Shown here in pieces: positions 1 to 64,000 of a DNA stretch of 64,000 bases. Under the pieces are notes generated by a model. It was not told where the DNA came from and searched no databases. It worked only from the letters and a program-made list of their open reading frames with translations. This DNA is from Pseudoxanthomonas sp. PXM02 (GTDB taxonomy: Bacteria > Pseudomonadota > Gammaproteobacteria > Xanthomonadales > Xanthomonadaceae), in assembly GCF_014851805.1 (NCBI RefSeq), contig NZ_JACVAK010000002.1:1054001-1118000 (forward strand). The letters are read 5' to 3'. The position numbers were made by a program, and so were the translations under genes. How positions within the stretch are numbered: position 1 is the stretch's first letter; each line of letters opens with the position of its first letter.

Positions 1-392
1 CGAAGTACGACGAGTTCTTCAGCAGCGGCGTCAACATCGCCGACACGCAGTACTTCACCAACGCGCCCGAGTTCTCCGGTGCGTTGAATGTGGAGTACCG
101 CACCGACCTGGCCAACGGCGGCAACCTGTCCGCGCGCGTCGGCTATTCGTACCAGTCGGAAGTGTGGCCGACCACGGACCTGAGCCCGGTGATCAAGCAG
201 GAGGGCTATGGCCTGGTCAACGCCGGCGTGATCTGGAAGGTCAACGACGCGTGGAGCCTGTCGCTGCAGGGCACCAACCTGGCCGACGAGGAGTACCGGA
301 CCACCGGCTATAACATCGCCGCCTACGGCGTGCTGACCGGCTTCTACGGTCCGCCGCGCCAGTACAGCCTGACCGCGCGCTACGATTTCTGA
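1..392 (+). CDS. TonB-dependent receptor, C-terminal fragment (partial)
   Basis: The frame is open from the window edge (first full codon at 3) to a TGA at 390-392, so the 5' part of the gene lies outside. The visible ~129 residues alternate short polar and aromatic beta-strand segments. They include the NLADEEYRTTGYN segment typical of the last strands of TonB-dependent receptors, and the protein ends in YDF with the C-terminal Phe used by the BAM complex for outer-membrane insertion. It would be a beta-barrel taking up a ligand with TonB energy. The substrate cannot be told without the plug domain and the neighbours. Confidence 0.85.
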   Translation, partial: KYDEFFSSGVNIADTQYFTNAPEFSGALNVEYRTDLANGGNLSARVGYSYQSEVWPTTDLSPVIKQEGYGLVNAGVIWKVNDAWSLSLQGTNLADEEYRTTGYNIAAYGVLTGFYGPPRQYSLTARYDF

Positions 393-503
393 GCGCATCG
401 GCGACCTTGACGGGGACACGGCAACGGCGGGCGAAAGCCCGCCGTTGCTGCGTTATGCTCGCCGCATGCCACGCCATGCGCACCACGCCGGGGAATTGAC
501 GGG

Positions 504-3500
504 ATGCTGAGCGTCGGCATGGTGGTGTTCGCCGGCCTGCTGTGGCTGGGCGTGCTGTTCGGCTCCGCGCTGTATGCGGAGCGGCATCCGCGCGTACTGG
601 CGGTGCAGTGGCCGTACATCTATGCGCTGTCGCTGGCGGTGTACTGCACGTCGTGGACGTTCTTCGGCACGGTGACGCAGGCGGCGCGCTACGGCTGGCC
701 GCTGCCGCCGACCTTCGTGGGCACCATCCTGCTGTACGTGTTCGGCGCGTTCCTGCTGGTGCGGCTGGTGCGCATGGCGCGCGAGTCGAATGCGACGTCG
801 CTGGCCGACCTGATCGCCACGCGGCTCGGCAAGGACGGCTGGCTGGCCGCGACGGTGACGATGGTCGCCGCGCTGGGCCTGATTCCCTACATCGCGCTGC
901 AGCTGAAAGCCGTGGCGATGAGTTTCGCGCTGCTGACGCGCTCGCCCGGCAACGACGCGCTGCCCGCCTGGCAGGACAGTGCGCTGTACGTGGCGCTGGC
1001 GATGGCGGTGTTCGCCATGCTGTTCGGCACGCGCCGTGCGAGCGCGGTGGAACACAACCGTGGCCTGATCCTGGCGATGGCGTTCGAGTCGCTGTTCAAG
1101 CTGGCGGCGATGCTGGCGCTGGGGCTGTTCGTCTGGTTCGGGCTGCCCGACTTGCCGGTGGTCGCGCCCGTGCAGGCGCCGGCCTCCACCACGTATGGCT
1201 TCCTGCCGCTGGTGGCGCTGGGCGTGCTGGCGATGTTCACCCTGCCGCACCAGGTGCACGTGGGCGTGGTCGAGTGCCGCGATGAGCGCCACGTGCGCAC
1301 CGCGCGCTGGCTGTTTCCGCTGTACATGGTGCTGATGGCCGCGCCCTTGCTGCCGCTGGCGCGTGCCGGCGGTGCGATGTTCGGCGACGCGGTGCCGTCG
1401 GATCTCTACGTGCTGGCGCTGCCGCTGTCGCAGGGTCACCAGGGATTGGCGCTGCTGGCCTTCCTCGGCGGGCTGAGCGCGGCCACCGGCATGGTGGTGG
1501 TCAGCACGCTGACGCTGAGCCTGATGATCGGCAACCACTGGCTGGCGCCCGGCCTGTTGCGCGGTGGCTGGCTGCGCGGCAGCGGCGGCGACCTGCGCGG
1601 GGCCGTGCTGACGCAGCGCCGGGTCGGCATCGTGGCGGTGATGCTGCTGGCATGGGCGTACAGCCGGCTCGTCGCCGGCAACGACGCGCTCGCCGACGTC
1701 GGCGCGGTGTCGTTCTCGGCCTTGGCCACGCTGGCGCCCGCATTGGGCTTCGCCATCTGGCGGCCGCAGACGCCGCCGCGCGCGGTGATCGCCGGCATCG
1801 TCGCCGGCTTCGCGGTCTGGGTCTGGCTGTTGTTGTTGCCGGTGACGATGGATGCACGCGGCGTCGCGCCGGCCTGGTTGCAGGCGGGACCGTTCGGAGT
1901 CGCAGGTCTGTCGCCTGACGGCTTCTTCGGGCTCACCGGCTGGAGTCGCCTGGGTCGTGCGGTGGGCGTCAGCCTGTTCGCCGGCACGGTGGTGACGCTG
2001 CTGGTGATGGGCTGGCGCGGCAGCGCACCGCGGCGTGCCGACAGTCGCGGCTTCGATGCCAAGACGCTGCGCGATGCGGGCCGCCGCTTCCTGCCGCGTG
2101 AGCGGGTGGAGGAACTGTTGGTCGACGCACCGCGCAGTGGACCGGTGCCGGTACTGATCGAAGCGCGGCTCGAACGCGAGCTGGCGGCCGTGCTGGGTTC
2201 GGCGTCCGCGCGCCTGTTGCTGGATGCGGCGCGACGCGAAAGTGGCGATCTGGAAACCGTCGCTGCCATCGTCGGCGAGGTCTCGCAGGATCTGCGCTTC
2301 AACCAGCAGGTGCTGGAAGCGGCACTGCAGAACATGAGCCAGGGTATCAGCGTGATCGACCGCGACCAGCGGCTGGTGGCGTGGAACCGGCGCTATGCGC
2401 AGATGTTCGGTTTCCCGGCCGACGTGTTGCAGGTGGGGCGGCCGATCGCCGACCTGACCCGCTGGGCGTTGCACCGCATGCCGCAACGTGGCGATGACGA
2501 GCGCGCGCTGGAGCGACGGCTCGCTTTCATGCGCGCCGGTACGCCGCACCTGACGGAACGGGTGTTCCCCGATGGCAGCATCGTCGAGATCCGCGGCAAT
2601 CCGATGCCGGGCGGCGGCTTCGTGGCCACGTACACCGACGTGACCGCCTCGCGCCAGGCCGAGCGCGAACTGAAGCAGGCCAACGAGACGCTGGAGCAGC
2701 GCGTGGTCGAACGCACCACGCTGCTGGAAACCGCCAAGCGCGAAGCCGAGCACGCGAACGATGCGAAGAGCCGGTTCCTGACCGCGATCGGCCATGACCT
2801 GCTGCAACCCTTGCACGCGGCGCAACTTTTCACCGATGCGCTGTCGCAGCAGCTGCCGGAGACGCACCAGCGCGAGACCGCGTTGCAGGTGCGGGGCGCG
2901 CTGGACTCCACCACCGACCTGTTGACCGGGCTGCTCGACATGTCGCGCCTGGAGGCGGGCGGGCTGGTGCCGGAGCCGCGCGATCTGCCGTTGATGGAAG
3001 TGCTGGAACCGCTGGCGTCCGAATTCCGCGTGCTGGCGAACGAGCGTGGACTGTCGTTCGCCATGGTGCCGACGCGCGCGTGGGTGCACACCGATCCGCA
3101 GTTGTTGCGACGCATCCTGCAGAACTTCCTCGCCAACGCGGTGCGCTACACGGTGCGGGGGGGCGTGCTGATGGGCGTGCGCCGGATCGGCGATCGCCTG
3201 CGCGTGGAGGTGTGGGATACGGGGCCTGGCATTGCCGACGCGGACCAGCGCCGGATTTTCGAGGAGTTCCGTCGCGGCGACGACGTACCGGGGCAGGGGC
3301 TGGGACTGGGTCTGTCGATCGCCGATCGCATCGCCGTGCTGCTCGCGGCGCCACTGTCGCTGCGCAGCCGGGTGGGGCGCGGTGCGGTGTTCGCGGTCGA
3401 TCTGCCGCGGGTGGCGACGCCTGCGCCGGCCCCGGCGGCATTCGGCAAACCGGGACTCGCGGGTCGGCATGTACTGGCTGTGGACAACGATCCGGTCGCG

Positions 3501-3845
3501 CTGTCCGCGTTGCGGCAGGTGCTGGAAGGCTGGGGTTGTCGTGTCGCCACGGCAGGCGACGGCGTGGCGGCGGATGCCGCGTTGCGCATGCAGGTCGCGG
3601 ATCTCTGGCTGTTCGACTACCACCTGGACGACGGCGACACCGGCGTCGCGCTGGCCGAACGCCTGCGCGAATCGCATGGCCCTCGTCCCTGCCTGATCCT
3701 CACCGCCGACCAGACCGAGGCCGTGCGCCGCGCGGTTCGCGACGCAGACCTGCCATTGCTCGCCAAGCCGGTGCGGCCGCTGGCGCTGAAGTCGGTGCTG
3801 GATCGATTGCTCTCTGCGAGAGTCTCCGGTGTGGGAGCGACGTAA
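504..3845 (+). CDS. Sodium/solute-symporter-fused hybrid histidine kinase (SSS-PAS-HisKA-HATPase-REC)
   Basis: 1113 residues. The first ~520 are multi-pass membrane segments resembling the SSS/SLC5 transporter fold, as in CbrA-type sensors. A PAS-like region around 605-710 (NMSQGISVIDRDQRLVAWN) is followed by a coiled-coil linker. The HisKA box holds His764 in AIGHDLLQPLHAAQLF, then comes an HATPase (N box around NFLANAVRY, G boxes DTGPGIAD and GLGLGLSIAD). A C-terminal receiver follows, with phospho-acceptor Asp1038 (LFDYHL) and the conserved Lys in LLAKPVRP. It is probably an inner-membrane sensor coupling solute binding or transport to phosphorelay; the solute and the output partner are unknown. 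It appears monocistronic. Its TAA stop lies inside a palindromic repeat that starts at 3831. Confidence 0.93.
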   Translation: MLSVGMVVFAGLLWLGVLFGSALYAERHPRVLAVQWPYIYALSLAVYCTSWTFFGTVTQAARYGWPLPPTFVGTILLYVFGAFLLVRLVRMARESNATSLADLIATRLGKDGWLAATVTMVAALGLIPYIALQLKAVAMSFALLTRSPGNDALPAWQDSALYVALAMAVFAMLFGTRRASAVEHNRGLILAMAFESLFKLAAMLALGLFVWFGLPDLPVVAPVQAPASTTYGFLPLVALGVLAMFTLPHQVHVGVVECRDERHVRTARWLFPLYMVLMAAPLLPLARAGGAMFGDAVPSDLYVLALPLSQGHQGLALLAFLGGLSAATGMVVVSTLTLSLMIGNHWLAPGLLRGGWLRGSGGDLRGAVLTQRRVGIVAVMLLAWAYSRLVAGNDALADVGAVSFSALATLAPALGFAIWRPQTPPRAVIAGIVAGFAVWVWLLLLPVTMDARGVAPAWLQAGPFGVAGLSPDGFFGLTGWSRLGRAVGVSLFAGTVVTLLVMGWRGSAPRRADSRGFDAKTLRDAGRRFLPRERVEELLVDAPRSGPVPVLIEARLERELAAVLGSASARLLLDAARRESGDLETVAAIVGEVSQDLRFNQQVLEAALQNMSQGISVIDRDQRLVAWNRRYAQMFGFPADVLQVGRPIADLTRWALHRMPQRGDDERALERRLAFMRAGTPHLTERVFPDGSIVEIRGNPMPGGGFVATYTDVTASRQAERELKQANETLEQRVVERTTLLETAKREAEHANDAKSRFLTAIGHDLLQPLHAAQLFTDALSQQLPETHQRETALQVRGALDSTTDLLTGLLDMSRLEAGGLVPEPRDLPLMEVLEPLASEFRVLANERGLSFAMVPTRAWVHTDPQLLRRILQNFLANAVRYTVRGGVLMGVRRIGDRLRVEVWDTGPGIADADQRRIFEEFRRGDDVPGQGLGLGLSIADRIAVLLAAPLSLRSRVGRGAVFAVDLPRVATPAPAPAAFGKPGLAGRHVLAVDNDPVALSALRQVLEGWGCRVATAGDGVAADAALRMQVADLWLFDYHLDDGDTGVALAERLRESHGPRPCLILTADQTEAVRRAVRDADLPLLAKPVRPLALKSVLDRLLSARVSGVGAT

Positions 3846-3896
3846 GTCGCGATTCCGGGTTTGTCGGTGGCCCATCGCGACTCACGTCGCTCCCAC
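3831..3896. repeat. REP-type palindromic element, copy 1
   Basis: Left arm 3831-3853 starts gtgggagcgacgtaagtcgc; right arm 3874-3896 is its reverse complement with one mismatch, and the spacer is 20 bases. The same arm pair occurs at 9793-9897 and 62809-62881. The left arm overlaps the last codons and the TAA stop of the upstream kinase gene, so the element supplies that protein's C-terminus (VGAT). In RNA it would fold into a long hairpin and could end or stabilise the kinase transcript; that role is inferred. Confidence 0.9.
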
Positions 3897-3940
3897 GACA
3901 GCCAAGGCTAGAATGCGCGCCTGCATTCCGGAACCCTCGC

Positions 3941-4429
3941 ATGCCCTACACCCCCATCGTCGCCACGCTCGGTTATGTGCTGTCCCCCGATCGTTCGCAG
4001 GTCCTGCTGATCCACCGCAACGCGCGCCCCGATGACCAGCATCTGGGCAAGTACAACGGGTTGGGTGGCAAGATCGAACGCGACGAAGACGTCGTGGCCG
4101 GCATGCGCCGCGAGATCCACGAGGAAGCCGGCATCGACTGCGACGCGATGACGCTGCGCGGCACGATCAGCTGGCCGGGCTTCGGCAAGAACGGCGAGGA
4201 CTGGCTGGGCTTCGTCTTCGTCATCACCGCCTACAGCGGCACGCCGTTTGAGACCAATCCCGAAGGCACGCTGGAGTGGGTGCCGGTGGAGAAGATCATG
4301 GAGCTGCCCCTGTGGGATGGCGACCGCCACTTCCTGCCGCTGGTGTTCGACGACGATCCGCGCGGCTTCCACGGCGTCATGCCGTACCGCGATGGCCGCA
4401 TGGTGTCGTGGAACTTCTCGCGCATCTAG
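3941..4429 (+). CDS. Nudix hydrolase, MutT/8-oxo-dGTP diphosphatase-like
   Basis: 162 residues with a complete Nudix box: Gly43, Glu49, Arg57-Glu58, Glu61-Glu62 and Gly64 fit GX5EX7REUXEEXGU. The N-terminal VATLGYVLSPDRSQVLLIHR and the segment WPGFGKNGEDWLGFVFVI resemble the 8-oxo-dGTP/oxidised-purine hydrolases of the MutT/MTH1 group. It would cleave a nucleoside diphosphate-linked substrate with Mg2+, most simply to clean oxidised nucleotides from the pool. The ATG at 3941 is chosen because the frame reads openly upstream through the kinase gene and the repeat without coding character. A TAGAAT hexamer sits about 30 bases upstream and could be the -10 element. Confidence 0.85.
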   Translation: MPYTPIVATLGYVLSPDRSQVLLIHRNARPDDQHLGKYNGLGGKIERDEDVVAGMRREIHEEAGIDCDAMTLRGTISWPGFGKNGEDWLGFVFVITAYSGTPFETNPEGTLEWVPVEKIMELPLWDGDRHFLPLVFDDDPRGFHGVMPYRDGRMVSWNFSRI

Positions 4430-4460
4430 GCATCGGATACGCAGTTGTGTGGAGGGGATG

Positions 4461-5870
4461 TCAGTAACTTACTGCCACGGCATCGCGTGGCACGTGCCTG
4501 CCGTTGATAGGCATGTCGAGCAGTTGCGGCCAGTTGAGCCTGATGACCTCCAGGAAGACCGAGCCGTCGTGTCGCGCCTGCACAGGAACCGCGAGCAACG
4601 CCTCCAGTATCTCCCTGCAGTTGTAAGCCACGTGGGTGTCCATTGCGATGTCGCTTTCCGCGGCGATCCCGGAGAGCCATGCCCCCATCCTGTGTTCCCA
4701 GTTGAAGAGATCGAACCGGTTCATCCCTTCGACACGCCAGAAACCGACACGCTCAGCCCATTCCGCGAAGGCCGCTTCGTCGTGCTCGCGATTCTCGGGC
4801 ATGCCGCACCAGCCCTTGGCCAGATCCCTTGCACGCTGGAGCGGGAAGCAGCGATTCGGGTCCCGGTAGAAGCAGCGCCCCACTTCACCGAGGCTTGATC
4901 TCAGGTGGAGGGCACGGGGTGGGAAATGCCGGAGGTATGCATAGGCGCCGCGCCAGAAGTGGGGGCGGGGGGCGTTGAGGAACATCAGTTCGCGCAGCTG
5001 ACGCGGCAGTGCTTCATGCGTGGGAAGCACGATATGGCGCAGATCGAGTCGCTTTGCCGCCGCGGTGCCGAAGTCCACGTCCACGAGGTGGTGGTTGCCG
5101 TTGGAGTAGGTGAAGTAGTGGAATCGATCTCGAAACTCCCGGCACGCGGACAACATCGTCCGGCTGTCCAGTCCGGCGGTAAGCGAGAACAGCAGGTCGT
5201 CACGCGCGTGCGCGAGACCGCGTGCGGTTGCCCTCAACATGGCGGCTACCTTGTCGGCAGCCTCGTCAACCGAGTAGACGGGAAGTCCTGCCCGTGGCCA
5301 GAAGCGCGTCAGGCCGCCCGTCGCGACATCGAGCAGCTGGTTGGGCGTCAGGATGTGTACGTGCTTCCAGAGCGTCGCATCGCCGGGCAGGCCATACATG
5401 CCACGGCGCGCAAGTTGCGCCTCCACCCCGGGGCGGGGCGTGTCGCCGATGACCTTCGCCACGAGGGATGCGTGGGAAGCTGCGATATCCGGTGCTGTGG
5501 GGGCATAGAACACGGATCGGGTTGCCGCGGCATCGGCGGCGATCAGGATGCTTCCTACTTCAACACGCACGATGACGAAGCGCCCGGACCACCCGTCGGA
5601 TCGAGCCAGCATTGCATCCAGATCGAGATTGGCAGCCTCCTCGACCAGGCTTTGCGGCGCATGGGCGGGTCGTCGGATATCGAAGACATGGCCAAGGATG
5701 CAGACCTGCCCCTTCTCGCCGGCTGCCGCATGTACTTCCAGGCGGGGATCGCGCCAAAGCACCAGTCTTCCGATCTGCATGCGGACCCAGTCGGGCCTCG
5801 GCGGCAGAAGTCCGGGAGGGCCGAGCAGGAAGCCCCGCGCATAGAGGGCATCGTCGTGTCCGGTGTCCAT
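4461..5870 (-). CDS. Asparagine synthetase-like protein with degenerate glutaminase domain
   Basis: 469 residues, shorter than AsnB (about 550). The C-terminal half has an ATP-pyrophosphatase loop SLTAGLDS (229-236) and downstream acidic and aromatic segments (HYFTYSNGNHHLVDVD), as in class B asparagine synthetases, beta-lactam synthetases and lasso-peptide cyclases. The N-terminal ~180 residues have Ntn-like remnants (LSRSDGWSGRFVIV-type pattern, AADAAATRSVFY) but no catalytic Cys at position 2. Glutamine hydrolysis is therefore unlikely; the enzyme would use ammonia or adenylate another carboxylate. It stands alone: no precursor peptide, protease or sugar-biosynthesis gene is adjacent. The DnaA-box duplication lies 200-430 bases upstream of its start. 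The substrate is unknown. Confidence 0.8.
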   Translation of the reverse strand: MDTGHDDALYARGFLLGPPGLLPPRPDWVRMQIGRLVLWRDPRLEVHAAAGEKGQVCILGHVFDIRRPAHAPQSLVEEAANLDLDAMLARSDGWSGRFVIVRVEVGSILIAADAAATRSVFYAPTAPDIAASHASLVAKVIGDTPRPGVEAQLARRGMYGLPGDATLWKHVHILTPNQLLDVATGGLTRFWPRAGLPVYSVDEAADKVAAMLRATARGLAHARDDLLFSLTAGLDSRTMLSACREFRDRFHYFTYSNGNHHLVDVDFGTAAAKRLDLRHIVLPTHEALPRQLRELMFLNAPRPHFWRGAYAYLRHFPPRALHLRSSLGEVGRCFYRDPNRCFPLQRARDLAKGWCGMPENREHDEAAFAEWAERVGFWRVEGMNRFDLFNWEHRMGAWLSGIAAESDIAMDTHVAYNCREILEALLAVPVQARHDGSVFLEVIRLNWPQLLDMPINGRHVPRDAVAVSY

Positions 5871-6068
5871 CGGCTATGGCGTGTTGCACGCGACTGCGTG
5901 CGGCAGGAAGGTCAACGGGACCGGATGAGCTCGTTTTCTAAGGTCCACCGGATGTCGCCTCGATGCGGATCGCGCGTGCTTGGCGTCAGGAGCTGTTGGC
6001 GCATTGTCGCGTGCTTTGAAGGACGTCTGTCAAGGTGTTCTGCTCCGCGTTTCGCGGGCCCCCGCCGA

Positions 6069-6294
6069 CTGTCCACAGGGCGTGTGGATGGTCTGTCGAT
6101 CAACATGTGGATAAGCCGCGGCACGCCTTGCAGCGCAACGCTGTCAAGGTGGGTGGCGAAAAAATGGCCAGTGTGGGATTGGCCCCGGCCACGAGTTGTC
6201 CACACCCGGTGTGGATGGTCTGTCGATCAACATGTGGATAAGCACCGGCATGCCTTACGGCGCAATGCTGTCAAGCGGGGTGGCGAAAAAATGA
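6069..6294. repeat. Tandem duplication carrying a DnaA-box cluster
   Basis: Two ~97-base units, about 6070-6167 and 6198-6294, lie with a period of 127. A stretch of about 35 bases (6082-6116 and 6209-6243) is identical between them. Each unit holds a perfect DnaA box tgtggataa (6106-6114 and 6233-6241, i.e. TTATCCACA on the minus strand), a weaker tgtggatgg (6083-6091 and 6210-6218) and an inverted box (ctgtccaca 6069-6077; ttgtccaca 6196-6204, one mismatch). Both units end in ggcgaaaaaatg. The surrounding 5871-6366 interval has no gene I can support. Replication genes are absent, so this is not obviously oriC. Confidence 0.75.
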
Positions 6295-6366
6295 CCGCGC
6301 CGCGACATGACAGGTCCACGCCAGATTCGACCTCATCACGACATCGCCGACAGAGATCGTTGAATC

Positions 6367-7032
6367 TCAGCCTTCGATCTGCCGCGCCGGATCCGCCAGT
6401 TCCAGTTCGCGCAGCACCACGCCGGCCTGGGTGCGGTTGCGCACGCCCAGGCGGTCGAAGATCGCGGAGAGGTGCGCCTTGACGGTGCGTTCCTGCACGT
6501 CGAGACGATCGGCGATCTGCTTGTTCAACAGGCCTTGCGCCACCAGGGTCAGCACGCGGAACTGCTGCGGCGAAAGGCTCGCCAGGCGACCGGCGAGCTC
6601 GGTGTCGTGTTCGGAGGACTGCGAGCGCGCGACCGCGCCGCGCAGCGAGGCCGGAAGCCACTGCTCGCAGGCCAGCACGCTGCGGATCGCGTCGCGCAGC
6701 TCGTCCAGTCCCGAGCTCTTCGGCAGATAGCCCGCCGCGCCGTGGTCCAGTGCCCGGCGGACCACGCGCGGATCGTCGTTCGCGGACACCACCACCACCG
6801 CGACTGCCGGAAACTGCGCGCGGATCGCCGCCAGGCCGGCGAGCCCGTGGTTGCCGGGCATGTGCAGGTCCAGCAGCACCAGGTCGATGTCGTCGTGCGC
6901 TTCCAGCGTGGCGATAACGCCGTCCAGCGACTCGGCCTCGCGCACCGACAGCTGCGCCACGGCGTCCGCGGCCGCGCCACGCAACGCGGCACGGAACAGC
7001 GGATGGTCGTCGGCAATCAGGAGGTTGGGCAT
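6367..7032 (-). CDS. NarL/FixJ-type LuxR-family response regulator
   Basis: 221 residues from the ATG at 7032. An N-terminal receiver has the acidic pair Asp8-Asp9, phospho-acceptor Asp55 (LLDLHMPG) and the switch Ser/Lys region VVVVSANDD ... YLPKSS. A linker leads to a C-terminal LuxR-type helix-turn-helix (LSPQQFRVLTLVAQGLLNKQIADRLDVQERTVKAHL). It should bind DNA after phosphorylation by a cognate kinase that is not in this interval. It starts 10 bases after the stop of the 3-hydroxybutyrate dehydrogenase gene on the same strand, so both are likely co-transcribed. A link to 3-hydroxybutyrate or PHB control is inferred from position only. Confidence 0.9.
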   Translation of the reverse strand: MPNLLIADDHPLFRAALRGAAADAVAQLSVREAESLDGVIATLEAHDDIDLVLLDLHMPGNHGLAGLAAIRAQFPAVAVVVVSANDDPRVVRRALDHGAAGYLPKSSGLDELRDAIRSVLACEQWLPASLRGAVARSQSSEHDTELAGRLASLSPQQFRVLTLVAQGLLNKQIADRLDVQERTVKAHLSAIFDRLGVRNRTQAGVVLRELELADPARQIEG

Positions 7033-7042
7033 GCGATGTTGC

Positions 7043-7810
7043 TTACTGCACCGTCCAGCCGCCATCCACCACGATCGTCTGGCCGGTGATGTTGCGCGCG
7101 GCGGGCGAGGTGAGGAAGGCGGTGATGCCGGCCAGTTCGTCCAGGCCGATGAACACGCCCTTCGGCATCGGCTTCAGCATCACCTGGGTGACCACGTCGG
7201 CCTCGGAGATGCCGCGTGTGCGGGCTTGGTCGGCGATCTGCTTGTCGACCAGCGGCGTCTTCACGTAGCTGGGGCAGACCGTGTTGATGGTGATGTCGGT
7301 GTCGGCGGTTTCCAGCGCCAGCACCTTGGAGAACCCGACCAGACCGTGCTTGGCTGCGACATACGCGCTCTTGTACGGACTGGCGACCAATGCGTGGATG
7401 CTGCCGATGTTGACGATGCGGCCGAAACCGCGTTCGCGCATGCCGGGCAGCACCGCGCGGGTCAGGCGGGCGACGCCCACCAGCATCACCTGCACCAGGA
7501 AGTCCCATTTCTCGATGGGGAAATCCTCCAGCGGCGAAACATGCTGCAGACCGGCGTTGTTGACCAGCACGTCGATGGGGCGCGAGATCGTCGCCAGTGC
7601 CGCGTCGATGCTGTCCTGCGAGGTGACGTCCAGCGCGACCGCCTCGGCGGAGCCGCCTTCGGTGCGGATCTGCGTGGCGACCGCTTCGGCGGCGTCGAGA
7701 TTGAGGTCGCTGACGATGACGTGGCGACCGGCTTCGGCCAACTGCGCGGCGATGCCGGCGCCGATGCCGCTGGCCGCGCCAGTGATGAGGAGGGTGTGGG
7801 TAGGTTGCAT
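7043..7810 (-). CDS. bdhA: 3-Hydroxybutyrate dehydrogenase (short-chain dehydrogenase)
   Basis: 255 residues of classical SDR: NAD-binding TGAASGIG (10-17), NNAG (84-87), catalytic Ser137, Tyr150 and Lys154 (YVAAKHG). The signature NNAGLQHVSPLEDFP, the KTPLVDKQI segment and the C-terminal TGQTIVVDGGWTVQ match D-3-hydroxybutyrate dehydrogenases. It oxidises D-3-hydroxybutyrate to acetoacetate with NAD+ in the cytoplasm, the step after PHB depolymerisation. A GGAG sequence lies 6-10 bases before the ATG. It diverges from the 3HB-oligomer hydrolase gene at 7945 and precedes the response regulator. Confidence 0.92.
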   Translation of the reverse strand: MQPTHTLLITGAASGIGAGIAAQLAEAGRHVIVSDLNLDAAEAVATQIRTEGGSAEAVALDVTSQDSIDAALATISRPIDVLVNNAGLQHVSPLEDFPIEKWDFLVQVMLVGVARLTRAVLPGMRERGFGRIVNIGSIHALVASPYKSAYVAAKHGLVGFSKVLALETADTDITINTVCPSYVKTPLVDKQIADQARTRGISEADVVTQVMLKPMPKGVFIGLDELAGITAFLTSPAARNITGQTIVVDGGWTVQ

Positions 7811-7944
7811 GGGGGGGACTCCTGCGTGTCGTCGCTAGCGTAGCAGGCAGCCGCGCGCGGTTCGTGGTACCAAAGTACGATGACGGCGCTTTCCCCGGAG
7901 GGTAGTTTCGTGGCACTGACCGGAACCCTGGACGCTTTCCACGC

Positions 7945-9780
7945 ATGAACGCGACGACGCGCATTTCCTGCGGCCTCCTGCTCGGCGCGGCACTCGCCGC
8001 CTGCAGCAGCACGCCGCCCAAGCCTGAAGCGGTGGCCCACATGATCCAGCCCCAGCGCGTCACCGAGCATCGTGGCGACGACGATTTGCTCACCGCCGGC
8101 CTGGGCCTCGACGGCCTGCGCGCGATGGCGGCGCCCGCATTCGCCGATCCCGCGAACCCGACGCCGGCCGAACTGCGTCGTCGCGCGATCTGGGCGAACT
8201 GGCGCGGCATCGCCGACCTGTCGCTGACGGGTGGCTATGGCCAGGCCTACGGCAGCGTGGCCGGCGTGCCGGGGCGCGAGTACTCGGCGCTGGCGAAGGT
8301 GGCCGGTGCCACGCAACCGCATCGCGTACTGGTGCAGGTGCCGGACAGCTTCGATGCGACCAAGCGTTGCATCGTCGTCACTGCGTCGTCCGGCTCGCGT
8401 GGCGTATACGGCGCCATCGCCGTCGCCGCACCGTGGGCGCTGCCGAAGGGCTGTGCGGTGGCCTACACCGACAAGGGCGCGGGGACGGACTACTTCGATC
8501 TGGACGAACAGCGTGGTGCGCGCGAAGACGGCACGGTCGGTGCACTCGGGACCGATGCGCTGGCGTTCGCGCCCGACGCCCCGGTCGGCGCCAGCGGGGT
8601 GGCGGTCAAGCACGCGCATTCCAAGGACAATCCGGAGGCCGACTGGGGTCGGCACGTGAAGCAGGCGGCGGAGTTCGCGCTGGCCGCGCTGGACGAGGCC
8701 TTTCCGCAGGCGGCGCCGTTCCGTTTCGACAACACGCGTGTCATCGCGGTCGGCATCTCCAATGGCGGTGGCGCCGTGCTGCGCGCCAGCGAAGAGGAAG
8801 GCGGTTGGCTGGATGCGGTGGTCGCCGGCGAACCCAACATCTATGCCGCCGATGCGCCCGGCGCGCGTTCGCTGTACGACTACACGACCGAAGCCGCGCT
8901 GCTGATGCCGTGCGCGCTGCTCGACCTGCCGGCGGCGTCACTGCCGCAGCCGCCGCTGCGCGCGCAGGTCGAACCGCTGTGGACGGCGCGCTGCGCCACG
9001 CTGAAAGCGGCGGGTCTGGTGACCGGCGCGGACGCCAAGGCACAAGCCGCATCCGCGCACGCGCAACTGAAGGCCAACGGCTGGACGGACGAGGCGCTGG
9101 TGGCCGGTGCGCTGAGCGTGGGCTTCGATCTGTGGCGCGCGGTCGCGGTGACGTATGCGTCGGCGTACGGGCGTTATGGCGTGGGTGAGCATCCCTGCGG
9201 CTTCGCGTTCTCCGCGCAGAACGCCGACTTCTCCGCGCGCACAGCCACGGCGGCCGAACGTGCTGCCTGGTGGTCCGAAGGCAGTGGCATCCCGCCGGGG
9301 GCGGGGGTCGGCATCGTCGACACGAAGCTCGCGCCGCCGGATTTCACCCTGCCAGGGCTGCAGTGCCTGCGTGCCCTGCAGACCGGCAGTGGCGACGACG
9401 CGCGCCGCGTGCAGTCCGGGATCGCGCAGACGGCGGCGCGTTTCCCGAAGACGCGTCGCCCGGTGGTGGTGATCCATGGCCTGGATGACGGCCTGGTGCC
9501 GCCGGCGTTCTCCAGCGCGCCGTACGTGGCGGCCGCGCGTGCGGCGAATCCGGACGTGCGCTACTGGCAGGTGCGCCATGCGCAGCACTTCGACGGCTTC
9601 CTGGCGCTGCCGGCGTACGGCGCGCGCTACGTGCCGCTGCTGCCGTATGTCTACGCCGCGCTCGACCAGGTCAACGCCACGCTGGATGGCAGCCGCGAGC
9701 TGCCCGCCAATGCGTTGATCAGTGCGCAGCCGCGCGGCACGGGCAGCGTGGAGGCGAGCCAGCTGGCGATTCCGCGGTAG
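7945..9780 (+). CDS. 3-Hydroxybutyrate oligomer hydrolase, lipoprotein
   Basis: 611 residues. The N-terminus has a lipoprotein signal with lipobox around LAAC (SCGLLLGAALAACSS), so the mature protein is probably membrane-anchored in the periplasm or outer membrane. The body matches the 3HBOH family: VQVPDSFDATKRCIVVTASSGSRG, AYTDKGAGTDYF, a GISNGGG nucleophile-serine segment, and a C-terminal VVIHGLDDGLVPP with a late His in RHAQHFDGF. It cleaves 3-hydroxybutyrate dimers and oligomers released by PHB depolymerase to monomers, which the divergent dehydrogenase can oxidise. No extracellular PHB depolymerase gene is seen here. A palindromic element follows the stop. Confidence 0.9.
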   Translation: MNATTRISCGLLLGAALAACSSTPPKPEAVAHMIQPQRVTEHRGDDDLLTAGLGLDGLRAMAAPAFADPANPTPAELRRRAIWANWRGIADLSLTGGYGQAYGSVAGVPGREYSALAKVAGATQPHRVLVQVPDSFDATKRCIVVTASSGSRGVYGAIAVAAPWALPKGCAVAYTDKGAGTDYFDLDEQRGAREDGTVGALGTDALAFAPDAPVGASGVAVKHAHSKDNPEADWGRHVKQAAEFALAALDEAFPQAAPFRFDNTRVIAVGISNGGGAVLRASEEEGGWLDAVVAGEPNIYAADAPGARSLYDYTTEAALLMPCALLDLPAASLPQPPLRAQVEPLWTARCATLKAAGLVTGADAKAQAASAHAQLKANGWTDEALVAGALSVGFDLWRAVAVTYASAYGRYGVGEHPCGFAFSAQNADFSARTATAAERAAWWSEGSGIPPGAGVGIVDTKLAPPDFTLPGLQCLRALQTGSGDDARRVQSGIAQTAARFPKTRRPVVVIHGLDDGLVPPAFSSAPYVAAARAANPDVRYWQVRHAQHFDGFLALPAYGARYVPLLPYVYAALDQVNATLDGSRELPANALISAQPRGTGSVEASQLAIPR

Positions 9781-9792
9781 CGGATGGTGGTT

Positions 9793-9897
9793 GTGGGAGC
9801 GACGTAAGTCGCGAACGGATCGTCGGTGTTGCGGGAGGCATCTGGAGGGATTCCATCCATCCGGACTTCGTTCGATCGCGACTTACGTCGCTCCCAC
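9793..9897. repeat. REP-type palindromic element, copy 2
   Basis: Arms 9793-9814 (gtgggagcgacgtaagtcgc...) and 9876-9897 are perfect reverse complements of 22 bases around a 61-base spacer. It fills the gap between the 3HB-oligomer hydrolase stop and the pssA leader. It is a likely transcript-end hairpin or repeat-family insertion, of the same family as 3831-3896 and 62809-62881. Confidence 0.9.
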
Positions 9898-9976
9898 ACC
9901 AGAAAAACAGGGTACCCACGACGGTTTCACCCGGTTCGGCTTACCCTGTAGGCCGTCCCTGGTCACGCGTGCCGCC

Positions 9977-10591
9977 ATGTCCCGACATTTCTCGATGATC
10001 CGCGACTTCCAGCTGGCCGACTGGTTCACGCTGGGCAACGCGTTCTGCGGCACCGGCGCGATCTTCGCGTCGATGCGCTTCCTGCAGGAGGGCATCCTGC
10101 GCGACTTGATGATCGGCATGGCGTTGATCCCGCTGGCCTTCATCTTCGACGCGCTGGACGGGCGCGTGGCGCGCTGGCGTAACCAGGCCTCGGTGCTGGG
10201 GCGCGAGCTCGATTCGCTGGCGGATGTCATCTCCTTTGGCGTGGCGCCGGCGGCGCTGGCCTATGCCTGCGGCATGCAGGGCGGCTGGGACTGGCTGGTG
10301 CTGTCGTACTTCGTCGCTTGCGGGGTCAGCCGGCTAGCGCGCTACAACGTCACCGCCGAGTCACTGGCCGAGGGCGGCGACAAGGTGAAGTTTTTCGAGG
10401 GCACGCCGATTCCCACCAGCCTGTTGCTGGTGATCCTGCTCGCCATCGCCGCCTACCTGGGGCACGTGGGTCCGGCGCTGTGGCTGGGTGCGGTGAAGCT
10501 GGGGCCGTGGCTGCTGCATCCGCTGGTGCTGCTGTACGCCGCGTCTGGTACGTTGATGATCAGCAAGACACTGCGTATTCCCAAGCCTTGA
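9977..10591 (+). CDS. pssA: Phosphatidylserine synthase (CDP-alcohol phosphatidyltransferase)
   Basis: 204 residues, mostly hydrophobic, with several membrane helices. The CDP-alcohol phosphotransferase motif D-G-x2-A-R-x8-G-x3-D-x3-D is complete: Asp61-Gly62, Ala65-Arg66, Gly75, Asp79 and Asp83. The opening IRDFQLADWFTLGNAFCG and the ISFGVAPAALAYA segment fit type II PssA. It joins CDP-diacylglycerol and serine to give phosphatidylserine, precursor of phosphatidylethanolamine, in the inner membrane. The ATG at 9977 is chosen because the frame upstream runs through the palindromic repeat. It sits between PHB mobilisation and synthesis genes, 68 bases before phaE, and may be co-transcribed with them. 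Confidence 0.88.
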   Translation: MSRHFSMIRDFQLADWFTLGNAFCGTGAIFASMRFLQEGILRDLMIGMALIPLAFIFDALDGRVARWRNQASVLGRELDSLADVISFGVAPAALAYACGMQGGWDWLVLSYFVACGVSRLARYNVTAESLAEGGDKVKFFEGTPIPTSLLLVILLAIAAYLGHVGPALWLGAVKLGPWLLHPLVLLYAASGTLMISKTLRIPKP

Positions 10592-10659
10592 CCGTGAGGC
10601 GAGGCGCGTCATGCACGCGCCGCCAGCCGCGGCTAGAATCGGTCGGGAAGGGAGGACAC

Positions 10660-12051
10660 ATGGCAAATTCCGTTCCACCGTGGCCGGGCGATTTCGAATC
10701 GGTGGCCCAGCAGTACTGGAGCCTGTGGGGCGACGCCCTGCGGCAGGCCGGCGCGACACCCGCGATGTCCATGCCAGGCAGCGCGCCGGGCTGGCAGCAG
10801 ACGGTCGACTGGTGGTCGAAGCTGGTACCCGGCGGGCAGCCGCAGGTGGATGAGGCCGTCGGCCGCTTCCAGCGCCAGGCCAGCCAGTGGTTCGGGCAGA
10901 TGCAGCAGGTCGCCGCGAAGTTCACCGGGCGCGATCATGACGCCACCGACATCGGCAGCGCCTGGCGCTCCGCGCTCGGCATGGCCGATCCCACACCGGC
11001 CCACAATCCGTTCGCGGACATCTTCCGCCACATGCAGGGCGGCGCGCATGGGCTGGACGGCTGGATCCAGCAGGTACGCCCGTGGCTGGAGAACCTGCAG
11101 CGCGATGGCGATCGCTGGATGCACCTGCCGACCTTCGGCCTGTCGCGGGAGCACCAGGAACGCTGGCAGCACCTCGGACAGGCGTATCAGGACTACCAGC
11201 GGCAGGTCGGCGAGTACGACCAGCTGATGCTCAAGGTGGCGCAGGACGCCTTCACCCGGTTCGAGCGCAAGCTTGAAGAACACGCCGAGCCGGGCCGCCA
11301 GTTGCAGAACGCACGTGCGCTGTTCGACCTGTGGATCGATGCCGCGGAAGAGGCGTACGCGCAGGTGGCCATGTCCAGCGATTTCCGCCATGCCTATGGC
11401 GGTCTGGCGAACGCGCAGGCCCGGTTGAGGCTCGGTGTACAGCGCGAAGTCGAGCAGGTCTGTTCGCAGTTCGGCATGCCGACGCGGACGGAGGTCGATT
11501 CCGCCCATCGCAAGATCGCCGAATTGGAGCGCGCGCTACGCAAGCTGACGCGCGCGCAGGCGGCGCCCGCCCGGCGTGCGCCGGCGACTCGCGCTGCTGC
11601 GCCGGTGGAAGCACCCGTTGTCGCTGAAGTGCCGCCGACAGCGCCTGTACCGGCGAAGCCGAAGGCGGCGAAGAAGCGTCCGCCCGCCCGTCGCAAGCCG
11701 GCACCGGCGCCGAAGGCCGCGCCCAAGAAGCGCGTTGCGGCCAAGAAGACGGCAGCCAAGAAGCGTGTGCGACGCGCGGTAGCCGCCGCAGCACCGGCTG
11801 CCACCAAGCAGGAACGCGTGCCTGCAGCGGCCAAACCGGCCGCGCGCAAGCCGACCAAGGTCAAGAAGCCGGCCGCCAAGACGGCGGCCAAGGCCGCTGC
11901 CCCGAAAGCGCCGAAGAAGGCCGCTGCACCCATCGCCAAAACGATGTCGGTCGTCTCGATGAAGGACTGGGTGGCGCGCAATGCCACGCGTGGTGCGGTC
12001 GTCGAAGCACCGGGTGCCGACAGGAAGACGAAGCGGGGTAAAGGCAAATGA
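10660..12051 (+). CDS. phaE: Class III PHA synthase subunit PhaE with histone H1-like C-terminal tail
   Basis: 463 residues, longer than usual for PhaE (about 350). Residues 1-300 carry the PhaE pattern: Trp/Gln-rich helices, the central PTFGLSREHQERWQ, and DLWIDAAEEAYAQVAMSSDFRHAYGGLANAQ, with a coiled coil ending in IAELERALRKL. From about residue 305 to 463 the chain is almost only Ala, Lys, Pro and Arg, with repeated PAAK, PKKR and AKKTAAKK blocks. It partners PhaC to polymerise 3-hydroxyacyl-CoA. The tail resembles the DNA-binding PAKKA-type region of granule protein PhaM, so granule-nucleoid tethering is a reasonable inference. GGAGG lies 4-8 bases before the ATG, a TAGAAT hexamer is further upstream, and phaC overlaps by ATGA. 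Confidence 0.9.
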   Translation: MANSVPPWPGDFESVAQQYWSLWGDALRQAGATPAMSMPGSAPGWQQTVDWWSKLVPGGQPQVDEAVGRFQRQASQWFGQMQQVAAKFTGRDHDATDIGSAWRSALGMADPTPAHNPFADIFRHMQGGAHGLDGWIQQVRPWLENLQRDGDRWMHLPTFGLSREHQERWQHLGQAYQDYQRQVGEYDQLMLKVAQDAFTRFERKLEEHAEPGRQLQNARALFDLWIDAAEEAYAQVAMSSDFRHAYGGLANAQARLRLGVQREVEQVCSQFGMPTRTEVDSAHRKIAELERALRKLTRAQAAPARRAPATRAAAPVEAPVVAEVPPTAPVPAKPKAAKKRPPARRKPAPAPKAAPKKRVAAKKTAAKKRVRRAVAAAAPAATKQERVPAAAKPAARKPTKVKKPAAKTAAKAAAPKAPKKAAAPIAKTMSVVSMKDWVARNATRGAVVEAPGADRKTKRGKGK

Positions 12052-13118
12052 ACGGACCGCTCAACTTCAGCGCTGAAGCCCTGGCGCAGGAAGCCTCCAC
12101 GCTGACGCAGAAACTCTCCGCCGGCCTGCATACGCTGCCGGAGGTCGAGGAGGTCCACTACGGCGCCACCCAGAAGCAGGAAGTCTGGCGCGACGGCAAG
12201 GTCGTGCTGTACCGCTTCATCGGCGAGAAGGCGCCAACGGCGAAGATCCCGCTGTTGATCGTCTATGCGCTGGTCAACCGTCCGTACATGGTGGACCTGC
12301 AGCACGACCGCTCGCTGGTGAAGGGGCTGCTGGCGCAGGGCGAGGACGTCTATGTCATCGACTGGGGTTACCCGGACCGCTCCGACCGCTTCCTCGAACT
12401 TGACGACTACATCAATCGTTTCATCGACGGCGCGGTGGATCACCTGCGCGACAGCAGTGGCCGTGAGGCGGTCAACGTGCTGGGCATCTGCCAGGGCGGC
12501 GCGTTCTCGTTGTGCTATTCGTCGCTGCACCCCGAGAAGGTCAAGAACCTGATCACCATGGTCACGCCAGTGGATTTCCACACCCCGGACAACATGCTGT
12601 CGCACTGGACACGCGAACTCGATGTGGACCTGTTCGTCGATGCGCTGGGCAACGTGCCCGCCGACATGATGAACGCCTGCTACCTGATGCTGAAGCCGTT
12701 CCGCTTGAACCTGCAAAAGTACGTGGGGCTAGTCGACATCCTCGACGACAAGCGTGCGATCGAGGACTTCCTGCGCATGGAGAAGTGGATCTTCGATTCG
12801 CCGGACCTGGCGGGCGAGGCGTTCAAGCAGTTCATTACCCAGTTCTACCAGCGCAACGGCTTCATCAAGGGCGGGATAGAGATCGGCGGTGAAGCCGTGG
12901 ACCTGGGTTTCGTCGACATGCCGGTGCTGAACATCTACGCCGAACAGGATCATCTGGTGCCGCCGGATGCCTCGCGCGCATTGAAAGATGTCGTGGGAAC
13001 GTCCGACTACACCGAGCTGAGCTTCAAGGGCGGGCATATCGGCATCTACGTCTCCAGCCGCGCGCAGCGCGAGGTGCCGACGGCGATCCACCACTGGCTG
13101 GGCCAGCGCACACGGTGA
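12048..13118 (+). CDS. phaC: Class III poly(3-hydroxyalkanoate) synthase subunit PhaC
   Basis: 356 residues, normal for class III PhaC. The alpha/beta-hydrolase fold shows the lipase-like box with nucleophile Cys148 (GICQGG), an Asp in IYAEQDHLVPP and a His in KGGHIGIYVS, the Cys-Asp-His triad of PHA synthases. The segments PLLIVYALVNRPYMVDLQ and YVIDWGYPDRSD are typical. With PhaE it forms the enzyme that polymerises (R)-3-hydroxybutyryl-CoA on granules. The start overlaps the phaE stop (ATGA), which points to translational coupling. phaA and phaB are not in the window. Confidence 0.96.
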   Translation: MNGPLNFSAEALAQEASTLTQKLSAGLHTLPEVEEVHYGATQKQEVWRDGKVVLYRFIGEKAPTAKIPLLIVYALVNRPYMVDLQHDRSLVKGLLAQGEDVYVIDWGYPDRSDRFLELDDYINRFIDGAVDHLRDSSGREAVNVLGICQGGAFSLCYSSLHPEKVKNLITMVTPVDFHTPDNMLSHWTRELDVDLFVDALGNVPADMMNACYLMLKPFRLNLQKYVGLVDILDDKRAIEDFLRMEKWIFDSPDLAGEAFKQFITQFYQRNGFIKGGIEIGGEAVDLGFVDMPVLNIYAEQDHLVPPDASRALKDVVGTSDYTELSFKGGHIGIYVSSRAQREVPTAIHHWLGQRTR

Positions 13119-13495
13119 TCGCGCGCATCGCCACCGCAGTCGTCCTGTCGCTGCTGCTGTCCATGTCGGTGCAGGCGGCCCCATCCGCGCAGGCCCGGCG
13201 CGAGATCCAGGGCCTGATGGAGGCGCTCTCCACGTCGTCGTGCGAGTTCCAGCGCAACGGCACGTGGCACGGGCGCGAAGAAGCACGCAAGCACCTGCAA
13301 CGCAAGTACGACTACCTGTTGAAGAAGAACCTCGTCGACACCGCAGAGCAGTTCATCGAGCGCGCCGCCAGCAAGAGCAGCATCAGCGGGCGTGCCTACC
13401 AGGTACGGTGTCCCGGCCAGCCGGCGCAGCCGGCCGCCGTGTGGTTCAAGGCGAAGCTGGACGCGTCGCGCGGTTCAGGTGCGCCCGGTCGCTGA
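13115..13495 (+). CDS. Exported DUF5329-like small protein
   Basis: 126 residues beginning with GTG that overlaps the phaC stop (GTGA). The N-terminus is a Sec signal (IARIATAVVLSLLLSMSVQAAPS). The mature part has SSCEFQRNGTWHGREEARKHLQRKYDYLLKK and RCPGQPAQPAAVWFKAKL, which I recognise as the DUF5329 type: two cysteines probably forming a disulfide in the periplasm. The function is unknown. Its place as third gene of the phaE-phaC unit may be accidental read-through or reflect a role in the envelope. Confidence 0.78.
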   Translation: MIARIATAVVLSLLLSMSVQAAPSAQARREIQGLMEALSTSSCEFQRNGTWHGREEARKHLQRKYDYLLKKNLVDTAEQFIERAASKSSISGRAYQVRCPGQPAQPAAVWFKAKLDASRGSGAPGR

Positions 13496-13537
13496 CGCGC
13501 TAGACTCGGGCCGGACAACCGAGGGGAGTGGCAGGCG

Positions 13538-13744
13538 ATGAACAATACTGCGTCCAAACCGTTCTCGCGCTCACTGAACGACCGCATGATCGCCGGCGTG
13601 ATGGGGGGCATCGCGCACCGCTATGGTTGGAGCGCCACGCTGCTGCGGGTGATCTTCGTGATCGTGTCGATCGCCTCGGCCGCATTCCCCGGCATCCTGG
13701 TCTACCTGATCCTCTGGCTGCTGATGCCCAACGAACAGGATTGA
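13538..13744 (+). CDS. PspC-domain small membrane protein
   Basis: 68 residues: a basic N-terminus, the PspC signature RMIAGVMGGIAHRYGWSATLLRVIFVI, and a transmembrane stretch ending LILWLLMPNEQD. PspC proteins sit in the inner membrane and take part in the phage-shock envelope stress response in enterobacteria; isolated short PspC proteins such as this one have less clear roles. GAGGGGAG lies 9-16 bases before the ATG, and a TAGACT hexamer is just upstream. The next gene starts 3 bases after the stop, so the two are probably one unit. Confidence 0.85.
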   Translation: MNNTASKPFSRSLNDRMIAGVMGGIAHRYGWSATLLRVIFVIVSIASAAFPGILVYLILWLLMPNEQD

Positions 13745-13747
13745 TCC

Positions 13748-14188
13748 ATGGCGCCGGCAGGACTGTGGATCGCGTGCGTACTCGGCGTCGTCTGGGCGGT
13801 GCCCAACACGCTGATCGGCCTGCTGGCCGGCGCCGCAGGCATGGCGTTCGGTGCGCGCGCTGAGTGGAGCCGGCGTGATTTCGCACTCGTCTTCCATCGT
13901 TGGCCTTGGGGTCCCGGCGGCGCGATCACCTTCGGCAACAGCATCCTGCATACCGGCGACACGCTGGAGTCCGAATGCATCACCTACGAGCACCGCGCCG
14001 GTCACACGCAGCACCCGCGCATCCGGCTGGGTGACCACGAGCGCGCGCACGTCTACCAGTACATGGTGCTGGGGCCGCTGTTCCTGCCGGTCTACCTGCT
14101 ATGCGGCGGCGTCAGCGTGCGCAATCCGTTCGAGCGCGCAGCGGATCGCTACGCACTGACGGGCAAAGGGTGGTGGCCGGGCGGCTGA
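13748..14188 (+). CDS. Small membrane protein with a HExxH motif, unknown
   Basis: 146 residues: a hydrophobic N-terminal helix (LWIACVLGVVWAVPNTLIGLLAGAAG), a middle domain with FGNSILHTGDTL, then HERAHVYQYMVLGPLFLPVYLL and a C-terminal NPFERAADRYAL. HERAH fits the zinc-protease HExxH pattern, and the later Glu or Asp could be a third ligand, but the family is not one I can name. It may instead be a non-enzymatic membrane protein. It sits directly after the PspC-like gene. Confidence 0.7.
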   Translation: MAPAGLWIACVLGVVWAVPNTLIGLLAGAAGMAFGARAEWSRRDFALVFHRWPWGPGGAITFGNSILHTGDTLESECITYEHRAGHTQHPRIRLGDHERAHVYQYMVLGPLFLPVYLLCGGVSVRNPFERAADRYALTGKGWWPGG

Positions 14189-14292
14189 CCGACGGACGGT
14201 TGCAGTGTTTTCACTCGTTGCGGACGTCGGCAGGAGTAACCTGATGCACGTCCGGACAACGCACCGAATACGCGTCGATGCGACCCGGCAAG

Positions 14293-14338
14293 GAGGGCCC
14301 AGCCACCCGGGGAAACAGCCCGACGTGACTGGGCCTTC
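14293..14338. terminator. Possible bidirectional hairpin between convergent genes
   Basis: ggcccag at 14296-14302 pairs with ctgggcc at 14329-14335, and the stem extends outward with wobble pairs to 14293/14338; the loop is 26 bases. It lies between the end of the + gene at 14188 and the end of the - gene at 14352. There is no clear U-tract, so an ordinary intrinsic terminator is uncertain. Confidence 0.35.
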
Positions 14339-14351
14339 TCATTGGGCATGA

Positions 14352-14579
14352 TCATTGACTGCGTGAAGTCTTCTTCGCCGCCTTCTTCGTGGCTTTCTTT
14401 GTCGCCGTCTTGCGCCCGGAACCGCTCTTCTTGCCACCACCATCCTGCTTGTTGACGGTGGCCCAGGCGATGCGTTCGGCGGCCTCGCGCGAACGGCCCT
14501 GCTCCAATGCGCTTTCCTCGATGTGCGCAGCCTGGCGCTTCTGCTTGTCGGTATAGGCCGACTTGTCTCCGCGTGGCAT
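14352..14579 (-). CDS. Small lysine-rich protein (often annotated as plasmid stabilisation protein)
   Basis: 75 residues starting MPRGDKSAYTDKQKRQAAHIEE, with a middle AERIAWATVNKQDGGGKKSGSGRK and a basic tail TATKKATKKAAKKTSRSQ. Proteins of this pattern are widespread in proteobacteria and are often labelled plasmid stabilisation protein by transfer, without good functional proof; there is no toxin partner here. The basic tail suggests nucleic-acid contact. The ATG at 14579 is chosen because the upstream in-frame codons do not belong to the conserved start. Confidence 0.8.
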   Translation of the reverse strand: MPRGDKSAYTDKQKRQAAHIEESALEQGRSREAAERIAWATVNKQDGGGKKSGSGRKTATKKATKKAAKKTSRSQ

Positions 14580-14649
14580 GGGGCTGTCTCCCCGTGGATA
14601 CGGACGCGCAGCTTCGCGCGCCCGACATGAGGATGCCGTCAATGCATCC

Positions 14650-15864
14650 TCAGCGCTCCATCCGCCGGAACGAGAACAACGGCCATAGCGGGTGCCGGCG
14701 ACGCTCGATCAGTGCGCGCAGCAGTCCGGCGCCCAGCATGCTGTAGGTGATGCCGTTGCCGCCGTACGCCATAGCGAAGTGCACGCGCGGTCCCCACTGC
14801 CGATGCGGGCCGAAGAACGGCAGGCCGTCCTCCGTTTCCGCGAACGTGCCGGCCCACGAGAACGCCGGGGTGACGGCGAGTCCAGGGAACAGATCGTGCA
14901 GGCGCTTCAGTAGCGTGCGGGCCTTCTTCCCTACGCGGGCATCGCGCTTGGCAGGGATGTCCATTGCATCGTCTTCACCTCCCAGCAGCAGGCGACTGTC
15001 GGATGTGCTGCGTGCGTACAGGTAGGGGCGGGCGGTTTCCCAAAGCAGCGTGTCGGCGAGGAAGCCAAGCTGGTCTTGCGGTAGCGGATCGCTGATGACG
15101 GCATAGCTGCTGCGGTTGCGTGCCACGCGCTGTTTGAGCCAGTGTTGGCTCGCGTAGCCGGCGGCGACCACCAGATGCGCGGCCCGCACATTGAATCCCG
15201 TGTCGGTGCGCAGTGTCACGCCGCGCGAGGTGGTTTCGATGTCGGCGATGCAGGTGCGGTCGAAGACCGCGGCGCCCTGTTTCTGCAGCCGTTGCAGCAG
15301 GCGATGGGTCAGGCGGTAGGGGTCCACGCGCGCCGCCTGCGTGCTGAGCAGGGCAGCAGGCGCGTCGAAGCCATAGTCCTCGCGCACGCGCGCTCTAGAC
15401 AGCAGCTCGACGTCCAGTCCGTGGCGCTGGCGTGCCGCGTGCTCCTGCTCCAGCGCACGCACGTCGCGCCGGCGGCTGGCGTAGTACAGGCTGCGGTTTC
15501 GCGCGAAGCCGACGTCGCGCCAGGCCGACGCGACGTCCTGCAACCCGTCGATGGCGTCAGCACAGGCCCGGTAGGCGAGCGCGGCATCGGCTTCGCCATG
15601 GCGTTTCGCCAGGTCGACCAGATGCGTGTCGATCTCGTACTGCAACAGCGCCGTGCTGGCGGCCGTGCTACCCCAGCCGATATCGCGCTGTTCCAGGACG
15701 GTCACGTCGAAGCCATGGCGTGCGAGCTCGTCGGCGATCAGCGCCCCGGTGATACCGCCCCCGAGCACAGCGACGTCGCAGCGCAGGTCGGCATCAAGAC
15801 GAGGGAAGGCCTGCATCAGGCCGTTGCTGACGGCCCAGAAGGGATAGCCGCTTTTCAGGTCCAT
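14650..15864 (-). CDS. FAD-dependent oxidoreductase, DAO/glycine oxidase family
   Basis: 404 residues. A Rossmann dinucleotide-binding motif GGGITG lies at 35-40 with a following Glu (VTVLEQRDIGWGSTAAST), then the DAO-family middle region and a C-terminal FAD contact segment with AMAYGGNGITYSMLGAGLLR. Such enzymes oxidise the C-N bond of amino acids or related amines with FAD and oxygen or a quinone; the exact substrate cannot be told. The ATG at 15864 is preferred to a GTG two codons upstream. The TetR-type gene ends 71 bases upstream on the same strand and may control it. Confidence 0.85.
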   Translation of the reverse strand: MDLKSGYPFWAVSNGLMQAFPRLDADLRCDVAVLGGGITGALIADELARHGFDVTVLEQRDIGWGSTAASTALLQYEIDTHLVDLAKRHGEADAALAYRACADAIDGLQDVASAWRDVGFARNRSLYYASRRRDVRALEQEHAARQRHGLDVELLSRARVREDYGFDAPAALLSTQAARVDPYRLTHRLLQRLQKQGAAVFDRTCIADIETTSRGVTLRTDTGFNVRAAHLVVAAGYASQHWLKQRVARNRSSYAVISDPLPQDQLGFLADTLLWETARPYLYARSTSDSRLLLGGEDDAMDIPAKRDARVGKKARTLLKRLHDLFPGLAVTPAFSWAGTFAETEDGLPFFGPHRQWGPRVHFAMAYGGNGITYSMLGAGLLRALIERRRHPLWPLFSFRRMER

Positions 15865-15935
15865 GGGCACCCGGTTTCGTCACCAGGCGGCCATGCTCGC
15901 AGGCCATCCGGCAGGGACGGGTGAAGAACCTCGGG

Positions 15936-16628
15936 TCAGCGCGGTAGCGCGCCCTGCAGGAACAGGTCGACGGCCGCCAGCGCTTGCGCTTCCAGCGTGT
16001 CGACATCGGGCAGATGCGGGCCGCCTGCGGCCAGGCGCAGCACCTGGTCGCCGAACAGGCTCATGTAGAACTGGCCGGCAGCGGCCTTGGGCGAGGGCAA
16101 CTGGAGACGACCGATTGCGACCTGCTGCTCGAAGTAGTCCTCGAGCGTGCGGCGGATCGAGGCCACCACGTGGTCGAAGAACCAGTCGCGCAGCGCGGGG
16201 AAGGACTGGCCTTCGCCGATCACGATGCGGTAGACCACCTGCGAGTCGGTACCCGCCATCAGCTGCGCCATGCGGATCGCCACGCGACGCAGTGCCTGTT
16301 CCGGCGACAGTTCCGTGAGGTTGAGGTCGCTGAGCACATGGATGTGAAGGTCCATGCGGCGCTCGAGGATGGCGCAGGCCAGGCCTTCCTTGTCGCCGAA
16401 GATCCGGTACAGCGTGGCCAGCGAACCGCCGGCGCGCGCCACGATCTCGCTGAGGCGCGCGTGCTGGTAGCCCTTCTCGGCGAACACCTCGGTGGCCGCG
16501 TCGAGGAACTTCTCCGCCCGGATTTCGCCGCGACGGCACAGTTCCACCTGCGGGCGCTGCCGCAGGGGCAGGCTGCCGTGGGAGGCATCGCTGAAAACGT
16601 TTTCCAGATAGTCGGAGGGAATGCTCAC
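15936..16628 (-). CDS. TetR/AcrR-family transcriptional regulator
   Basis: 230 residues from a GTG at 16628, with AGGGA about six bases before it. The N-terminal third holds the TetR helix-turn-helix (ILDAAT-type FLDAATEVFAEKGYQHARLSEIVARAGGSLATLYRIFGDKEGL); the rest is a helical ligand-binding domain with a TetR_C-like pattern (RIVIGEGQSFPALRDWFF). It is likely a repressor. A near-perfect inverted repeat at 16682-16708, in its own upstream region, is a candidate operator. The FAD oxidoreductase downstream is the likely co-regulated gene. Confidence 0.9.
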   Translation of the reverse strand: MSIPSDYLENVFSDASHGSLPLRQRPQVELCRRGEIRAEKFLDAATEVFAEKGYQHARLSEIVARAGGSLATLYRIFGDKEGLACAILERRMDLHIHVLSDLNLTELSPEQALRRVAIRMAQLMAGTDSQVVYRIVIGEGQSFPALRDWFFDHVVASIRRTLEDYFEQQVAIGRLQLPSPKAAAGQFYMSLFGDQVLRLAAGGPHLPDVDTLEAQALAAVDLFLQGALPR

Positions 16629-16681
16629 GGAAGTCCCTGCACTGGGCTGGGTAATGATGTTGCGCCCAGCCTAGCAAAAAG

Positions 16682-16708
16682 GTCGTATCACTGTGGCAAC
16701 GATATGAC
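16682..16708. promoter_or_regulatory. Candidate TetR operator
   Basis: gtcgtatc (16682-16689) and gatatgac (16701-16708) are inverted repeats with one mismatch and an 11-base spacer. They lie 54-80 bases upstream of the TetR-type start, in an AT-richer stretch. The assignment rests on position and symmetry only. Confidence 0.4.
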
Positions 16709-16727
16709 GGTCGGTTGACGTCGCCGG

Positions 16728-17132
16728 CTACAGGTAACGCGTGAAGGCGGGAGTCTCCTGCCAGCGATCGTGCGCGCCGTCGACGAAAGTGACGGGAGCG
16801 GCGTCCAGTTCCTCGGGCGTGGCGTTCTCCAGGCACCCCAGGTTGATGCCGTAGACGCGCTCTTCACCCGGCATGTCATTGCCGATCCCGAACGGGCGCA
16901 CGCCACAGGTCCGGCAGAAGTGATGGGAATTGCGCAGGGTGTTGAAGCGGTACTCGGTCAACTCGCCTTCCCCGGCCAGCAGGCGGAACCGGTCGGGCGT
17001 GACGATGGCCGGCCAGAACCGGTTGCGCCGGCAGACCGAGCAGTTGCACCGGTAGGTGGGCAGGGTCAGGTCGATGTCCGCCTCGAAGCGGACCGCGCCG
17101 CAATGGCAACTCCCCTGGTAGGTCTTCAGCAT
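16728..17132 (-). CDS. GFA-family zinc protein (CENP-V/GFA domain)
   Basis: 134 residues. Zinc ligands are visible in the pattern of the GFA fold: SCHCGAVRFE, RCNCSVCRR and FCRTCGVRPFG. The family was named after glutathione-dependent formaldehyde-activating enzyme, but for most members the reaction is unknown. It is cytoplasmic, with no signal. A second member lies at 18541 on the other strand, with an HD-GYP gene between the two. The sequences are clearly related but not close copies. Confidence 0.9.
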   Translation of the reverse strand: MLKTYQGSCHCGAVRFEADIDLTLPTYRCNCSVCRRNRFWPAIVTPDRFRLLAGEGELTEYRFNTLRNSHHFCRTCGVRPFGIGNDMPGEERVYGINLGCLENATPEELDAAPVTFVDGAHDRWQETPAFTRYL

Positions 17133-17236
17133 GTGCCCTCCGGTGCCGATATCGATCCGGGGGCTGACGGGGTCGCCCCGCCGCTCCCGGCCCAGGGGGT
17201 GAGCTTATCGGACCCTTCCACCCGCCGGAGCGATGC

Positions 17237-18475
17237 ATGCTGCAGACCGTCGATGTCGCCGACCTCCGGCCCGGCATGTACGTGCACAAGCTGCTCGGCC
17301 CGTGGATGCAGCATCCGTTCTGGCGCACGTCGTTCCTGCTGGACGCCGAGCGCGTCGCCGAACTGCAGGACAGCGGGGTGGAGCAGGTGGTGGTGGACCT
17401 CTCGCGCAGCGAGCTGGAGGCTGCCCCGGCCGACACGCCGGACGCCGTTCTTCCCGCGCTGGCGGGAGACGAGGCGCCGCCGGACAGCGCTTCCGAGACG
17501 GACACCGACCGTCGCCGGGTGATCGTGGTCGACGGTACCGTCAGCCTGGCGTCCGAACTCTCCCGTGCCCGGCGCATCTGCGACGAAGGCCGCGATGCGG
17601 TGGAGGCGATGTTCCGCGAGGTGCGCCTGGGGCGCGGGGTCGACGCCGCTCACGTGATGCCGCTGCTGGACGAGATCACGGGGTCCATCGACCGCCATCC
17701 CACCGCGCTCGTCAGCGTGGCGCGGCTGAAGGATGCCGACAGCTATACCTACCTGCACTGCGTGGCCGTCAGTGCGTTGATGACGATGCTGGCCCGCCAG
17801 TTGAAGCTGCCTGATGACCAGGTGCGCGAGGCTGCCCTGGGTGGCCTGCTACACGACATGGGCAAGGCCATGCTGCCGATCGAGGTGCTCAACAAGCCGG
17901 GCAAGCTGACCGACGAGGAATTCGCCATCGTCCGCCAGCACCCGGTGCATGGCGAACGCCTGTTGCGCGACGGCGGCGTCACCCAGGAAGCAGTGCTGCA
18001 CATCGCCCGCCACCACCACGAGAAGGTCAACGGCGCCGGCTATCCCCAGCGCTTGTCCGGTGCCGAGCTCCCGCTGCTCACCCGCATGAGCGCCATCTGC
18101 GACGTCTACGACGCCATCACGTCGAACCGTCCCTACAAGGCCGGCTGGGATCCCGCTGAATCCCTGCGCCGCATGGCCAGCTGGCAGGGGCACTTCGACG
18201 AGACATTGATGAAGTCCTTCGTGCGTAGCGTCGGCATCTATCCGATCGGGGCGCTGGTGCGGCTGTCCAGCGACCGCCTGGCGGTGGTGGTCGAACAGAA
18301 TCCCGCAACGCTGCTGGCTCCCCGCGTGCGCGTGTTCTACTCGGCCAAGCAGCGCAAGCACGTGCTGATGACCGATCTGGATCTGGCCACGGCCGGCGAC
18401 CGGGAACGCATCGTCGGCGTCGAGTCGCCGGAGAAGTGGGGCTTCCGCGATCTGGAAAAGGTCTGGTTGCCCTGA
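17237..18475 (+). CDS. HD-GYP cyclic-di-GMP phosphodiesterase with DUF3391 N-terminus
   Basis: 412 residues. The first ~120 match the DUF3391 domain often fused to HD-GYP (VDVADLRPGMYVHKL...). The HD-GYP domain has the catalytic HD at 206-207 (LLHDMGK) and HHHEKVNGAGYP at 259-270, with the GYP variant intact, then the RMSAICDVYDAITSNRPYK stretch. All expected metal-binding residues appear present, so it should hydrolyse cyclic di-GMP in the cytoplasm and lower the pool that controls motility and biofilm. No receiver domain is present, so its control is unknown. Confidence 0.94.
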   Translation: MLQTVDVADLRPGMYVHKLLGPWMQHPFWRTSFLLDAERVAELQDSGVEQVVVDLSRSELEAAPADTPDAVLPALAGDEAPPDSASETDTDRRRVIVVDGTVSLASELSRARRICDEGRDAVEAMFREVRLGRGVDAAHVMPLLDEITGSIDRHPTALVSVARLKDADSYTYLHCVAVSALMTMLARQLKLPDDQVREAALGGLLHDMGKAMLPIEVLNKPGKLTDEEFAIVRQHPVHGERLLRDGGVTQEAVLHIARHHHEKVNGAGYPQRLSGAELPLLTRMSAICDVYDAITSNRPYKAGWDPAESLRRMASWQGHFDETLMKSFVRSVGIYPIGALVRLSSDRLAVVVEQNPATLLAPRVRVFYSAKQRKHVLMTDLDLATAGDRERIVGVESPEKWGFRDLEKVWLP

Positions 18476-18540
18476 GTACGGCGGCTGTCGATGTCCGGCC
18501 TTCCCGTTCGTCGCCTGCATGGATCCCGAAGGAGTGACCC

Positions 18541-18966
18541 ATGCAGACCCATACCGGTAGCTGCCATTGCGGCGCCGTCCGCTACGAATGCGATGTCGAT
18601 CTGTCCGCCGGCACGCGGCGCTGCAACTGCAGCTTCTGCCTGAAGACCCGCATGTGGAAGCTGTTCGTGCTGGGCGAAGGCAGTTTCCGCCTGCTGCAGG
18701 GCGCCGACGCGCTGTCCGATTACCGGGCGCGTGATTCGGAATGGCCGCAGGGCCATGTGCACCACTACTTCTGTCGCCATTGCGGCGTGCGTGGCTTCAG
18801 CAAGGGCTATCTGGAGATGGCGCCGTTCAACGGCTGGTTCCATGCGGTGAATGTCGCCACCCTGGATGGCCTGGACGACGCGCGGTTCGCCGCCATCCCG
18901 GTGCAGTACGAGGATGGCCGCCACGACGACTGGGACCGTCCGCCCGCGCATCCCGGCTACCTGTAG
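18541..18966 (+). CDS. GFA-family zinc protein, second copy
   Basis: 141 residues with the same ligand layout as the protein at 16728: SCHCGAVRYE, RCNCSFCLKTR and FCRHCGVRGF. It starts 65 bases after the HD-GYP stop, with AAGGAG about 7 bases before the ATG. The substrate is unknown; glutathione adduct chemistry is only suggested by the family name. The presence of two members within 2.3 kb suggests an old duplication or functional pairing. Confidence 0.9.
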   Translation: MQTHTGSCHCGAVRYECDVDLSAGTRRCNCSFCLKTRMWKLFVLGEGSFRLLQGADALSDYRARDSEWPQGHVHHYFCRHCGVRGFSKGYLEMAPFNGWFHAVNVATLDGLDDARFAAIPVQYEDGRHDDWDRPPAHPGYL

Positions 18967-19088
18967 GGCGCGGACTTCCGGCACGTGCCAGCAGGCGGAG
19001 GGCGGGCGAGGATGGCCCGTCGGCAGGCTCGTTCCCGTGTCAGGAGACAGGCTGCGCGCCCGGCGCTAGCGCATACAAAGGAGTTCTG

Positions 19089-19520
19089 ATGTCCCTGTTG
19101 TCCCTGGTCATGGCGGCGTCTGCCGCCACCGCGCCGGCGCCGCTGGCCGATGCCGCCACGCTGGCGGCGATCGAGGCGACCTGCCTCGACTACGTCGATG
19201 GCCAATTGGAGGGTGATCCCGCGCGCGTCGCGCGCGCGCTACATCCCGACCTGGCCAAGCGCGCCGTCACCGGCGACACGCCGGACGAACGCCTCGGCCT
19301 GCGCCGCATGTCGAAGGAGGAACTGGTGTCGCTGACGCGGCAGGGCGTGCTGAAGACGCCGAAGGACCAGTGGAACCGCACCTGCCGCATCCTGGATGTC
19401 ACCGCCGAGACCGCCGCGGTGCGGCTGGAAACACCATGGTTCGTCGACCACTTCCACATGGGCCGCTATGGCGAGCGCTGGATCATCGTCAACGCGTTGT
19501 GGCACATGAAGCCGCGGTGA
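19089..19520 (+). CDS. NTF2-like protein, putative lumazine-binding family, exported
   Basis: 143 residues with a short hydrophobic N-terminus (SLLSLVMAASAATAPAP) that looks like a signal. The body fits the NTF2-like/putative lumazine-binding fold: IEATCLDYVDGQLEGDPARVARALHPDL, ... AAVRLETPWFVDHFHMGRYGERWIIVNALW. AAGGAG lies 5-10 bases upstream of the ATG, which decides the start. The ligand is unknown. Its stop codon abuts the stop of the convergent gene at 19521. Confidence 0.8.
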   Translation: MSLLSLVMAASAATAPAPLADAATLAAIEATCLDYVDGQLEGDPARVARALHPDLAKRAVTGDTPDERLGLRRMSKEELVSLTRQGVLKTPKDQWNRTCRILDVTAETAAVRLETPWFVDHFHMGRYGERWIIVNALWHMKPR

Positions 19521-20087
19521 TCAGCCGCTGACGCGCACCTTCGCCGCCTTGCGGAACAGCAGGGCGGAGGAGAGCCATGCCACGATATACAGGCCGGTGA
19601 AGGCCAGCACGAACGTCGACGACTCCTGCGTGTCCATGCGCATCGCGATGCCGCCCGCCATGGCCTGTGCCGTCGCCATCGCCGCCAGCACGTAGGACAT
19701 GCCGCGAGCATGCAGGCGCACGAGTCCCGCACCGACCGCGCCGACGACCAGCACGCCCAGGAACAGCAGGTTGGCAGGATGTTCGGGCGCATCTACGATG
19801 CCCACCGCCAGGTTCGCCCACAGCAGCAGGAAGGCCGCGCCGATCGCGATCATGCTCGCCAGCAGGTAGCTGGGGACGCGGGCCACCCGCGTGATGGTCT
19901 CGAATGCCACGCAGGCGACCAGCAGCATCGCGCCGAAGACCACGAAGTCGCTGCCGGTCCAGGCGACTTCGTCCGTGAAGCGCATCGCCAGCCATGGCGT
20001 CAGCAGCAACAGGGCCGCGCCAGCCCAGACAAGAGGACGCAGCACGCGGATCCACGCGACGGCGTTGGGGTAGGTGTCGTGTGTCAT
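19521..20087 (-). CDS. Multi-pass inner-membrane protein, unknown
   Basis: 188 residues with about five transmembrane helices (LVWAGAALLLLTPWLAM, FVVFGAMLLVACVAF, LLASMIAIGAAFLLLWANLAVG, LLFLGVLVVGAVGAGLV, FVLAFTGLYIVAWLSSALLF). There are no obvious catalytic motifs. The stop is immediately next to that of the convergent gene ending at 19520, so the two transcripts must overlap. The function is unknown. Confidence 0.8.
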   Translation of the reverse strand: MTHDTYPNAVAWIRVLRPLVWAGAALLLLTPWLAMRFTDEVAWTGSDFVVFGAMLLVACVAFETITRVARVPSYLLASMIAIGAAFLLLWANLAVGIVDAPEHPANLLFLGVLVVGAVGAGLVRLHARGMSYVLAAMATAQAMAGGIAMRMDTQESSTFVLAFTGLYIVAWLSSALLFRKAAKVRVSG

Positions 20088-20184
20088 GGCCGTGTCTCCG
20101 GTGGGGTGTGGCGGAGGCAGGATCGGCTGCCGGCGTGCGCCGGCGACGGGGCGTATGTGAAGTGAGTGCGAAGTCCCGGCGGAC

Positions 20185-20700
20185 TCAGGGCGTGGGGGCC
20201 GTCGGCCGGTGCGCGTAACTCAGTACACGGGTGACCTGCCATTGGCCGTCGCGCTCGCGCCAGATCATCACGAAGTCGGCCTCGCCGGCACAGTCTTTCT
20301 CCGACAACGCGCAGAATCGATGCGTGCCTTGCGCGATCGCGCCGAATCCCTTGATCGGAAACACCGCCAGCGTGCCCGGTACGCGTTCACGCCGATAGTT
20401 CCCGCAAACGTTGGCGCGCGTGCGCTCGATCATCTCGTCGCGCGTCCAGGTGACGCCACCGTTGTCGTGGTAGAACTCCACCGCCTCATCGAAGTAGGTC
20501 GCGTGCTTCGCCAGCTGCGCGGGGTCGGCGCAGGTGTTGAAGGCATCGAACACGGCGGTATCCAACGCATCGACCACCTGCGTGAGCTGCTCCGGCGTGC
20601 GTTCGGTCGAGGCGGTCGCTTCCACCGCGCCACACAGCAGCACGGTGCCGAGCAGGCCCGACAGTGCGGTCTTCGTCAGTCGCGAACGCACGGCATTCAT
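20185..20700 (-). CDS. Exported SnoaL/DUF4440-like protein
   Basis: 171 residues. A signal-like N-terminus (TKTALSGLLGTVLLCGAVEATAS) precedes an NTF2-like fold: LTQVVDALDTAVFDAFNTCADPAQLAKHATYFDEAVEFYHDNGGVTWTRDEM and the C-terminal FVMIWRERDGQWQVTRVLSY. Such proteins can bind small ligands or act as isomerase-like enzymes; here the role is unknown. The start overlaps the upstream gene by ATGA, so the two are translated together. Confidence 0.82.
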   Translation of the reverse strand: MNAVRSRLTKTALSGLLGTVLLCGAVEATASTERTPEQLTQVVDALDTAVFDAFNTCADPAQLAKHATYFDEAVEFYHDNGGVTWTRDEMIERTRANVCGNYRRERVPGTLAVFPIKGFGAIAQGTHRFCALSEKDCAGEADFVMIWRERDGQWQVTRVLSYAHRPTAPTP

Positions 20701-20921
20701 GCCGTCACCGGGGCGGCGCGCGGACGCCCGCCCAGCAGGCGCGCCGGCAGCATCAGCACCGCATGCAGGAACGCGAACAGCGCCGAGAAGGTGATGCCGA
20801 CCAGCCGGAACGGCAGCGACAGCAGCCACACCAGCGGCCACGCCACCAGCGCGAGCAGCGCGAGCGGCCAGCACAGTACGAACAGCACGCACCAGGCGAG
20901 CAGGGCGATGAGGGTCTTCAT
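20697..20921 (-). CDS. Small hydrophobic membrane protein
   Basis: 74 residues, starting MKTLIALLAWCVLFVLCW, with two long hydrophobic segments separated by LSLPFRLVGITFSALFAF and a short basic end. It overlaps the exported SnoaL-like gene by four bases (ATGA), which supports it being real. Nothing in the sequence indicates its function. Confidence 0.7.
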   Translation of the reverse strand: MKTLIALLAWCVLFVLCWPLALLALVAWPLVWLLSLPFRLVGITFSALFAFLHAVLMLPARLLGGRPRAAPVTA

Positions 20922-21052
20922 GTTCCGGGTCCTCGGGGAAGGCGGGCATCGGCCAGCGGTCGGGACGATGCTGGTGTCCTGGTCCATCGGGGGCAACCGG
21001 CGTGCGACGAAACCGGGTCGCCGGCGACCAACCGACCGCCTGCCTGCGTGAA

Positions 21053-22087
21053 TCAGTCCACGCCCATCAGGTCCCGCGTCACCTGCGCGGCGGTGCGTCC
21101 TGACAGCGTGCCGGGTCGCGACCCCGACCACAGCGGCGAGAAGTCGTCCCGGCCGCGCGCCTCGGCCGCCGCGCGCAACGGCGCAAGCGCCTGCGAGGCC
21201 CAGGGAAAGGACGGCGCCAGATCGGAGAGCGGCCCAAGCTCGCGCATCAGCCGATTGACCAGTCCGCGTGCGGGCCGGCCACTGAAGAGGTTGGTAATCG
21301 CGGCGGCGCGCTCCGTCTGCTGCAACGCCGTCCGGTGCACGGGCGAGGTCGTGGCTTCTGGGCAGAGCAGGTAGGCGGTGCCGGCCTGCACCGCGCTGGC
21401 GCCGGCCGCGAACAGCGCCTGCACATCGGCCCGATCACCCACGCCCCCGGCGGCGATCACCGGCACGGTCAGCGTCTTCGACAGCATCCCGACCAGTTCA
21501 CGCGCACCGGTCTGCAACGCCAGGTCCACGGAAAGGAAATGGCCACGGTGGCCCCCCGCGTCGGTGCCCTGGGCGATCACCGCATCCACCCCGCGCGCCT
21601 GCAGCCAGCGACCTTCCTCAGCCGTCGTCGCGGACGACAGCACCGTCGCCCCCCAGCCCTTGATCCGCGCCAGCAATGCCGCATCGGGCAGGCCGAAGTG
21701 GAAACTCACGACCCTTGGCCGATACGCCTCCAGCAGGTCCACCGTCGCGGCATCGAGCGGGCGGCGGGCGCCTGCCGTGGACATCGGCGGCGGCACGATG
21801 CCGTACTCGTCGAAGTACGGTGCGAGTGCATCGCGCCAGCGTTGTTCATCGCCGGCATCGGGCTCCGCCATCGTGTGGCAGAAGAAGTTGAGGTTGACCG
21901 GCTGCGGCAACGTGGCGAACGTCTGCAGCGCCGCTTCCAACTGCGCAGGTCCGAGCAGCGCACAAGGCAGGGAGCCCAGTCCGCCGGCTTGCGCGACCGC
22001 GATGGCCAGGGCCTCGTCCTGCACGCCTGCCATCGGCGCCTGGATCAGCGGGAGCGGGGTGCCGAGCAGGGAAGCGAGTGATTCCAT
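21053..22087 (-). CDS. Nitronate monooxygenase family protein
   Basis: 344 residues of FMN-binding TIM barrel: PLIQAPMAGVQDEALAIAVAQAGGLGSLP at the N-terminus, then VNLNFFCHT, VVSFHFGLP, VDAVIAQGTDAGGHRG with the conserved catalytic-region His, and VIAAGGVGDRADVQALFAAGASAVQAGTAYL. The family oxidises alkyl nitronates such as propionate 3-nitronate to aldehydes or keto acids with FMN and oxygen, which protects cells from these toxins. Some members act on other substrates. It is cytoplasmic and monocistronic. Confidence 0.9.
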   Translation of the reverse strand: MESLASLLGTPLPLIQAPMAGVQDEALAIAVAQAGGLGSLPCALLGPAQLEAALQTFATLPQPVNLNFFCHTMAEPDAGDEQRWRDALAPYFDEYGIVPPPMSTAGARRPLDAATVDLLEAYRPRVVSFHFGLPDAALLARIKGWGATVLSSATTAEEGRWLQARGVDAVIAQGTDAGGHRGHFLSVDLALQTGARELVGMLSKTLTVPVIAAGGVGDRADVQALFAAGASAVQAGTAYLLCPEATTSPVHRTALQQTERAAAITNLFSGRPARGLVNRLMRELGPLSDLAPSFPWASQALAPLRAAAEARGRDDFSPLWSGSRPGTLSGRTAAQVTRDLMGVD

Positions 22088-22275
22088 GGCACCAGCTTAC
22101 GCCTGCCATGGTGCGCGACGGTGATCCGTGCGTCATCCGCCCGTACATGGCGAGGTGCGTGATGACGGCGCGGCATGTCGCGATAACCACACGCTTGCAG
22201 CGGCCCGCCTGTTTTTAACCCGTGGGTAACAGCGCGTTTGGCACGTTGCCATCGCCCACTCCGGAGCATGCCGCC

Positions 22276-22515
22276 ATGCCACACGCTGTCTTCAGATCGC
22301 GCGAGGAACTCGATGCGATGGTCGAGCAGATCGACCGGCAACTGGACGTGCTGTACCGCGCATCCGCCGCGGCATCGCGGGCCGAAGTGTGGAATCACCT
22401 CGCCGCCGCCGCGCTCAAGCTGGCAGCACCGGAAGACCATGAGTATGTGTATGAGCGCCTGCATGCGGTGTTCAGGACGCATGCGCCCGCAACAGGCGCG
22501 CCGTCCGCCGCGTGA
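22276..22515 (+). CDS. Small conserved-looking protein, unknown
   Basis: 79 residues: MPHAVFRSREELDAMVEQID followed by a helix-rich Ala/Glu chain with RAEVWNHLAAAALKLAAPEDHEYVYERLHAVF. GGAGC lies 9-13 bases before the chosen ATG; an upstream in-frame GTG would add 18 residues without coding character. There is no signal or membrane helix. The function is unknown. The next 293 bases (22516-22808) show no gene I can support. Confidence 0.6.
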   Translation: MPHAVFRSREELDAMVEQIDRQLDVLYRASAAASRAEVWNHLAAAALKLAAPEDHEYVYERLHAVFRTHAPATGAPSAA

Positions 22516-22808
22516 TGCTATCCGGCGCAACAGAACCGCCCGCTCCAGCCTTGCCTCCTCGCATCGTCCCTGGAGCGTCGAAAGGGTAAGACGCTTCATG
22601 TGGACGACACGCTGGCCGGGTCCCGTCACCCGGTCATCGAAGCACGCCGGCGGCTGGAGCGGGCGCACCAGATGTAACGCCGCCGGCCAGGCATGCGAAG
22701 TGGCGGCGCGTCATGTCGTCATGCATCGCTGGCATGAGAGCGCCGATGGCAGGCGACGGCGTCCGCAGGCACGGCCTGCGGAACCGTCTCGCGCACATGC
22801 AGTCCGGG

Positions 22809-25040
22809 TCAGAACTGCTTGCTGAGGCTGATGTAGAGGTTGCGCCCCAACCCGGTACGCGTGCTGGTCTCCACGCTCGAGGCGGTCAGCCGTTCCTGGT
22901 TGAACACGTTGTTGATGCCCATCAGGAACTGCGTGCTGCCGTCGAAGAACGGCACGTGCGAGCTCGTCGGCCGCCACCGCAACTGCACGTTGGTCTGGGT
23001 GAACGACTCGCGCACGTACCAGTACGTGGTGCCCGCAGAGACCAGCGTTTCCGGATCCTGGTCCGGTTTGAACCAGTGGGTCACGTCGGCCGACAGGGTG
23101 AAGTCGTCGGCGAACGGCCGCCAGCGCAGGCCCAACCGTGCACGGTCGGCGAACGCGGAGGGACTCTTGCGGCCGGTGACCACGTCGGTCATGTCCAGCG
23201 ACTCGTAACTGAAGTAGCCACCCCAGCGGTCGCGGTCGTAGGACATCTCCAGTTCGAAGCCTTCGCGGTCCACGCCGTCCACGTTCTCGTAGCGCACGTA
23301 TTCGCTGTCGGCCGGCGACACCGAACCGTAGTCCACCACCAGCCGGATCATGTCGTCGATACGGCCGGTGAAGTACATCAGCTTGGTGTCGAAGCGGTCG
23401 TTGGCGGTCAGCAGTCCGCGCCGGCTCCACGAGAAGCCCGCCTCGTACTCCGACGAGGTTTCCGACTTCAGGTCGGGATTGGGCTGGTACCAGTAGTAGA
23501 TGTTCAAGGGACCTTCCGATGAGGTCTCGTGCGGGGTCGGCGCGCGGAACGCCTCCGAGTAGTTCGCCAGCAGGGTGAAGCCGTCCGTCACCGCATAGCT
23601 CACGCCGACGCGCGGCGAGAAGCGGTTGTTGTCGTAGTCCTCGGAGACGTTCTGCACTTCACGGTCGAAGCGGTCGTAACGGCCGCCCAGCTGCACGGCC
23701 AGGCGGTCGTCCAGCCAGCGCGACTCATGCTGCAGGAAGAGGCCCAGGTCGCGATAGCGGTTGGGCATCGAGTTGAAGCTGGTGCGCACGCCATCCAGGA
23801 TGTAGATGCCGTCCTCTTCGCGGTTCTCGAAGTCGGCGCCGACCAGCAGGCGGTGGCCGATCGTCCCCGTGTCGAACTGCATCAGGTTTTGCAGGCTCAG
23901 GCCCCAGCGTTCGTCCAGGTTCTTGTAGTACAGGTCCACGCCGCGCTCGTAACCGCGTTCGTAGAAGCCTTCGGTGCGGTAGGCGCGCGCGGTCAGGTCC
24001 AGCCAGGGGTTGCCGGCCGGGTTCAACGTGTAGGCGAGCACCGTGTCCTTCTGGATGCGCTCACCCAGCACGTCGCCATTGGCCGGGCTGGTGGTGGCGT
24101 GGTACAGGCTGTTCCAGCCGGTGCGCGCGTCGATGCGGTAATCGAAGTGGCTCAGCGATAGTTTGTGGCCCTCGCCAATGTTCCAGCCCAGCTTCACGAA
24201 CGTGGTGTCGATTTCCTCGTGGTTGTCGGCCACGTTGTCGCGGGTCCCGTTGGCGTCGGTGATGCGGCCGACCTGTTCCAGGTCCCCGCGCTCGGCGTAC
24301 TTGGCGAAGGCCAGAAATTCGAAGCGCCCGTTCTGCGGCGCGGCGGCGAAGGCGGCATGCGCCTGGTACTGGTTGTTGGAATCGAAGCGGTAGTTCGTCG
24401 CCACGCCCCAGTCGCGTCCCGGCAGGATGAAGTCGGTCGCGTCCTTGGTGGTGCTGCCCACCACGCCGCCGATTGCGCCACCGCCATAGGTGATGCCGGA
24501 CGAACCGCGCACCACGTCGACCTGCTTCAGCAGGTCGCTGTCCATGCTGAAGCCGGCTACCTGGTTGGCGAACAGGTTGGCGGATCGGCGCACGCCGTCC
24601 TGCATCAGGATCACGCGGCTCTCCGAACCATGGCCGAAGCCGCGGATCGAGAATCCCTGGCCGATCGCACGGCCGTTGTCATTGCCGGTATCCACGCCGG
24701 GCACCTTCGCCAGCGCCTGAATGATGTCGACATGGTCGTCGAGGTCTTCCGGCACCAGCACCGAGGCCGAGCCCGGATACTTCTGCACATCGATGCCGAA
24801 GCGGGTACCGACCACGGTGATGCGTTCCAGTTCGCTGGGCGCGTTCGCCGCGAACGTGGAAGGAGCAGGGCAATCGTCCGGCAGCCGTTGCGTGATGCAC
24901 GCGGCATCATCGCTGGCACGACACGCTTCGCGTGCCTTCGCCAGCGCATCGGCGCAAGGGGTGGTGTCGTCCTGCGCGCGGGCAGGGGTGGAAAAACTCA
25001 GGGCGAGCGCAATCGCTGCGGCAAGCGCAGTGCATTTCAT
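22809..25040 (-). CDS. TonB-dependent receptor, heme/hemoglobin-type, with Cys-containing N-terminal extension
   Basis: 743 residues: a Sec signal (MKCTALAAAIALALSFSTPARAQ), then an unusual ~45-residue extension with four Cys (PCADALAK, REACRAS, AACITQ, DDCPAPS). Next come the TonB box and plug (ITVVGTRFGIDVQKYPGSAS, RGFGHGSESRVILMQDG, VRGSSGITYGGGAIGG) and a 22-strand-type barrel ending in SLSKQF. FRAP followed by NPDL, with a His between, is the box of heme and hemoglobin receptors, so heme uptake across the outer membrane is the best guess; other iron complexes remain possible. No heme-oxygenase or ABC heme importer gene is adjacent. Confidence 0.88.
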   Translation of the reverse strand: MKCTALAAAIALALSFSTPARAQDDTTPCADALAKAREACRASDDAACITQRLPDDCPAPSTFAANAPSELERITVVGTRFGIDVQKYPGSASVLVPEDLDDHVDIIQALAKVPGVDTGNDNGRAIGQGFSIRGFGHGSESRVILMQDGVRRSANLFANQVAGFSMDSDLLKQVDVVRGSSGITYGGGAIGGVVGSTTKDATDFILPGRDWGVATNYRFDSNNQYQAHAAFAAAPQNGRFEFLAFAKYAERGDLEQVGRITDANGTRDNVADNHEEIDTTFVKLGWNIGEGHKLSLSHFDYRIDARTGWNSLYHATTSPANGDVLGERIQKDTVLAYTLNPAGNPWLDLTARAYRTEGFYERGYERGVDLYYKNLDERWGLSLQNLMQFDTGTIGHRLLVGADFENREEDGIYILDGVRTSFNSMPNRYRDLGLFLQHESRWLDDRLAVQLGGRYDRFDREVQNVSEDYDNNRFSPRVGVSYAVTDGFTLLANYSEAFRAPTPHETSSEGPLNIYYWYQPNPDLKSETSSEYEAGFSWSRRGLLTANDRFDTKLMYFTGRIDDMIRLVVDYGSVSPADSEYVRYENVDGVDREGFELEMSYDRDRWGGYFSYESLDMTDVVTGRKSPSAFADRARLGLRWRPFADDFTLSADVTHWFKPDQDPETLVSAGTTYWYVRESFTQTNVQLRWRPTSSHVPFFDGSTQFLMGINNVFNQERLTASSVETSTRTGLGRNLYISLSKQF

Positions 25041-25240
25041 CAGGGATCTCCAGTGAGGTAAGTGTCAGGCGTCGCTGGCTTACGCTCGCTGGCGGCGCGT
25101 ATGTTACACGCCTGTGATGCTTGTGCCTCATTCCGGTGCAGATGTGTGTGTGCGAACACCTGCGCTTTTTTGCGCAGGCGTTCGCACGGAGGCGATGGCA
25201 CTATGCAGCTTCACCAGGTGCCGTGATGCCGGAGCCGACG

Positions 25241-25564
25241 ATGACCAATCCGTATTCCGCACCGGAAAGCACCGAAGAGCTGCCTCCGGGCGAACGCTGG
25301 CCTTCCACGTTGCTGGCGCCTTTTCTCTCCGCCATCGTGACCATCCCCATCGGTCTGATACTGCTGGGGATGTTCAGGCTGAGACCCGATTTTCTCGTCA
25401 GGCTCGACTTCATCCTGCCGTTGATCGCCGGCGCCGCAGTGTCTGCGGTCGTGCTGCGTGGCTATACCAGTGCGAACTGGCTGGTGCGGGTCATCCTGGC
25501 GCCGCCGCTGGCCTTTCTCGTGTACTTCCCCATCGACATCGCGGTGATGTACGCATTGAGGTGA
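25241..25564 (+). CDS. Small three-helix membrane protein
   Basis: 107 residues starting MTNPYSAPESTEELPPGERW, with three hydrophobic helices (LLAPFLSAIVTIPIGLILLG, FILPLIAGAAVSAVVLRGY, VILAPPLAFLVYFPIDIAVMY). GGAG lies 7-10 bases before the ATG at 25241, which favours it over an in-frame ATG at 25226. The NPYxxP-type start is common in small membrane proteins of this group. The function is unknown. Confidence 0.7.
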   Translation: MTNPYSAPESTEELPPGERWPSTLLAPFLSAIVTIPIGLILLGMFRLRPDFLVRLDFILPLIAGAAVSAVVLRGYTSANWLVRVILAPPLAFLVYFPIDIAVMYALR

Positions 25565-25676
25565 CCTTCCCGCGATGCCCGCCCATGGCCCGGGTCGATC
25601 CGGACAGGGCTGCATCCGTTGCATGCAGCCGCCGGGACGTGCCATTCGGGGGCATTGACCCCGATCAATGGCGGCT

Positions 25677-25694
25677 CGTTATCATTTGGTAAAC
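25677..25694. promoter_or_regulatory. AT-rich, weakly Fur-box-like site upstream of siderophore receptor
   Basis: cgttatcatttggtaaac is an AT-rich island in a GC-rich intergenic region, 65-82 bases upstream of the receptor's GTG start. On the minus strand it reads aaatgataac, which resembles half of a Fur box (aatgataat). The match is partial and the symmetry poor, so this is only a suggestion. Confidence 0.3.
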
Positions 25695-25758
25695 TAGCGC
25701 CCGTCAGCCGCTGCGACACGCAGTCAGCCACTCCTTCTCTGCATCGCAGGCTGATTCC

Positions 25759-27915
25759 GTGTTCCCGAGCCGTCCTCTGCGCCGTCATGCGCGCACGCCC
25801 CTGTTCCTCTCTCTCGCCGTCCTGTTCGCCCTGCCATCCGTCGCGCTGGCCCAGCAGACCGATGCCGCCACGCAGGAAGCGTCCACCGATCCCGCCACCC
25901 TCGATGCCGTGCAGGTCAAGGGCGAGCGGCTGGGGCTGAACCTCAATCTCGACGCCAGTTCCGGCGCACTTGGCACCAAGCGGCTGCTGGACACGCCGTT
26001 CTCGGTCACCGTGGTCGAGCAGGACGACATCGAGCGGCGCGGCGCCACCACGCTCGGCCAGGTCTTCATCAACGACCCCTCGGTCTACGCTGCCGAACCG
26101 TCGGCCACGACGGCCTGGTGGGGCACGCAGATCCGCGGCATCGGCGTGACCAACCACTACGTCGACGGCGTGCCGATGCTGATGGAGTGGGGTGGGGAAT
26201 ACCCGCTCGAAGCCGTGGAGTCGGTGCAGGCGCTCAAGGGCCTGGGCGGCTTCATGTACGGATTCGGCGCACCCGGCGGCATCATCAGTTACCGCAGCAA
26301 GCGGCCTACCGCCTCACCGCTGTTCTCCACCGCGCTCGGCTGGCGCAACGACAATGCGCTCTCGCTGCATGTCGATGCCAGCGATCACCTGGGTGGGCCG
26401 GATTCGCTGGGCTACCGCGTGAACCTGGTGAAGGAGGGCGGCGACGCCTACAACGGCGCCGGCATCGACCGCACGCTGATCGCGCTGGCCGTCGACCAGC
26501 CCATCGGTGACTCCCTGCTCTGGCACGCGGAAGTGCTGCGCGAAGACAACAAGCTCAAGCACGAGCCGCTGTACTTCTACTGGGACACGTATGCCGGTGA
26601 CCGCCTGCCCACGCCGACCTACGACTACGAGAACGTCCGCGTCCGCAATTCCTACTACAAGGCGGTGACCAGCCAGGTCACCACCGGCCTGGAATGGCGC
26701 ATCAACGAACGCTGGAACGTCGACTTCACCGTCGGTGCCGGCCGGCGCGAGCACTACTCCAACAAGATGTTCGCCAACCTGCTCAACGAAGCCGGCGACT
26801 ACGAAGGCAGCGTGTACAACTTTGCCGGCGATCTGCGCAACAGCGTGGCGCAGGTGCTGGTTACCGGCCACGTCTGGACCGGCAGCCTCCGCCACGACGT
26901 GGTGTTCGGCGTGTCGGCCCTGCGCACGTGGGAGCGCTGGGGCAACGACTGGTACTGGAGCAACGATTTCAACGGCAACTTGTACCAGCGGCTGGATTTC
27001 CTCTCCACCCACGTGCCGGACTTCAGCTGGGCGCCTTTCAGTTACGACGAGCGCCAGCAGGCGGTGTTCGCCAGCGACACGATCCACTTCGGCGAGCAGT
27101 GGCAGGCCATCCTGGGCGCGCGCTACGTGGACTACGAACAGCGCGACCGCGACGGCGATCCCTCCGTCGATTCGCGTTACCACACCTCGGCACTCACGCC
27201 GACCGTGGCGGTGATCTACAAGCCGGTGGACGCGGTATCGATCTACGGCAGCTACGTGGAGTCGCTCGAATCCGCCGGCCGCGTCGGTTTCGACAGCGAG
27301 CCGCCGTACGCCAATGCCGGCGAGGTGCTGGATGCCACCACCAGCAAGCAGTACGAAATCGGCGCCAAGTACGAGAGCGGCCGCTTCGGTTTCACCGCCG
27401 CGGCCTTCCGTGTCGAGCGCGCTGCACAGATCGACCAGTGGCGTGGCGAAGAGCGTTATCTCGTCCAGGACGGCCTGACGCTTTATCGCGGCTTCGAGGC
27501 GATCGCCAGCATCGGCATCACCGACCGTCTGGATGTCGGCGTCGGCGGGTTGTGGATGGATGCCAGCCTGGAAGACCTGTCGCCCGAGAGTGCGGACCTG
27601 GTCGGCAACCGGCCGGCCGGTTCGTCGCGCCGGCAGTACGTCGCCAACGTCGAATACCGCCCCGCCGTGCTGCATGGCCTCAGCCTGCACGGCAACGTGC
27701 GCTACTCCGGCGACCAGTACTACGAAGACGCCAACCGGGTGCTGATCCCCGGCCGCACCGTCGCCGATGCCGGCTTCCAGTACGCCACGACGATCGGCGG
27801 CCGCGGCGCCACGCTCACCGGCAACGTCAACAACCTGTTCAACCGCAAGTACTGGAACCTCGACATGCTCGGTGAGGCGCGCAACGTCTCCCTCGACCTG
27901 CGTATCGACTGGTAG
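25759..27915 (+). CDS. TonB-dependent siderophore receptor
   Basis: 718 residues from GTG. A signal peptide (LFLSLAVLFALPSVALAQQ) is followed by a TonB box region (LDAVQVKGERLG) and plug: KRLLDTPFSVTVVEQDDIERRGATTLGQVF, IRGIGVTNHYVDG and LKGLGGFMYGFGAPGGIISYRSKRPT. These fit the ferric-siderophore receptor subfamily. The barrel ends in VSLDLRIDW with the terminal aromatic. It imports a ferric siderophore of unknown type into the periplasm using TonB. It is followed 54 bases later by a second receptor, then a PepSY membrane protein, which together suggest an iron-limited transcription unit. Confidence 0.92.
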   Translation: MFPSRPLRRHARTPLFLSLAVLFALPSVALAQQTDAATQEASTDPATLDAVQVKGERLGLNLNLDASSGALGTKRLLDTPFSVTVVEQDDIERRGATTLGQVFINDPSVYAAEPSATTAWWGTQIRGIGVTNHYVDGVPMLMEWGGEYPLEAVESVQALKGLGGFMYGFGAPGGIISYRSKRPTASPLFSTALGWRNDNALSLHVDASDHLGGPDSLGYRVNLVKEGGDAYNGAGIDRTLIALAVDQPIGDSLLWHAEVLREDNKLKHEPLYFYWDTYAGDRLPTPTYDYENVRVRNSYYKAVTSQVTTGLEWRINERWNVDFTVGAGRREHYSNKMFANLLNEAGDYEGSVYNFAGDLRNSVAQVLVTGHVWTGSLRHDVVFGVSALRTWERWGNDWYWSNDFNGNLYQRLDFLSTHVPDFSWAPFSYDERQQAVFASDTIHFGEQWQAILGARYVDYEQRDRDGDPSVDSRYHTSALTPTVAVIYKPVDAVSIYGSYVESLESAGRVGFDSEPPYANAGEVLDATTSKQYEIGAKYESGRFGFTAAAFRVERAAQIDQWRGEERYLVQDGLTLYRGFEAIASIGITDRLDVGVGGLWMDASLEDLSPESADLVGNRPAGSSRRQYVANVEYRPAVLHGLSLHGNVRYSGDQYYEDANRVLIPGRTVADAGFQYATTIGGRGATLTGNVNNLFNRKYWNLDMLGEARNVSLDLRIDW

Positions 27916-27969
27916 TCCGTGCGGCGACCGCATCTCTTGCCCGATCCCATTTCTCCCCAGGAACCCACC

Positions 27970-30042
27970 ATGACCCCATCGCTCCGATCCCCGTTCCCCC
28001 GTCGCACCGCCTTGGCACTGCATGTCGGCCTGCTGCTCGTCACCCCGATGGCGTGGGCGCAGGAGGCGGACAGCACCGCCGCCGCCACCGAACTCGACAA
28101 GGTCGTCGTGGTCGGCGCGATGACGGACATGGAACTCGATCGCCAGGCCATCGAGCGCACGCAGGCGGCGACGCTCGCCGACCTGTTCCGCTCGGTGCCG
28201 TCGGTTTCGGTCGGTGGCGGTGTCGGCATCGCGCAGAAAATCTACGTACGCGGCCTTGAAGACTCCATGCTCAACGTCACCGTCGACGGCGCACCGCAGC
28301 GAGGCACGCTGTTCCACCACGTCGGCCGCGTGTCGATCGAACCCGAGTTGCTGGAAAGCGTGGATGTACAGGCCGGTGCCGGCGAAGCGACGTCCGGCTT
28401 CGGTGCCATCGGCGGCGCGATCCGCTTCCGCACGCGCGATGCGACCGACCTGCTGGAGGAGGGTGAGAACGCCGGCGCCATCATCAAGGCCGGCTGGGCC
28501 AGCAACGACGGCTACCGCGTCAGCACCACCGGTTTCGCGCGCCTGCATGGCGACATCGGCCTGCTGGCTTCGTTCGTGCACGTGGACAACGACGACTACG
28601 AGGATGGCGACGGCAACACGCTGCGCGGCACCGGCGCGCGCCAGCGCCTGGGCTTCATCAAGGTCGGCGGCGATATCAACGACACCCAACGCTTCACGGC
28701 GAGCTATGAAGTGCGTCGCGAAGACGGCGAGTTCGGCCAGCGTCCGAACTGGCCGGTCCGCGAGGGTGAGCGCCTGTTCCCGGTGGAAGGCGAGCGCCGG
28801 ACCGGCGCGCTGAACTACGGCCACGTGCTGTCCGATGCGCTGGAACTGGAAGCCACCGCGTACTCCACGAAGACCGAGTTCACCCAGGACCGCTATGACC
28901 GCTGGGGCCTGTACGGCGCGGACATCGACACCTGGGGCTTCGATCTGCGCGGCACCTGGCGCACCGATGCGCACCGCGTGGTGTTCGGTGTCGAGCACCG
29001 CGACGATGAGGTCGTCAGCCGTTATCTGGCGCCGGCCTCGCAGTGGCAGCCGTGGGCGTGGGATCCGGCGATCGGCCGTTTCGTCGAGTCCGGCCAGGTG
29101 TGGGGTGTCTACGTGCAGGACCAGTGGCAGGCCACCGATGCGCTGCTGCTCAGTGCCGGTGCGCGCTACGACGCGTACGACCTGGACCTGGATACCTACG
29201 GCGGCGGCACCGACAGCGACCACGTCAGCTTCAATGCCGGCGGCAGCTACCGCATCAGCGATGCGTGGACCTTCAACCTGTCGTATGCCGAGGCCTTCCG
29301 CGGCAAGGAGATCGGCGATGCCTTCACGCTGGAACAGCGCCCCGGCCGACTGACGCTGGCGCCGGGCCTGCAGCCGGAAACCGTGGACAACGCGGAGATC
29401 GGCCTGCAGTACGACAGCGGTGGTTTCAGCGCCTCGGCGGTGTACTACCAGATGACCATCGACGACGTGATCCTCGACCAGCTGGGCAGCGGGCCAGCAC
29501 CGCAGGGCGCCACCTACTACGAGAACGTCGGCCGCTTCCGCTCCGACGGCATCGAGCTGCGTGCCGGCTACCGCAGTGGCGCGTTCGGCATCGACGGTTA
29601 CTACAACCGCTACGATTCGAAGCTCAACGGCCATCGCATCGAAGGCTATGAGCACATCGCACTGGGCAACTCGATGGGCGACAACTGGAACCTCACCCTG
29701 CGTTACGACCCCAGCACCCGCTTCGGTGTACAGGCCAGCGTGACCCGCGTGGAAGACCTGGACAATATCGAGGTGCTGTTCCGCGAAGCCGAACTGGGCT
29801 GGATCGACGGCACGCGCCGCGTGGACAAGCCCGGCTACACGGTGGTCGACGTGTTCGCGCACTGGCAGCCGTTCGCGTCGCAGCGGTTCGAACTGGCGGC
29901 GGGCGTCTACAACCTGTTCGACCGCACCTACCGCTCGCATGCCAGCGTCGCCGACTACAGCGGCATTCCCGACTACGAGATCGTGTCCGGTCTCAACGAA
30001 CCGGGCCGCAACGTCCGCCTGACCGCGTCGTACCGCTTCTGA
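27970..30042 (+). CDS. TonB-dependent receptor, second gene of iron-uptake unit
   Basis: 690 residues from the ATG at 27970. It has a signal (ALALHVGLLLVTPMAWAQE), a TonB box LDKVVVVGAM, and a plug with LADLFRSVPSVSVGGGVGIAQKIYVRGLEDSMLNVTVDG and ESVDVQAGAGEATSGFGAIGGAIRFRTRDA. The barrel ends in RLTASYRF. In class it looks closer to CirA/FepA-like and hemoglobin-type receptors than to its neighbour; the FRGKEIGD region replaces the FRAP box. The ligand is unknown, though iron or another metal chelate is likely from the neighbours. The PepSY gene begins 8 bases after the stop. Confidence 0.9.
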   Translation: MTPSLRSPFPRRTALALHVGLLLVTPMAWAQEADSTAAATELDKVVVVGAMTDMELDRQAIERTQAATLADLFRSVPSVSVGGGVGIAQKIYVRGLEDSMLNVTVDGAPQRGTLFHHVGRVSIEPELLESVDVQAGAGEATSGFGAIGGAIRFRTRDATDLLEEGENAGAIIKAGWASNDGYRVSTTGFARLHGDIGLLASFVHVDNDDYEDGDGNTLRGTGARQRLGFIKVGGDINDTQRFTASYEVRREDGEFGQRPNWPVREGERLFPVEGERRTGALNYGHVLSDALELEATAYSTKTEFTQDRYDRWGLYGADIDTWGFDLRGTWRTDAHRVVFGVEHRDDEVVSRYLAPASQWQPWAWDPAIGRFVESGQVWGVYVQDQWQATDALLLSAGARYDAYDLDLDTYGGGTDSDHVSFNAGGSYRISDAWTFNLSYAEAFRGKEIGDAFTLEQRPGRLTLAPGLQPETVDNAEIGLQYDSGGFSASAVYYQMTIDDVILDQLGSGPAPQGATYYENVGRFRSDGIELRAGYRSGAFGIDGYYNRYDSKLNGHRIEGYEHIALGNSMGDNWNLTLRYDPSTRFGVQASVTRVEDLDNIEVLFREAELGWIDGTRRVDKPGYTVVDVFAHWQPFASQRFELAAGVYNLFDRTYRSHASVADYSGIPDYEIVSGLNEPGRNVRLTASYRF

Positions 30043-30050
30043 GCACCCCC

Positions 30051-31178
30051 TTGCCGCGATCGACCGACACACGCGCGGCGCGCTGGCGCCCGGCGCTGCG
30101 CGTGTGGCATCGCTGGTTCGGATTGGGGGCCACGGTGTGGCTGGTGCTGCTGTCGTTGAGCGGCTGCGCCATCGCCTACTACGACGCGCTGGACACCTGG
30201 CTCAACCCGGACCTGCGACGCATCGAGGAAACCCGCGTGCTGACGGCACGCGAGATCCCGCTGGCGCACGCACTGGACCAGGCACGGCGCGCGCTGCCGG
30301 GCTTCGAACCAAGGCAGGTGCATCTGCCGGAGGCCGGCGGCACGCTGTGGATGCTCGGCCGTGCCAACGATGTGTCGATGCAGCTGTTCGCCGATCCACG
30401 CGATGGCCGCGTGCTGGGCTGGCGCGAGAGCGGCAAGCTCGCGCTGGACCGTCGTCACGTGATGGACGTGCTGTACGGCCTGCACGTGGACCTGCTGCTG
30501 GGTGCATGGATGACCGCGCTGCTCGGCTTCGTCTCGCTGCTGTGGCTGATCGACCACCTGTTCGCGGTGATGCTGGCGGTGCCGCGCCTGTCGCGCTGGC
30601 GCGAGGCCTTCCTGCTGGGCGGTGTGCCCGGCAGCGGGCGGCGACGCTTCGACTGGCACCGGGCACCGGCGATGTGGGCGCTGCCGATCACGCTGGTGCT
30701 GGCCTTGACCGGGGTGACGCTGGCCTGGCCCGACGCGAGCCGCGATGCGGTGCGGCTGGTGAGTCCAGTCAGCGAACGACTGGATGAGGACTTTCCGGAT
30801 CGCGAACCCGCTGCCGCACGGATCAGCGTGGACCACGCCATCGTGCTGGCCGCCGGCGACGCACGCGTGCACAGCGTGCGCCTGCTACCCGACAAGCACG
30901 CGTACGCGGTGCGCACCTTCGATGCGCGCGACGTGGACAACCAGGGCCGCCTGTGGACCTACGTCGCGATGGACGACGGCCGCCTGCTTGGCGAGCGCCA
31001 CGACGTCGGCGACAGTGCGGGCGACACGTTCTTCGCCTGGCAGTACGCGCTGCATTCCGGCCATGCGTTCGGCGCGACCGGGCAGACGCTGGTGTTCCTC
31101 GGCGGCGTGGTGACGATCGCCTCGTGCGTGACCGGCTTCGTGCTGTGGTGGCGGAGGAGAGCACGACGGCAGGGGTAG
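30051..31178 (+). CDS. PepSY-associated membrane protein (PiuB-like)
   Basis: 375 residues, start TTG at 30051 just after the receptor stop; no better start is visible. Four transmembrane helices are arranged as in PepSY_TM proteins: RVWHRWFGLGATVWLVLLSLSGCAIAYY, the LHVDLLLGAWMTALLGFVSLLWL pair, APAMWALPITLVLALTGVTLAWP, and a final GQTLVFLGGVVTIASCVTGFVLWWRRR. Conserved His residues (WHRW, YGLHVDLL, HSGHAFG) could handle heme or metal. The family often sits beside TonB receptors and is iron-regulated, with a proposed role in inner-membrane ferric-siderophore reduction or uptake. Confidence 0.88.
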   Translation: MPRSTDTRAARWRPALRVWHRWFGLGATVWLVLLSLSGCAIAYYDALDTWLNPDLRRIEETRVLTAREIPLAHALDQARRALPGFEPRQVHLPEAGGTLWMLGRANDVSMQLFADPRDGRVLGWRESGKLALDRRHVMDVLYGLHVDLLLGAWMTALLGFVSLLWLIDHLFAVMLAVPRLSRWREAFLLGGVPGSGRRRFDWHRAPAMWALPITLVLALTGVTLAWPDASRDAVRLVSPVSERLDEDFPDREPAAARISVDHAIVLAAGDARVHSVRLLPDKHAYAVRTFDARDVDNQGRLWTYVAMDDGRLLGERHDVGDSAGDTFFAWQYALHSGHAFGATGQTLVFLGGVVTIASCVTGFVLWWRRRARRQG

Positions 31179-31328
31179 GCGCTTTCATGGGGGCCGAGGC
31201 TGGACATGCAGCCTGCGGCGCAACGCCGGTGGTGGAGTGGCCCCCGCAAGAAGCTTCTTCCTCACCCGTCCATGTTGCGACGCACTAGGGACATGCGGTT
31301 TTACGGGGCGACGCTTTAGACTCCGCCC

Positions 31329-32498
31329 ATGCGGACCCCGCCCCCCGAACCCCATGCAGACGCGCCGAACCTGGCCCTCGAAGACGAGGTGCGCCAGTTC
31401 CGGCTGCTGTTGAACGGCGTTACGGACTACGCGATCTACATGCTGGATCGCGATGGCTACATCAAGACCTGGAACGAGGGCGGCCAGCGCATCAAGGGCT
31501 ACGCCTCCAGCGAGATCGTCGGCAGCCATTTCTCGCGGTTCTACACCCCCGAGGACATCGACACCGGCGCGCCGCAGCGCGGCCTGGACACGGCCCGTGA
31601 GCAGGGGCGCTTTTCCGCGGAAGGCTGGCGACTGCGCAAGGACGGCACCCGCTTCTTCGCCAGCGTGGTGATCGATCCCATCTGGTCGGAGGGCGAACTG
31701 ATCGGCTACGCCAAGGTGACGCGCGACATCACCGAGCGTGTCGATGCACAACGGCAGATCCACGATGGCCAGCTGGCACTGCTGCAGGCCCAGAAGATGG
31801 AAGCCATCGGCAAGCTCACCCTCGGGTTGTCGCACGACTTCAACAACCTGCTCGCGGTGGTGATCAACGCGCTGGACCTGATCGCCATGCGCGTGACCGA
31901 CGATCCGCGCGTTACCCGCAACGTGGAAGCGGCGCTCAGGGCGGCCGAGCGTGGCGCCCTGCTGACGCGGCAACTGCTGACGTTCGGCCGGGGCCAGAAC
32001 CTCACGCCGCAGACCACCGACGTCAACCGGGTGCTGCTGGACCTGTCGGAGCTGATGCGTCGCAGCTGTCCCGAGAACATCGCCATCGAATTCTCCTTGT
32101 CGCAGGACCTGCCGGCGATCGACGTCGATCGCACGCAACTGGAGGCCGCCGTGCTGAACATGGTGGTCAACAGTCGCGACGCCATGCCGCGCGGCGGCCG
32201 TCTCGTCATCGCAACGGGTTCACGGCGGGTGGCGGATCCTTCCACACCGGGCGCACCCGAGCAGAACATGCTGTGCGTCAGCGTCGCCGACGATGGCGAG
32301 GGCATCCCGCCCGAACTCCAGCAGCGCGTCTTCGAGCCGTTCTTCACGACCAAGGACATCGGAAAGGGCAGCGGTCTGGGTCTCAGCCAGATCTTCGGTT
32401 TCGCCCTGCAGTCGGGCGGGCATGCCGCCCTCAGCAGTACGCCCGGGGAGGGAACAACGGTGTCCGTCTATCTGCCCATGTCGAGCAACGAATCATGA
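31329..32498 (+). CDS. PAS-domain sensor histidine kinase, soluble
   Basis: 389 residues with no membrane helix. A PAS domain (LNGVTDYAIYMLDRDGYIKTWNEGGQRIKGY, then a PAC-like EGWRLRKDGTRFFASVVIDPI) leads through a linker to the H box with His169 (LTLGLSHDFNNLL), and on to HATPase boxes (NMVVNSRDAMP, VADDGEGIP, GSGLGLSQIFGF). The HDFNNLL form is typical of kinases working with a stand-alone receiver. The receiver gene overlaps its stop by ATGA, so these two are surely a pair. The signal is unknown but would be cytoplasmic. Confidence 0.93.
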   Translation: MRTPPPEPHADAPNLALEDEVRQFRLLLNGVTDYAIYMLDRDGYIKTWNEGGQRIKGYASSEIVGSHFSRFYTPEDIDTGAPQRGLDTAREQGRFSAEGWRLRKDGTRFFASVVIDPIWSEGELIGYAKVTRDITERVDAQRQIHDGQLALLQAQKMEAIGKLTLGLSHDFNNLLAVVINALDLIAMRVTDDPRVTRNVEAALRAAERGALLTRQLLTFGRGQNLTPQTTDVNRVLLDLSELMRRSCPENIAIEFSLSQDLPAIDVDRTQLEAAVLNMVVNSRDAMPRGGRLVIATGSRRVADPSTPGAPEQNMLCVSVADDGEGIPPELQQRVFEPFFTTKDIGKGSGLGLSQIFGFALQSGGHAALSSTPGEGTTVSVYLPMSSNES

Positions 32499-32848
32499 CC
32501 AAGGTGCTACTGGTGGAAGACGAGCCGGACCTGCTCGCCATGGTGTCCGAGGCGTTGACGCACCACGGGGTCGACGTGATCGAGGCGGAATCCGGCCTGC
32601 GGGCCATCGAGCGCCTGCGCACCGACGGCCCGTTCGACCTGCTGGTGTCGGACATCGCCATGCCCGGTGATGTCTCCGGTATCGACGTGGCCAACGCCGT
32701 GGTCGATGCCTATCCGCACATGCGGGTGGTGCTGACGTCGGGCCACCCGCTGTCGCACTTTCCTCCGCTGCCGCAGAACGTCCGCTTCCTGCCCAAGCCT
32801 TACCGGGTGAAGCAGTTGATGGAGATCGTCCGCACGCTCGCCCCCTGA
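32495..32848 (+). CDS. Stand-alone receiver-domain response regulator
   Basis: 117 residues forming only a receiver: acidic pair in VEDEPDL, phospho-acceptor Asp53 (LLVSDIAMPG), a Thr/Ser in VVLTSGH and Lys in FLPKPYRVKQL. There is no output domain, so it acts by protein contact or as a phosphate sink for the PAS kinase it overlaps by four bases. Confidence 0.92.
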   Translation: MTKVLLVEDEPDLLAMVSEALTHHGVDVIEAESGLRAIERLRTDGPFDLLVSDIAMPGDVSGIDVANAVVDAYPHMRVVLTSGHPLSHFPPLPQNVRFLPKPYRVKQLMEIVRTLAP

Positions 32849-32873
32849 GCGTCACGGAGGCGGTGTTCCTGAC

Positions 32874-33389
32874 TCAGCAGGGCGGCGGTGCCGCGAACAT
32901 CCGGCCGGCCACCGCAGGCGTGTAGAAGTCGAGGTAGCGCTGCAGGCCGTGCGGCGGCAGCACTTCCAGCATGAAGCGGTTCTCCACCCAGACTTCCACC
33001 AGGTCGAAGACGCCGCCGCGTTCGCAACAGACGCTGCGCCAGCCTTCGGCGCGGCCGATGGCCAGGATCTCCTCGGTGCTCAGCGGGCTGCTCAGCGCCA
33101 CGTGGAAACCGCTGTGCTGCTGCAGGTCGCCCTCCTGCCGGATCTGCACCTCCCACGGCATCACCTCGGGACCCTGCGCTACGCGGGCCGGGTCCGGCTC
33201 GCCTTCGCCGGGCGTATGCGCCGACGCATGAGGCAATACCTCCACGCCACAGCCGGAGCCGTCACGCGCAATGGCGACCCATGCGCCGGGCACCACGGGG
33301 AACGGCATCGCCTCGCCGTCGATCAGGCGGGCGAACACTTGGGCGACGCGCTGGGGGTCGCGTGCCGGGAGAGAGAAATGGGCAATCAT
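32874..33389 (-). CDS. VOC-superfamily (glyoxalase-like) protein
   Basis: 171 residues: MIAHFSLPARDPQRVAQVFARLIDGEAMPFP at the start, then FHVALSSPLSTEEILAIGRAEGW and VEVWVENRFMLEVLPP, the paired beta-alpha-beta modules of the vicinal oxygen chelate fold. The substrate is unknown. The start overlaps the stop of the TetR gene (ATGA), so the regulator and this protein form one unit, probably controlled by the palindrome at 34026. Confidence 0.78.
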   Translation of the reverse strand: MIAHFSLPARDPQRVAQVFARLIDGEAMPFPVVPGAWVAIARDGSGCGVEVLPHASAHTPGEGEPDPARVAQGPEVMPWEVQIRQEGDLQQHSGFHVALSSPLSTEEILAIGRAEGWRSVCCERGGVFDLVEVWVENRFMLEVLPPHGLQRYLDFYTPAVAGRMFAAPPPC

Positions 33390-34027
33390 CGGGTCGTCGT
33401 CTTCTGGGGGTGATCAAGGGGCAGGTCGCCGCGGGTGCGGAGATCCCGGGACAGTGTTTCCAGGGCCCAGCCGACGGCGCGCGCTGCCTCCGCGCCGCTC
33501 AATCCCCATTGCTCACGCAGGGAGAGCCAGGAATAGGCCGAGTAGAGCAGTTGCAGCACCGCGGCCGCCTGCACGCGGTCGGTGTCCGCCAGCGCCGGGT
33601 TGTCGGACTGGACGGCGCGCAGGAACGCCTCGCAGCGCACCTCGTTCTGACTGCTGCGCATGTCGCGGCCGGTCGGACTGACCAGGGTGTTGAGGATGTG
33701 GGCGGGCGTAGTGTCGAACGAGGTGAATAGCGGGACCAAACGTTGCGGCATCTCGGCCAGCGTGGCGGGGAATCCGCCGGCCACGCCCTGCTGGTCGTTC
33801 ATGTGCTGCCACAGCGCCTGGTTGAGGTCCGCACGGCTGGGGAAGTGCCGGTACAGGGTGACCTCGGTGATGCCGGCTTCCTCCGCGATGCGCTTGGTTG
33901 TGACGGAAGCGGCCCCGTCCGGGCTGGCTTCCATCAGCGCGGCGGCCGCGTCCAGGATGCGGGCGCGGGTGGCATCGGCCTGCTGGCGTCGCAGGTCGGA
34001 CGTGTAGGAACGGGTCGGCTTATTCAT
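33386..34027 (-). CDS. TetR-family transcriptional regulator
   Basis: 213 residues. The N-terminus has the TetR helix-turn-helix (RARILDAAAALMEASPDGAASVTTKRIAEEAGITEVTLYRHFPSRADL); the C-terminus is a helical ligand domain. Its ATG overlaps a perfect palindrome at 34026-34044, so autorepression is likely. It is co-translated with the VOC protein downstream. The divergent membrane-protein gene at 34284 could be a second target. Confidence 0.92.
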   Translation of the reverse strand: MNKPTRSYTSDLRRQQADATRARILDAAAALMEASPDGAASVTTKRIAEEAGITEVTLYRHFPSRADLNQALWQHMNDQQGVAGGFPATLAEMPQRLVPLFTSFDTTPAHILNTLVSPTGRDMRSSQNEVRCEAFLRAVQSDNPALADTDRVQAAAVLQLLYSAYSWLSLREQWGLSGAEAARAVGWALETLSRDLRTRGDLPLDHPQKTTTR

Positions 34028-34044
34028 GTAAGTAAGACTTACAT
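34026..34044. promoter_or_regulatory. Palindromic operator overlapping the TetR start codon
   Basis: atgtaagt (34026-34033) and acttacat (34037-34044) are perfect 8-base arms around aag. The left arm covers the first two bases of the TetR start codon (minus strand). Symmetric sites of this length and arrangement are typical TetR operators; binding here would block promoter or ribosome access. Confidence 0.65.
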
Positions 34045-34283
34045 CAATATCATGAGCGGAGCATGAACCCTCCGCTGGTGGCTCATGCGTGGCCGCATGC
34101 CCATCGGATCCCGAAGGGCGTTCATCGCAGGCCGCCCGCCACTGCCTTGAGCACCGGTACCTGCAAACCTAAGATGAGGCGGTATCAATGCATGGCATCG
34201 CATGTCATGCCCGGTGCCGGACGAACCGGCAGGACCACCGGATGCCGGTCATCCGCCACGCCGGCAGCACAAGGACAGGACGC

Positions 34284-34814
34284 ATGGGTATCGCGACACT
34301 CGAACCGCGGCAATGGCTGTCGAAGCACTGGGTCATCCCCGTCATCCTCGCCGTAGTGGCCGGTGATCTGGCCTCGGTCTTCTTTGCCGGCTGGACGGAT
34401 GCCCGGTTCGTCGAAGCCGCATTGCTGTTCGACTTCGTGGTGCTGCTGCCCTGTCTTTACTGGTGGTGCTACCGCAGCAAGGGTCGGGCGGCGATCGTGC
34501 AGGCGGTCGCGCTCGCGTGTTTCGGCGCCTGGTGCATGGGCAAGCTCGTGCCGGTGGAGCACCGGCATCTGGTCGACTGGGTCGGCCGCCTGCGGTATGT
34601 CGGCCTGGCTGCCCTGTTGCTGCTGGAGATCAAGCTGGGCGTGATGGTCTACAAGGCCGTCGTCTTTTCCGGCCAATCGAAGCAGGACGCGCAACGCACG
34701 TTCGAGTCCGAAGGCATGCCGCGCTGGCTGGCGACGTTCATGGCCTTCGAGGCGTCGCTATGGCGCCGGCTGTGGCTGTTCGTGCAGCGAATCTTTTCCC
34801 GCAGCACCCCGTGA
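34284..34814 (+). CDS. Inner-membrane protein, unknown
   Basis: 176 residues, starting MGIATLEPRQWLSKHWVIPV, with about four transmembrane helices (VIPVILAVVAGDLASVFFAGW, ALLFDFVVLLPCLYWW, AIVQAVALACFGAWCMG, LRYVGLAALLLLEIKLGVMVY) and a polar C-terminal segment with RRLWLFVQRIFSRSTP. AGGACAGGA precedes the ATG. It is divergent from the TetR gene. The function is unknown. Confidence 0.75.
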   Translation: MGIATLEPRQWLSKHWVIPVILAVVAGDLASVFFAGWTDARFVEAALLFDFVVLLPCLYWWCYRSKGRAAIVQAVALACFGAWCMGKLVPVEHRHLVDWVGRLRYVGLAALLLLEIKLGVMVYKAVVFSGQSKQDAQRTFESEGMPRWLATFMAFEASLWRRLWLFVQRIFSRSTP

Positions 34815-34884
34815 CCGCGTGGCCGCGCCGGCGCGTCATGCGACGATCGCGCAGCGCATGAGGTAACCGGCGTCGGCGATGACC

Positions 34885-35580
34885 TCATGGTGCCAGCGCG
34901 GCGTCCACGGCGGCGCCGGCATGCAGCGCAGTGGTGTCGAACAGGGGCACGCGCGCATCCTGTGGACCCACCAGCAGGCCGATCTCGGTACAGCCCAGGA
35001 TGATGGCCTGTGCGCCGCGGGCGACCAGGTCCTCCATGATGCGGCGGTAGGTATCGCGCGACGCATCGCGGATCACGCCGCGACACAGTTCGTCATAGAT
35101 CACGTCATGCACCACGGTGCGGTCCTCGGCGTCCGGCACGAGCACCCGTAGGCCGTGCCGATCCTGCAGGCGCTGACGATAGAAATCCTGTTCCATCGTG
35201 AAGCGCGTGCCCAGCAGGCCGACGGTGCCATGGCCGGCGGTCGTGATGGCGGCGGCGGTGGCATCGGCGATGTGCAGCAGTGGAATCGACACCGCGGCTT
35301 CCATCTGCGGGGCCACCTTGTGCATGGTGTTGGTGCACAGCACCAGCAGGTCGGCACCGGCAGCCTGCACGCGACGTGCGGCATCGGCCAGCAGCTCGCC
35401 CGCGGTCTGCCAGTCGCCGTCGCGCTGCAATTGCTCGACATCATGGAAGTCGACGCTGTACAGCACCACCTTGGCCGAATGCAGCCCGCCCAGCCGCGCC
35501 TTGATGCCCTCGTTGACCAGGCGGTAGTAGGGCACCGTCGATTCCCAGCTCATCCCGCCAATCAGGCCGATCGTCTTCAT
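34885..35580 (-). CDS. Aspartate/glutamate racemase family protein
   Basis: 231 residues with both catalytic cysteines of the PLP-independent racemases: Cys82 in LLVLCTNTMHK and Cys197 in IILGCTEIGLL. The N-terminal KTIGLIGGMSWESTVPYYRLVN is typical of the YgeA-like aspartate racemase branch. It would interconvert D and L forms of an acidic or other amino acid; the substrate cannot be fixed from sequence. The ATG at 35580 is the conserved start. Confidence 0.92.
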   Translation of the reverse strand: MKTIGLIGGMSWESTVPYYRLVNEGIKARLGGLHSAKVVLYSVDFHDVEQLQRDGDWQTAGELLADAARRVQAAGADLLVLCTNTMHKVAPQMEAAVSIPLLHIADATAAAITTAGHGTVGLLGTRFTMEQDFYRQRLQDRHGLRVLVPDAEDRTVVHDVIYDELCRGVIRDASRDTYRRIMEDLVARGAQAIILGCTEIGLLVGPQDARVPLFDTTALHAGAAVDAALAP

Positions 35581-35740
35581 GCGTGTCCTGCCGCCCATGG
35601 ATATGGGAAGGGATTATGCGGGCGTCGCACGCCGTGGAGGCTTGAGCGGTTTGACGGGTGAGGGTAGGTTGCGTTGCACGCGCCGCAGCCCGCGGATGTC
35701 GAGCCTGATCCCGCCACCCCATTCCATCGAGGATGCGCCG

Positions 35741-36079
35741 ATGAAATATCTGATCTCCTTTCCCAGTGCGGCGATGGTGGTGACCGGCGATGCGCTGGAA
35801 GCAGCCAGTCGTGATTCGCATGCGGTGATCGAGGATGCGAAAGCCGCGGGGGTCTACGTCTTTGGCGGCGGCATCGACGAGCGCGTGCCGCCGGTGCTCG
35901 TCTCCGGTGACGGTCGCGTGGCCGAGGGAGGCTATCCGTGGGCGCCGCCGCTCAACGGCGGCTTTGCGGTGTTCGAACTGCCTTCGCGCGATGACGCCAT
36001 CGCCTGGGCCGCACGTATCGCGCAAGCCTGCCGCTGCGATCAGGAACTGCGGGTGTTCGGGTTCGATCCGGCCTCGTGA
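35741..36079 (+). CDS. YCII-related domain protein
   Basis: 112 residues: MKYLISFPSAAMVVTG at the start, then HAVIEDAKAAGVYVFGGGID, GGYPWAPPLNGGFAVFELPSRDDAIAWAARIA and RVFGFDPAS. This is the dimeric ferredoxin-like YCII/DGPF fold; the reaction is usually unknown, though some members sit with ECF sigma factors, which is not the case here. GAGGA lies 7-11 bases before the ATG. Confidence 0.8.
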   Translation: MKYLISFPSAAMVVTGDALEAASRDSHAVIEDAKAAGVYVFGGGIDERVPPVLVSGDGRVAEGGYPWAPPLNGGFAVFELPSRDDAIAWAARIAQACRCDQELRVFGFDPAS

Positions 36080-36087
36080 GGGTAGTG

Positions 36088-36109
36088 GTGGGAGGCGCAC
36101 TACGTCGCG
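36088..36109. repeat. Degenerate REP-like arm
   Basis: gtgggaggcgcactacgtcg keeps most of the bases of the gtgggagcgacgtaagtcgc arm seen three times elsewhere in the window, but the matching right arm is not intact. It marks the left edge of the lower-GC stretch. Confidence 0.4.
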
Positions 36110-36192
36110 CGCCACAGGGCGCGCGGTGATGAAGCAGTTCATCGGATCCCCGCCCACTTCGCGGGGGCACTCAATTCCTACGTGGGGTTTCT

Positions 36193-36630
36193 ATGGATAC
36201 GGCGAAGCGCTTAAGACATCGAAAGGCGATGCGGGGCTGCCTTGTTGCCGTCGTCGCCCTTGGTCTCGTCGGCTGCAAGATGCGTCCGGCTCTCCTGTCT
36301 GCGCGTTCGCACAGCGAACCACAGGAAGAAGTTGTGCAGGTCACGTTGCGGTCTGCCGACGCCGAGAGCATCAAGCGTCGACAGATGCATTTCTCGCTCG
36401 TGATCGTCAATTGCACGGGGGCGGAAGATCGCTACCCCGCAGAGGCCAGGATCAGCGGCCAGCGCATCGATGAGTTTCGTTACCCAACGGACGGGGATAC
36501 TGTGCAGATAACGGGTCGGATTCCCTTAGGGATTTTTGCCCGGTATGCCCAGCCTTGCGCGCTTCTGCAGGGCGGCGGCTACTTCACGGGCACCATCAAG
36601 TCGAGCAGGGTGCCCATCGATCGCAGATAG
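36193..36630 (+). CDS. Small lipoprotein, unknown
   Basis: 145 residues. The N-terminus is a lipoprotein signal with lipobox LVGC (GCLVAVVALGLVGCKMRP). The mature part has a single beta-rich domain with HFSLVIVNCTGAEDRYPAEARISG and two further Cys (NCTG, QPCALL), which could form a disulfide. It has lower G+C than the flanking core genes, consistent with recent arrival. The function is unknown. It is the first of eight small same-strand genes up to 39792. Confidence 0.7.
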   Translation: MDTAKRLRHRKAMRGCLVAVVALGLVGCKMRPALLSARSHSEPQEEVVQVTLRSADAESIKRRQMHFSLVIVNCTGAEDRYPAEARISGQRIDEFRYPTDGDTVQITGRIPLGIFARYAQPCALLQGGGYFTGTIKSSRVPIDRR

Positions 36631-36697
36631 GGGTGTACTGTTCATCCACGCCGGACCACGCTTCGCGGATCGGTCTGACTCAGGCGCCAGGTACCCT

Positions 36698-37156
36698 ATG
36701 AAACTTGCCGTAACACTGCTGCTGGCGTCGGTGGCCTGGTCCGCTCAGGCGGCCGGGCCGGCCACACCCCCGTCCGGACTGGTGGAGACATCGTGCTCCT
36801 TCATGTTCTCCACGGACGAAGGGGAGTCCAGATTCGTGGAGGTGCCAGGATTGAGCGTGCTGCATCCGCCGGCATCGCAACCGAAGTTGGACGTACAGCT
36901 CGATCCGGGCATATCCATGGACGGCGTTGTCTGCTGGCGCTCGCGGGCGGAGATAGGGCCCAATGACGACTGGGCTGCCGGAACCGGCGTTCCTCTGTAC
37001 ATCAAACAGGAAGGCGATGCTGCCGACAGCACCGTTCTTGTGCTGGAGCTCACGGAGGTGGGTTATCGGGTACGCGTTGTTTCCGGGCCGGAACTCTCCA
37101 GCGAACAGGCTGACCAGACCGTCTCTCATATTGAGCGCTTCAACTTGCGTCGCTAG
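36698..37156 (+). CDS. Small exported protein, unknown
   Basis: 152 residues with a clear signal peptide (MKLAVTLLLASVAWSAQAAG). The mature part is acidic and beta-rich, with two Cys (ETSCSFMF, GVVCWRSR). The sequence before the ATG (36677-36700, gactcaggcgccaggtaccc) resembles the leaders of the genes at 37549 and 38484. I do not recognise a family. Confidence 0.7.
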   Translation: MKLAVTLLLASVAWSAQAAGPATPPSGLVETSCSFMFSTDEGESRFVEVPGLSVLHPPASQPKLDVQLDPGISMDGVVCWRSRAEIGPNDDWAAGTGVPLYIKQEGDAADSTVLVLELTEVGYRVRVVSGPELSSEQADQTVSHIERFNLRR

Positions 37157-37253
37157 AGTGGCGCCGTCAGCCCGTTCGACCCGACGCCGCCTCGTGGGCC
37201 GGCATGGTCCAGGCGCTGGCATGCTTTACCCATGGCTTCTACGGAAAGGAACA

Positions 37254-37469
37254 ATGAGCAGGAATCTCGGACTCTCGAACATCTATCTCGGGGTGGGTGC
37301 CGCGCTGATCGCCATGGCAGTGATCGCACTGGTCGCCGCGTTTGTTGTTCCATCGGAGGCCGCTTTCTTTGCGATCGGCCAGATAGCCGGTTTCTGTTTC
37401 GTCTCGGGCGCGGTGCTGTATGTCATTGGTCGCATTGCGCGAGTCAGGCGCCCGGGTGCCCAGGCCTGA
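37254..37469 (+). CDS. Small two-helix membrane protein
   Basis: 71 residues starting MSRNLGLSNIYLGVGAALIA. Two transmembrane helices (IYLGVGAALIAMAVIALVAAFVV and FFAIGQIAGFCFVSGAVLYVIG) are followed by a short basic tail RIARVRRPGAQA. GGAAAGGA lies 5-12 bases before the ATG, which fixes the start. The function is unknown. Confidence 0.65.
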   Translation: MSRNLGLSNIYLGVGAALIAMAVIALVAAFVVPSEAAFFAIGQIAGFCFVSGAVLYVIGRIARVRRPGAQA

Positions 37470-37548
37470 CATGTCATTGATGTCGAAGCAGATGGGTCTT
37501 CCACTGAAGCCGCTTCTTGGCTCGGCTTGATTCAGGAGTCAGGTGCTT

Positions 37549-38019
37549 ATGAATCTCTCTGACTATTTGATAGACCAACAAGGTCATGACTGGAGCACGA
37601 TCCTGGCGGACTGGGCGTGGCTGCTGCCAACCGATCTGACGGTGTGGATGGTCAACCGGTTCGGTGATCTGATCTTTGTTCCGGAAGACGGGACTGTCCA
37701 TTTCCTGGACATCGGTGCCGGTTCGGTCACCCAGCTTGCGCAAAGTCGCGAAGACTTCTCGATGCTCGTTGACCTCTGGGAAAATGCGGACAACTGGCTG
37801 TTGATCTCGCTCACTGACGGGTGCGTTGCAGCGGGCCACATGCTCGGTCCCGGTCAGTGCTACACGTTCAAACTCGCGCCGGTCTTTGGCGGCCAATACG
37901 CCCTCGACAACATTGCGGTCGGCGACCTGGTCGTCAACTACAGTCTGCTCGCGCAGATTCATAGACAGATAAAGGACCTTCCTGACGGCGCCCAGATCAA
38001 GCTTGTGCTGGATGCCTGA
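37549..38019 (+). CDS. DUF1851 / Tdi1-like immunity-type protein
   Basis: 156 residues, cytoplasmic. The arrangement MVNRFGDLIFVPEDGTVHFLDIGAGSVTQLAQSREDFSMLV followed by PVFGGQYALDNIAVGDLVVNYSLLAQIHRQIKDLP matches the DUF1851 domain, found at the C-terminus of T6SS immunity protein Tdi1 and in many orphan immunity genes. It would neutralise a DNase-type effector if the parallel holds. No toxin gene or T6SS gene lies nearby, so it may be an orphan immunity gene. AGGAG lies 12-16 bases before the ATG at 37549. G+C is about 55% in its first part, well below the core. Confidence 0.75.
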   Translation: MNLSDYLIDQQGHDWSTILADWAWLLPTDLTVWMVNRFGDLIFVPEDGTVHFLDIGAGSVTQLAQSREDFSMLVDLWENADNWLLISLTDGCVAAGHMLGPGQCYTFKLAPVFGGQYALDNIAVGDLVVNYSLLAQIHRQIKDLPDGAQIKLVLDA

Positions 38020-38187
38020 GCACGCATTCAGACAGACTGCTGGCCCGACGATCTTGATATCAGGTGCAGCGTTGTCTTCGCCGAAGTGGTTCACGTTATT
38101 CAAGCCGAGGTCGCTCTTTGGCGAGGTTTACACTTCAAGTCGTTCGCCACTGATCGGCGTTTTCCCGTCCTGAGTGAGGCGTGCTGC

Positions 38188-38427
38188 ATGCGCAAAGTCG
38201 TCCGACCTGTCGCGATCTTCGTCCTGCTTTACCTGATCGCCAGCCTGATCCTCTATCTCGGGATGCCTCATCTCTTGGCGTGGCACGAGGCGGCCTGCGC
38301 CTCACCTTCCAGACTGTGTTCGTCTTCCACCCTGTTCCTTTCCTACTGGTGGCTGGCCTGGTTACCCATGCTTGCCATCGTTACCCTACTGATAGACAGG
38401 ATTCTTGCCAGGCGGCGCGTGGCCTGA
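38188..38427 (+). CDS. Small membrane protein, unknown
   Basis: 79 residues starting MRKVVRPVAIFVLLYLIASL, with two hydrophobic helices separated by a stretch with two Cys (EAACASPSRLCSSS), and a basic end. The upstream 168 bases after the DUF1851 gene hold no gene I can support. There is no clear ribosome site, so the start is less certain. Confidence 0.55.
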   Translation: MRKVVRPVAIFVLLYLIASLILYLGMPHLLAWHEAACASPSRLCSSSTLFLSYWWLAWLPMLAIVTLLIDRILARRRVA

Positions 38428-38483
38428 CATCCAAACAAGTCTGTCCATTGCACTATTCGGTTCAATACAGAAATCAGGTGCCC

Positions 38484-38837
38484 ATGACGGATCCCCGCAA
38501 ACTTCTGGAAGAACTGGAGCTGGCCTTGCTCGATCCTTCCGGTCGGTCAGACGTATCGCTACTGGACCGGCTGGTTGCCGATGAGTTTGTTGAGGTAGCG
38601 GCCAGCGGAAGAACCTTCGGCAAGGACGAGGTGCTCGCCCGCCTGCCATTGGAGACGGGCGTGTCATTCCGTGCGGACGACGTCTCCGTCAATCTGCTCT
38701 CGCCGACCGTTGGGCTGGTCACTTACACCACGACACGCACGGCGGATGGCGTGGCGGTTTCCTCACGGCGCTGTTCGATCTGGCGCCTTGCGGGAGACCA
38801 GTGGCAGATGGTCTACCATCAGGGGACGCTGGCATAG
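38484..38837 (+). CDS. DUF4440/SnoaL-like NTF2-fold protein
   Basis: 117 residues: LEELELALLDPSGRSDVSLLDRLVADEFVEVAASGRTFGKDEVLARLP, then VGLVTYTTTRTADGVAVSSRRCSIWRLAGDQWQMVYHQGTL. This is the compact DUF4440 form of the NTF2-like fold, cytoplasmic. The function is unknown. The bases just before its ATG (38457-38487) closely resemble those before the DUF1851 gene (37522-37552). Confidence 0.82.
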   Translation: MTDPRKLLEELELALLDPSGRSDVSLLDRLVADEFVEVAASGRTFGKDEVLARLPLETGVSFRADDVSVNLLSPTVGLVTYTTTRTADGVAVSSRRCSIWRLAGDQWQMVYHQGTLA

Positions 38838-38927
38838 AAGGCGGATGCCATCCGGGAATTCATCCGGTCTGAACCTGTGTTGCGAATCAACCTGGTCCAG
38901 ACATCGGTCCACAAACAGGAGGTGGGT

Positions 38928-39302
38928 ATGGTCAGGGCCGTTTTCGTTGCACTCTGCATGTGCTTCCCGCTGTCGGCGATGGCGCAGTCCGCGCCCGATT
39001 TCGCCCGGGCCGACGCGCGCGCCGATGCGCAGTGGGAGGATCGCCGCGAAGAGACGTCGGCCTACGCCGAAGCCTGGGCGGCATTCAACAACGCCCATCA
39101 TCTCGATGAGCGTGACGGCTGCTACTTCAGGGCCGACGGACAACTGACCCAGGTGCTCGAGATCGATGCCAATGGGAAGGTGGTCGGCTACTTCACGGAC
39201 CAGGACAACGGCCGCTCCCAGTGCTGGCGTACGACGTATCTGGGCGTGGTGTTCCCCAAGCCGCCGTTCGCACCGTACTGGCACAAGCTGGTGATGCAGT
39301 GA
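38928..39302 (+). CDS. Exported protein, paralogue of the protein at 54860
   Basis: 124 residues with signal MVRAVFVALCMCFPLSAMAQ. The C-terminal half, LEIDANGKVVGYFTDQDNGRSQCWRTTYLGVVFPKPPFAPYW, shares the layout A-G/N-G-K-V-V, a single Cys, and P-P-x-A-P-Y/F with the exported protein at 54860-55237. AGGAGGT lies 6-12 bases before the ATG. The pattern recalls a TonB C-terminal-like or periplasmic binding module, but I do not recognise the family and the role is unknown. Confidence 0.75.
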   Translation: MVRAVFVALCMCFPLSAMAQSAPDFARADARADAQWEDRREETSAYAEAWAAFNNAHHLDERDGCYFRADGQLTQVLEIDANGKVVGYFTDQDNGRSQCWRTTYLGVVFPKPPFAPYWHKLVMQ

Positions 39303-39366
39303 TATCCCATCGGCCCGTCAGTCCGGGCGAGTCGCGCGTCGCGGCTCGTATCAGGCCCCAGCATTG

Positions 39367-39792
39367 ATGGGCATCGAAGATCGCATCATCCAGGCCAGGG
39401 GCGGTGGCGTCATCGTGGGGATTCGCGCTGTGCAGGGATGCACGCTTGAAGACGCAGCCGGCCACTTCGGCCTGTTTCCAGAACGTGCGCACTACTTCGA
39501 GATCGATGCAGCGGAAGCGCAGGCGGTGCTGGTGGCCGTGCTTTCCCGGGACATGGCGTACGGCATCAATCTTGTTCCGCCGGATGAAGCACAGGCGCTG
39601 GCGGCGGCGTTCGTGGGCCAGTTCGCGAAGGAGTCAGCCGGGTACTACACCAACGGCGACTATGGAAAGCCGAAGACCACATCCGGCGTTGGTCCGGGCT
39701 GGAATCCGGTAACGGACGCCACGTTCGATACGGGCGTGCTTGTGGTCTCGCCCTCGCGGATCGCGTGCGCATGGTTCATGGATGAGGACTAG
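39367..39792 (+). CDS. Hypothetical protein, immunity-like in size and setting
   Basis: 141 residues, no signal or membrane helix. It contains GVIVGIRAVQGCTLEDAAGHFGL, HYFEIDAAEAQAVLVAVLSRDMAYGINLV, a polar insert GDYGKPKTTSGVGPGW, and ends IACAWFMDED. No family is recognised. The ATG at 39367 is preferred to an adjacent TTG one codon earlier. It is the last of the small-gene array. Confidence 0.65.
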   Translation: MGIEDRIIQARGGGVIVGIRAVQGCTLEDAAGHFGLFPERAHYFEIDAAEAQAVLVAVLSRDMAYGINLVPPDEAQALAAAFVGQFAKESAGYYTNGDYGKPKTTSGVGPGWNPVTDATFDTGVLVVSPSRIACAWFMDED

Positions 39793-39896
39793 CGCCTCGT
39801 GTTGGCGCGGCGCCCAGATAGTGGGTGTACCCCGGATGAGTCGATCCAGCGCATCGCGTGGCGGGTAGAATCGGGCCTCCTGTGCGAGAGGTCGTC

Positions 39897-40556
39897 ATGA
39901 AGAAGGATCTACCTTGGACTGCCGTGGAACCGGCCGGGGACCGATACTTGGGAAATGTCGCCCGGGAGTACCTGGCAGAGCGCGTCGACAAGCCGGTGTG
40001 GGCTGCTGAAGACCGGGCGGTTCGCGACTATCTTTCTTCGCTGTCGCCCGGCGCTCGCGTCCTGGACGTCCCGTTCGGCACTGGTCGTTTCGCCCCCGTC
40101 TATCTCGAGCGTGGCTTGCAGGTCGCCGGGATCGATATTTCGGCTGACATGCTCTCGGTCGCACGCGAGGAGTTCGGTCCTGCGATCGACCATATGGATA
40201 TCCGGGTGGGCGACGCGCTGAGCCTGCCATTTGAGGATGGAGTGTTCGATGCCGTTGTGTCGATCCGTTTCCTTGAGTCGATCATCCCTTGGGCAGACGT
40301 CGAAGCTTGCCTGCGCGAGTTCGCGCGCGTCTGCCGTGGTATCGCGGTCGTGCGCCTCAACAATCGGCTCGACACCCAGCCGCCCGCAGTGGCGCCTGCT
40401 CCGTCCGAACGCATGGGATCGAGGTTCTATCTCCCCGAAGTCACCGCCCTTGTCGAGCGCTGCGGCTGGCGTCTTGCCGACAGTGTCGTCGTGCAGATGG
40501 ACAAGGACGGAAAGGGCGAGAAGCGCGTGGCGCTTCTGCAGCGACTCACCCCCTGA
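39897..40556 (+). CDS. Class I SAM-dependent methyltransferase
   Basis: 219 residues. The SAM-binding motif I is VLDVPFGTGRFAP, motif II VAGIDISADML, and motif IV/post FEDGVFDAVVSIRFLESI; a late YLPEVTALVERCGWRL is typical of Methyltransf_11 proteins. VPFGTGR is a slight variant of the usual GxGxG. The substrate is unknown. GAGAGG lies 6-11 bases before the ATG, and a GTAGAAT hexamer is found about 35 bases upstream. Confidence 0.88.
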   Translation: MKKDLPWTAVEPAGDRYLGNVAREYLAERVDKPVWAAEDRAVRDYLSSLSPGARVLDVPFGTGRFAPVYLERGLQVAGIDISADMLSVAREEFGPAIDHMDIRVGDALSLPFEDGVFDAVVSIRFLESIIPWADVEACLREFARVCRGIAVVRLNNRLDTQPPAVAPAPSERMGSRFYLPEVTALVERCGWRLADSVVVQMDKDGKGEKRVALLQRLTP

Positions 40557-40782
40557 CCTGGCCGGATGCGTAATGACGGCGTGCTGATCTGGGGCTCGGG
40601 CCGGTTTGCTCCGTGCAGCCTGCTGTAGGACCGGGAGCACTTCATCCTGGCTTGTCGAGCCCGTGCCGGGGATGGTCGTCCGACAGCGCATCGCGGGATA
40701 GCTTGACCAGGTGCGGCACTGTCCTGCCCACGGCACGCATCGACGGCGACTGCGCAAAAAATGCATAGCCCGGAAACGACGA

Positions 40783-40800
40783 AGGCCCGAAAACGGGCCT
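40783..40800 (-). terminator. Intrinsic terminator of tRNA-Leu
   Basis: aggcccg (40783-40789), aaaa, cgggcct (40794-40800): a perfect 7-bp stem and 4-base loop, read as the minus-strand transcript end just after the tRNA. It lies 7 bases past the CCA end. Confidence 0.75.
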
Positions 40801-40807
40801 AAGTCAC

Positions 40808-40893
40808 TGGTGCCGAAGGTGGGACTCGAACCCACACGCTTTTAAGGGCGGCGGATTTTGAGTCCGCTGCGTCTACCATTCCGCCACTTCGGC
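40808..40893 (-). tRNA. tRNA-Leu (anticodon CAA)
   Basis: On the minus strand the gene starts GCCGAAGTGGCGGAATGG, has an anticodon stem-loop GCGGA-CTCAAAA-TCCGC with anticodon CAA (reading UUG), a long variable arm (CGCCCTTAAAAGCG), T-loop GGTTCGAGTCC and an encoded CCA at 40808-40810. The acceptor GCCGAAG pairs with CTTCGGC. The long variable arm confirms a leucine-type class II tRNA of 86 bases including CCA. Confidence 0.97.
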
Positions 40894-40954
40894 GCGGAGG
40901 CGGAGTATAGCTGAGCCCGGCCCCCCACCGACAGGGGCACGGTCCCGAAGCGCT

Positions 40955-41542
40955 TCAGTTGACCTGGTCGGTGCCCAGCAGGCGCTCGCCGCGACGCTGC
41001 CAGCCGTCCTTGCCAGCCTCTTCCTCCGGCGTGAAGATCCCGCAGCGGACCATCGTGCGCTGGTAGACGTGCAGGCTGACCGCGATCGCCTTGTCGCTGG
41101 GATTGCGAATGGTGTGGTACTCGTGCGGCGGAATCAGGCTGCCTGCCGATCCCGTGCCGGCCTCGATGGTGCCGGCGGGAACGAAGCGGTAACGCACGTC
41201 ATCGTGCTCGGCCAGTTCGTACTGGGTGATCTCCAGCCGGCCGCGCCACACGCCCTCCACGCACCACATGCCCGAATGGTCGTGGATCTTGGTGCCCTGG
41301 CCCGGGCCCCAGGTCATCGCGATGACGCTGTAGCCGTGCTCCGGGCTGGTGTACAGCTCGCGCCGCGCGTAGTGGTCGGAGATGGGCTCCAGCACGCAGG
41401 ACGGCAGGCTGACCTCTTCGTCGCAGATCAGTTCGCACAGCGACTTGCGCAGCGCATCGGTGACGGCGCGGTCGTCGCCCAGGGTGACGGCGGCGTCCAG
41501 CGAGGCGATCAGCTTGTCGGCGCCGGGGAAATCGAGGGTCAT
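40955..41542 (-). CDS. Cysteine dioxygenase type I
   Basis: 195 residues. Cupin motif 1 has His87 and His89 (IHDHSGMWCVEG), and a later His in PPHEYHTIRN supplies the third iron ligand of the 3-His centre. It should oxidise L-cysteine to cysteine sulfinate with Fe(II) and O2 in the cytoplasm. Close relatives can act on 3-mercaptopropionate, so the thiol is not fully certain. The ATG at 41542 is chosen because upstream in-frame sequence is a repeat-rich non-coding region. It neighbours metX, which fits sulfur metabolism. Confidence 0.9.
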   Translation of the reverse strand: MTLDFPGADKLIASLDAAVTLGDDRAVTDALRKSLCELICDEEVSLPSCVLEPISDHYARRELYTSPEHGYSVIAMTWGPGQGTKIHDHSGMWCVEGVWRGRLEITQYELAEHDDVRYRFVPAGTIEAGTGSAGSLIPPHEYHTIRNPSDKAIAVSLHVYQRTMVRCGIFTPEEEAGKDGWQRRGERLLGTDQVN

Positions 41543-41625
41543 GGCACGGCCCGCAGAAGAATGTGGGGCCATTTTAGCCGGCTGGGCCGAGGAGGGTGTC
41601 GTGCGCTGCGGAATGGTCGGCTTTT

Positions 41626-41769
41626 CCCCTCTCCCCGCGCGCGGGGAGAGGGTGCCGAAGGCGGGTGAGGGGCGAACGGAGTGGGAACGCGTCGTTTGCA
41701 GCGGCAGATACCGCGCTCGCCCCTCATCCGTCCTCCGGGCACCTTCTCCCCGCCTGGCGGGGAGAAGGG
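41626..41769. repeat. GC-rich palindromic element pair
   Basis: cccctctccccgcgcgcggg with its continuation (41626-41652) is one hairpin. gcaccttctccccgcctggc and its continuation near 41740-41769 is a second, and tgccgaaggcgggtgagggg faces cccctcatccgtcctccggg in inverted order. The two sub-hairpins together form a larger inverted repeat. The same design recurs at 43967-44145. It fills the gap between cysteine dioxygenase and metX. Confidence 0.8.
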
Positions 41770-41780
41770 AGCAACAGCGG

Positions 41781-42908
41781 TCAGATCCCGCCCAGGAACT
41801 CCGCCACCGCCGGCCCGAACCGCTCGAAATCCACCAGGAAGGCGTCATGGCCCTGCGGCGACTCCAGCGGCAGGAACTCCGCCTGCGCCCCGCCGGCCGC
41901 CAGGCCCTCGGCGATCTGCTGCTGTTGCTGCAGCGGGAACAGGATATCGGTGGTGGCGCCGATGGCCAGCGCCCGCTGCACGCGGATCTTCGCCAGCCCC
42001 TTCACCACGTCGCCGTCCGCCCGCTCTTCACCGGCATAGTCGGCCAGATCGAACCAGTCCATCGACCGGCTGAGATAGAGATAGCAGTTGGGGTCGAAGC
42101 GGCGCACGAAGCGGCGTGCATGGCCTTCCAGATAGCTTTCCACCTGGAATTCCAGGCCGAACGGTTCCTCATCCGGACGATCCGATTCCAGCCGCACGCG
42201 GCCGAAGCGGCCATCCCATTCAAGCGCCGAGCGGTAGGTGATCACGCCCAGCTTGCGGGCCATGCGCATGCCGGATTCCGGATACGTCTCGTCGTCGTAC
42301 TGGCCGTGGTTCCAGTTGGGATCCAGCCGGATCGCCTCGCGCTGCAGCGAACGGATCGCGATGGAGAACGGCAACGCCTGCGCGCTGCCGGAGATGTTGA
42401 TGTGCGTGCGCGCGGCACCGGGATGCAGCAACAGGTAGGCCAGCGCCGTCATGCCGCCCATCGAGTTGCCGATGATGCAGGCCAGTTGTTCGACGCCGAG
42501 CCCGCGCACCACGTCGAACGCCGCCTTGGCGCCGTCTTCCACCGACAGCTCGGGGAAGTCGAGGCGGTACAGCGCGCCGGTATCCGGATTGATCGAGGCA
42601 GGACCGGTCGACCCTTTGCAGCTGCCCAGCGAATTCACGCAGATCACGAACCAGCGGTCGGTGTCGATCGGCTTGCCCGGACCGAGCATCGCCTCCCACC
42701 AGCCTTCGGCTTCGTTGCCGGCATTGCGTGCGGCATGCGCGTCCGGCGACAGGCCGGTGACGATCAGCACGGCGTTGTCGCGGCGTTCGTTGAGCGTGCC
42801 CCAGGTCTCGTACGCCATCCGCGCGCCATGCAGCGCGCCGCCGCGTTTCATGCGGAACGGCGAGGGCAGGGGATGGAAGCGGGTGCCGGGGGGGATGAAT
42901 TCGGTCAT
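41781..42908 (-). CDS. metX: MetX-family homoserine (or serine) O-acyltransferase
   Basis: 375 residues of alpha/beta-hydrolase fold. The nucleophile Ser149 lies in GNSMGGMTAL; an Asp (ATTDILFP region) and His354 (GHDAFLVD) complete the triad. The oxyanion and substrate segments NSLGSCKGSTGPASINP and ALPFSIAIRSLQREAIR are family-typical. It activates homoserine by acyl transfer for methionine synthesis. Xanthomonadaceae members of this family are reported to use succinyl-CoA or to act on serine in cysteine synthesis, so the acyl donor and acceptor need assay. It starts 27 bases after the upstream gene's stop on the same strand. Confidence 0.88.
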   Translation of the reverse strand: MTEFIPPGTRFHPLPSPFRMKRGGALHGARMAYETWGTLNERRDNAVLIVTGLSPDAHAARNAGNEAEGWWEAMLGPGKPIDTDRWFVICVNSLGSCKGSTGPASINPDTGALYRLDFPELSVEDGAKAAFDVVRGLGVEQLACIIGNSMGGMTALAYLLLHPGAARTHINISGSAQALPFSIAIRSLQREAIRLDPNWNHGQYDDETYPESGMRMARKLGVITYRSALEWDGRFGRVRLESDRPDEEPFGLEFQVESYLEGHARRFVRRFDPNCYLYLSRSMDWFDLADYAGEERADGDVVKGLAKIRVQRALAIGATTDILFPLQQQQQIAEGLAAGGAQAEFLPLESPQGHDAFLVDFERFGPAVAEFLGGI

Positions 42909-42935
42909 CGGACAAGTGTAGCGATCCGGGGGACG

Positions 42936-43778
42936 CTATTCGCCCTGCCAGCGCAGTCCGACGCGGACGGGCAGGTGGTCGGAGCCGATATCGGGACCAC
43001 GTTCCGCGCCGGTTTGCGCGAAGCCGGACGAGACCAGGACGTGATCGATGCCGATGCCGAACACGCCCGCCCCCTCGCTAGGGTACGTCGGCGCCCCGCC
43101 GGTGGTGCGGCGCAGGGCGCGCATGTCCGCACCCAGCAAGGCGCTGGACCAGGGGGTGGCATTGAGATCGCCGGCCACGATCATCGGCTCATTCGTGGCC
43201 GATACCGCCAGTTCGCGCATCAGCTTGTCGCGTGCGCGGTACTTGCGCGTGGCCATCGGCGGCTTGGGGTGTGCGGCGACGAAGCGGACGCGATGTCCGT
43301 CGATGTCCAGGCCGGCCTCCATCCGCAACGCGCCGAGACGATCCTCCACCAGCCGCACGTCGTGCAGGGGTCGGTCCGACAGGATACCCAGGCCCGGAGG
43401 CGATACGAGCGGATGCAGCGCGCGATGCGCGAATCCGCCGTAGCTCCGTCGTGCCAATGGGTCCGCATAGTCGGGGGACAGTTCGGTCAGCACGACGATG
43501 TCGGCAGGTTGGTGTTGCAGCCAAGCGAGGAGCGCGGCAGGGTCGCGTTGGCGGATGTTGACGTTGGCCACCGCCATCACGAGATCCGGTGGTCCTTCCG
43601 AGCGTGGCGCCTTGGGGCTGGCGGTGAACCACGGCAATGCCAGCAGCGGCAGGCAAAGCAGCCAGCGCCTGTCGCGCAGCGCCCCGATCCCGCAGGCAAT
43701 CAACCACGCCAGAACGTAGAGCGGCTGCCAGTGAGCGAACAGGTCCAATGCCCAGCCGAGGGACCCCTGACCGGGCAT
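42936..43778 (-). CDS. Endonuclease/exonuclease/phosphatase family membrane protein, possibly 5'-interrupted
   Basis: 280 residues. Two N-terminal helices (PLYVLAWLIACGIGALRD, WLLCLPLLALPWF) precede an EEP catalytic domain: VANVNIRQRDPAALL, VVLTELSPDYAD, VAAHPKPP, VAGDLNATPWS and a final GSDHLPVRVGL. It should be a periplasm- or cytoplasm-facing phosphodiesterase of unknown target. The same frame is open upstream back to an ATG at 43868, encoding a further 29-residue hydrophobic leader (SLARNLSRLAPWIAVPALLG...), with a TGA at 43779-43781 directly before the ATG used here. No ribosome site precedes 43778, so a nonsense mutation in a longer gene is possible. Confidence 0.78.
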   Translation of the reverse strand: MPGQGSLGWALDLFAHWQPLYVLAWLIACGIGALRDRRWLLCLPLLALPWFTASPKAPRSEGPPDLVMAVANVNIRQRDPAALLAWLQHQPADIVVLTELSPDYADPLARRSYGGFAHRALHPLVSPPGLGILSDRPLHDVRLVEDRLGALRMEAGLDIDGHRVRFVAAHPKPPMATRKYRARDKLMRELAVSATNEPMIVAGDLNATPWSSALLGADMRALRRTTGGAPTYPSEGAGVFGIGIDHVLVSSGFAQTGAERGPDIGSDHLPVRVGLRWQGE

Positions 43779-43966
43779 TCACGCGCGTTGCAGGGGCAGC
43801 AGCAAGCCGAGCAGGGCGGGCACGGCGATCCACGGAGCGAGCCGGGACAGGTTGCGTGCGAGGCTCATGCGGCAGGCGGGGATTGGATCATCGCTGAAGT
43901 TTAAGAGACGACGCCACGCCATGCAGGCGCCGCGCATGTGGCGCTACCCGCGATGCGTGATCGACA

Positions 43967-44145
43967 TCCCTCGCCCTGCGAAGCGGCGAGAGGGTGCCCG
44001 GAGGGCGGGTGAGGGGCGAACGGAGTAGAGATACTGACGTTGCGATCAGCGTCAACGTGCGTCTAGAGGGGGGCGAAGGGCTCGCGCGAAGAGCGCCCCT
44101 CATCCGCCCCCGGGCACCTTCTCCCCGCAGGCGGGGAGAAGGGAT
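43967..44145. repeat. GC-rich palindromic element pair, second copy
   Basis: ccctcgccctgcgaagcggc and continuation (43967-43995) plus gcaccttctccccgcaggcg and continuation (44114-44145) repeat the inverted arrangement of 41626-41769, including the inner gggcgggtgaggggcgaacg facing gcgcccctcatccgcccccg. It separates the EEP gene from ccmI, in a 381-base interval with no gene I can support. Confidence 0.8.
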
Positions 44146-44159
44146 CGACACACTGCGCC

Positions 44160-45176
44160 TTACGGCACCACGCGATCGATGGTCAGCGTGTAGGTGTTGC
44201 CGGCCTTGACGTCGGCGGTGACGGCTTCGGCTTCCAGGTCGCCGGATTGCGCGGTGGGGCCGTTGCCCTTGGCGATGCGGGCGACCAGTTGCACCTGCGG
44301 GAGTTGCGAGAGCTTCAGCGTGGGCATCGGGCTGTCGCCGTCGCCCAGCGGCACGGTCACCGGGAACGCGGACACCGGCAGGCGCTTGGCGGCGACCGGC
44401 ATCGGCGGGCCGTCCATCTGGCGGGCGAACACGAACAGCGTGTCGTCGGGCGCCAGCTTGTCCTTCAGCGCGGGCGCCAGGTCCACCGTCACCGTCAGCA
44501 GGGCTGGCGGGGCGTCCGCGGCCGACGTGGGCGCGGTGTCGGCCAGGGGCGGCAGGCCGGCGTCGGCGCGGGCCTCGTTGATCTGCGTGCGCAGGGTGGC
44601 GGCGGTGTTCGGATCGACCTTGGCGAGCAGCGGCTCCCACGTCTTCGCCGCTTCCGCGTGCTTGCCTTCCTGGCGCTGCGCCAGGCCGACGAACCACAGC
44701 GCACGCTGGTGATCGGGATTGATCGCGATGGCCTTGTCCAGCAGCGCGATGGCCTGCGTATCCAGCTTGCGCTCGGCGTTGTTGAACAGCCGTGCCTGCG
44801 CTGCTTCGACCAGCAGGTCGGCGTCGGTGGGCAGCAACTGCACCGCGCGCTCGAACGCCTTCTGTGCGTCGTCGTAGCGCTGCAGGGCGGCGTAGGACTT
44901 GCCGAGTAGGCGCCAGCCTTCCGGTTCGTTCGGCTGCTTCTTCAGCTCGGCTTCCAGCTGCGCCACCGCCTCGTCCAGCGTGGCCGGCATGGGCGTGGTC
45001 GCCTGCGGCTCCAGCGCGGCCGGGGTGCCGACCACGCGGTACAGCGCGAACGTGGCGATGCCCAGCGTCGCCACGCCGGCCAGCACCAGCGTGCGCGCAT
45101 CGCGCCGGAGCGGCCACAGCACCGCCAGCAGCACGGCCAGCGACAGCACGATGGCGAGGATCACGAAAGCGGTCAT
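44160..45176 (-). CDS. ccmI: Cytochrome c biogenesis factor CcmI (TPR protein)
   Basis: 338 residues. Two N-terminal membrane helices (FVILAIVLSLAVLLAVLWP, LVLAGVATLGIATFALYRV) are followed by TPR repeats (PEGWRLLGKSYAALQRYDDAQKAFERAVQLLP, ALLDKAIAINPDHQRALWFVGLAQRQ) and a C-terminal beta domain with VTVDLAPALKDKLAPDDTLFVFARQMDG PP-type pattern. CcmI chaperones apocytochrome c to the CcmFH heme-ligation complex. The start overlaps the ccmH stop by one base (TGATG). It is the last gene of the ccm operon. Confidence 0.92.
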   Translation of the reverse strand: MTAFVILAIVLSLAVLLAVLWPLRRDARTLVLAGVATLGIATFALYRVVGTPAALEPQATTPMPATLDEAVAQLEAELKKQPNEPEGWRLLGKSYAALQRYDDAQKAFERAVQLLPTDADLLVEAAQARLFNNAERKLDTQAIALLDKAIAINPDHQRALWFVGLAQRQEGKHAEAAKTWEPLLAKVDPNTAATLRTQINEARADAGLPPLADTAPTSAADAPPALLTVTVDLAPALKDKLAPDDTLFVFARQMDGPPMPVAAKRLPVSAFPVTVPLGDGDSPMPTLKLSQLPQVQLVARIAKGNGPTAQSGDLEAEAVTADVKAGNTYTLTIDRVVP

Positions 45177-45634
45177 CACCACTCCTGGTCGGTGTCGTCG
45201 GTGGCGGGCGCCGGCTGCTTCGCGCGCTTGGCCACGATCAGGCCGACCCACACGCCGCCGGCGAGCAGCAGGAACAGCGGGCCGAACCAGAGGATGTAGG
45301 TGCCGGGCGCGACGTCGGGCTTGTACAGCACGAACTCGCCGTAACGGTCGACCAGGAAGCGCTTCACCTGTGCGTCGTCCTTGCCCTGGCGCATCAGGTC
45401 CAGCACCTCGCGACGCAGGTCGTGCGCGATCTGGGCGTTGGAGTCGGCCAGCGACTGGTTCTGGCACATCACGCAGCGCAGTTCGGCAGTGAGCTTGTGG
45501 AAGCGGACTTCCTCGGCGTCATCGCGGAACTGCAGCGGGGTGGGATCGCTGGCCTGCGCGAACACGGGCGCGGCGGTGGCGACCAGCATCGTCAGCAGCA
45601 AAGCGCGCAGCAACGCGGGCAGGCGAAGGGTCAT
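45176..45634 (-). CDS. ccmH: Cytochrome c biogenesis protein CcmH
   Basis: 152 residues. It has an N-terminal signal/membrane segment, then LRCVMCQNQSLADS with the redox pair Cys54 and Cys57, and a C-terminal membrane helix (ILWFGPLFLLLAGGVWVGLIV). CcmH keeps the apocytochrome CxxCH cysteines reduced for heme attachment in the periplasm. It is the short, single-domain form, since the TPR part is separate as CcmI. The ATG overlaps the ccmG stop (ATGA). Confidence 0.96.
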   Translation of the reverse strand: MTLRLPALLRALLLTMLVATAAPVFAQASDPTPLQFRDDAEEVRFHKLTAELRCVMCQNQSLADSNAQIAHDLRREVLDLMRQGKDDAQVKRFLVDRYGEFVLYKPDVAPGTYILWFGPLFLLLAGGVWVGLIVAKRAKQPAPATDDTDQEW

Positions 45635-46227
45635 GGCGCGGCTTCGATCTTTTCCAGCGCCGGAATCAGCTGGTGGTCGATGATGGCCTGGTCGATGGCG
45701 CCGACATGCTTCCAGCGGATGATGCCCTTGCCGTCGACGAGGAAGGTTTCCGGCGCGCCGTAGATGCCCCAGTCGATCGCGGTACGGCCTTCCAGGTCGG
45801 CGACGACCATCATGTACGGATTGCCGAACTGCTCCAGCCAGCGCAGCGCGTCCTCGCGTTCGTCCTTGAGGTTGTAGCCGATGAAGCGCACGCGCTTGGT
45901 CAGCGCGAACTGCGTCAGGATGGGGTGCTCGACGCGGCACTCGGGGCACCAGCTGCCCCAGACATTCATCACGTAGGGCTGGCCGGCGAGGTCGGCGTTG
46001 GTGACGCGCTTGGCCGGGTCGTGCAGCAGCGGCAGATCGAAGGCCGGTGCCGGCTTGCCGATCAGCGGCGACGGCAGCGCGTCGCGCCCGGCGCGGTCGG
46101 ACTGCGACACGCCGTAATACAGCAGGCCCATCAGGCCGACGAAGAACAGGCCGATGATGACCAGCGCGAACGTCAGCGCACCGCGCGAGCGCGGCGGCGA
46201 AGGCGGGAGTTCGGAAGCGTTGTTCAT
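45631..46227 (-). CDS. ccmG: Thiol:disulfide interchange protein CcmG/DsbE
   Basis: 198 residues. An N-terminal membrane anchor (FALVIIGLFFVGLMGLLYYG) leads to a thioredoxin-like periplasmic domain with active site Cys94 and Cys97 (GSWCPECRVEHP) and the GAPETFLVDGKGIIRWKHVG segment typical of CcmG. It reduces CcmH or apocytochrome c. It overlaps both neighbours by four bases. Confidence 0.95.
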   Translation of the reverse strand: MNNASELPPSPPRSRGALTFALVIIGLFFVGLMGLLYYGVSQSDRAGRDALPSPLIGKPAPAFDLPLLHDPAKRVTNADLAGQPYVMNVWGSWCPECRVEHPILTQFALTKRVRFIGYNLKDEREDALRWLEQFGNPYMMVVADLEGRTAIDWGIYGAPETFLVDGKGIIRWKHVGAIDQAIIDHQLIPALEKIEAAP

Positions 46228-48164
46228 GCGGGACGCGCCTCGGATTTCTTGTGGTTCCGGAACCGGCGGTCGGCGGCGGTGACGAAGCCGCCCAGCGCCA
46301 TCAGCGCAGCGCCGAGCCAGATCCAGCGGATGAAGGGTTTGATGTGCACGCGCAGCGCCCAGGCCCCGTTGCCGAGCGGCTCGCCGATGGCGACGAACAC
46401 ATCGCCCAGCAAGCCCGGTTTGATACCGGCTTCGGTCATCACCTGGCCGCCACTGGCATAGGCACGCTTCTCCGGGTGCAGCAGCGTCACCGGCTTGCCG
46501 TCGCGCAGGATCTGCACATGGCCGCGGTCGGACAGGTAGTTGGGACCCTGGGTTTCATCGACGCCCTGGAAGTGGAAGCCCCAGCGGCCGACTTCGACAG
46601 TCTGGCCGGGTTTCACCGCCAGTTCGCGCTGCACGTTCAAGCCTTCGACCAGCAGTGCGCCGACCAGGAACACGGCGACGCCGGTGTGCGCCAGCGTCAT
46701 GCCGAGCATTTCGGGCGTGAAGCGTCCGTTGGCGCGCAGGCGCTGCCAGAGGAAGCGCAGCGTGCCCAGGCCGACCCAGGCCGCACCGAGGATGCCGGCG
46801 GCGACCTTCAGCTTGCCCTGCGGCGCCATGAAGTACGCGATGACGGCGAGCACGAGCGACAGACCGGCCCACGGCAGCAGCATCGCGAACGGCTTGGCCA
46901 GGTTGTCGCGCTGCCACTTGGTGATCGGCCCGAACGGCACCAGCGCCACCAGTGGCGCCATCAGCACGATGAAGAGCAGGCTGAAGTAGGGGGGGCCCAC
47001 GGAGATCTTGCCGAGGTCCAGCGCGTCGGCGATCAACGGATACAGCGTGCCCAGCAGCACCATCGCGCAGGCGGCGGTCAGCAGCAGGTTGTTGGCCAGC
47101 AGTAGCGTCTCGCGCGAGCTGGCGGCGAAGTACGACTTCTCCGATTCGCCATCGGCCAGCTGAGGCGCGCGCAGCGCATACAGCAGCAGCGAGCTGCCGA
47201 TCACGAGGCCGAGGAAGATCAGGATGAAGACGCCGCGGGTGGGGTCGGCGGCAAAGGCATGCACGCTGGTGATCACGCCGGAGCGGACCAGGAAGGTGCC
47301 GAGCAGCGACAGCGAGAACGCGGCGATCGCGAGCAGCAGGGTCCAGCCACGGAACGCACCGCGCTTCTCGGTGACCGCCTGCGAATGGATCAGCGCCGCG
47401 CCGACCAGCCACGGCATGAAGCTGGCGTTCTCGACCGGATCCCAGAACCACCAGCCGCCCCAGCCGAGTTCGTAGTACGCCCACCAGCTGCCCAGCGCGA
47501 TGCCCAGCGTCAGGAAGCCCCAAGCCACGTTCGTCCACGGCCGTGTCCAGCGCAGCCAGCGCGCATCCACGTGGCCATCGAGCAGGGCGGCGATGGCGAA
47601 CGCGAACGGGACCACGAAGCCCACGTAGCCGACGTACAGCAGCGGCGGATGGATGATCATCCCCGGGTCCTGCAGTAGCGGGTTGAGGTCGCGACCTTCG
47701 CCGGGCGACGGCAACAGGCGGACAAAGGGATTGGAGGTGAAGATCAGGAAGGCGAGGAAGCCGATGGCCACGATGCCCATCACGCCCAGCACGCGTGCCA
47801 TCACCACGTCGGGCAGGCCCCGCGAGAACAGCGCCACGGCGCCGGTCCACAACGCGAGCACCAGCGCCCACAGCAGCAGCGAGCCTTCGTGCGAGCCCCA
47901 CACCGCGGTGTAGCGGTAGACCATGGGCAGCAGCGAGTTGGAGTTGTCGGCCACGTACTTGACCGAGAAATCCTGCGTCACGAACGCCACCGTCAGCGCG
48001 ATAAAGGCCAGCATCACCAGCCACAGCTGCGCGTACGCCGCCGGGCGTGCCACGTCCATCCACGCGGCCTTGTTGCGCTGTGCGCCGGCCAGCGGCAGCA
48101 CCGCCTGCAGGACCGCGACCAGCAGCGCGAGGATCAGCGCGATTTGTCCGATTTCAGGGAGCAT
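46224..48164 (-). CDS. ccmF: Heme lyase subunit CcmF
   Basis: 646 residues with about 14-15 membrane helices. The tryptophan-rich WWD-type motif WGGWWFWDPVENASFMPWL is at 235-253, and several conserved His are visible (GSHEGSLLLW, IIHPPLLYVG, LAHTGVAVF). CcmF takes heme from holo-CcmE and joins it to apocytochrome c with CcmH. The ATG at 48164 is the family start; the frame upstream is non-coding. The 102-base gap from ccmE is the only sizeable gap in this operon. Confidence 0.96.
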   Translation of the reverse strand: MLPEIGQIALILALLVAVLQAVLPLAGAQRNKAAWMDVARPAAYAQLWLVMLAFIALTVAFVTQDFSVKYVADNSNSLLPMVYRYTAVWGSHEGSLLLWALVLALWTGAVALFSRGLPDVVMARVLGVMGIVAIGFLAFLIFTSNPFVRLLPSPGEGRDLNPLLQDPGMIIHPPLLYVGYVGFVVPFAFAIAALLDGHVDARWLRWTRPWTNVAWGFLTLGIALGSWWAYYELGWGGWWFWDPVENASFMPWLVGAALIHSQAVTEKRGAFRGWTLLLAIAAFSLSLLGTFLVRSGVITSVHAFAADPTRGVFILIFLGLVIGSSLLLYALRAPQLADGESEKSYFAASSRETLLLANNLLLTAACAMVLLGTLYPLIADALDLGKISVGPPYFSLLFIVLMAPLVALVPFGPITKWQRDNLAKPFAMLLPWAGLSLVLAVIAYFMAPQGKLKVAAGILGAAWVGLGTLRFLWQRLRANGRFTPEMLGMTLAHTGVAVFLVGALLVEGLNVQRELAVKPGQTVEVGRWGFHFQGVDETQGPNYLSDRGHVQILRDGKPVTLLHPEKRAYASGGQVMTEAGIKPGLLGDVFVAIGEPLGNGAWALRVHIKPFIRWIWLGAALMALGGFVTAADRRFRNHKKSEARPA

Positions 48165-48266
48165 CAGGAATCCATTGCCTCGTCCCGGAACGGGAGTGGG
48201 TGAAAACACGGATCGGGCGGGCAGCGTCGCCGGTGGTCGGGCGCACGCGCGGGACAGGCGCGACGA

Positions 48267-48728
48267 TCAATACGCCGACTCCGCCGGCGTGGCCTGGACG
48301 TCGTGCTTCTGGTGCGCCTTGCCCATCTTGTCGGCGACTTCCTTCGGCATGTAGGCCTCGTCGTGCTTGGCCAGCACATCGGTGGCGACGAACACGCCGT
48401 CCTGCATCGAACCCGTCGCGACCACGGCCTGCCCTTCGCGGAACAGATCGGGCAGGATCTTGTCGTAGCGCACGGTCAGCTGCGCATCGCCGTCGGTCAC
48501 GCCGAACTGCGAGACCAGCGAACCGGGTTCGCGCTTGAACGAGCCTTTCTCCACCATGCCACCGAGGCGGAAGCGGGATTCGCCCGCTTCGCCGCGCAGT
48601 ACTTCCGCCGGGGTGTATAGGTAGGCCACGTTGCGCTGCAGGGCCATCGCGATCAGCGCGGTGGCGATGCCCGCCACCACGACGGCGAGCAGTACGAACA
48701 GCAGGCGACGGCGTCGAACGGGATTCAT
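48267..48728 (-). CDS. ccmE: Heme chaperone CcmE
   Basis: 153 residues: a membrane anchor ([25 protein letters not shown]), then the OB-fold domain with [14 protein letters not shown] and [30 protein letters not shown], and the heme-binding His122 in KHDEAYMP (HxxxY motif). It carries heme covalently in the periplasm from CcmC to CcmF. Only three bases separate its ATG from the ccmD stop. Confidence 0.96.
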
Positions 48729-48731
48729 CGG

Positions 48732-48899
48732 TCAGCGTTCCAGGTCGGCGGGGGCGGCACTGCGGCGCGCATCGCGCGCCACGCGTTGGCGGACGGCGCG
48801 AAGTTCGCGGCGTATCTGCAGGCGCGGCGCCAGGAAGTCCCAGCCCAGCACCACGGCGAACACGGCGTAGGCGCCGATGACGTATTCGAGGTAGCTCAC
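48732..48899 (-). CDS. ccmD: Heme exporter protein CcmD
   Basis: A 55-residue frame with a single membrane helix, MSYLEYVIGAYAVFAVVLGW, and a basic tail with LQIRRELRAVRQRVARDARR. It starts with GTG overlapping the ccmC stop (GTGA) and ends just before ccmE, exactly where ccmD is expected. CcmD helps release holo-CcmE from the CcmABC complex. It fits the family's length and hydrophobic-then-basic layout. Confidence 0.9.
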   Translation of the reverse strand: MSYLEYVIGAYAVFAVVLGWDFLAPRLQIRRELRAVRQRVARDARRSAAPADLER

Positions 48900-49654
48900 G
48901 GCGTGGCCTCCTTCGCGGCGGCCAGTTTCGCCACCCAGTCCTTGCCGGCCTCGCGGCGCAGGTTGTCGGCGCGAGCACGCGCCAGCAGCGAACCGGCGAA
49001 CCAGAACTTCGTTGCGATCACCATCAGCACCAGCGGCAGGATCATGCTGTCGTCAATGCTGGATTCGCCGAACACGCGGATGGTCTGGCCCTGGTGCAGC
49101 GAGTTCCACCACACCACCGAGTAGCGGATCACCGGCAGGATCGCCACACCGACGATGGCCAGCAGGCTGGCCGCACGCGCGGCGCTGCGGCGGTCGTCGA
49201 TGGCGCCGTACAGGCCCATCACGCCGAGGTAGAGGAACAGCAGGATCAGTTCGGTGGTCAGGCGCGGATCCCAGTCCCACCACGTGCCCCACATCGGCTT
49301 GCCCCAGATGCTGCCGGTGGCGAGCGTGATGAGGGTGAAGGCGGCACCGGTCGGCGCGCAGGCCATGGCCAGGATCTCGCACAGCTTGATGCGCCAGACC
49401 AGCGCGATGGCGGCGTAGAAGGCCATCAGGCCGAACACGAACATGCTCATCCACGCGCTGGGCACGTGGATGTAGAGGATGCGGAAGCTGTCGCCCTGCT
49501 GGTAATCGGCCGGGACCACAAACAGTGCCTGCCACAGGCCCACGCCGAGCAACACGATCGCCGCCAGGTAGCACCACGGCGTCCAGCGCGCCGCGAAGCG
49601 GTCGAAGTACGGGGGCGAACCGAGTTGGTGGAACCAGCGGACGAGAGGATTCAT
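48896..49654 (-). CDS. ccmC: Heme exporter/holo-CcmE formation protein CcmC
   Basis: 252 residues, six membrane helices. The WWD motif WGTWWDWDPRLTTELIL is at 122-138, and flanking His residues for heme are present (YIHVPSAWMS). CcmC loads heme onto CcmE with CcmD. It starts 13 bases after the ccmB stop. Confidence 0.96.
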   Translation of the reverse strand: MNPLVRWFHQLGSPPYFDRFAARWTPWCYLAAIVLLGVGLWQALFVVPADYQQGDSFRILYIHVPSAWMSMFVFGLMAFYAAIALVWRIKLCEILAMACAPTGAAFTLITLATGSIWGKPMWGTWWDWDPRLTTELILLFLYLGVMGLYGAIDDRRSAARAASLLAIVGVAILPVIRYSVVWWNSLHQGQTIRVFGESSIDDSMILPLVLMVIATKFWFAGSLLARARADNLRREAGKDWVAKLAAAKEATP

Positions 49655-49667
49655 GCGGCGGCGGTCT

Positions 49668-50354
49668 TCAGGTCAGGGCGATGCGGATCGCCGCGGCGGC
49701 TGCCAGCGGCGCCAGCAGCAGCGAGAGCAGCAGGCCGGCGGCCAGCCAGAGGAGGGCGCCGGAGGCATCCAGCCCTTGTGCGCTGGCGGCGACGGCACCG
49801 GCGCCGAACACCAGCACGGGCACGTACAGCGGCAGCGCCAGCAGCGCAACAAGGATACCAGAGCGCCTCATGCCCACTGTCAGCGCAGCAACCACCGCGC
49901 CCAGCAGGCTCAGCAATGGCGTGCCCAGCGCGAGCGTGGCCAGCAGCATCGGCAACTCGCTGCGCGGCAGGTGCAGCATCTCGCCGAGCAGCGGTGCCGC
50001 CAGCACCATGGGCAGTGCGGTGGTGGCCCAGTGCGTCAGCACGCGGACCAGCACCAGCCACGCCAGCGGAACCGGCGCGAGAATCCATTGTTCGAGCGAG
50101 CCGTCTTCGGCATCGCCCCGGAACAGCGTGTCCAGCGACAGCAGTCCGGCGAGCAGCACCGCGACCCAGATCACCGCGGGCGCGACCTTCGACAGCACCA
50201 GCGGCGCGGTGCCCAGGCCGAGGGCGAACAGCACCACCACCAGCAGCGCGAACAGCGCAGGCTGCAGCGCGTCGCCACGACGGCGCCACAACAACTGCAC
50301 GTCGCGTACGACCAGGGCACGCGCGGTCTGGAACAGGGAAGGCGCGGTGTTCAT
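49668..50354 (-). CDS. ccmB: Heme exporter protein CcmB
   Basis: 228 residues with six hydrophobic helices. The start has [32 protein letters not shown], and [17 protein letters not shown] is family-typical. CcmB is the membrane partner of the CcmA ATPase in the complex that releases holo-CcmE. The ATG overlaps the ccmA stop (ATGA). Confidence 0.95.
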
Positions 50355-50995
50355 GCCGGACGCTCCATCACCAGCATGCGGGTCTGCACCGGCGGCGCGG
50401 CGTAAGCACCGTGGGTGGTCACCAGCGCGGCACCGCCATCGCGCAGGTGCGCGTGGATCATCCGGTTCACCAGATTGATGCCGTCCAGGTCGAGGTTGGC
50501 GTAGGGCTCGTCCAGCAGCCACAGCGGCGACGGCGACAGCCACAGGCGGGCGAGCGACAGTCGCTTCTTCTGCCCGGCGGACAGCTGGCGGGCGAGGGCG
50601 TCCTCGTAGCCGGCCAGGCCGACCATCGCCAGTGCGTTGCCCGGCATCTGGCGCGCGCGGCGACCGTGCAGACCACAGAGGAAGTTGAGGTTCTCCAGCG
50701 TGCTCAGGTCGGCCTTCAGCGCCGGCAGGTGGCCCAGATAGGCCATGGCATGCGCCCGGCGCGAGGGACCTGCCGGCTGGCCGTCGATGTCGATCTCGCC
50801 GGCATCGGCGCGCAGCAGTCCGGCCAGCACCCTCAGCAGCGTGGTCTTGCCGACCCCGTTCCCACCCTGTACCAGCAGCGCCTCGCCGGCATCCACGGCG
50901 AACGCGAGCGGCCCGAACACCGGTTCGTCGTTGCGCGAGAACGCCAGGCCGCGGGCGGCCAGCAACGGCGGGTGGTGGGGAGCAGCGTCGGTCAT
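50351..50995 (-). CDS. ccmA: Heme exporter ATP-binding protein CcmA
   Basis: 214 residues. Walker [12 protein letters not shown] is at 44-54, the signature [14 protein letters not shown] follows, and Walker B is [12 protein letters not shown]. The short length and the FLCGLHG region fit CcmA. It is the first gene of the operon ccmABCDEFGHI on the minus strand; all nine genes are present and intact, so this organism uses System I cytochrome c maturation. Confidence 0.95.
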
Positions 50996-51101
50996 CGGAT
51001 CGGGCGTTCCCGTGAGGGAGGCTGGGGTGTCCAGAGGGCTCAGCCGCCCATTCTAAACGGAGGCGTGCGTCCGGCCGCCTGCGACATACCGTCGCGGCCG
51101 T

Positions 51102-51608
51102 TCAGCCGACCCAATCGGTGTGCGGATCGCCGTCGGCCTGCGGTGGGCGCGGCCACATCATCCGCAGGCGCACGGGGGCTTCGGATTCCCAGAACAGGGT
51201 GCCGCCCTGGCCGAATTCGCGTGCCAGCGCGTCGGCCTGGTCCAGCGAGGCATCCAGCACCAGGCAACCGTGTTCGACCATGCCGCCCTGGTTGTTGCAG
51301 CCCAACGCAGGATGGAAGGCCAGTTCGAGCGTGTGCAGGCGGGCGTGCAGGCGCTCCTGTGCGGCGTCGTTGAGGTGGCGGGGCGTGTCGCCGGGCGGGG
51401 GATTCCAGGCCGTGATGAACAGATAGCGGGAGGCCATGACCTGCCGCTCGACATCCTCGGCGGTCGTGCCGGTGCGGAACAGCCACTCCTGCCGGCCCAC
51501 GGTGACGAAGTAATGCGCGGCGGCCCAGGCAATGGCCAGCCGCGCGCGTTCCGCGTCGGGCACATCCCCCGTTCCGTTGCCGTTGGCGGGAACACTGTGT
51601 TCAGCCAT
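51102..51608 (-). CDS. DUF3293 domain protein
   Basis: 168 residues from the ATG at 51608. It contains ASRYLFITAWNPPPGDTPRHLNDAAQERLHARL and VEHGCLVLDASLDQADALAREFGQGGTLFWE, the pattern of DUF3293, a small cytoplasmic domain of unknown role. Its start faces the aminotransferase gene at 51679 from the other strand, leaving a 70-base shared promoter region. Confidence 0.82.
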   Translation of the reverse strand: MAEHSVPANGNGTGDVPDAERARLAIAWAAAHYFVTVGRQEWLFRTGTTAEDVERQVMASRYLFITAWNPPPGDTPRHLNDAAQERLHARLHTLELAFHPALGCNNQGGMVEHGCLVLDASLDQADALAREFGQGGTLFWESEAPVRLRMMWPRPPQADGDPHTDWVG

Positions 51609-51678
51609 GGCCGCATCATCGCGCGTAACGGCCAGCGCGTACACTCCGTCCTCCCCCTGTCCGAGTACCTGAACCAGG

Positions 51679-52830
51679 ATGTCCCAGCTCCAGACCAAGC
51701 TGCCCAAGGTGGGCACGACCATCTTCACCGTGATGTCGCAACTGGCCGCCGAGCACGGTGCGGTCAACCTGGGACAGGGGTTCCCGGACTTCGCGGTGCC
51801 GCAGCGGCTGGTGGATGAGCTGGATGCCGCCATGCGGGCCGGACACAACCAGTACGCTCCGATGACCGGCGTGGCACCGCTGCGCCAGGCCATCGCCGAG
51901 AAAGTGCTGCGCTGCTATGGCCGGGAAGTGAACCCGGACACCGAGATCACCGTGACCAGCGGCGCCACCGAGGCGCTGTTCAACGCGATCCACGCGGTGG
52001 TGCGCCCGGGCGAAGAGGTCATCGTGCTGGACCCGGCCTACGACAGCTACGAGCCCGCGATCGACCTGGCCGGCGCACGCGCCGTGCACGTGCCGCTGGA
52101 CCCGCAGACCTTCGCAGTGGACTGGGACCGCGTGCGCGCGGCGATCACGCCGAGGACGCGCCTGCTGATCGTCAACAGCCCGCACAACCCCTCGGGTGCG
52201 ATGTTCGACGAAGCTGACATCCGCGCGCTGTCCGCGCTGCTGGAAGGCACCGGCATCTACCTGATCTCGGACGAGGTGTACGAACACATCGTCTTCGACG
52301 GTCGCCGCCACGAATCCATCCTGCGTTATCCCGAACTGGCCGCACGTGCCTTTGTAGTGTCCAGCTTCGGCAAGACCTACCACTGCACCGGCTGGAAGAT
52401 AGGCTACGCCATCGCCCCACCCGCGCTGAGCGCGGAGTTCCGCAAGGTGCACCAGTACAACGTGTTCTGCACGTTCGCCCCGGCGCAGCACGCCTTCGCC
52501 GCGATGATCCGGCAGGAACCCGAGCACTACGAACAACTGGGCGCGTTCTACCAGGAGAAGCGCGACCGCTTCCGCGAACAGCTGCTGGGCACGAAGTTCA
52601 AGCCGCTGCCGGTGCCGGGCGGTTACTTCCAACTGGTCGACTATTCGGCGGTCAGCGACCTGCCGGATGCCGAGTTCGTGAAGTGGCTGACCATCGAGCA
52701 CGGCGTCACCGCGATTCCGCTGTCGCCGTTCTACGAGGCTGCGCCGGCGGGACAGCGACTGGCGCGGTTGTGCTTCGCCAAGAACGAAGCGACGCTGGAT
52801 GCGGCGATCGAACGATTGAAGAAGCTGTGA
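51679..52830 (+). CDS. ybdL: PLP-dependent methionine aminotransferase (YbdL-like)
   Basis: 383 residues, fold-type I class I/II aminotransferase. The PLP lysine is Lys232 (SFGKTYHCTGWKIGY), with NPHNPSGAMF and SDEVYEHIVFD as conserved cofactor contacts; the N-terminus VNLGQGFPDFAVPQRLVDEL is also typical. The HCTGWK form and the C-terminal PLSPFYEAAPAGQRLARLCFAKNEATLDAAIERL match the YbdL/KAT-like methionine and glutamine aminotransferases. It converts 4-methylthio-2-oxobutyrate to methionine with glutamine or another donor. The omega-amidase gene overlaps its stop by one base. Confidence 0.9.
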   Translation: MSQLQTKLPKVGTTIFTVMSQLAAEHGAVNLGQGFPDFAVPQRLVDELDAAMRAGHNQYAPMTGVAPLRQAIAEKVLRCYGREVNPDTEITVTSGATEALFNAIHAVVRPGEEVIVLDPAYDSYEPAIDLAGARAVHVPLDPQTFAVDWDRVRAAITPRTRLLIVNSPHNPSGAMFDEADIRALSALLEGTGIYLISDEVYEHIVFDGRRHESILRYPELAARAFVVSSFGKTYHCTGWKIGYAIAPPALSAEFRKVHQYNVFCTFAPAQHAFAAMIRQEPEHYEQLGAFYQEKRDRFREQLLGTKFKPLPVPGGYFQLVDYSAVSDLPDAEFVKWLTIEHGVTAIPLSPFYEAAPAGQRLARLCFAKNEATLDAAIERLKKL

Positions 52831-53645
52831 TGAGCGAGTCGGTGCCGATGCAGGATCTGCGCATTTCCCTCGTCCAGGGCGAGACGCGCTGGCATGATCC
52901 GGCCGGAAACCGTGACTACTACGGCGGCCTGATCGCACCGCTGGCTGGCACCACCGATCTGGTCATCCTGCCGGAGACCTTCACCAGCGGCTTCAGCAAC
53001 GAGGCGATCGACCAGGCCGAAGGCATGGACGGTCCCACGATCAGTTGGATCCGCGAGCAGGCCAAGACGCTCGATGCGGCGATCACCGGCAGCGTGCAGT
53101 TGCGTACGGCGGAAGGCGTGTTCAACCGCCTGCTGTTCGCGACGCCCGACGGCGCATTGCAGCACTACGACAAGCGCCATCTGTTCCGTTACGCCAACGA
53201 GCACAAACGCTATGCCGCCGGTCGCGACCGGCTGACGGTGGAATGGAAGGGCTGGCGGATCAATCCGCTGGTCTGCTACGACCTGCGGTTCCCGGTGTTC
53301 GCGCGCAACCGTTACGACGTGGAGCGTCCGGAACAGCTGGACTTCGACCTGCAGATCTTCGTCGCCAACTGGCCTGCACCGCGCGCGTATCCGTGGAAGA
53401 CGTTGCTGCGTGCGCGGGCGATCGAGAACCTGTGCTACGTGGCGGCGGTGAATCGCGCGGGCACGGACGGCAACGGGCATGAGTACAGCGGCGACAGCGC
53501 AGTGATCGACATGCTCGGGCAGCCGGTGGTGGAGTTGCCGGCGGGCGAGGGCGTGGTAACGACGACGATCTCGGCGGAGGCGCTGGCGGCGCATCGGGAG
53601 CGGTTTCCGGCGATGCTGGATGGGGATCGGTTCGAATTGCTTTGA
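52830..53645 (+). CDS. yafV: Omega-amidase, nitrilase family (YafV-like)
   Basis: 271 residues with the nitrilase Glu-Lys-Cys triad: Glu49 (ILPETFTSGF), Lys115 (YDKRHLF) and Cys149 (LVCYDLRFPVF). The family removes the amide from 2-oxoglutaramate or 2-oxosuccinamate made by glutamine transaminases, which pulls the transaminase reaction forward. Its TGATG overlap with the methionine aminotransferase supports a coupled glutamine transaminase-omega-amidase pair, as used to close methionine salvage. No other salvage gene is in the window. Confidence 0.92.
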   Translation: MSESVPMQDLRISLVQGETRWHDPAGNRDYYGGLIAPLAGTTDLVILPETFTSGFSNEAIDQAEGMDGPTISWIREQAKTLDAAITGSVQLRTAEGVFNRLLFATPDGALQHYDKRHLFRYANEHKRYAAGRDRLTVEWKGWRINPLVCYDLRFPVFARNRYDVERPEQLDFDLQIFVANWPAPRAYPWKTLLRARAIENLCYVAAVNRAGTDGNGHEYSGDSAVIDMLGQPVVELPAGEGVVTTTISAEALAAHRERFPAMLDGDRFELL

Positions 53646-53653
53646 GCTGTAGA

Positions 53654-54405
53654 ACCCCTCTCCCTGCGGGAGAGGGGTTGGGGTGAGGGGCGACGAAGTC
53701 CGTTGCCCGTGAGAGCCGTTGGTCCGTCCAAGCCATCGCGTTGAACTCCAAGGCCTGTCGGCATGCTCTCTCTTGAGCGCAGGCAGGGTGCCGCTGGCCG
53801 CGGGGGCCTTACTTTTCTTTGCTTGTGCAAAGAAAAGTAAGCAAAAGAAACACCCCCCGGCGGTCCGCCCGCCGCTGCGCGGCGGGTTCGCAGTCCCAGC
53901 GGGAATTTTCGGACGGGGCATCCTGCCCCGGCCGAAAACGGCGCACGTCCTGTGCGCCGCCCTGCGGGTTTACCCGCCGTGACTGCCGGACCTCAGGGGC
54001 CCCGGAAGCCGACACGGAAAAATTCGGTGTGCACGCTTTTGACGTGGCTTCTTGGGTCCCCATGAGGCACGGCGAGGAGGGTGGGTAAAACCCGAAGGGC
54101 GCCGTCATGGATGACGGCGTTTCCGTATGGCACAGGGATGTGCCTTACGGAAATTCCCGCCCTGCTCGCGGACCCGGAGCGAAGCGGAGGGCGTGCCGCC
54201 TGGGGTGTGTTTCTTTGATTCTTTCTTTGCACAAGCAAAGAAAGAATGCCTCCGCGGCGAGCGGCGCCATCTATGCAGAGAAGAAGAGTCATACCGTAAG
54301 GCCATCAAACCAATGGCATCGCGGACGCGGTTCCAAGGATAGGGCGCGAGGAATGCGGACTCCGTTGCCCCTCACCCCAACCCCTCTCCCGATGGGAGAG
54401 GGGCT
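53654..54405. repeat. Nested inverted-repeat element, gene-free
   Basis: The outer arms 53654-53702 and 54356-54405 are about 50 bases each, with cccctctccctgcgggagag facing its complement. Within them, longer inner arms run from about 53807 to 53945 and 54110 to 54250; both have a short perfect palindrome near the outer end: ttacttttctttgc/gcaaagaaaagtaa (53809-53840) and attctttctttgc/gcaaagaaagaat (54218-54247). The middle ~160 bases do not pair. Several weak reading frames run across it on both strands with FFACAKK-like ends, but these follow from the palindromes. No gene is supported in this 768-base interval. Confidence 0.8.
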
Positions 54406-54413
54406 CTAAAGCA

Positions 54414-54863
54414 TCAGCCGCTCTTCTGCGGCAGGATCTGGCACACCGCCTGGCACATCACCAGCATGCGTCCCGCGTCGTCGCGTACTTCGCCAGCGAG
54501 GAACAACTGGTTGCGCGTGCGCTCCACCAACTTCGCATGACAGGTGATGTGTGACATCTCCGGCGTCACCGGTCGCAGATACTGCGTGTTGAGCGACGTG
54601 GTGACGCTGGGTGGCGCGATCAGGTACGAGAACGGCCCCAGCGTATTGTCCAGCGCCGCCACGATGAAACCGCCCTGCATGTGCCCGATCGGATTCTGGT
54701 AGCGCGACAGTACCGGAAAGCGCATCGCCAGCGACTGGCCTTCCACGTACTCCACCGGTTCGCCCTGCATGTCGAGCAGGCAGGGCGGTGGGATCTGCAG
54801 GGGCACGCCCGCAGGCAGTCGGGCGCGCAGCAGGGCGTTGATGTCGGTGGCGGTGTCGCTCAT
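54414..54863 (-). CDS. PaaI-type hotdog-fold thioesterase
   Basis: 149 residues: hotdog core with RYQNPIGHMQGGFIVAALDNTLGPFSYLIA, then VTTSLNTQYLRPVTPEMSHITCHAKLVERTRNQLFLAGEV. The HMQGG and DNTLG elements are those of PaaI-like acyl-CoA thioesterases. It would hydrolyse a thioester of an acyl-CoA or aryl-CoA, with unknown specificity. It overlaps the upstream exported-protein gene by four bases (ATGA). Confidence 0.85.
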   Translation of the reverse strand: MSDTATDINALLRARLPAGVPLQIPPPCLLDMQGEPVEYVEGQSLAMRFPVLSRYQNPIGHMQGGFIVAALDNTLGPFSYLIAPPSVTTSLNTQYLRPVTPEMSHITCHAKLVERTRNQLFLAGEVRDDAGRMLVMCQAVCQILPQKSG

Positions 54864-55237
54864 CGGGTGAAGCTCAGTTCGAACGAGGTGAAGAACGGCG
54901 CCCGCGGCGGCGGAGCGAGTGCGCTGCCGTTGATCTGCTTCTGCACGCAGATCGCCAGCGGGGTGCTGCCTTCGCGCCAGGTACGGACCACCTTGCCGGC
55001 AGCATTCAGTTCCGCCACTACCACGAACGGCGAGGTGTCGGCCGTCGGCGTCGCGCAGCCGGCAATGGCGGCCTCCAGCGCAACGCCCTGCGCGTCGCGC
55101 ATGGCGTCGGCCTCGGCAGCGGGCAGGGAGGCTTCGTCGGCATCCGCGCGCTGCTTGGCCGTCGTGTAGTCGCCGGGCGACTGCGCATGCGCCAGCGAGG
55201 CGCAGCACAGGCCGAAGGCAAGCAGGATGTTTCGCAT
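54860..55237 (-). CDS. Small exported protein, paralogue of the protein at 38928
   Basis: 125 residues with signal MRNILLAFGLCCASLAHAQS. The C-terminal half VVVAELNAAGKVVRTWREGSTPLAICVQKQINGSALAPPPRAPFF shares the layout G-K-V-V, one Cys and P-P-x-A-P-F with the protein at 38928-39302. GAGGA lies five bases before the ATG at 55237; an ATG four codons earlier overlaps the upstream stop and is also possible. The function is unknown. It sits between the sugar dehydrogenase and the thioesterase. Confidence 0.75.
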   Translation of the reverse strand: MRNILLAFGLCCASLAHAQSPGDYTTAKQRADADEASLPAAEADAMRDAQGVALEAAIAGCATPTADTSPFVVVAELNAAGKVVRTWREGSTPLAICVQKQINGSALAPPPRAPFFTSFELSFTR

Positions 55238-55245
55238 CGTCGTCC

Positions 55246-56457
55246 TCATGGCGCCTGCGGCGCTTCGATGCGCCAGATCTTGCCGTCGTCTTCGTCGGTG
55301 AGGACGTAGACCTTGCCATCCGCGCTGACGCGGACGTCGCGCACGCGCTCGCCGATCTCGTTGAGCAGGCGCTCCTCGCCGACGATCTTGTTGCCGTCCA
55401 GGGTCAGGCGGATCAGGTTGCGCTCGGCCAGTGCGCCCAGGAACAGGCTGTTGTTCCACGAGTTGTCAGGTGCGTTGACGAGGAAGGCCATGCCGGACAC
55501 GCCGGGTGACTTCTCCCACAGGTGGTACGGCTGCTCCATGCCGTCCTTCGCCTTGCCTTCGGCTTCGGGAATCGGCTGGCCGGAATAGTTGATGCCATAG
55601 GTGATGGTGGGCCAGCCGTAGTTCTTGCCGGCTTCCGGCAGGTTGATCTCGTCGCCACCGCGCGGGCCGTGCTCGCTCTGCCAGAGCGTGCCGGTGCGCG
55701 GATCGCGCGCCATGCCCTGCATGTTGCGGTGGCCGTAGCTGTAGATCTCGGGGCGCGCATCGGCACGGCCCACGAAAGGATTGTCCTGCGGCACGCTGCC
55801 ATCCAGGTTCAACCGCACCAGCTTGCCCTGCAGCTTGTCGAGTTCCTGTGCGGTGGGGCGCTGGTTGCGCTCGCCCTGGCTGATGAAGACGTGGCCTGCG
55901 TCGTCGAACACGATGCGCGAACCGAAATGGTTCGGGCCTTCGAGCTTCGGCTCCTGCCGGTAGATCACCTTGACGTCCGTCAGCACATCACCCGACAGCG
56001 TGCCGTAGGCAACCGCCGTACCTGCGGTGCCGTTGTCGCCGGGCTCGGCATAGCTCAGGTAGATGCGCTGGCTGCTGGCGTAGTCCGGTGCGAGCACGAC
56101 ATCCAGCAGGCCGCCCTGGCCGGGGGCGAAGACCTTCGGCACGCCGGTGATCGGTGCGGACACCGCGCCGTCGGCACCCACGCGGCGCAACTGGCCGCTG
56201 CGTTCGGTGACCAGCATCGCGCCATCGGGCAGGAACGCCAGGCTCCACGGATGGTCCAGGCCGCTGGCCACGCGCGTGACGCGGATCTGGCCTTGCGCGC
56301 TGGCCAGTGTCTGCGCCGGCTGTTCGACGGGAGCAGCCGGGGCTGCAGCCGGTGCCGCGGGCTTCGCGGCGTCGCCATTGGCGGAGGAATTGCAGGCGGC
56401 CAGGGGCAGTGCGAGGAGGAGGGCGGTGGCGAGTCGGTGGGGGGCGTGGCGCAACAT
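55246..56457 (-). CDS. PQQ-dependent soluble aldose dehydrogenase-like lipoprotein (YliI/GSDH family)
   Basis: 403 residues with a lipoprotein signal (LLLALPLAACNSS). The six-bladed propeller is visible by repeated motifs: SGLDHPWSLAFLPDGAMLVTERSGQLRRV, GQGGLLDVVLAPDYA, YSYGHRNMQGMARDPRTGTLWQSEHGPRGGDEIN and GKNYGWP. These match the glucose/sorbosone dehydrogenase family, which oxidises aldoses in the periplasm with PQQ. PQQ biosynthesis genes are not in the window. The first ~45 mature residues are Ala/Pro-rich and unstructured, a linker from the membrane. Confidence 0.92.
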   Translation of the reverse strand: MLRHAPHRLATALLLALPLAACNSSANGDAAKPAAPAAAPAAPVEQPAQTLASAQGQIRVTRVASGLDHPWSLAFLPDGAMLVTERSGQLRRVGADGAVSAPITGVPKVFAPGQGGLLDVVLAPDYASSQRIYLSYAEPGDNGTAGTAVAYGTLSGDVLTDVKVIYRQEPKLEGPNHFGSRIVFDDAGHVFISQGERNQRPTAQELDKLQGKLVRLNLDGSVPQDNPFVGRADARPEIYSYGHRNMQGMARDPRTGTLWQSEHGPRGGDEINLPEAGKNYGWPTITYGINYSGQPIPEAEGKAKDGMEQPYHLWEKSPGVSGMAFLVNAPDNSWNNSLFLGALAERNLIRLTLDGNKIVGEERLLNEIGERVRDVRVSADGKVYVLTDEDDGKIWRIEAPQAP

Positions 56458-56480
56458 CGTGTCTCCTGTGAGGGGGAAGT

Positions 56481-58355
56481 TCAGCGGTAACCGGCGGCCT
56501 GCAGTTCGAACAGTTCGGCGTAGCGGCCGCCGGCGGCCATGAGTTGTTCGTGCGTGCCGCTGGCCTCCAGGCGGCCCTGGTCGAGGACCAGGATGCGATC
56601 GGCCATGCGGACGCTGGAGAAACGGTGCGAGATCAGCACCGCGGTCCGATTGTCCGACAATTCCTTGAAGCGTTGGAAGACCTCGAACTCGGAGCGCGCA
56701 TCGAGTGCGGCGGTCGGTTCATCCAGGATCATCACCTGCGCATCGCGCATGTAGGCGCGCGCGATGGCGATCTTCTGCCATTGGCCACCCGACAGGTCGA
56801 CGCTGTTCTTGAAGCGGCGGCCCACCAACTGGTCGTAACCGCGCGGCAGGCCGGCGATCACTTCGTCGGCCATCGCGCGCGCCGCCGCATCGCGGATACG
56901 CGCGTCGTCGTTCATGGCATCGATGCGGCCCACGCCGATGTTCTCGCCGGCCGTCAAGTGGTAGCGCACGAAATCCTGGAAGATCACGCCGATGTTGGCG
57001 CGCAGGTCGTCGATGTCGTAGTCACGCAGATCGCGTCCGTCCAGCAGGATACGGCCTTCGTCCGGATCGTAGAGCCGCGCGAGCAGCTTCACCAGCGTGG
57101 TCTTGCCGGCCCCGTTCTCGCCGACCAGCGCCAGCACTTCGCCGGCATGCAACTGGAAATCGAGATGGCGCACCGCCCAGCGTTCGGCATCGGGATAGCG
57201 GAAGCCGACGTTCTCGAACACGAAACCCTGTGTGATCGGTCGCGGGATCGGTACGGCGTCGGCGGGTGAGGTGATCTCCGGCTCGATCTCGAAGAACGAG
57301 AACAGGTCGTCCAGGTACAGCGCCTGGCCGGCGACCTGCGAGAAGCCGATCAGCAGTCCTTCCAGCAATTGGCGCAGGCGCAGGAAACTGCCCGCGAGGA
57401 ACGTAAGGTCGCCGATGGTGAAATCACCGCGCACCGTGCGCCAGGCGATATAGCCGTACGCGACGTAGTAGCCCAGCGTGCCCAGCGCCGCGAGCACCGT
57501 GCCCCACAGGGCACGTCGGCGAGCCAGCGCACGGTTGGCGAGGAAGAATTTCTCCGCCAGTCCGCGATAGCGCTCGATCAGGAACCGGTGGAGGTTGAAG
57601 ATCTTCACCTCCTTGGCCGTTTCCACGCTGGCGCCCATCTGGCGCAGGTATTCCAGCTGCCGACGCTCGGGTGTCCACTGGAAGTTCAGCGAGTAGCCCA
57701 GCGCGTTGAAATGCGCTTCGCCGACGAAAGCGGGGATCAGCGCCAGTGCCAGCAGTGCGATCAGCCAGGGCGCATACACCAGCAGGCCGGCCGCGAACGC
57801 GACGACGGTGATCGCGTCCTGCACCTGGCCGAACAGCTGGCTCATCAGGTTCATGCGCCCCATCGTCTGGCGGCGCGCGCGATCGAGCTTGTCCTGCAGG
57901 TCGGGGTCTTCGAAGTCCTCCAGGTCCAACGTGGCGGCGTGCTCCATCAGCCGCACGCTGGTCGCATTGGTGAACAGTTCCGACAGCAGCGCATCGGCAT
58001 AGCTGATCAGCCGGCCGAGCAGGTCGGAACCGATGGCGAGTGCGAACTCCAGCGCCAGCAGCGTCGCCAGCGTGTCGAGCTGTCCGCTGCGCCACGCCTC
58101 GCCCAGCGAACCGAAATCGAGGCCCAGCCCGACCAGGCGGATGGCTTCGTCGATGATCAGCTTGGCGATGTACAGCGTCACCACGGGAACGAACGCCCGT
58201 ATCAGCCGCAGCCCGAGGCTTGCCAGCGTCAGGACGCGGCTGGTCTGCCAGATCTGGCGCAGGAACGGCCCGAGGTTGCGCATCGCATCGAAGCGCTCGC
58301 GCAGGTTGGGCGTGGGATTGCGTGCGGGCGCGGCGTGCGGGGAGGGCGACGACAT
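56481..58355 (-). CDS. ABC exporter, fused permease-ATPase
   Basis: 624 residues. An N-terminal six-helix transmembrane domain (to about 340) is followed by an ATP-binding domain: Walker A GENGAGKTTLV, signature DLSGGQWQKIAIARAY, Walker B VMILDEPTAAL and the H-loop ISHRFSSV. It exports an unknown substrate as a homodimer. An ATG at 58355 is preferred to an upstream GTG. It lies between the RND adaptor and the sugar dehydrogenase on the same strand, but the 76-base gap to the adaptor makes co-transcription uncertain. Confidence 0.93.
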   Translation of the reverse strand: MSSPSPHAAPARNPTPNLRERFDAMRNLGPFLRQIWQTSRVLTLASLGLRLIRAFVPVVTLYIAKLIIDEAIRLVGLGLDFGSLGEAWRSGQLDTLATLLALEFALAIGSDLLGRLISYADALLSELFTNATSVRLMEHAATLDLEDFEDPDLQDKLDRARRQTMGRMNLMSQLFGQVQDAITVVAFAAGLLVYAPWLIALLALALIPAFVGEAHFNALGYSLNFQWTPERRQLEYLRQMGASVETAKEVKIFNLHRFLIERYRGLAEKFFLANRALARRRALWGTVLAALGTLGYYVAYGYIAWRTVRGDFTIGDLTFLAGSFLRLRQLLEGLLIGFSQVAGQALYLDDLFSFFEIEPEITSPADAVPIPRPITQGFVFENVGFRYPDAERWAVRHLDFQLHAGEVLALVGENGAGKTTLVKLLARLYDPDEGRILLDGRDLRDYDIDDLRANIGVIFQDFVRYHLTAGENIGVGRIDAMNDDARIRDAAARAMADEVIAGLPRGYDQLVGRRFKNSVDLSGGQWQKIAIARAYMRDAQVMILDEPTAALDARSEFEVFQRFKELSDNRTAVLISHRFSSVRMADRILVLDQGRLEASGTHEQLMAAGGRYAELFELQAAGYR

Positions 58356-58431
58356 GGCGGGATTGTGCCCGTTCACGGCGTTGCCGTCAGTGAAGGCAAG
58401 GGCGCGTGGTGCCTGCCTTCACCTCTGACTG

Positions 58432-59532
58432 TCATCGCATTGCAATGGCGGGACCCAGCGGCTGGATGTCGAGCGGCTGGCCGGCTTCGACGCGTTCGCC
58501 GCCACGCACGATCAGGCGGTCGCCGGCGCTGACGCTGCCGCTGACTTCGACCAGTCCTTCCACTTCGGCACCGGTCTTGACCGGCACGCGCTCGGCCTTG
58601 CCGGCCGCGTCCACGCGCATGACGAAGTCGCCTTCGCGGCGCAGGATCACCGCATCGCGCGGAACGGCCACCACGGTGCGCGTCTCGGCGCTGGGCAGGC
58701 CCACGTCCACCGCGGTGCCGACCGGAATGTCCAGGCCTTGCACGGCGATGCGCAGCTCCAGTTGCCGTGAGGCTTCGTCGCCTACCGGAACCAGCGCGCT
58801 GACCGGATAAGTGCGCTCCTGGCCGGCGTTGCGCACGCGCACCTCGGTGCCGGAACCCAGGTGCCGGGCCAGATCGACGGGCGCGCGAACGCGCACTTCC
58901 TGCGCGCCCGTGTCCACCAGGCGTGCGACCGAACCGCCGATGACCAGATACTCGCCAATCTGCGTCAGCCGCTCGGCGACGATGCCGTCGAACGGGGCGC
59001 GGATCACCATCTGCGTGCGCTGGTGACGGGTCTGCGCCAGTTGCGCCAGCACGCGCGCACGGTCCTGTACCAGCACGTCGCGGTCGGCACGCAACTGCTC
59101 GTACTGCGCGCGGGCGATGTTCTGCTCCGCTGCCAACTGCGCGTAGCGCTGTTCCTGCCGGTTGGCGAGTGCCAGTTGCGCCTGGATACGCGCCAGGTCG
59201 GCCTGACCTTCCTGCTCGCGCAGGCGTAGCGCGGTGTCGTCGAGCACCGCCAGAGCCTGGCCCCGACGCACGCGCTGCCCGACCTCCGCCACCTCGACGA
59301 CGCGACCATCCTGTTCGCCGGCCACGCGCGCGTCGCGCCGGCTGATGACGCTGCCCGGCGACCAGTGGCGCGGCGCGAACGCGGTGCGGACGGCGGGCGC
59401 AACGCTGACGATGGCGGGTGGCGCATCGACCTTCCCGGTGGGTGCGCTGGCATCGGCGTCCCGTTTCACCAGGGGGAGGGTGAGGACGCCGGCCAGCGCG
59501 GAAGCGATCAGCAGTTTGGGCAAGGTACGCAT
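58432..59532 (-). CDS. RND efflux periplasmic adaptor subunit
   Basis: 366 residues: a short signal/anchor (LLIASALAGVLTLP), then biotinyl-lipoyl half-motifs VGQRVRRGQALAVLDDTALRLREQEGQ and VIRAPFDGIVAERLTQIGEYLVIGG, a coiled-coil hairpin (LARIQAQLALANRQEQRYAQLAAEQ), and beta-barrel and membrane-proximal domains ending with AGDRLIVRGGERVEAGQPLDI. It links the RND permease at 59553 to an outer-membrane channel. It starts 20 bases after the permease stop. Confidence 0.93.
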   Translation of the reverse strand: MRTLPKLLIASALAGVLTLPLVKRDADASAPTGKVDAPPAIVSVAPAVRTAFAPRHWSPGSVISRRDARVAGEQDGRVVEVAEVGQRVRRGQALAVLDDTALRLREQEGQADLARIQAQLALANRQEQRYAQLAAEQNIARAQYEQLRADRDVLVQDRARVLAQLAQTRHQRTQMVIRAPFDGIVAERLTQIGEYLVIGGSVARLVDTGAQEVRVRAPVDLARHLGSGTEVRVRNAGQERTYPVSALVPVGDEASRQLELRIAVQGLDIPVGTAVDVGLPSAETRTVVAVPRDAVILRREGDFVMRVDAAGKAERVPVKTGAEVEGLVEVSGSVSAGDRLIVRGGERVEAGQPLDIQPLGPAIAMR

Positions 59533-59552
59533 GGGGTTCTCCGGAGCAGGGG

Positions 59553-62500
59553 TCAGGAAGCGAGCGGGGATGGGACGACGGAAGCGGTATCGGGGGCGGA
59601 ACGCGGCGTGCGTTCGCCCGCCAGGCGCAGCAGCGCCGGCACCAGCACGACCGTGAACAGCAGGCTCAGGGCGACGCCGCCGACGGACACCGCGGCGAGT
59701 CCGCGATAGATCACCGCGCCCGGACCGGGATTGATGGCCATCGGCAGCGCACCGAGGACGCCGGTGAGCGCGGCGATCAGGATGGGTCGCAGGCGCTGGT
59801 CGAGCGCCTGCTTCAGCGCGCCGTCCAGTGACGCACCGGCGGCCTGCGCTTCACGGGCCTGCGCGACCAGCAGGATCGCGTTGTTGATCACCATGCCCAA
59901 CAGCATGATGAAGCCGATCATCGACAGCAGGTCCAGCGTCTGCCCGGCCGCGAGATCCAGTACGCGCAGGCCCGCGACCCCACCCAGCACCGCCATCGGC
60001 AGGGTCGCCATGACGAAGGCGCTGTCGCGCAGCGACTTGAACATCGCCGCCATCAGCATGAACAGCACGACCAGCGCGAGCGCGAAGTTCGTGCCCATGC
60101 TGCGCACCACTTCGCCCAACCGGTCGGCGCTGCCGGAGATGCGGATCGCGGCGTCGGGCGGCAGCGCATCGCGCAGCGACGGCACGATCTCGCCGTTGAC
60201 GATGTCCAGCGCCTCTTCCAGCGACATGGCGGCAGGCGGATCGACCGTGAGCGTCACCGTGCGGCGACGGTCGATGCGGCGCAGCTGGTTCGGCGCGAGC
60301 ACGGTATCCACCTGCGCCAGATCGGCCAGGCTCAGCACGCCGCCCTGCGGCGTCGCCAGCGGCGCAGCGCCGAGGCGTTCGACATCGTCGCCGCGGTTGC
60401 TGCGCAGGATGATGGCCAGGCGGCGGTCGCCGTCGAAGTACTCGCCCAGCCATTGGCCGTCGCCGAGTGCGCGCACCACGGTACCGAGTTCCGGGCGGCG
60501 CCAGCCGACTTCGGCCAGGCGGCGGTCGTCCGGATTGACGCGAAGTTCCGGTGTGCCGGCATCGGCATTCGGCCAAGCCTGCACGTTGGCGCCAGCGAAC
60601 CGGTCGGACAACAGCTTGCGCCCGGCTTCCGCCGCACGGGTCAGTGCGTCACCGTCGCCGTGCTGCAGGTGGATGGCGATGGCGCGTGCCGACCCGCCGA
60701 AACTTCCGAACAGCTCGCCCTCGCTGGCGAAGGCGCGCGTATCCGGAAACCCGACGACGATCTCGTCGCGGACGATGCGCTCCAGTTCGCCGATGTCGTC
60801 CGGATCGACCACGCGTGCGCCCAGCGATCCGCCACCGGGCCACAGGTTGAGATACCAGTTGCTCAGCTGCGGACCTTTCGCGCCATCCATGTAGGGGCGC
60901 ATGCGCTCCAGGATGACGGGGGCGATCTCGCGGTTGACGCGTTCGGGACTCATGCCGGGTGGGAAGTTGAAGAACGCATCCACCGCCGCGCGCTTTACCG
61001 GTGGCAGGTAATCGATCTGCGGCATCAGCAATGCCGCCAGCAGCGCCGGCGCCAGCACGAGACCGCCGACCCACGCCCACTGGCGCCTGCGGCCCGCGGT
61101 GACGTGCAGCGCCCAGTCGCTGATGCGCGACCAGGCGCGGTGCTGCGCGGCATCGCCCGGCCGCGTGCGCAACCATGTGCCGGCGGCGGCCGGCAGTACG
61201 GTGACCGCGACCAGCAGCGAGATGCCCACGGCGATCGAGATGGTCAGCGCGAGGTCGGCGAACAGCTGGCCTTCCACGTCGTCCATGAAGATCACCGGCA
61301 GGAAGACGGCGACCGTGGTCAACGTGGAAGCGACCAGCGCACCGCCGACCTGGCGCGTACCTTCCAGCGCGGCCCGTCCCGCCGGCATGCCTTCCTCGCG
61401 CAGGCGCACGATGTTCTCGGCCACCACGACGGCGGCGTCCATCACCATGCCCACGGCGAACGCGAGTCCAGCCAGCGAGATCACGTTGAGGCTGCGTCCG
61501 GTCAGCTGCAGCACGATGAAAGTCGCCAGCAGCGAGATGGGAATCGCGCAGGCGATCAGCGCGGTGGCACGCACGTCGCGCAGGAACCACCACAGGCAGC
61601 CGATGGCAAGCAGTACGCCGGCGGTCAGGCTGCCGGACAGCAGGCCGAGCGCGCGGTTGATGAACACCGAAGCATCAAAGCTCTGCGCGATGTCCAGCCC
61701 GAGCGGCTTGAGCTCCTGCTCGCGCACGTCGGCGACCACGCGCTTCACTTCGTCCAGCGTATCCAGCACGTTGGCACCGCTTTCGCGCAGGATGCGCAAG
61801 CCAATGGCGGGATTGCCGTTCTGGTAGGCGAAGAAGCGCTGTTCCGGACGCTTCACTTCCACCGCGGCGACATCGCCCAGGCGCACCGGGCGCCCATCGC
61901 GCCAGGCCAGGATCAGGTCGCCCATCGCCTCAGGCGAATAGCGGCCGGCGAAACGCAGCACGTACTCGCGACGACCGGCTTCGACCACGCCACCGGACAC
62001 GTCGGTAGCGCGTGCGGCGACCGCGGCGACGTCGGGCACCTGGATGCCCAGCGCGGCCGCGCGCTCCAGATCCAGCGTGATGGTCAGCTCGTCTTCGGCG
62101 CCACCATTGATCTCCACGCCGGCCACGCCATCGACCGAGGTCAGTCGCGGCACGATGCGATCCTCGATCAGTTGCCGGTAGTCGAGGATGTCGCCCGAGG
62201 CGCCGGGCAGCTTCTGCACGAAGAAGTACGTCAACGAGTTGTTGGCATTGTCCGCGCCGGCCTGCACGACGGGTGGCGTGGCGTCGCGTGGCAGCGGCTG
62301 CAGGCGGTTCATCCGCGACAGCACTTCCACCAGCATCGCGTCCATGTCGCTGCCGACCGCGAAGGTCAGGTTGATGAAGCTGTTGCCGGCGTTGACGTTG
62401 GATGCCATCTCCTCAAGGCCTGGAAGTCCCTGCATGACGGCTTCGATGGGTTCGACGATTTCCGATTCCATCTCCTGCGGCGAGGCCGCGCGCCACGACG

Positions 62501-62645
62501 TCTGGATCGACATCTGCGGACGTTCGATGTCAGGGAACAGCTGCAGCGGCAGCTTCGTCAGGCTCATCAGGCCGAACGCGCAGACCATCGCGACGACGAC
62601 CGCGACAGCGGCCGGATTGCGCAGGGAAGCGTCGGTGAGTTTCAT
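59553..62645 (-). CDS. RND efflux permease (HAE1/AcrB-like family)
   Basis: 1030 residues with the duplicated RND layout: TM1 (NPAAVAVVVAMVCAFGLMSLTKLPLQLFPDIERP), two large periplasmic loops, and TM4 with GMVMDAAVVVAENIVRLREEG, whose Asp is the proton-relay position. It pumps drugs, dyes or other amphiphiles with proton motive force. The ATG at 62645 follows the family start MKLTDASLRNP. The order is permease then adaptor, and no outer-membrane TolC-like gene is adjacent. Upstream is a LytTR two-component pair that could control it, with a palindromic repeat in the 257-base gap. Confidence 0.95.
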   Translation of the reverse strand: MKLTDASLRNPAAVAVVVAMVCAFGLMSLTKLPLQLFPDIERPQMSIQTSWRAASPQEMESEIVEPIEAVMQGLPGLEEMASNVNAGNSFINLTFAVGSDMDAMLVEVLSRMNRLQPLPRDATPPVVQAGADNANNSLTYFFVQKLPGASGDILDYRQLIEDRIVPRLTSVDGVAGVEINGGAEDELTITLDLERAAALGIQVPDVAAVAARATDVSGGVVEAGRREYVLRFAGRYSPEAMGDLILAWRDGRPVRLGDVAAVEVKRPEQRFFAYQNGNPAIGLRILRESGANVLDTLDEVKRVVADVREQELKPLGLDIAQSFDASVFINRALGLLSGSLTAGVLLAIGCLWWFLRDVRATALIACAIPISLLATFIVLQLTGRSLNVISLAGLAFAVGMVMDAAVVVAENIVRLREEGMPAGRAALEGTRQVGGALVASTLTTVAVFLPVIFMDDVEGQLFADLALTISIAVGISLLVAVTVLPAAAGTWLRTRPGDAAQHRAWSRISDWALHVTAGRRRQWAWVGGLVLAPALLAALLMPQIDYLPPVKRAAVDAFFNFPPGMSPERVNREIAPVILERMRPYMDGAKGPQLSNWYLNLWPGGGSLGARVVDPDDIGELERIVRDEIVVGFPDTRAFASEGELFGSFGGSARAIAIHLQHGDGDALTRAAEAGRKLLSDRFAGANVQAWPNADAGTPELRVNPDDRRLAEVGWRRPELGTVVRALGDGQWLGEYFDGDRRLAIILRSNRGDDVERLGAAPLATPQGGVLSLADLAQVDTVLAPNQLRRIDRRRTVTLTVDPPAAMSLEEALDIVNGEIVPSLRDALPPDAAIRISGSADRLGEVVRSMGTNFALALVVLFMLMAAMFKSLRDSAFVMATLPMAVLGGVAGLRVLDLAAGQTLDLLSMIGFIMLLGMVINNAILLVAQAREAQAAGASLDGALKQALDQRLRPILIAALTGVLGALPMAINPGPGAVIYRGLAAVSVGGVALSLLFTVVLVPALLRLAGERTPRSAPDTASVVPSPLAS

Positions 62646-62808
62646 CGTGCGGGTCCGCGTGGTGGTCGGCGGTGCGCACGATGCGCGCATGTTTTCTTGC
62701 GCTTATGAGCCGGAAGTCATGCGTTGCAAGGGATTGCGGCGAGCGGAGAACGCGGTAAGACGAACCGAGGGCTGAGAATTCGCGTTACACCGGGCAAGCA
62801 GTGCTGTT

Positions 62809-62881
62809 GTGGGAGCGACGTAAGTCGCGATCGCTGTCTGGCGATGCTGTGTCCCGGGTTCGCGACTTACGTCGCTCCCAC
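62809..62881. repeat. REP-type palindromic element, copy 3
   Basis: Arms 62809-62830 (gtgggagcgacgtaagtcgc...) and 62860-62881 are perfect 22-base reverse complements around a 29-base spacer. It lies between the RND permease and the LytTR regulator, 21 bases past the regulator's stop. Confidence 0.92.
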
Positions 62882-62902
62882 AGGGCGGAATGCTGGCGTG
62901 TG

Positions 62903-63739
62903 TTAAAGCAGCATCGCCAGCTTGTCCCGATGGCTCCGCGACAGCTTCAGTTCCTGGCCGCAATCCAGACGAAGGAAGCTCTCGCCGTTGGTATGCGGAC
63001 GCATTTCGATCACACGGCGCGCGTTGACGATGGTGGAGCGGTGGATGCGCGGGAAGCGCTGGGGATCCAGCTGCTTCTCCAGCTCGCGCATGGTGGCGCG
63101 CAGGATCAGCGTGTTGCCGTTCGGTGCGTCGCCATCGGTATGGATGCACATGTAGTCGCCGGCGGCGTCGATCCAGCGGATGCTGTGCAGGTCCACGCGC
63201 ACGGTGCGGCCCCCATCGCGTACGGCGAGCTTTTCCTCGCGCCGCAGCAGGTCCAGTGCATCGGGCTTGAGCGCTTCATCGAGATCGAGGGGCGGGCGGC
63301 CGCTCAGTTCGCCCAGCAGACCGAGCAGGTGGGCGCAGTGGCCGCTGGCCTCGCGCTGCGCGCGCGCCTGGCGTACGCGCACCAGCGCCTGTGCGAGCCG
63401 GGACTCTTCCACCGGTTTCAGCAGGTAGTCGGTCGCCGACGCCTCGAAGGCGCGGATGGCGTAGTGGTCGTAAGCGGTCACGAAGACCACCAGCGGCATT
63501 TCGCTCGCGGGAATCGTGCGCAGGGTCTGGAAACCATCCATGCCCGGCATCTGCACGTCGAGGAACATCAGGTCCGGCCGGTGCTCGCGCAGGCCGGCGA
63601 TGGCCGATTCGCCGTCGCCGTAGTGGCCGACGATCTCGACGTCAGGATAGGCGGCGAGCCGGATTTCCAGCCCGCGGCGGGCCAGCGGTTCGTCGTCGAC
63701 GATGATGGCGCGCAAGGGTGCGGAAGCGCTGGCGTCCAT
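62903..63739 (-). CDS. LytTR-family response regulator
   Basis: 278 residues. The receiver has acidic pair Asp15-Asp16 and phospho-acceptor Asp61 (LMFLDVQMPGMDG), with Lys in YLLKPVEES. The C-terminus is a LytTR DNA-binding domain (IRWIDAAGDYMCIHTDGDAPNGNTLILRATMRELEKQLDPQRFPRIHRSTIVN). It resembles AlgR/LytR-type regulators, and acts with the histidine kinase whose stop lies three bases upstream of its ATG. The target genes are unknown; the RND pump downstream on the same strand is a candidate. Confidence 0.95.
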   Translation of the reverse strand: MDASASAPLRAIIVDDEPLARRGLEIRLAAYPDVEIVGHYGDGESAIAGLREHRPDLMFLDVQMPGMDGFQTLRTIPASEMPLVVFVTAYDHYAIRAFEASATDYLLKPVEESRLAQALVRVRQARAQREASGHCAHLLGLLGELSGRPPLDLDEALKPDALDLLRREEKLAVRDGGRTVRVDLHSIRWIDAAGDYMCIHTDGDAPNGNTLILRATMRELEKQLDPQRFPRIHRSTIVNARRVIEMRPHTNGESFLRLDCGQELKLSRSHRDKLAMLL

Positions 63740-63742
63740 GCG

Positions 63743-64000
63743 TCAGTCTCCCAGCGTCTGCGAGGTTTCGAACGGCAGCCGCAGCGTTACCTCGATACCG
63801 CGGTCATGGTTGCGCACCGAGAAGCCGCTCGCTTCGCCGTACAGCACATGCAGCCGTTCACGCGTATTGCGCAGCCCCACGCCCTTGCCGGGCGGCAACT
63901 GGTCGCCTTCGAGTGCGCTGCAGCCAGGACCGTCGTCGATCACGCGCAGTACCAGCTGGTCGCCCTCGCGTTCGGCCTCGATCCGCAGCAGGCCGCCGGC
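63743..64000 (-). CDS. Sensor histidine kinase, C-terminal part (partial)
   Basis: The frame is open to the window edge. The visible 85 residues are the end of an HATPase domain: LVLRVIDDGPGCSALEG (G1 box), GVGLRNTRERL (G2 box) and a final IEVTLRLPFETSQ. This fits the LytS/YehU-type membrane kinases that pair with LytTR regulators; only the ATP-binding end is in this window, so the sensor part cannot be described. It is co-transcribed with the regulator. Confidence 0.9.
   Translation of the reverse strand, partial: AGGLLRIEAEREGDQLVLRVIDDGPGCSALEGDQLPPGKGVGLRNTRERLHVLYGEASGFSVRNHDRGIEVTLRLPFETSQTLGD

Follow-up and report, generated by a model that had tools for sequence, protein, structure and literature searches.

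A tandem DnaA-box array in Pseudoxanthomonas suggests a DARS-like element with room for one extra DnaA molecule

The closest described relatives of the locus analyzed here are the DnaA-reactivating sites DARS1 and DARS2 of E. coli, whose three core boxes are equally spaced, with box I opposing boxes II and III (PMC5742627, excerpt). The head-to-head arrangement of I and II is described as characteristic of DARSs and essential (PMC10380432, excerpt), and 2-3 bp gaps between boxes are reported to favor cooperative DnaA binding (excerpts of PMC11317965 and PMC8682772). DARS2 carries Fis sites close to its core and needs IHF as well as Fis (PMC4245941, excerpt). In the excerpted text of PMC4245941, conservation of DARS is reported for related gamma-proteobacteria only, and the portion of PMC8682772 containing Fig. 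8 gives seven or so E. coli-proximal species with DARS. By title and abstract opening, no description of DARS in the order studied here (Xanthomonadales) was found among the matches listed from open-licence PMC. The third relevant system, datA, is likewise a DnaA-box cluster outside oriC; its essential boxes are all oriented alike, two of them flank an IHF site, and it lies near the origin (PMC5742627, excerpt). In E. coli K-12, the best match to a I-5-II-3-III arrangement upstream of uvrB is TTATCCACT-ATTCC-TGTGGATAA-CCA-TGTGTATTA, and that near mutH is TTATTCACC-TTTTC-TGTGGATAG-AGT-TGTGAAGAA; the paired boxes given for DARS1 and DARS2 in Table 1 of PMC11317965, a paper drawn on in excerpt, are identical to these. 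From this spacing we take six bases between the hexamers of boxes II and III (N=6), corresponding to a 3-bp gap between the boxes, as the DARS core geometry.

The window, a 64,000-nucleotide (64-kb) stretch of Pseudoxanthomonas sp. PXM02 (G000:C5:1054001-1118000; genome of 4.34 Mb in 12 contigs), contains two tandem units, each with DnaA box I, a 5-bp gap, box II head-to-head to box I, a 14-bp gap, box III, and finally a Fis-like 17-bp dyad that starts 62 bp past box II. Unit 1 (6069-6170, plus strand) consists of box I (CTGTCCACA, 6069-6077, plus strand), box II (CCATCCACA, 6083-6091, minus strand), the perfect box III (TTATCCACA, 6106-6114, minus strand) and the dyad TGGCGAAAAAATGGCCA (6154-6170). 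Between boxes II and III, a degenerate box on the minus strand that we call slot X (6094-6102, reading TGTCGATCA on the plus strand) agrees with TGTGGATAA at 7/9 positions and may be a further DnaA contact. Unit 2 (6196-6297, plus strand) repeats this order with box I (TTGTCCACA, 6196-6204, plus strand), box II (CCATCCACA, 6210-6218, minus strand), a putative slot X of the same sequence TGTCGATCA (6221-6229, minus strand), box III (TTATCCACA, 6233-6241, minus strand) and the dyad TGGCGAAAAAATGACCG (6281-6297). The two perfect boxes and the four near-matches (boxes I and II of each unit) of the original prediction are thus all present. That prediction had also recognized a DnaA-control site away from oriC, which is the right kind of element, but it did not recognize that boxes I and II face each other, that a cryptic fourth box and a Fis-like dyad are present, or that the whole resembles DARS, and its three specific options fare worse, as discussed below.

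The two perfect boxes are the sole TTATNCACA matches in the window. Shuffled versions (n=100) contain 0.21 such matches on average and two or more in 2/100 cases, so the box count by itself is only mildly unusual; genome-wide, TTATNCACA occurs 18 times and the reversed control pattern 19 times, a random-like frequency, which the original prediction had named as an outcome that would count against it. The non-random feature is the arrangement and its conservation rather than the number of boxes. The tandem duplication is real, with 100 nt at 87% identity and a period of 127 bp. Identity between the two units is 86% in the window but 65-75% in 13 relatives, and both window units are closer to the relatives' second unit (79-91%) than to their first (62-74%). 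Unit 1 has therefore probably been overwritten by unit 2 in this lineage, which would account for the roughly 35 identical bases per unit noticed earlier. The element itself contains no structured RNA at Rfam gathering scores, one tRNA being found elsewhere in the window. It was rejected as oriC, since dnaA (G000:C6:565530) and its surrounding boxes are on contig C6 and the element is on C5. With two whole-element matches in its own genome, it was also rejected as a high-copy repeat; a single long unit lies at G000:C8:29475-29561.

By DNA similarity, the element matches 28 of 61 genomes including its own (27/37 of the genus and 1/24 of the remainder). Patterns requiring perfect TCCACA/TGTGGA hexamers, for which genome counts are lower bounds, reach further. 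With both gaps left free at 0-30 bases, 93 matches were obtained in 32 of the 38 genomes of the genus, with lengths of 40 (70 matches), 41 (21) and 48 (2) bases. Lengths 40 and 41 represent a 5-bp I-II gap followed by 17 or 18 bases between the II and III hexamers, so that the spacing is strict in 91/93 rows (the I-II gap was confirmed by script in 50/50 of the first 50 rows and read by eye in the others). The perfect-hexamer pattern found no module in 6/38 genomes of the genus. Loss of the boxes from relatives, raised earlier as a point to check, is thus not what is seen. Matches were likewise found in at least 265/395 genomes of the family, 189/299 of the order and 172/369 of the class. Among the 150 matches listed for the order, N=6 (51) and N=17 (97) dominate, with one module each at N=12 and N=16; the II-III gap is accordingly either that of the E. 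coli DARS core (3 bp) or that of the window units (14 bp) in 148/150 listed modules. Among the 150 matches listed for the class, N=6 prevails (142), followed by N=8 (3), N=19 (3), N=12 (1) and N=14 (1). A search of the class restricted to N=16-19 matched 5/369 genomes, which are 5/5 of its members from the order of the window; the long-gap class was found in 0/364 sampled class genomes outside this order. The reversed-pattern control gave zero matches in nearly all genomes and single matches in G092, G004, G018 and G894. Tandem copy number varies from two to six units per stretch in eight stretches of the order (L122-L129).

The window units share with E. coli DARS1 and DARS2 three boxes with I opposing II and III and a 5-bp I-II gap. 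They differ in the II-III gap, which is 3 bp in DARS and 14 bp in the window, placing box III 11 bp further out, and also in copy number, DARS1 being a single module and the window element a tandem one. Because the II-III gap departs from 3 bp, we do not class the window units as DARS. An outward shift of box III by one slot predicts that some likeness to a DnaA box persists in the slot it left. For N=17 units (n=92), six offsets were compared, and the top score was that of the 9-mer located 2 bp after box II and 3 bp before box III, with 5.10/9 to TGTGGATAA compared with 2.16 for shuffled spacers; for N=18 units (n=20), the highest of seven offsets leaves 3 bp on either side, to II and to III (4.65 vs 2.24). 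For N=6 modules (n=49), 33 positions beyond box III were scored, of which those at distances of 2 and 3 bp ranked highest (3.35 and 3.18 vs ~2.15). The significance of these scores is overstated, since units of the same genus are not independent. The best conserved positions of slot X are not the CACA end of a DnaA box, which most units do not carry, and slot X is for this reason a weak site at best.

The dyad (TGGYNAWWWWWTGRCCA, 17 bp) is positioned relative to box II in the same way in either spacing class. Searching to 150 bp beyond box III, the best dyad match starts 62 or 63 bp past box II in 26/26 rows with N=6; it lies at 62 in 46/54 rows with N=17 (two each at 60 and 61, and four scoring below 14/17) and at 63 (19) or 62 (2) in 21/21 rows with N=18, a few loci being counted under two identifiers in these rows. 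The mean dyad score over 137 offsets reaches its maximum at 62 or 63 in 6/6 groups. Twenty modules from 20 genomes outside the order score 12.8/17 at offset 62 (offset mean 7.27, sd 1.11), and even the weakest group, the 39 long units of L122-L136, scores 10.7 (offset mean 6.49, sd 1.00). The offset being equal in both classes, it is box III, with a shift of 11-12 bp, that changes place relative to box II, and the dyad stays fixed. Both window dyads match 5/6 bases of the published Fis consensus, GnnYAnnnnnTRnnC (excerpts of PMC10380432 and PMC8682772), making them candidate Fis sites. At least 5/6 consensus bases are present at the dyad in 16/20 class, 20/23 family and 5/6 order modules with N=6, and in 43/53 family units with N=17 and 20/20 with N=18, compared with 6-12% in control windows; the match is weak in the N=17 units of the order (16/39; outside the family plus two family genomes). 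In the genus (38 genomes), exact copies of the dyad occupy 44 distinct sites (46 rows), 42 of which are at modules: 41 within 110 bp of a listed module and one in G006 at an imperfect module beside priA. The other two sites (G009:C6 and G010:C20) show no module on reading. Within one mismatch, the dyad occurs at just four distinct places in its own genome (both window units, a priA site described below and the upstream region of an mreB-like gene), and it was rejected as a general regulator site on this basis.

The two classes diverge at the IHF consensus, WATCAANNNNTTR (PMC10380432, excerpt). A match of at least 8/9 at +80 to +130 is found in 43/49 modules with N=6 (23/23 family, 5/6 order, 15/20 class), mostly at +96 to +99, and in 0/112 long units (0/53, 0/20 and 0/39), with 16/1,274 in control windows elsewhere in the loci. 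DARS2 requires IHF, whereas the long units are without the downstream IHF consensus. Both window units and 14/53 family units with N=17 do have an 8/9 IHF match overlapping box III, and IHF may contact the window units there. The order of sites also differs from DARS2, given as IBS1-2, FBS2-3 in a review excerpt, in that the Fis-like dyad of canonical N=6 modules precedes the IHF match. The +62 dyad is not clear in E. coli DARS1 (11/17) or DARS2 (8/17), which were therefore rejected as bearers of it.

Canonical N=6 modules frequently lie beside priA, as identified with an E. coli PriA query, in 23/23 family loci (drawn from few genera, where the matches listed start), 5/6 order loci and 6/20 class loci. 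The genome of the window has its own such site, upstream of a priA gene identified by tblastn with E. coli PriA (1e-151); it lies near 124,700 on G000:C6, the contig that also carries dnaA, at a distance of 441 kb from that gene. The site reads, on the minus strand, TTATCCACA-CGTGC-TGTGGATAA-ATC-TGTGCATGG, with a II-III gap of 3 bp, the dyad TGGTCAAAAAAGTGCCA at +62 and AATCATACAGTTA (IHF 8/9) at +98; the strict patterns missed it because its box III is degenerate. Canonical priA modules and window units thus share the I-5-II core and the dyad 62/63 bp from box II, whereas box III is one slot closer to II and the IHF consensus is present at +96 to +99 only in the former. The literature excerpts used here contain no description of these priA modules.

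Over seven genera, the long arrays lie at 0.57-0.93 of the ori-ter distance, i.e., in the terminus half, the single long unit of G603 at 0.22 being an exception. In the order, N=6 modules were placed at 0.14-0.48 (six genomes); in the class, they lie at 0.17 and 0.68 in G634, 0.15 and 0.57 in G649, 0.34 in G747 and 0.73 in G936. These positions come from 16 of 18 genomes (the multi-contig G380 and G249 were dropped) and four more single-contig genomes, with the terminus assumed opposite dnaA and five chromosome lengths rounded. On the same scale, E. coli DARS1 is at 0.66 and DARS2 at 0.41, with DARS and datA coordinates entered by hand and what we take to be the oriC coordinate. The genes flanking long arrays differ between genera while the module stays constant. 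Most arrays in Pseudoxanthomonas are in a response regulator/NUDIX region, and in two other groups they are beside dnaJ/dapB-like and folP-like genes read from their N-termini (neighbor names come from family searches or tblastn, the rest from by-eye reading of N-termini). In the window, Pfam agrees with the response regulator assigned earlier to one flank, but Pfam searches up to E 1 found nothing in the neighbor called asparagine-synthetase-like. A 469-aa ORF between the NUDIX gene and the element (4461-5870, minus strand) has no Pfam match at E 1 and is probably a lineage-specific insertion, because it is missing from the orthologous stretch of G015 (L071).

We propose, with a probability of about 0.5, that the element is a DARS-like DnaA-reactivation array that is Fis-linked and probably IHF-independent; the data suggest that it works like a DARS without being filed as one. 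From the observed geometry, spacing, conservation, consensus matches and chromosomal place, we infer DnaA and Fis binding, nucleotide exchange and an effect on timing that would proceed as follows. In each unit, boxes I and II would be filled by ADP-DnaA in head-to-head contact, from which a head-to-tail chain would run across the weak slot X as far as the strong box III; the resulting complex would be stabilized or switched by a Fis-like protein bound to the dyad, 62 bp away from box II. ADP would be held less tightly where the two molecules meet head-to-head, and DnaA leaving the site in its apo form would pick up ATP, raising the initiation potential. The array would then be the terminus-half partner, probably IHF-independent, of the canonical DARS-type priA site nearer the origin with its Fis-like and IHF sites. 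This DARS-like reading draws on the E. coli DARS polarity of the I-5-II pair and box III, the strict spacing in the genus and the order, the dyad at 62/63 bp in both classes and in the 20 out-of-order modules, the cryptic box in the predicted slot, the canonical modules with their IHF consensus, and the positions of the long arrays set against those of DARS1 and DARS2. Several observations count against it. The II-III gap is 14 bp rather than 3 bp, a difference that might leave the site without function; the +62 dyad is unclear in the E. coli DARSs, and the Fis consensus is weak in the 16/39 group; slot X mostly has no CACA end, and long units are missing the downstream IHF site; six of 38 genomes of the genus have no perfect module; and arrays of up to six units resemble a sink as much as a catalyst.

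A sink is the main rival, and a possible if doubtful one: the arrays may be datA-like in effect, holding DnaA or promoting its ATP hydrolysis and so limiting initiation without recharging. It would suit box-rich units multiplied in tandem, and E. coli DARS1, DARS2 and datA are said in an excerpt of PMC12371093 to make up a large part of chromosomal titration. However, a sink has no need for a head-to-head I/II pair at a fixed 5-bp gap. The datA-like option of the original prediction suffers from the same geometry, in that the essential boxes of datA point in one direction whereas box I of the window units opposes II and III, as judged from the published description rather than base by base (PMC5742627, excerpt). 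Moreover, box clusters near oriC are argued to suit titration (PMC12371093, section 6, excerpt), whereas these arrays are in the terminus half.

Terminus-half placement would also fit some other chromosome function of a DnaA/Fis-type complex, such as organization, segregation or marking of that half, as would the near-confinement of the dyad to modules in the genus; we consider this unlikely, as it leaves the DARS core geometry of the canonical class unexplained. DnaA control of transcription of the neighboring gene appears equally improbable. DnaA does regulate E. coli genes through paired boxes (PMC11317965, excerpt), and the element lies between co-directional genes in some other genera, but neighbors vary by genus while the module does not. 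The original prediction placed the promoter of the adjacent gene here and offered a DnaA-controlled promoter as one option; a search for sigma-70-type promoters found none in 5850-6420, and in G015, which has the orthologous element, the window's next gene is absent and the genes on both sides converge on it. As for a remnant of a mobile or selfish repeat, also among the earlier options, the tandem units, the extra single copy on C8 and a main locus that varies by genus would be in keeping with it, yet few copies per genome and spacing exact to the base pair across the order make it very improbable.

If the DARS-like reading holds, the array would be a variant of a known replication-timing element, whose layout suggests room for one extra DnaA molecule, and the natural one-slot insertion could be used to test directly how ADP is expelled through DnaA contacts of the head-to-head and head-to-tail kinds. 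DnaA recharging sites would become findable by pattern across the class, and a published claim limiting the DARS2 core to E. coli relatives would need revision. Only tentatively, we extend this to the Gammaproteobacteria at large, where two-site DnaA recharging could be widespread on one rigid scaffold that combines a DnaA pair bound head-to-head with two more slots and, at +62, a Fis-like site. On the origin side, the site would often be at priA with IHF; on the terminus side, in the order of the window, it would be an IHF-free tandem array forming a four-slot DnaA lattice. Fork arrival in the terminus half would then double DnaA recharging and help to time the next round.

Some further features of these loci were observed. 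The twenty same-class modules from outside the order (L098-L117) have DARS core spacing, mostly with the Fis-like dyad at +62 and the IHF consensus at ~+97, and modules of this type are not described in the literature excerpts used for comparison. Between box III and the dyad (6115-6153 and 6242-6280), Pseudoxanthomonas units carry a conserved inverted repeat (~CTTGCGGCGCAAG) and CTGTCAAG, a form that is not kept in the other long units of the order. One genome has two two-unit arrays ~2 kb apart (G004:C13:171274-171428 and 173315-173469). In L072 (G005:C2:594000-600000), a single long unit at 3011-3050 follows, by ~100 bp, an ORF with a weak DnaA-family match, possibly hda; the weak DnaA-family matches seen may likewise be hda. 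Finally, a one-mismatch dyad without DnaA boxes lies at 1860-1876 of L097 (G000:C5:81359-81375), upstream of the ORF read by eye as mreB-like.
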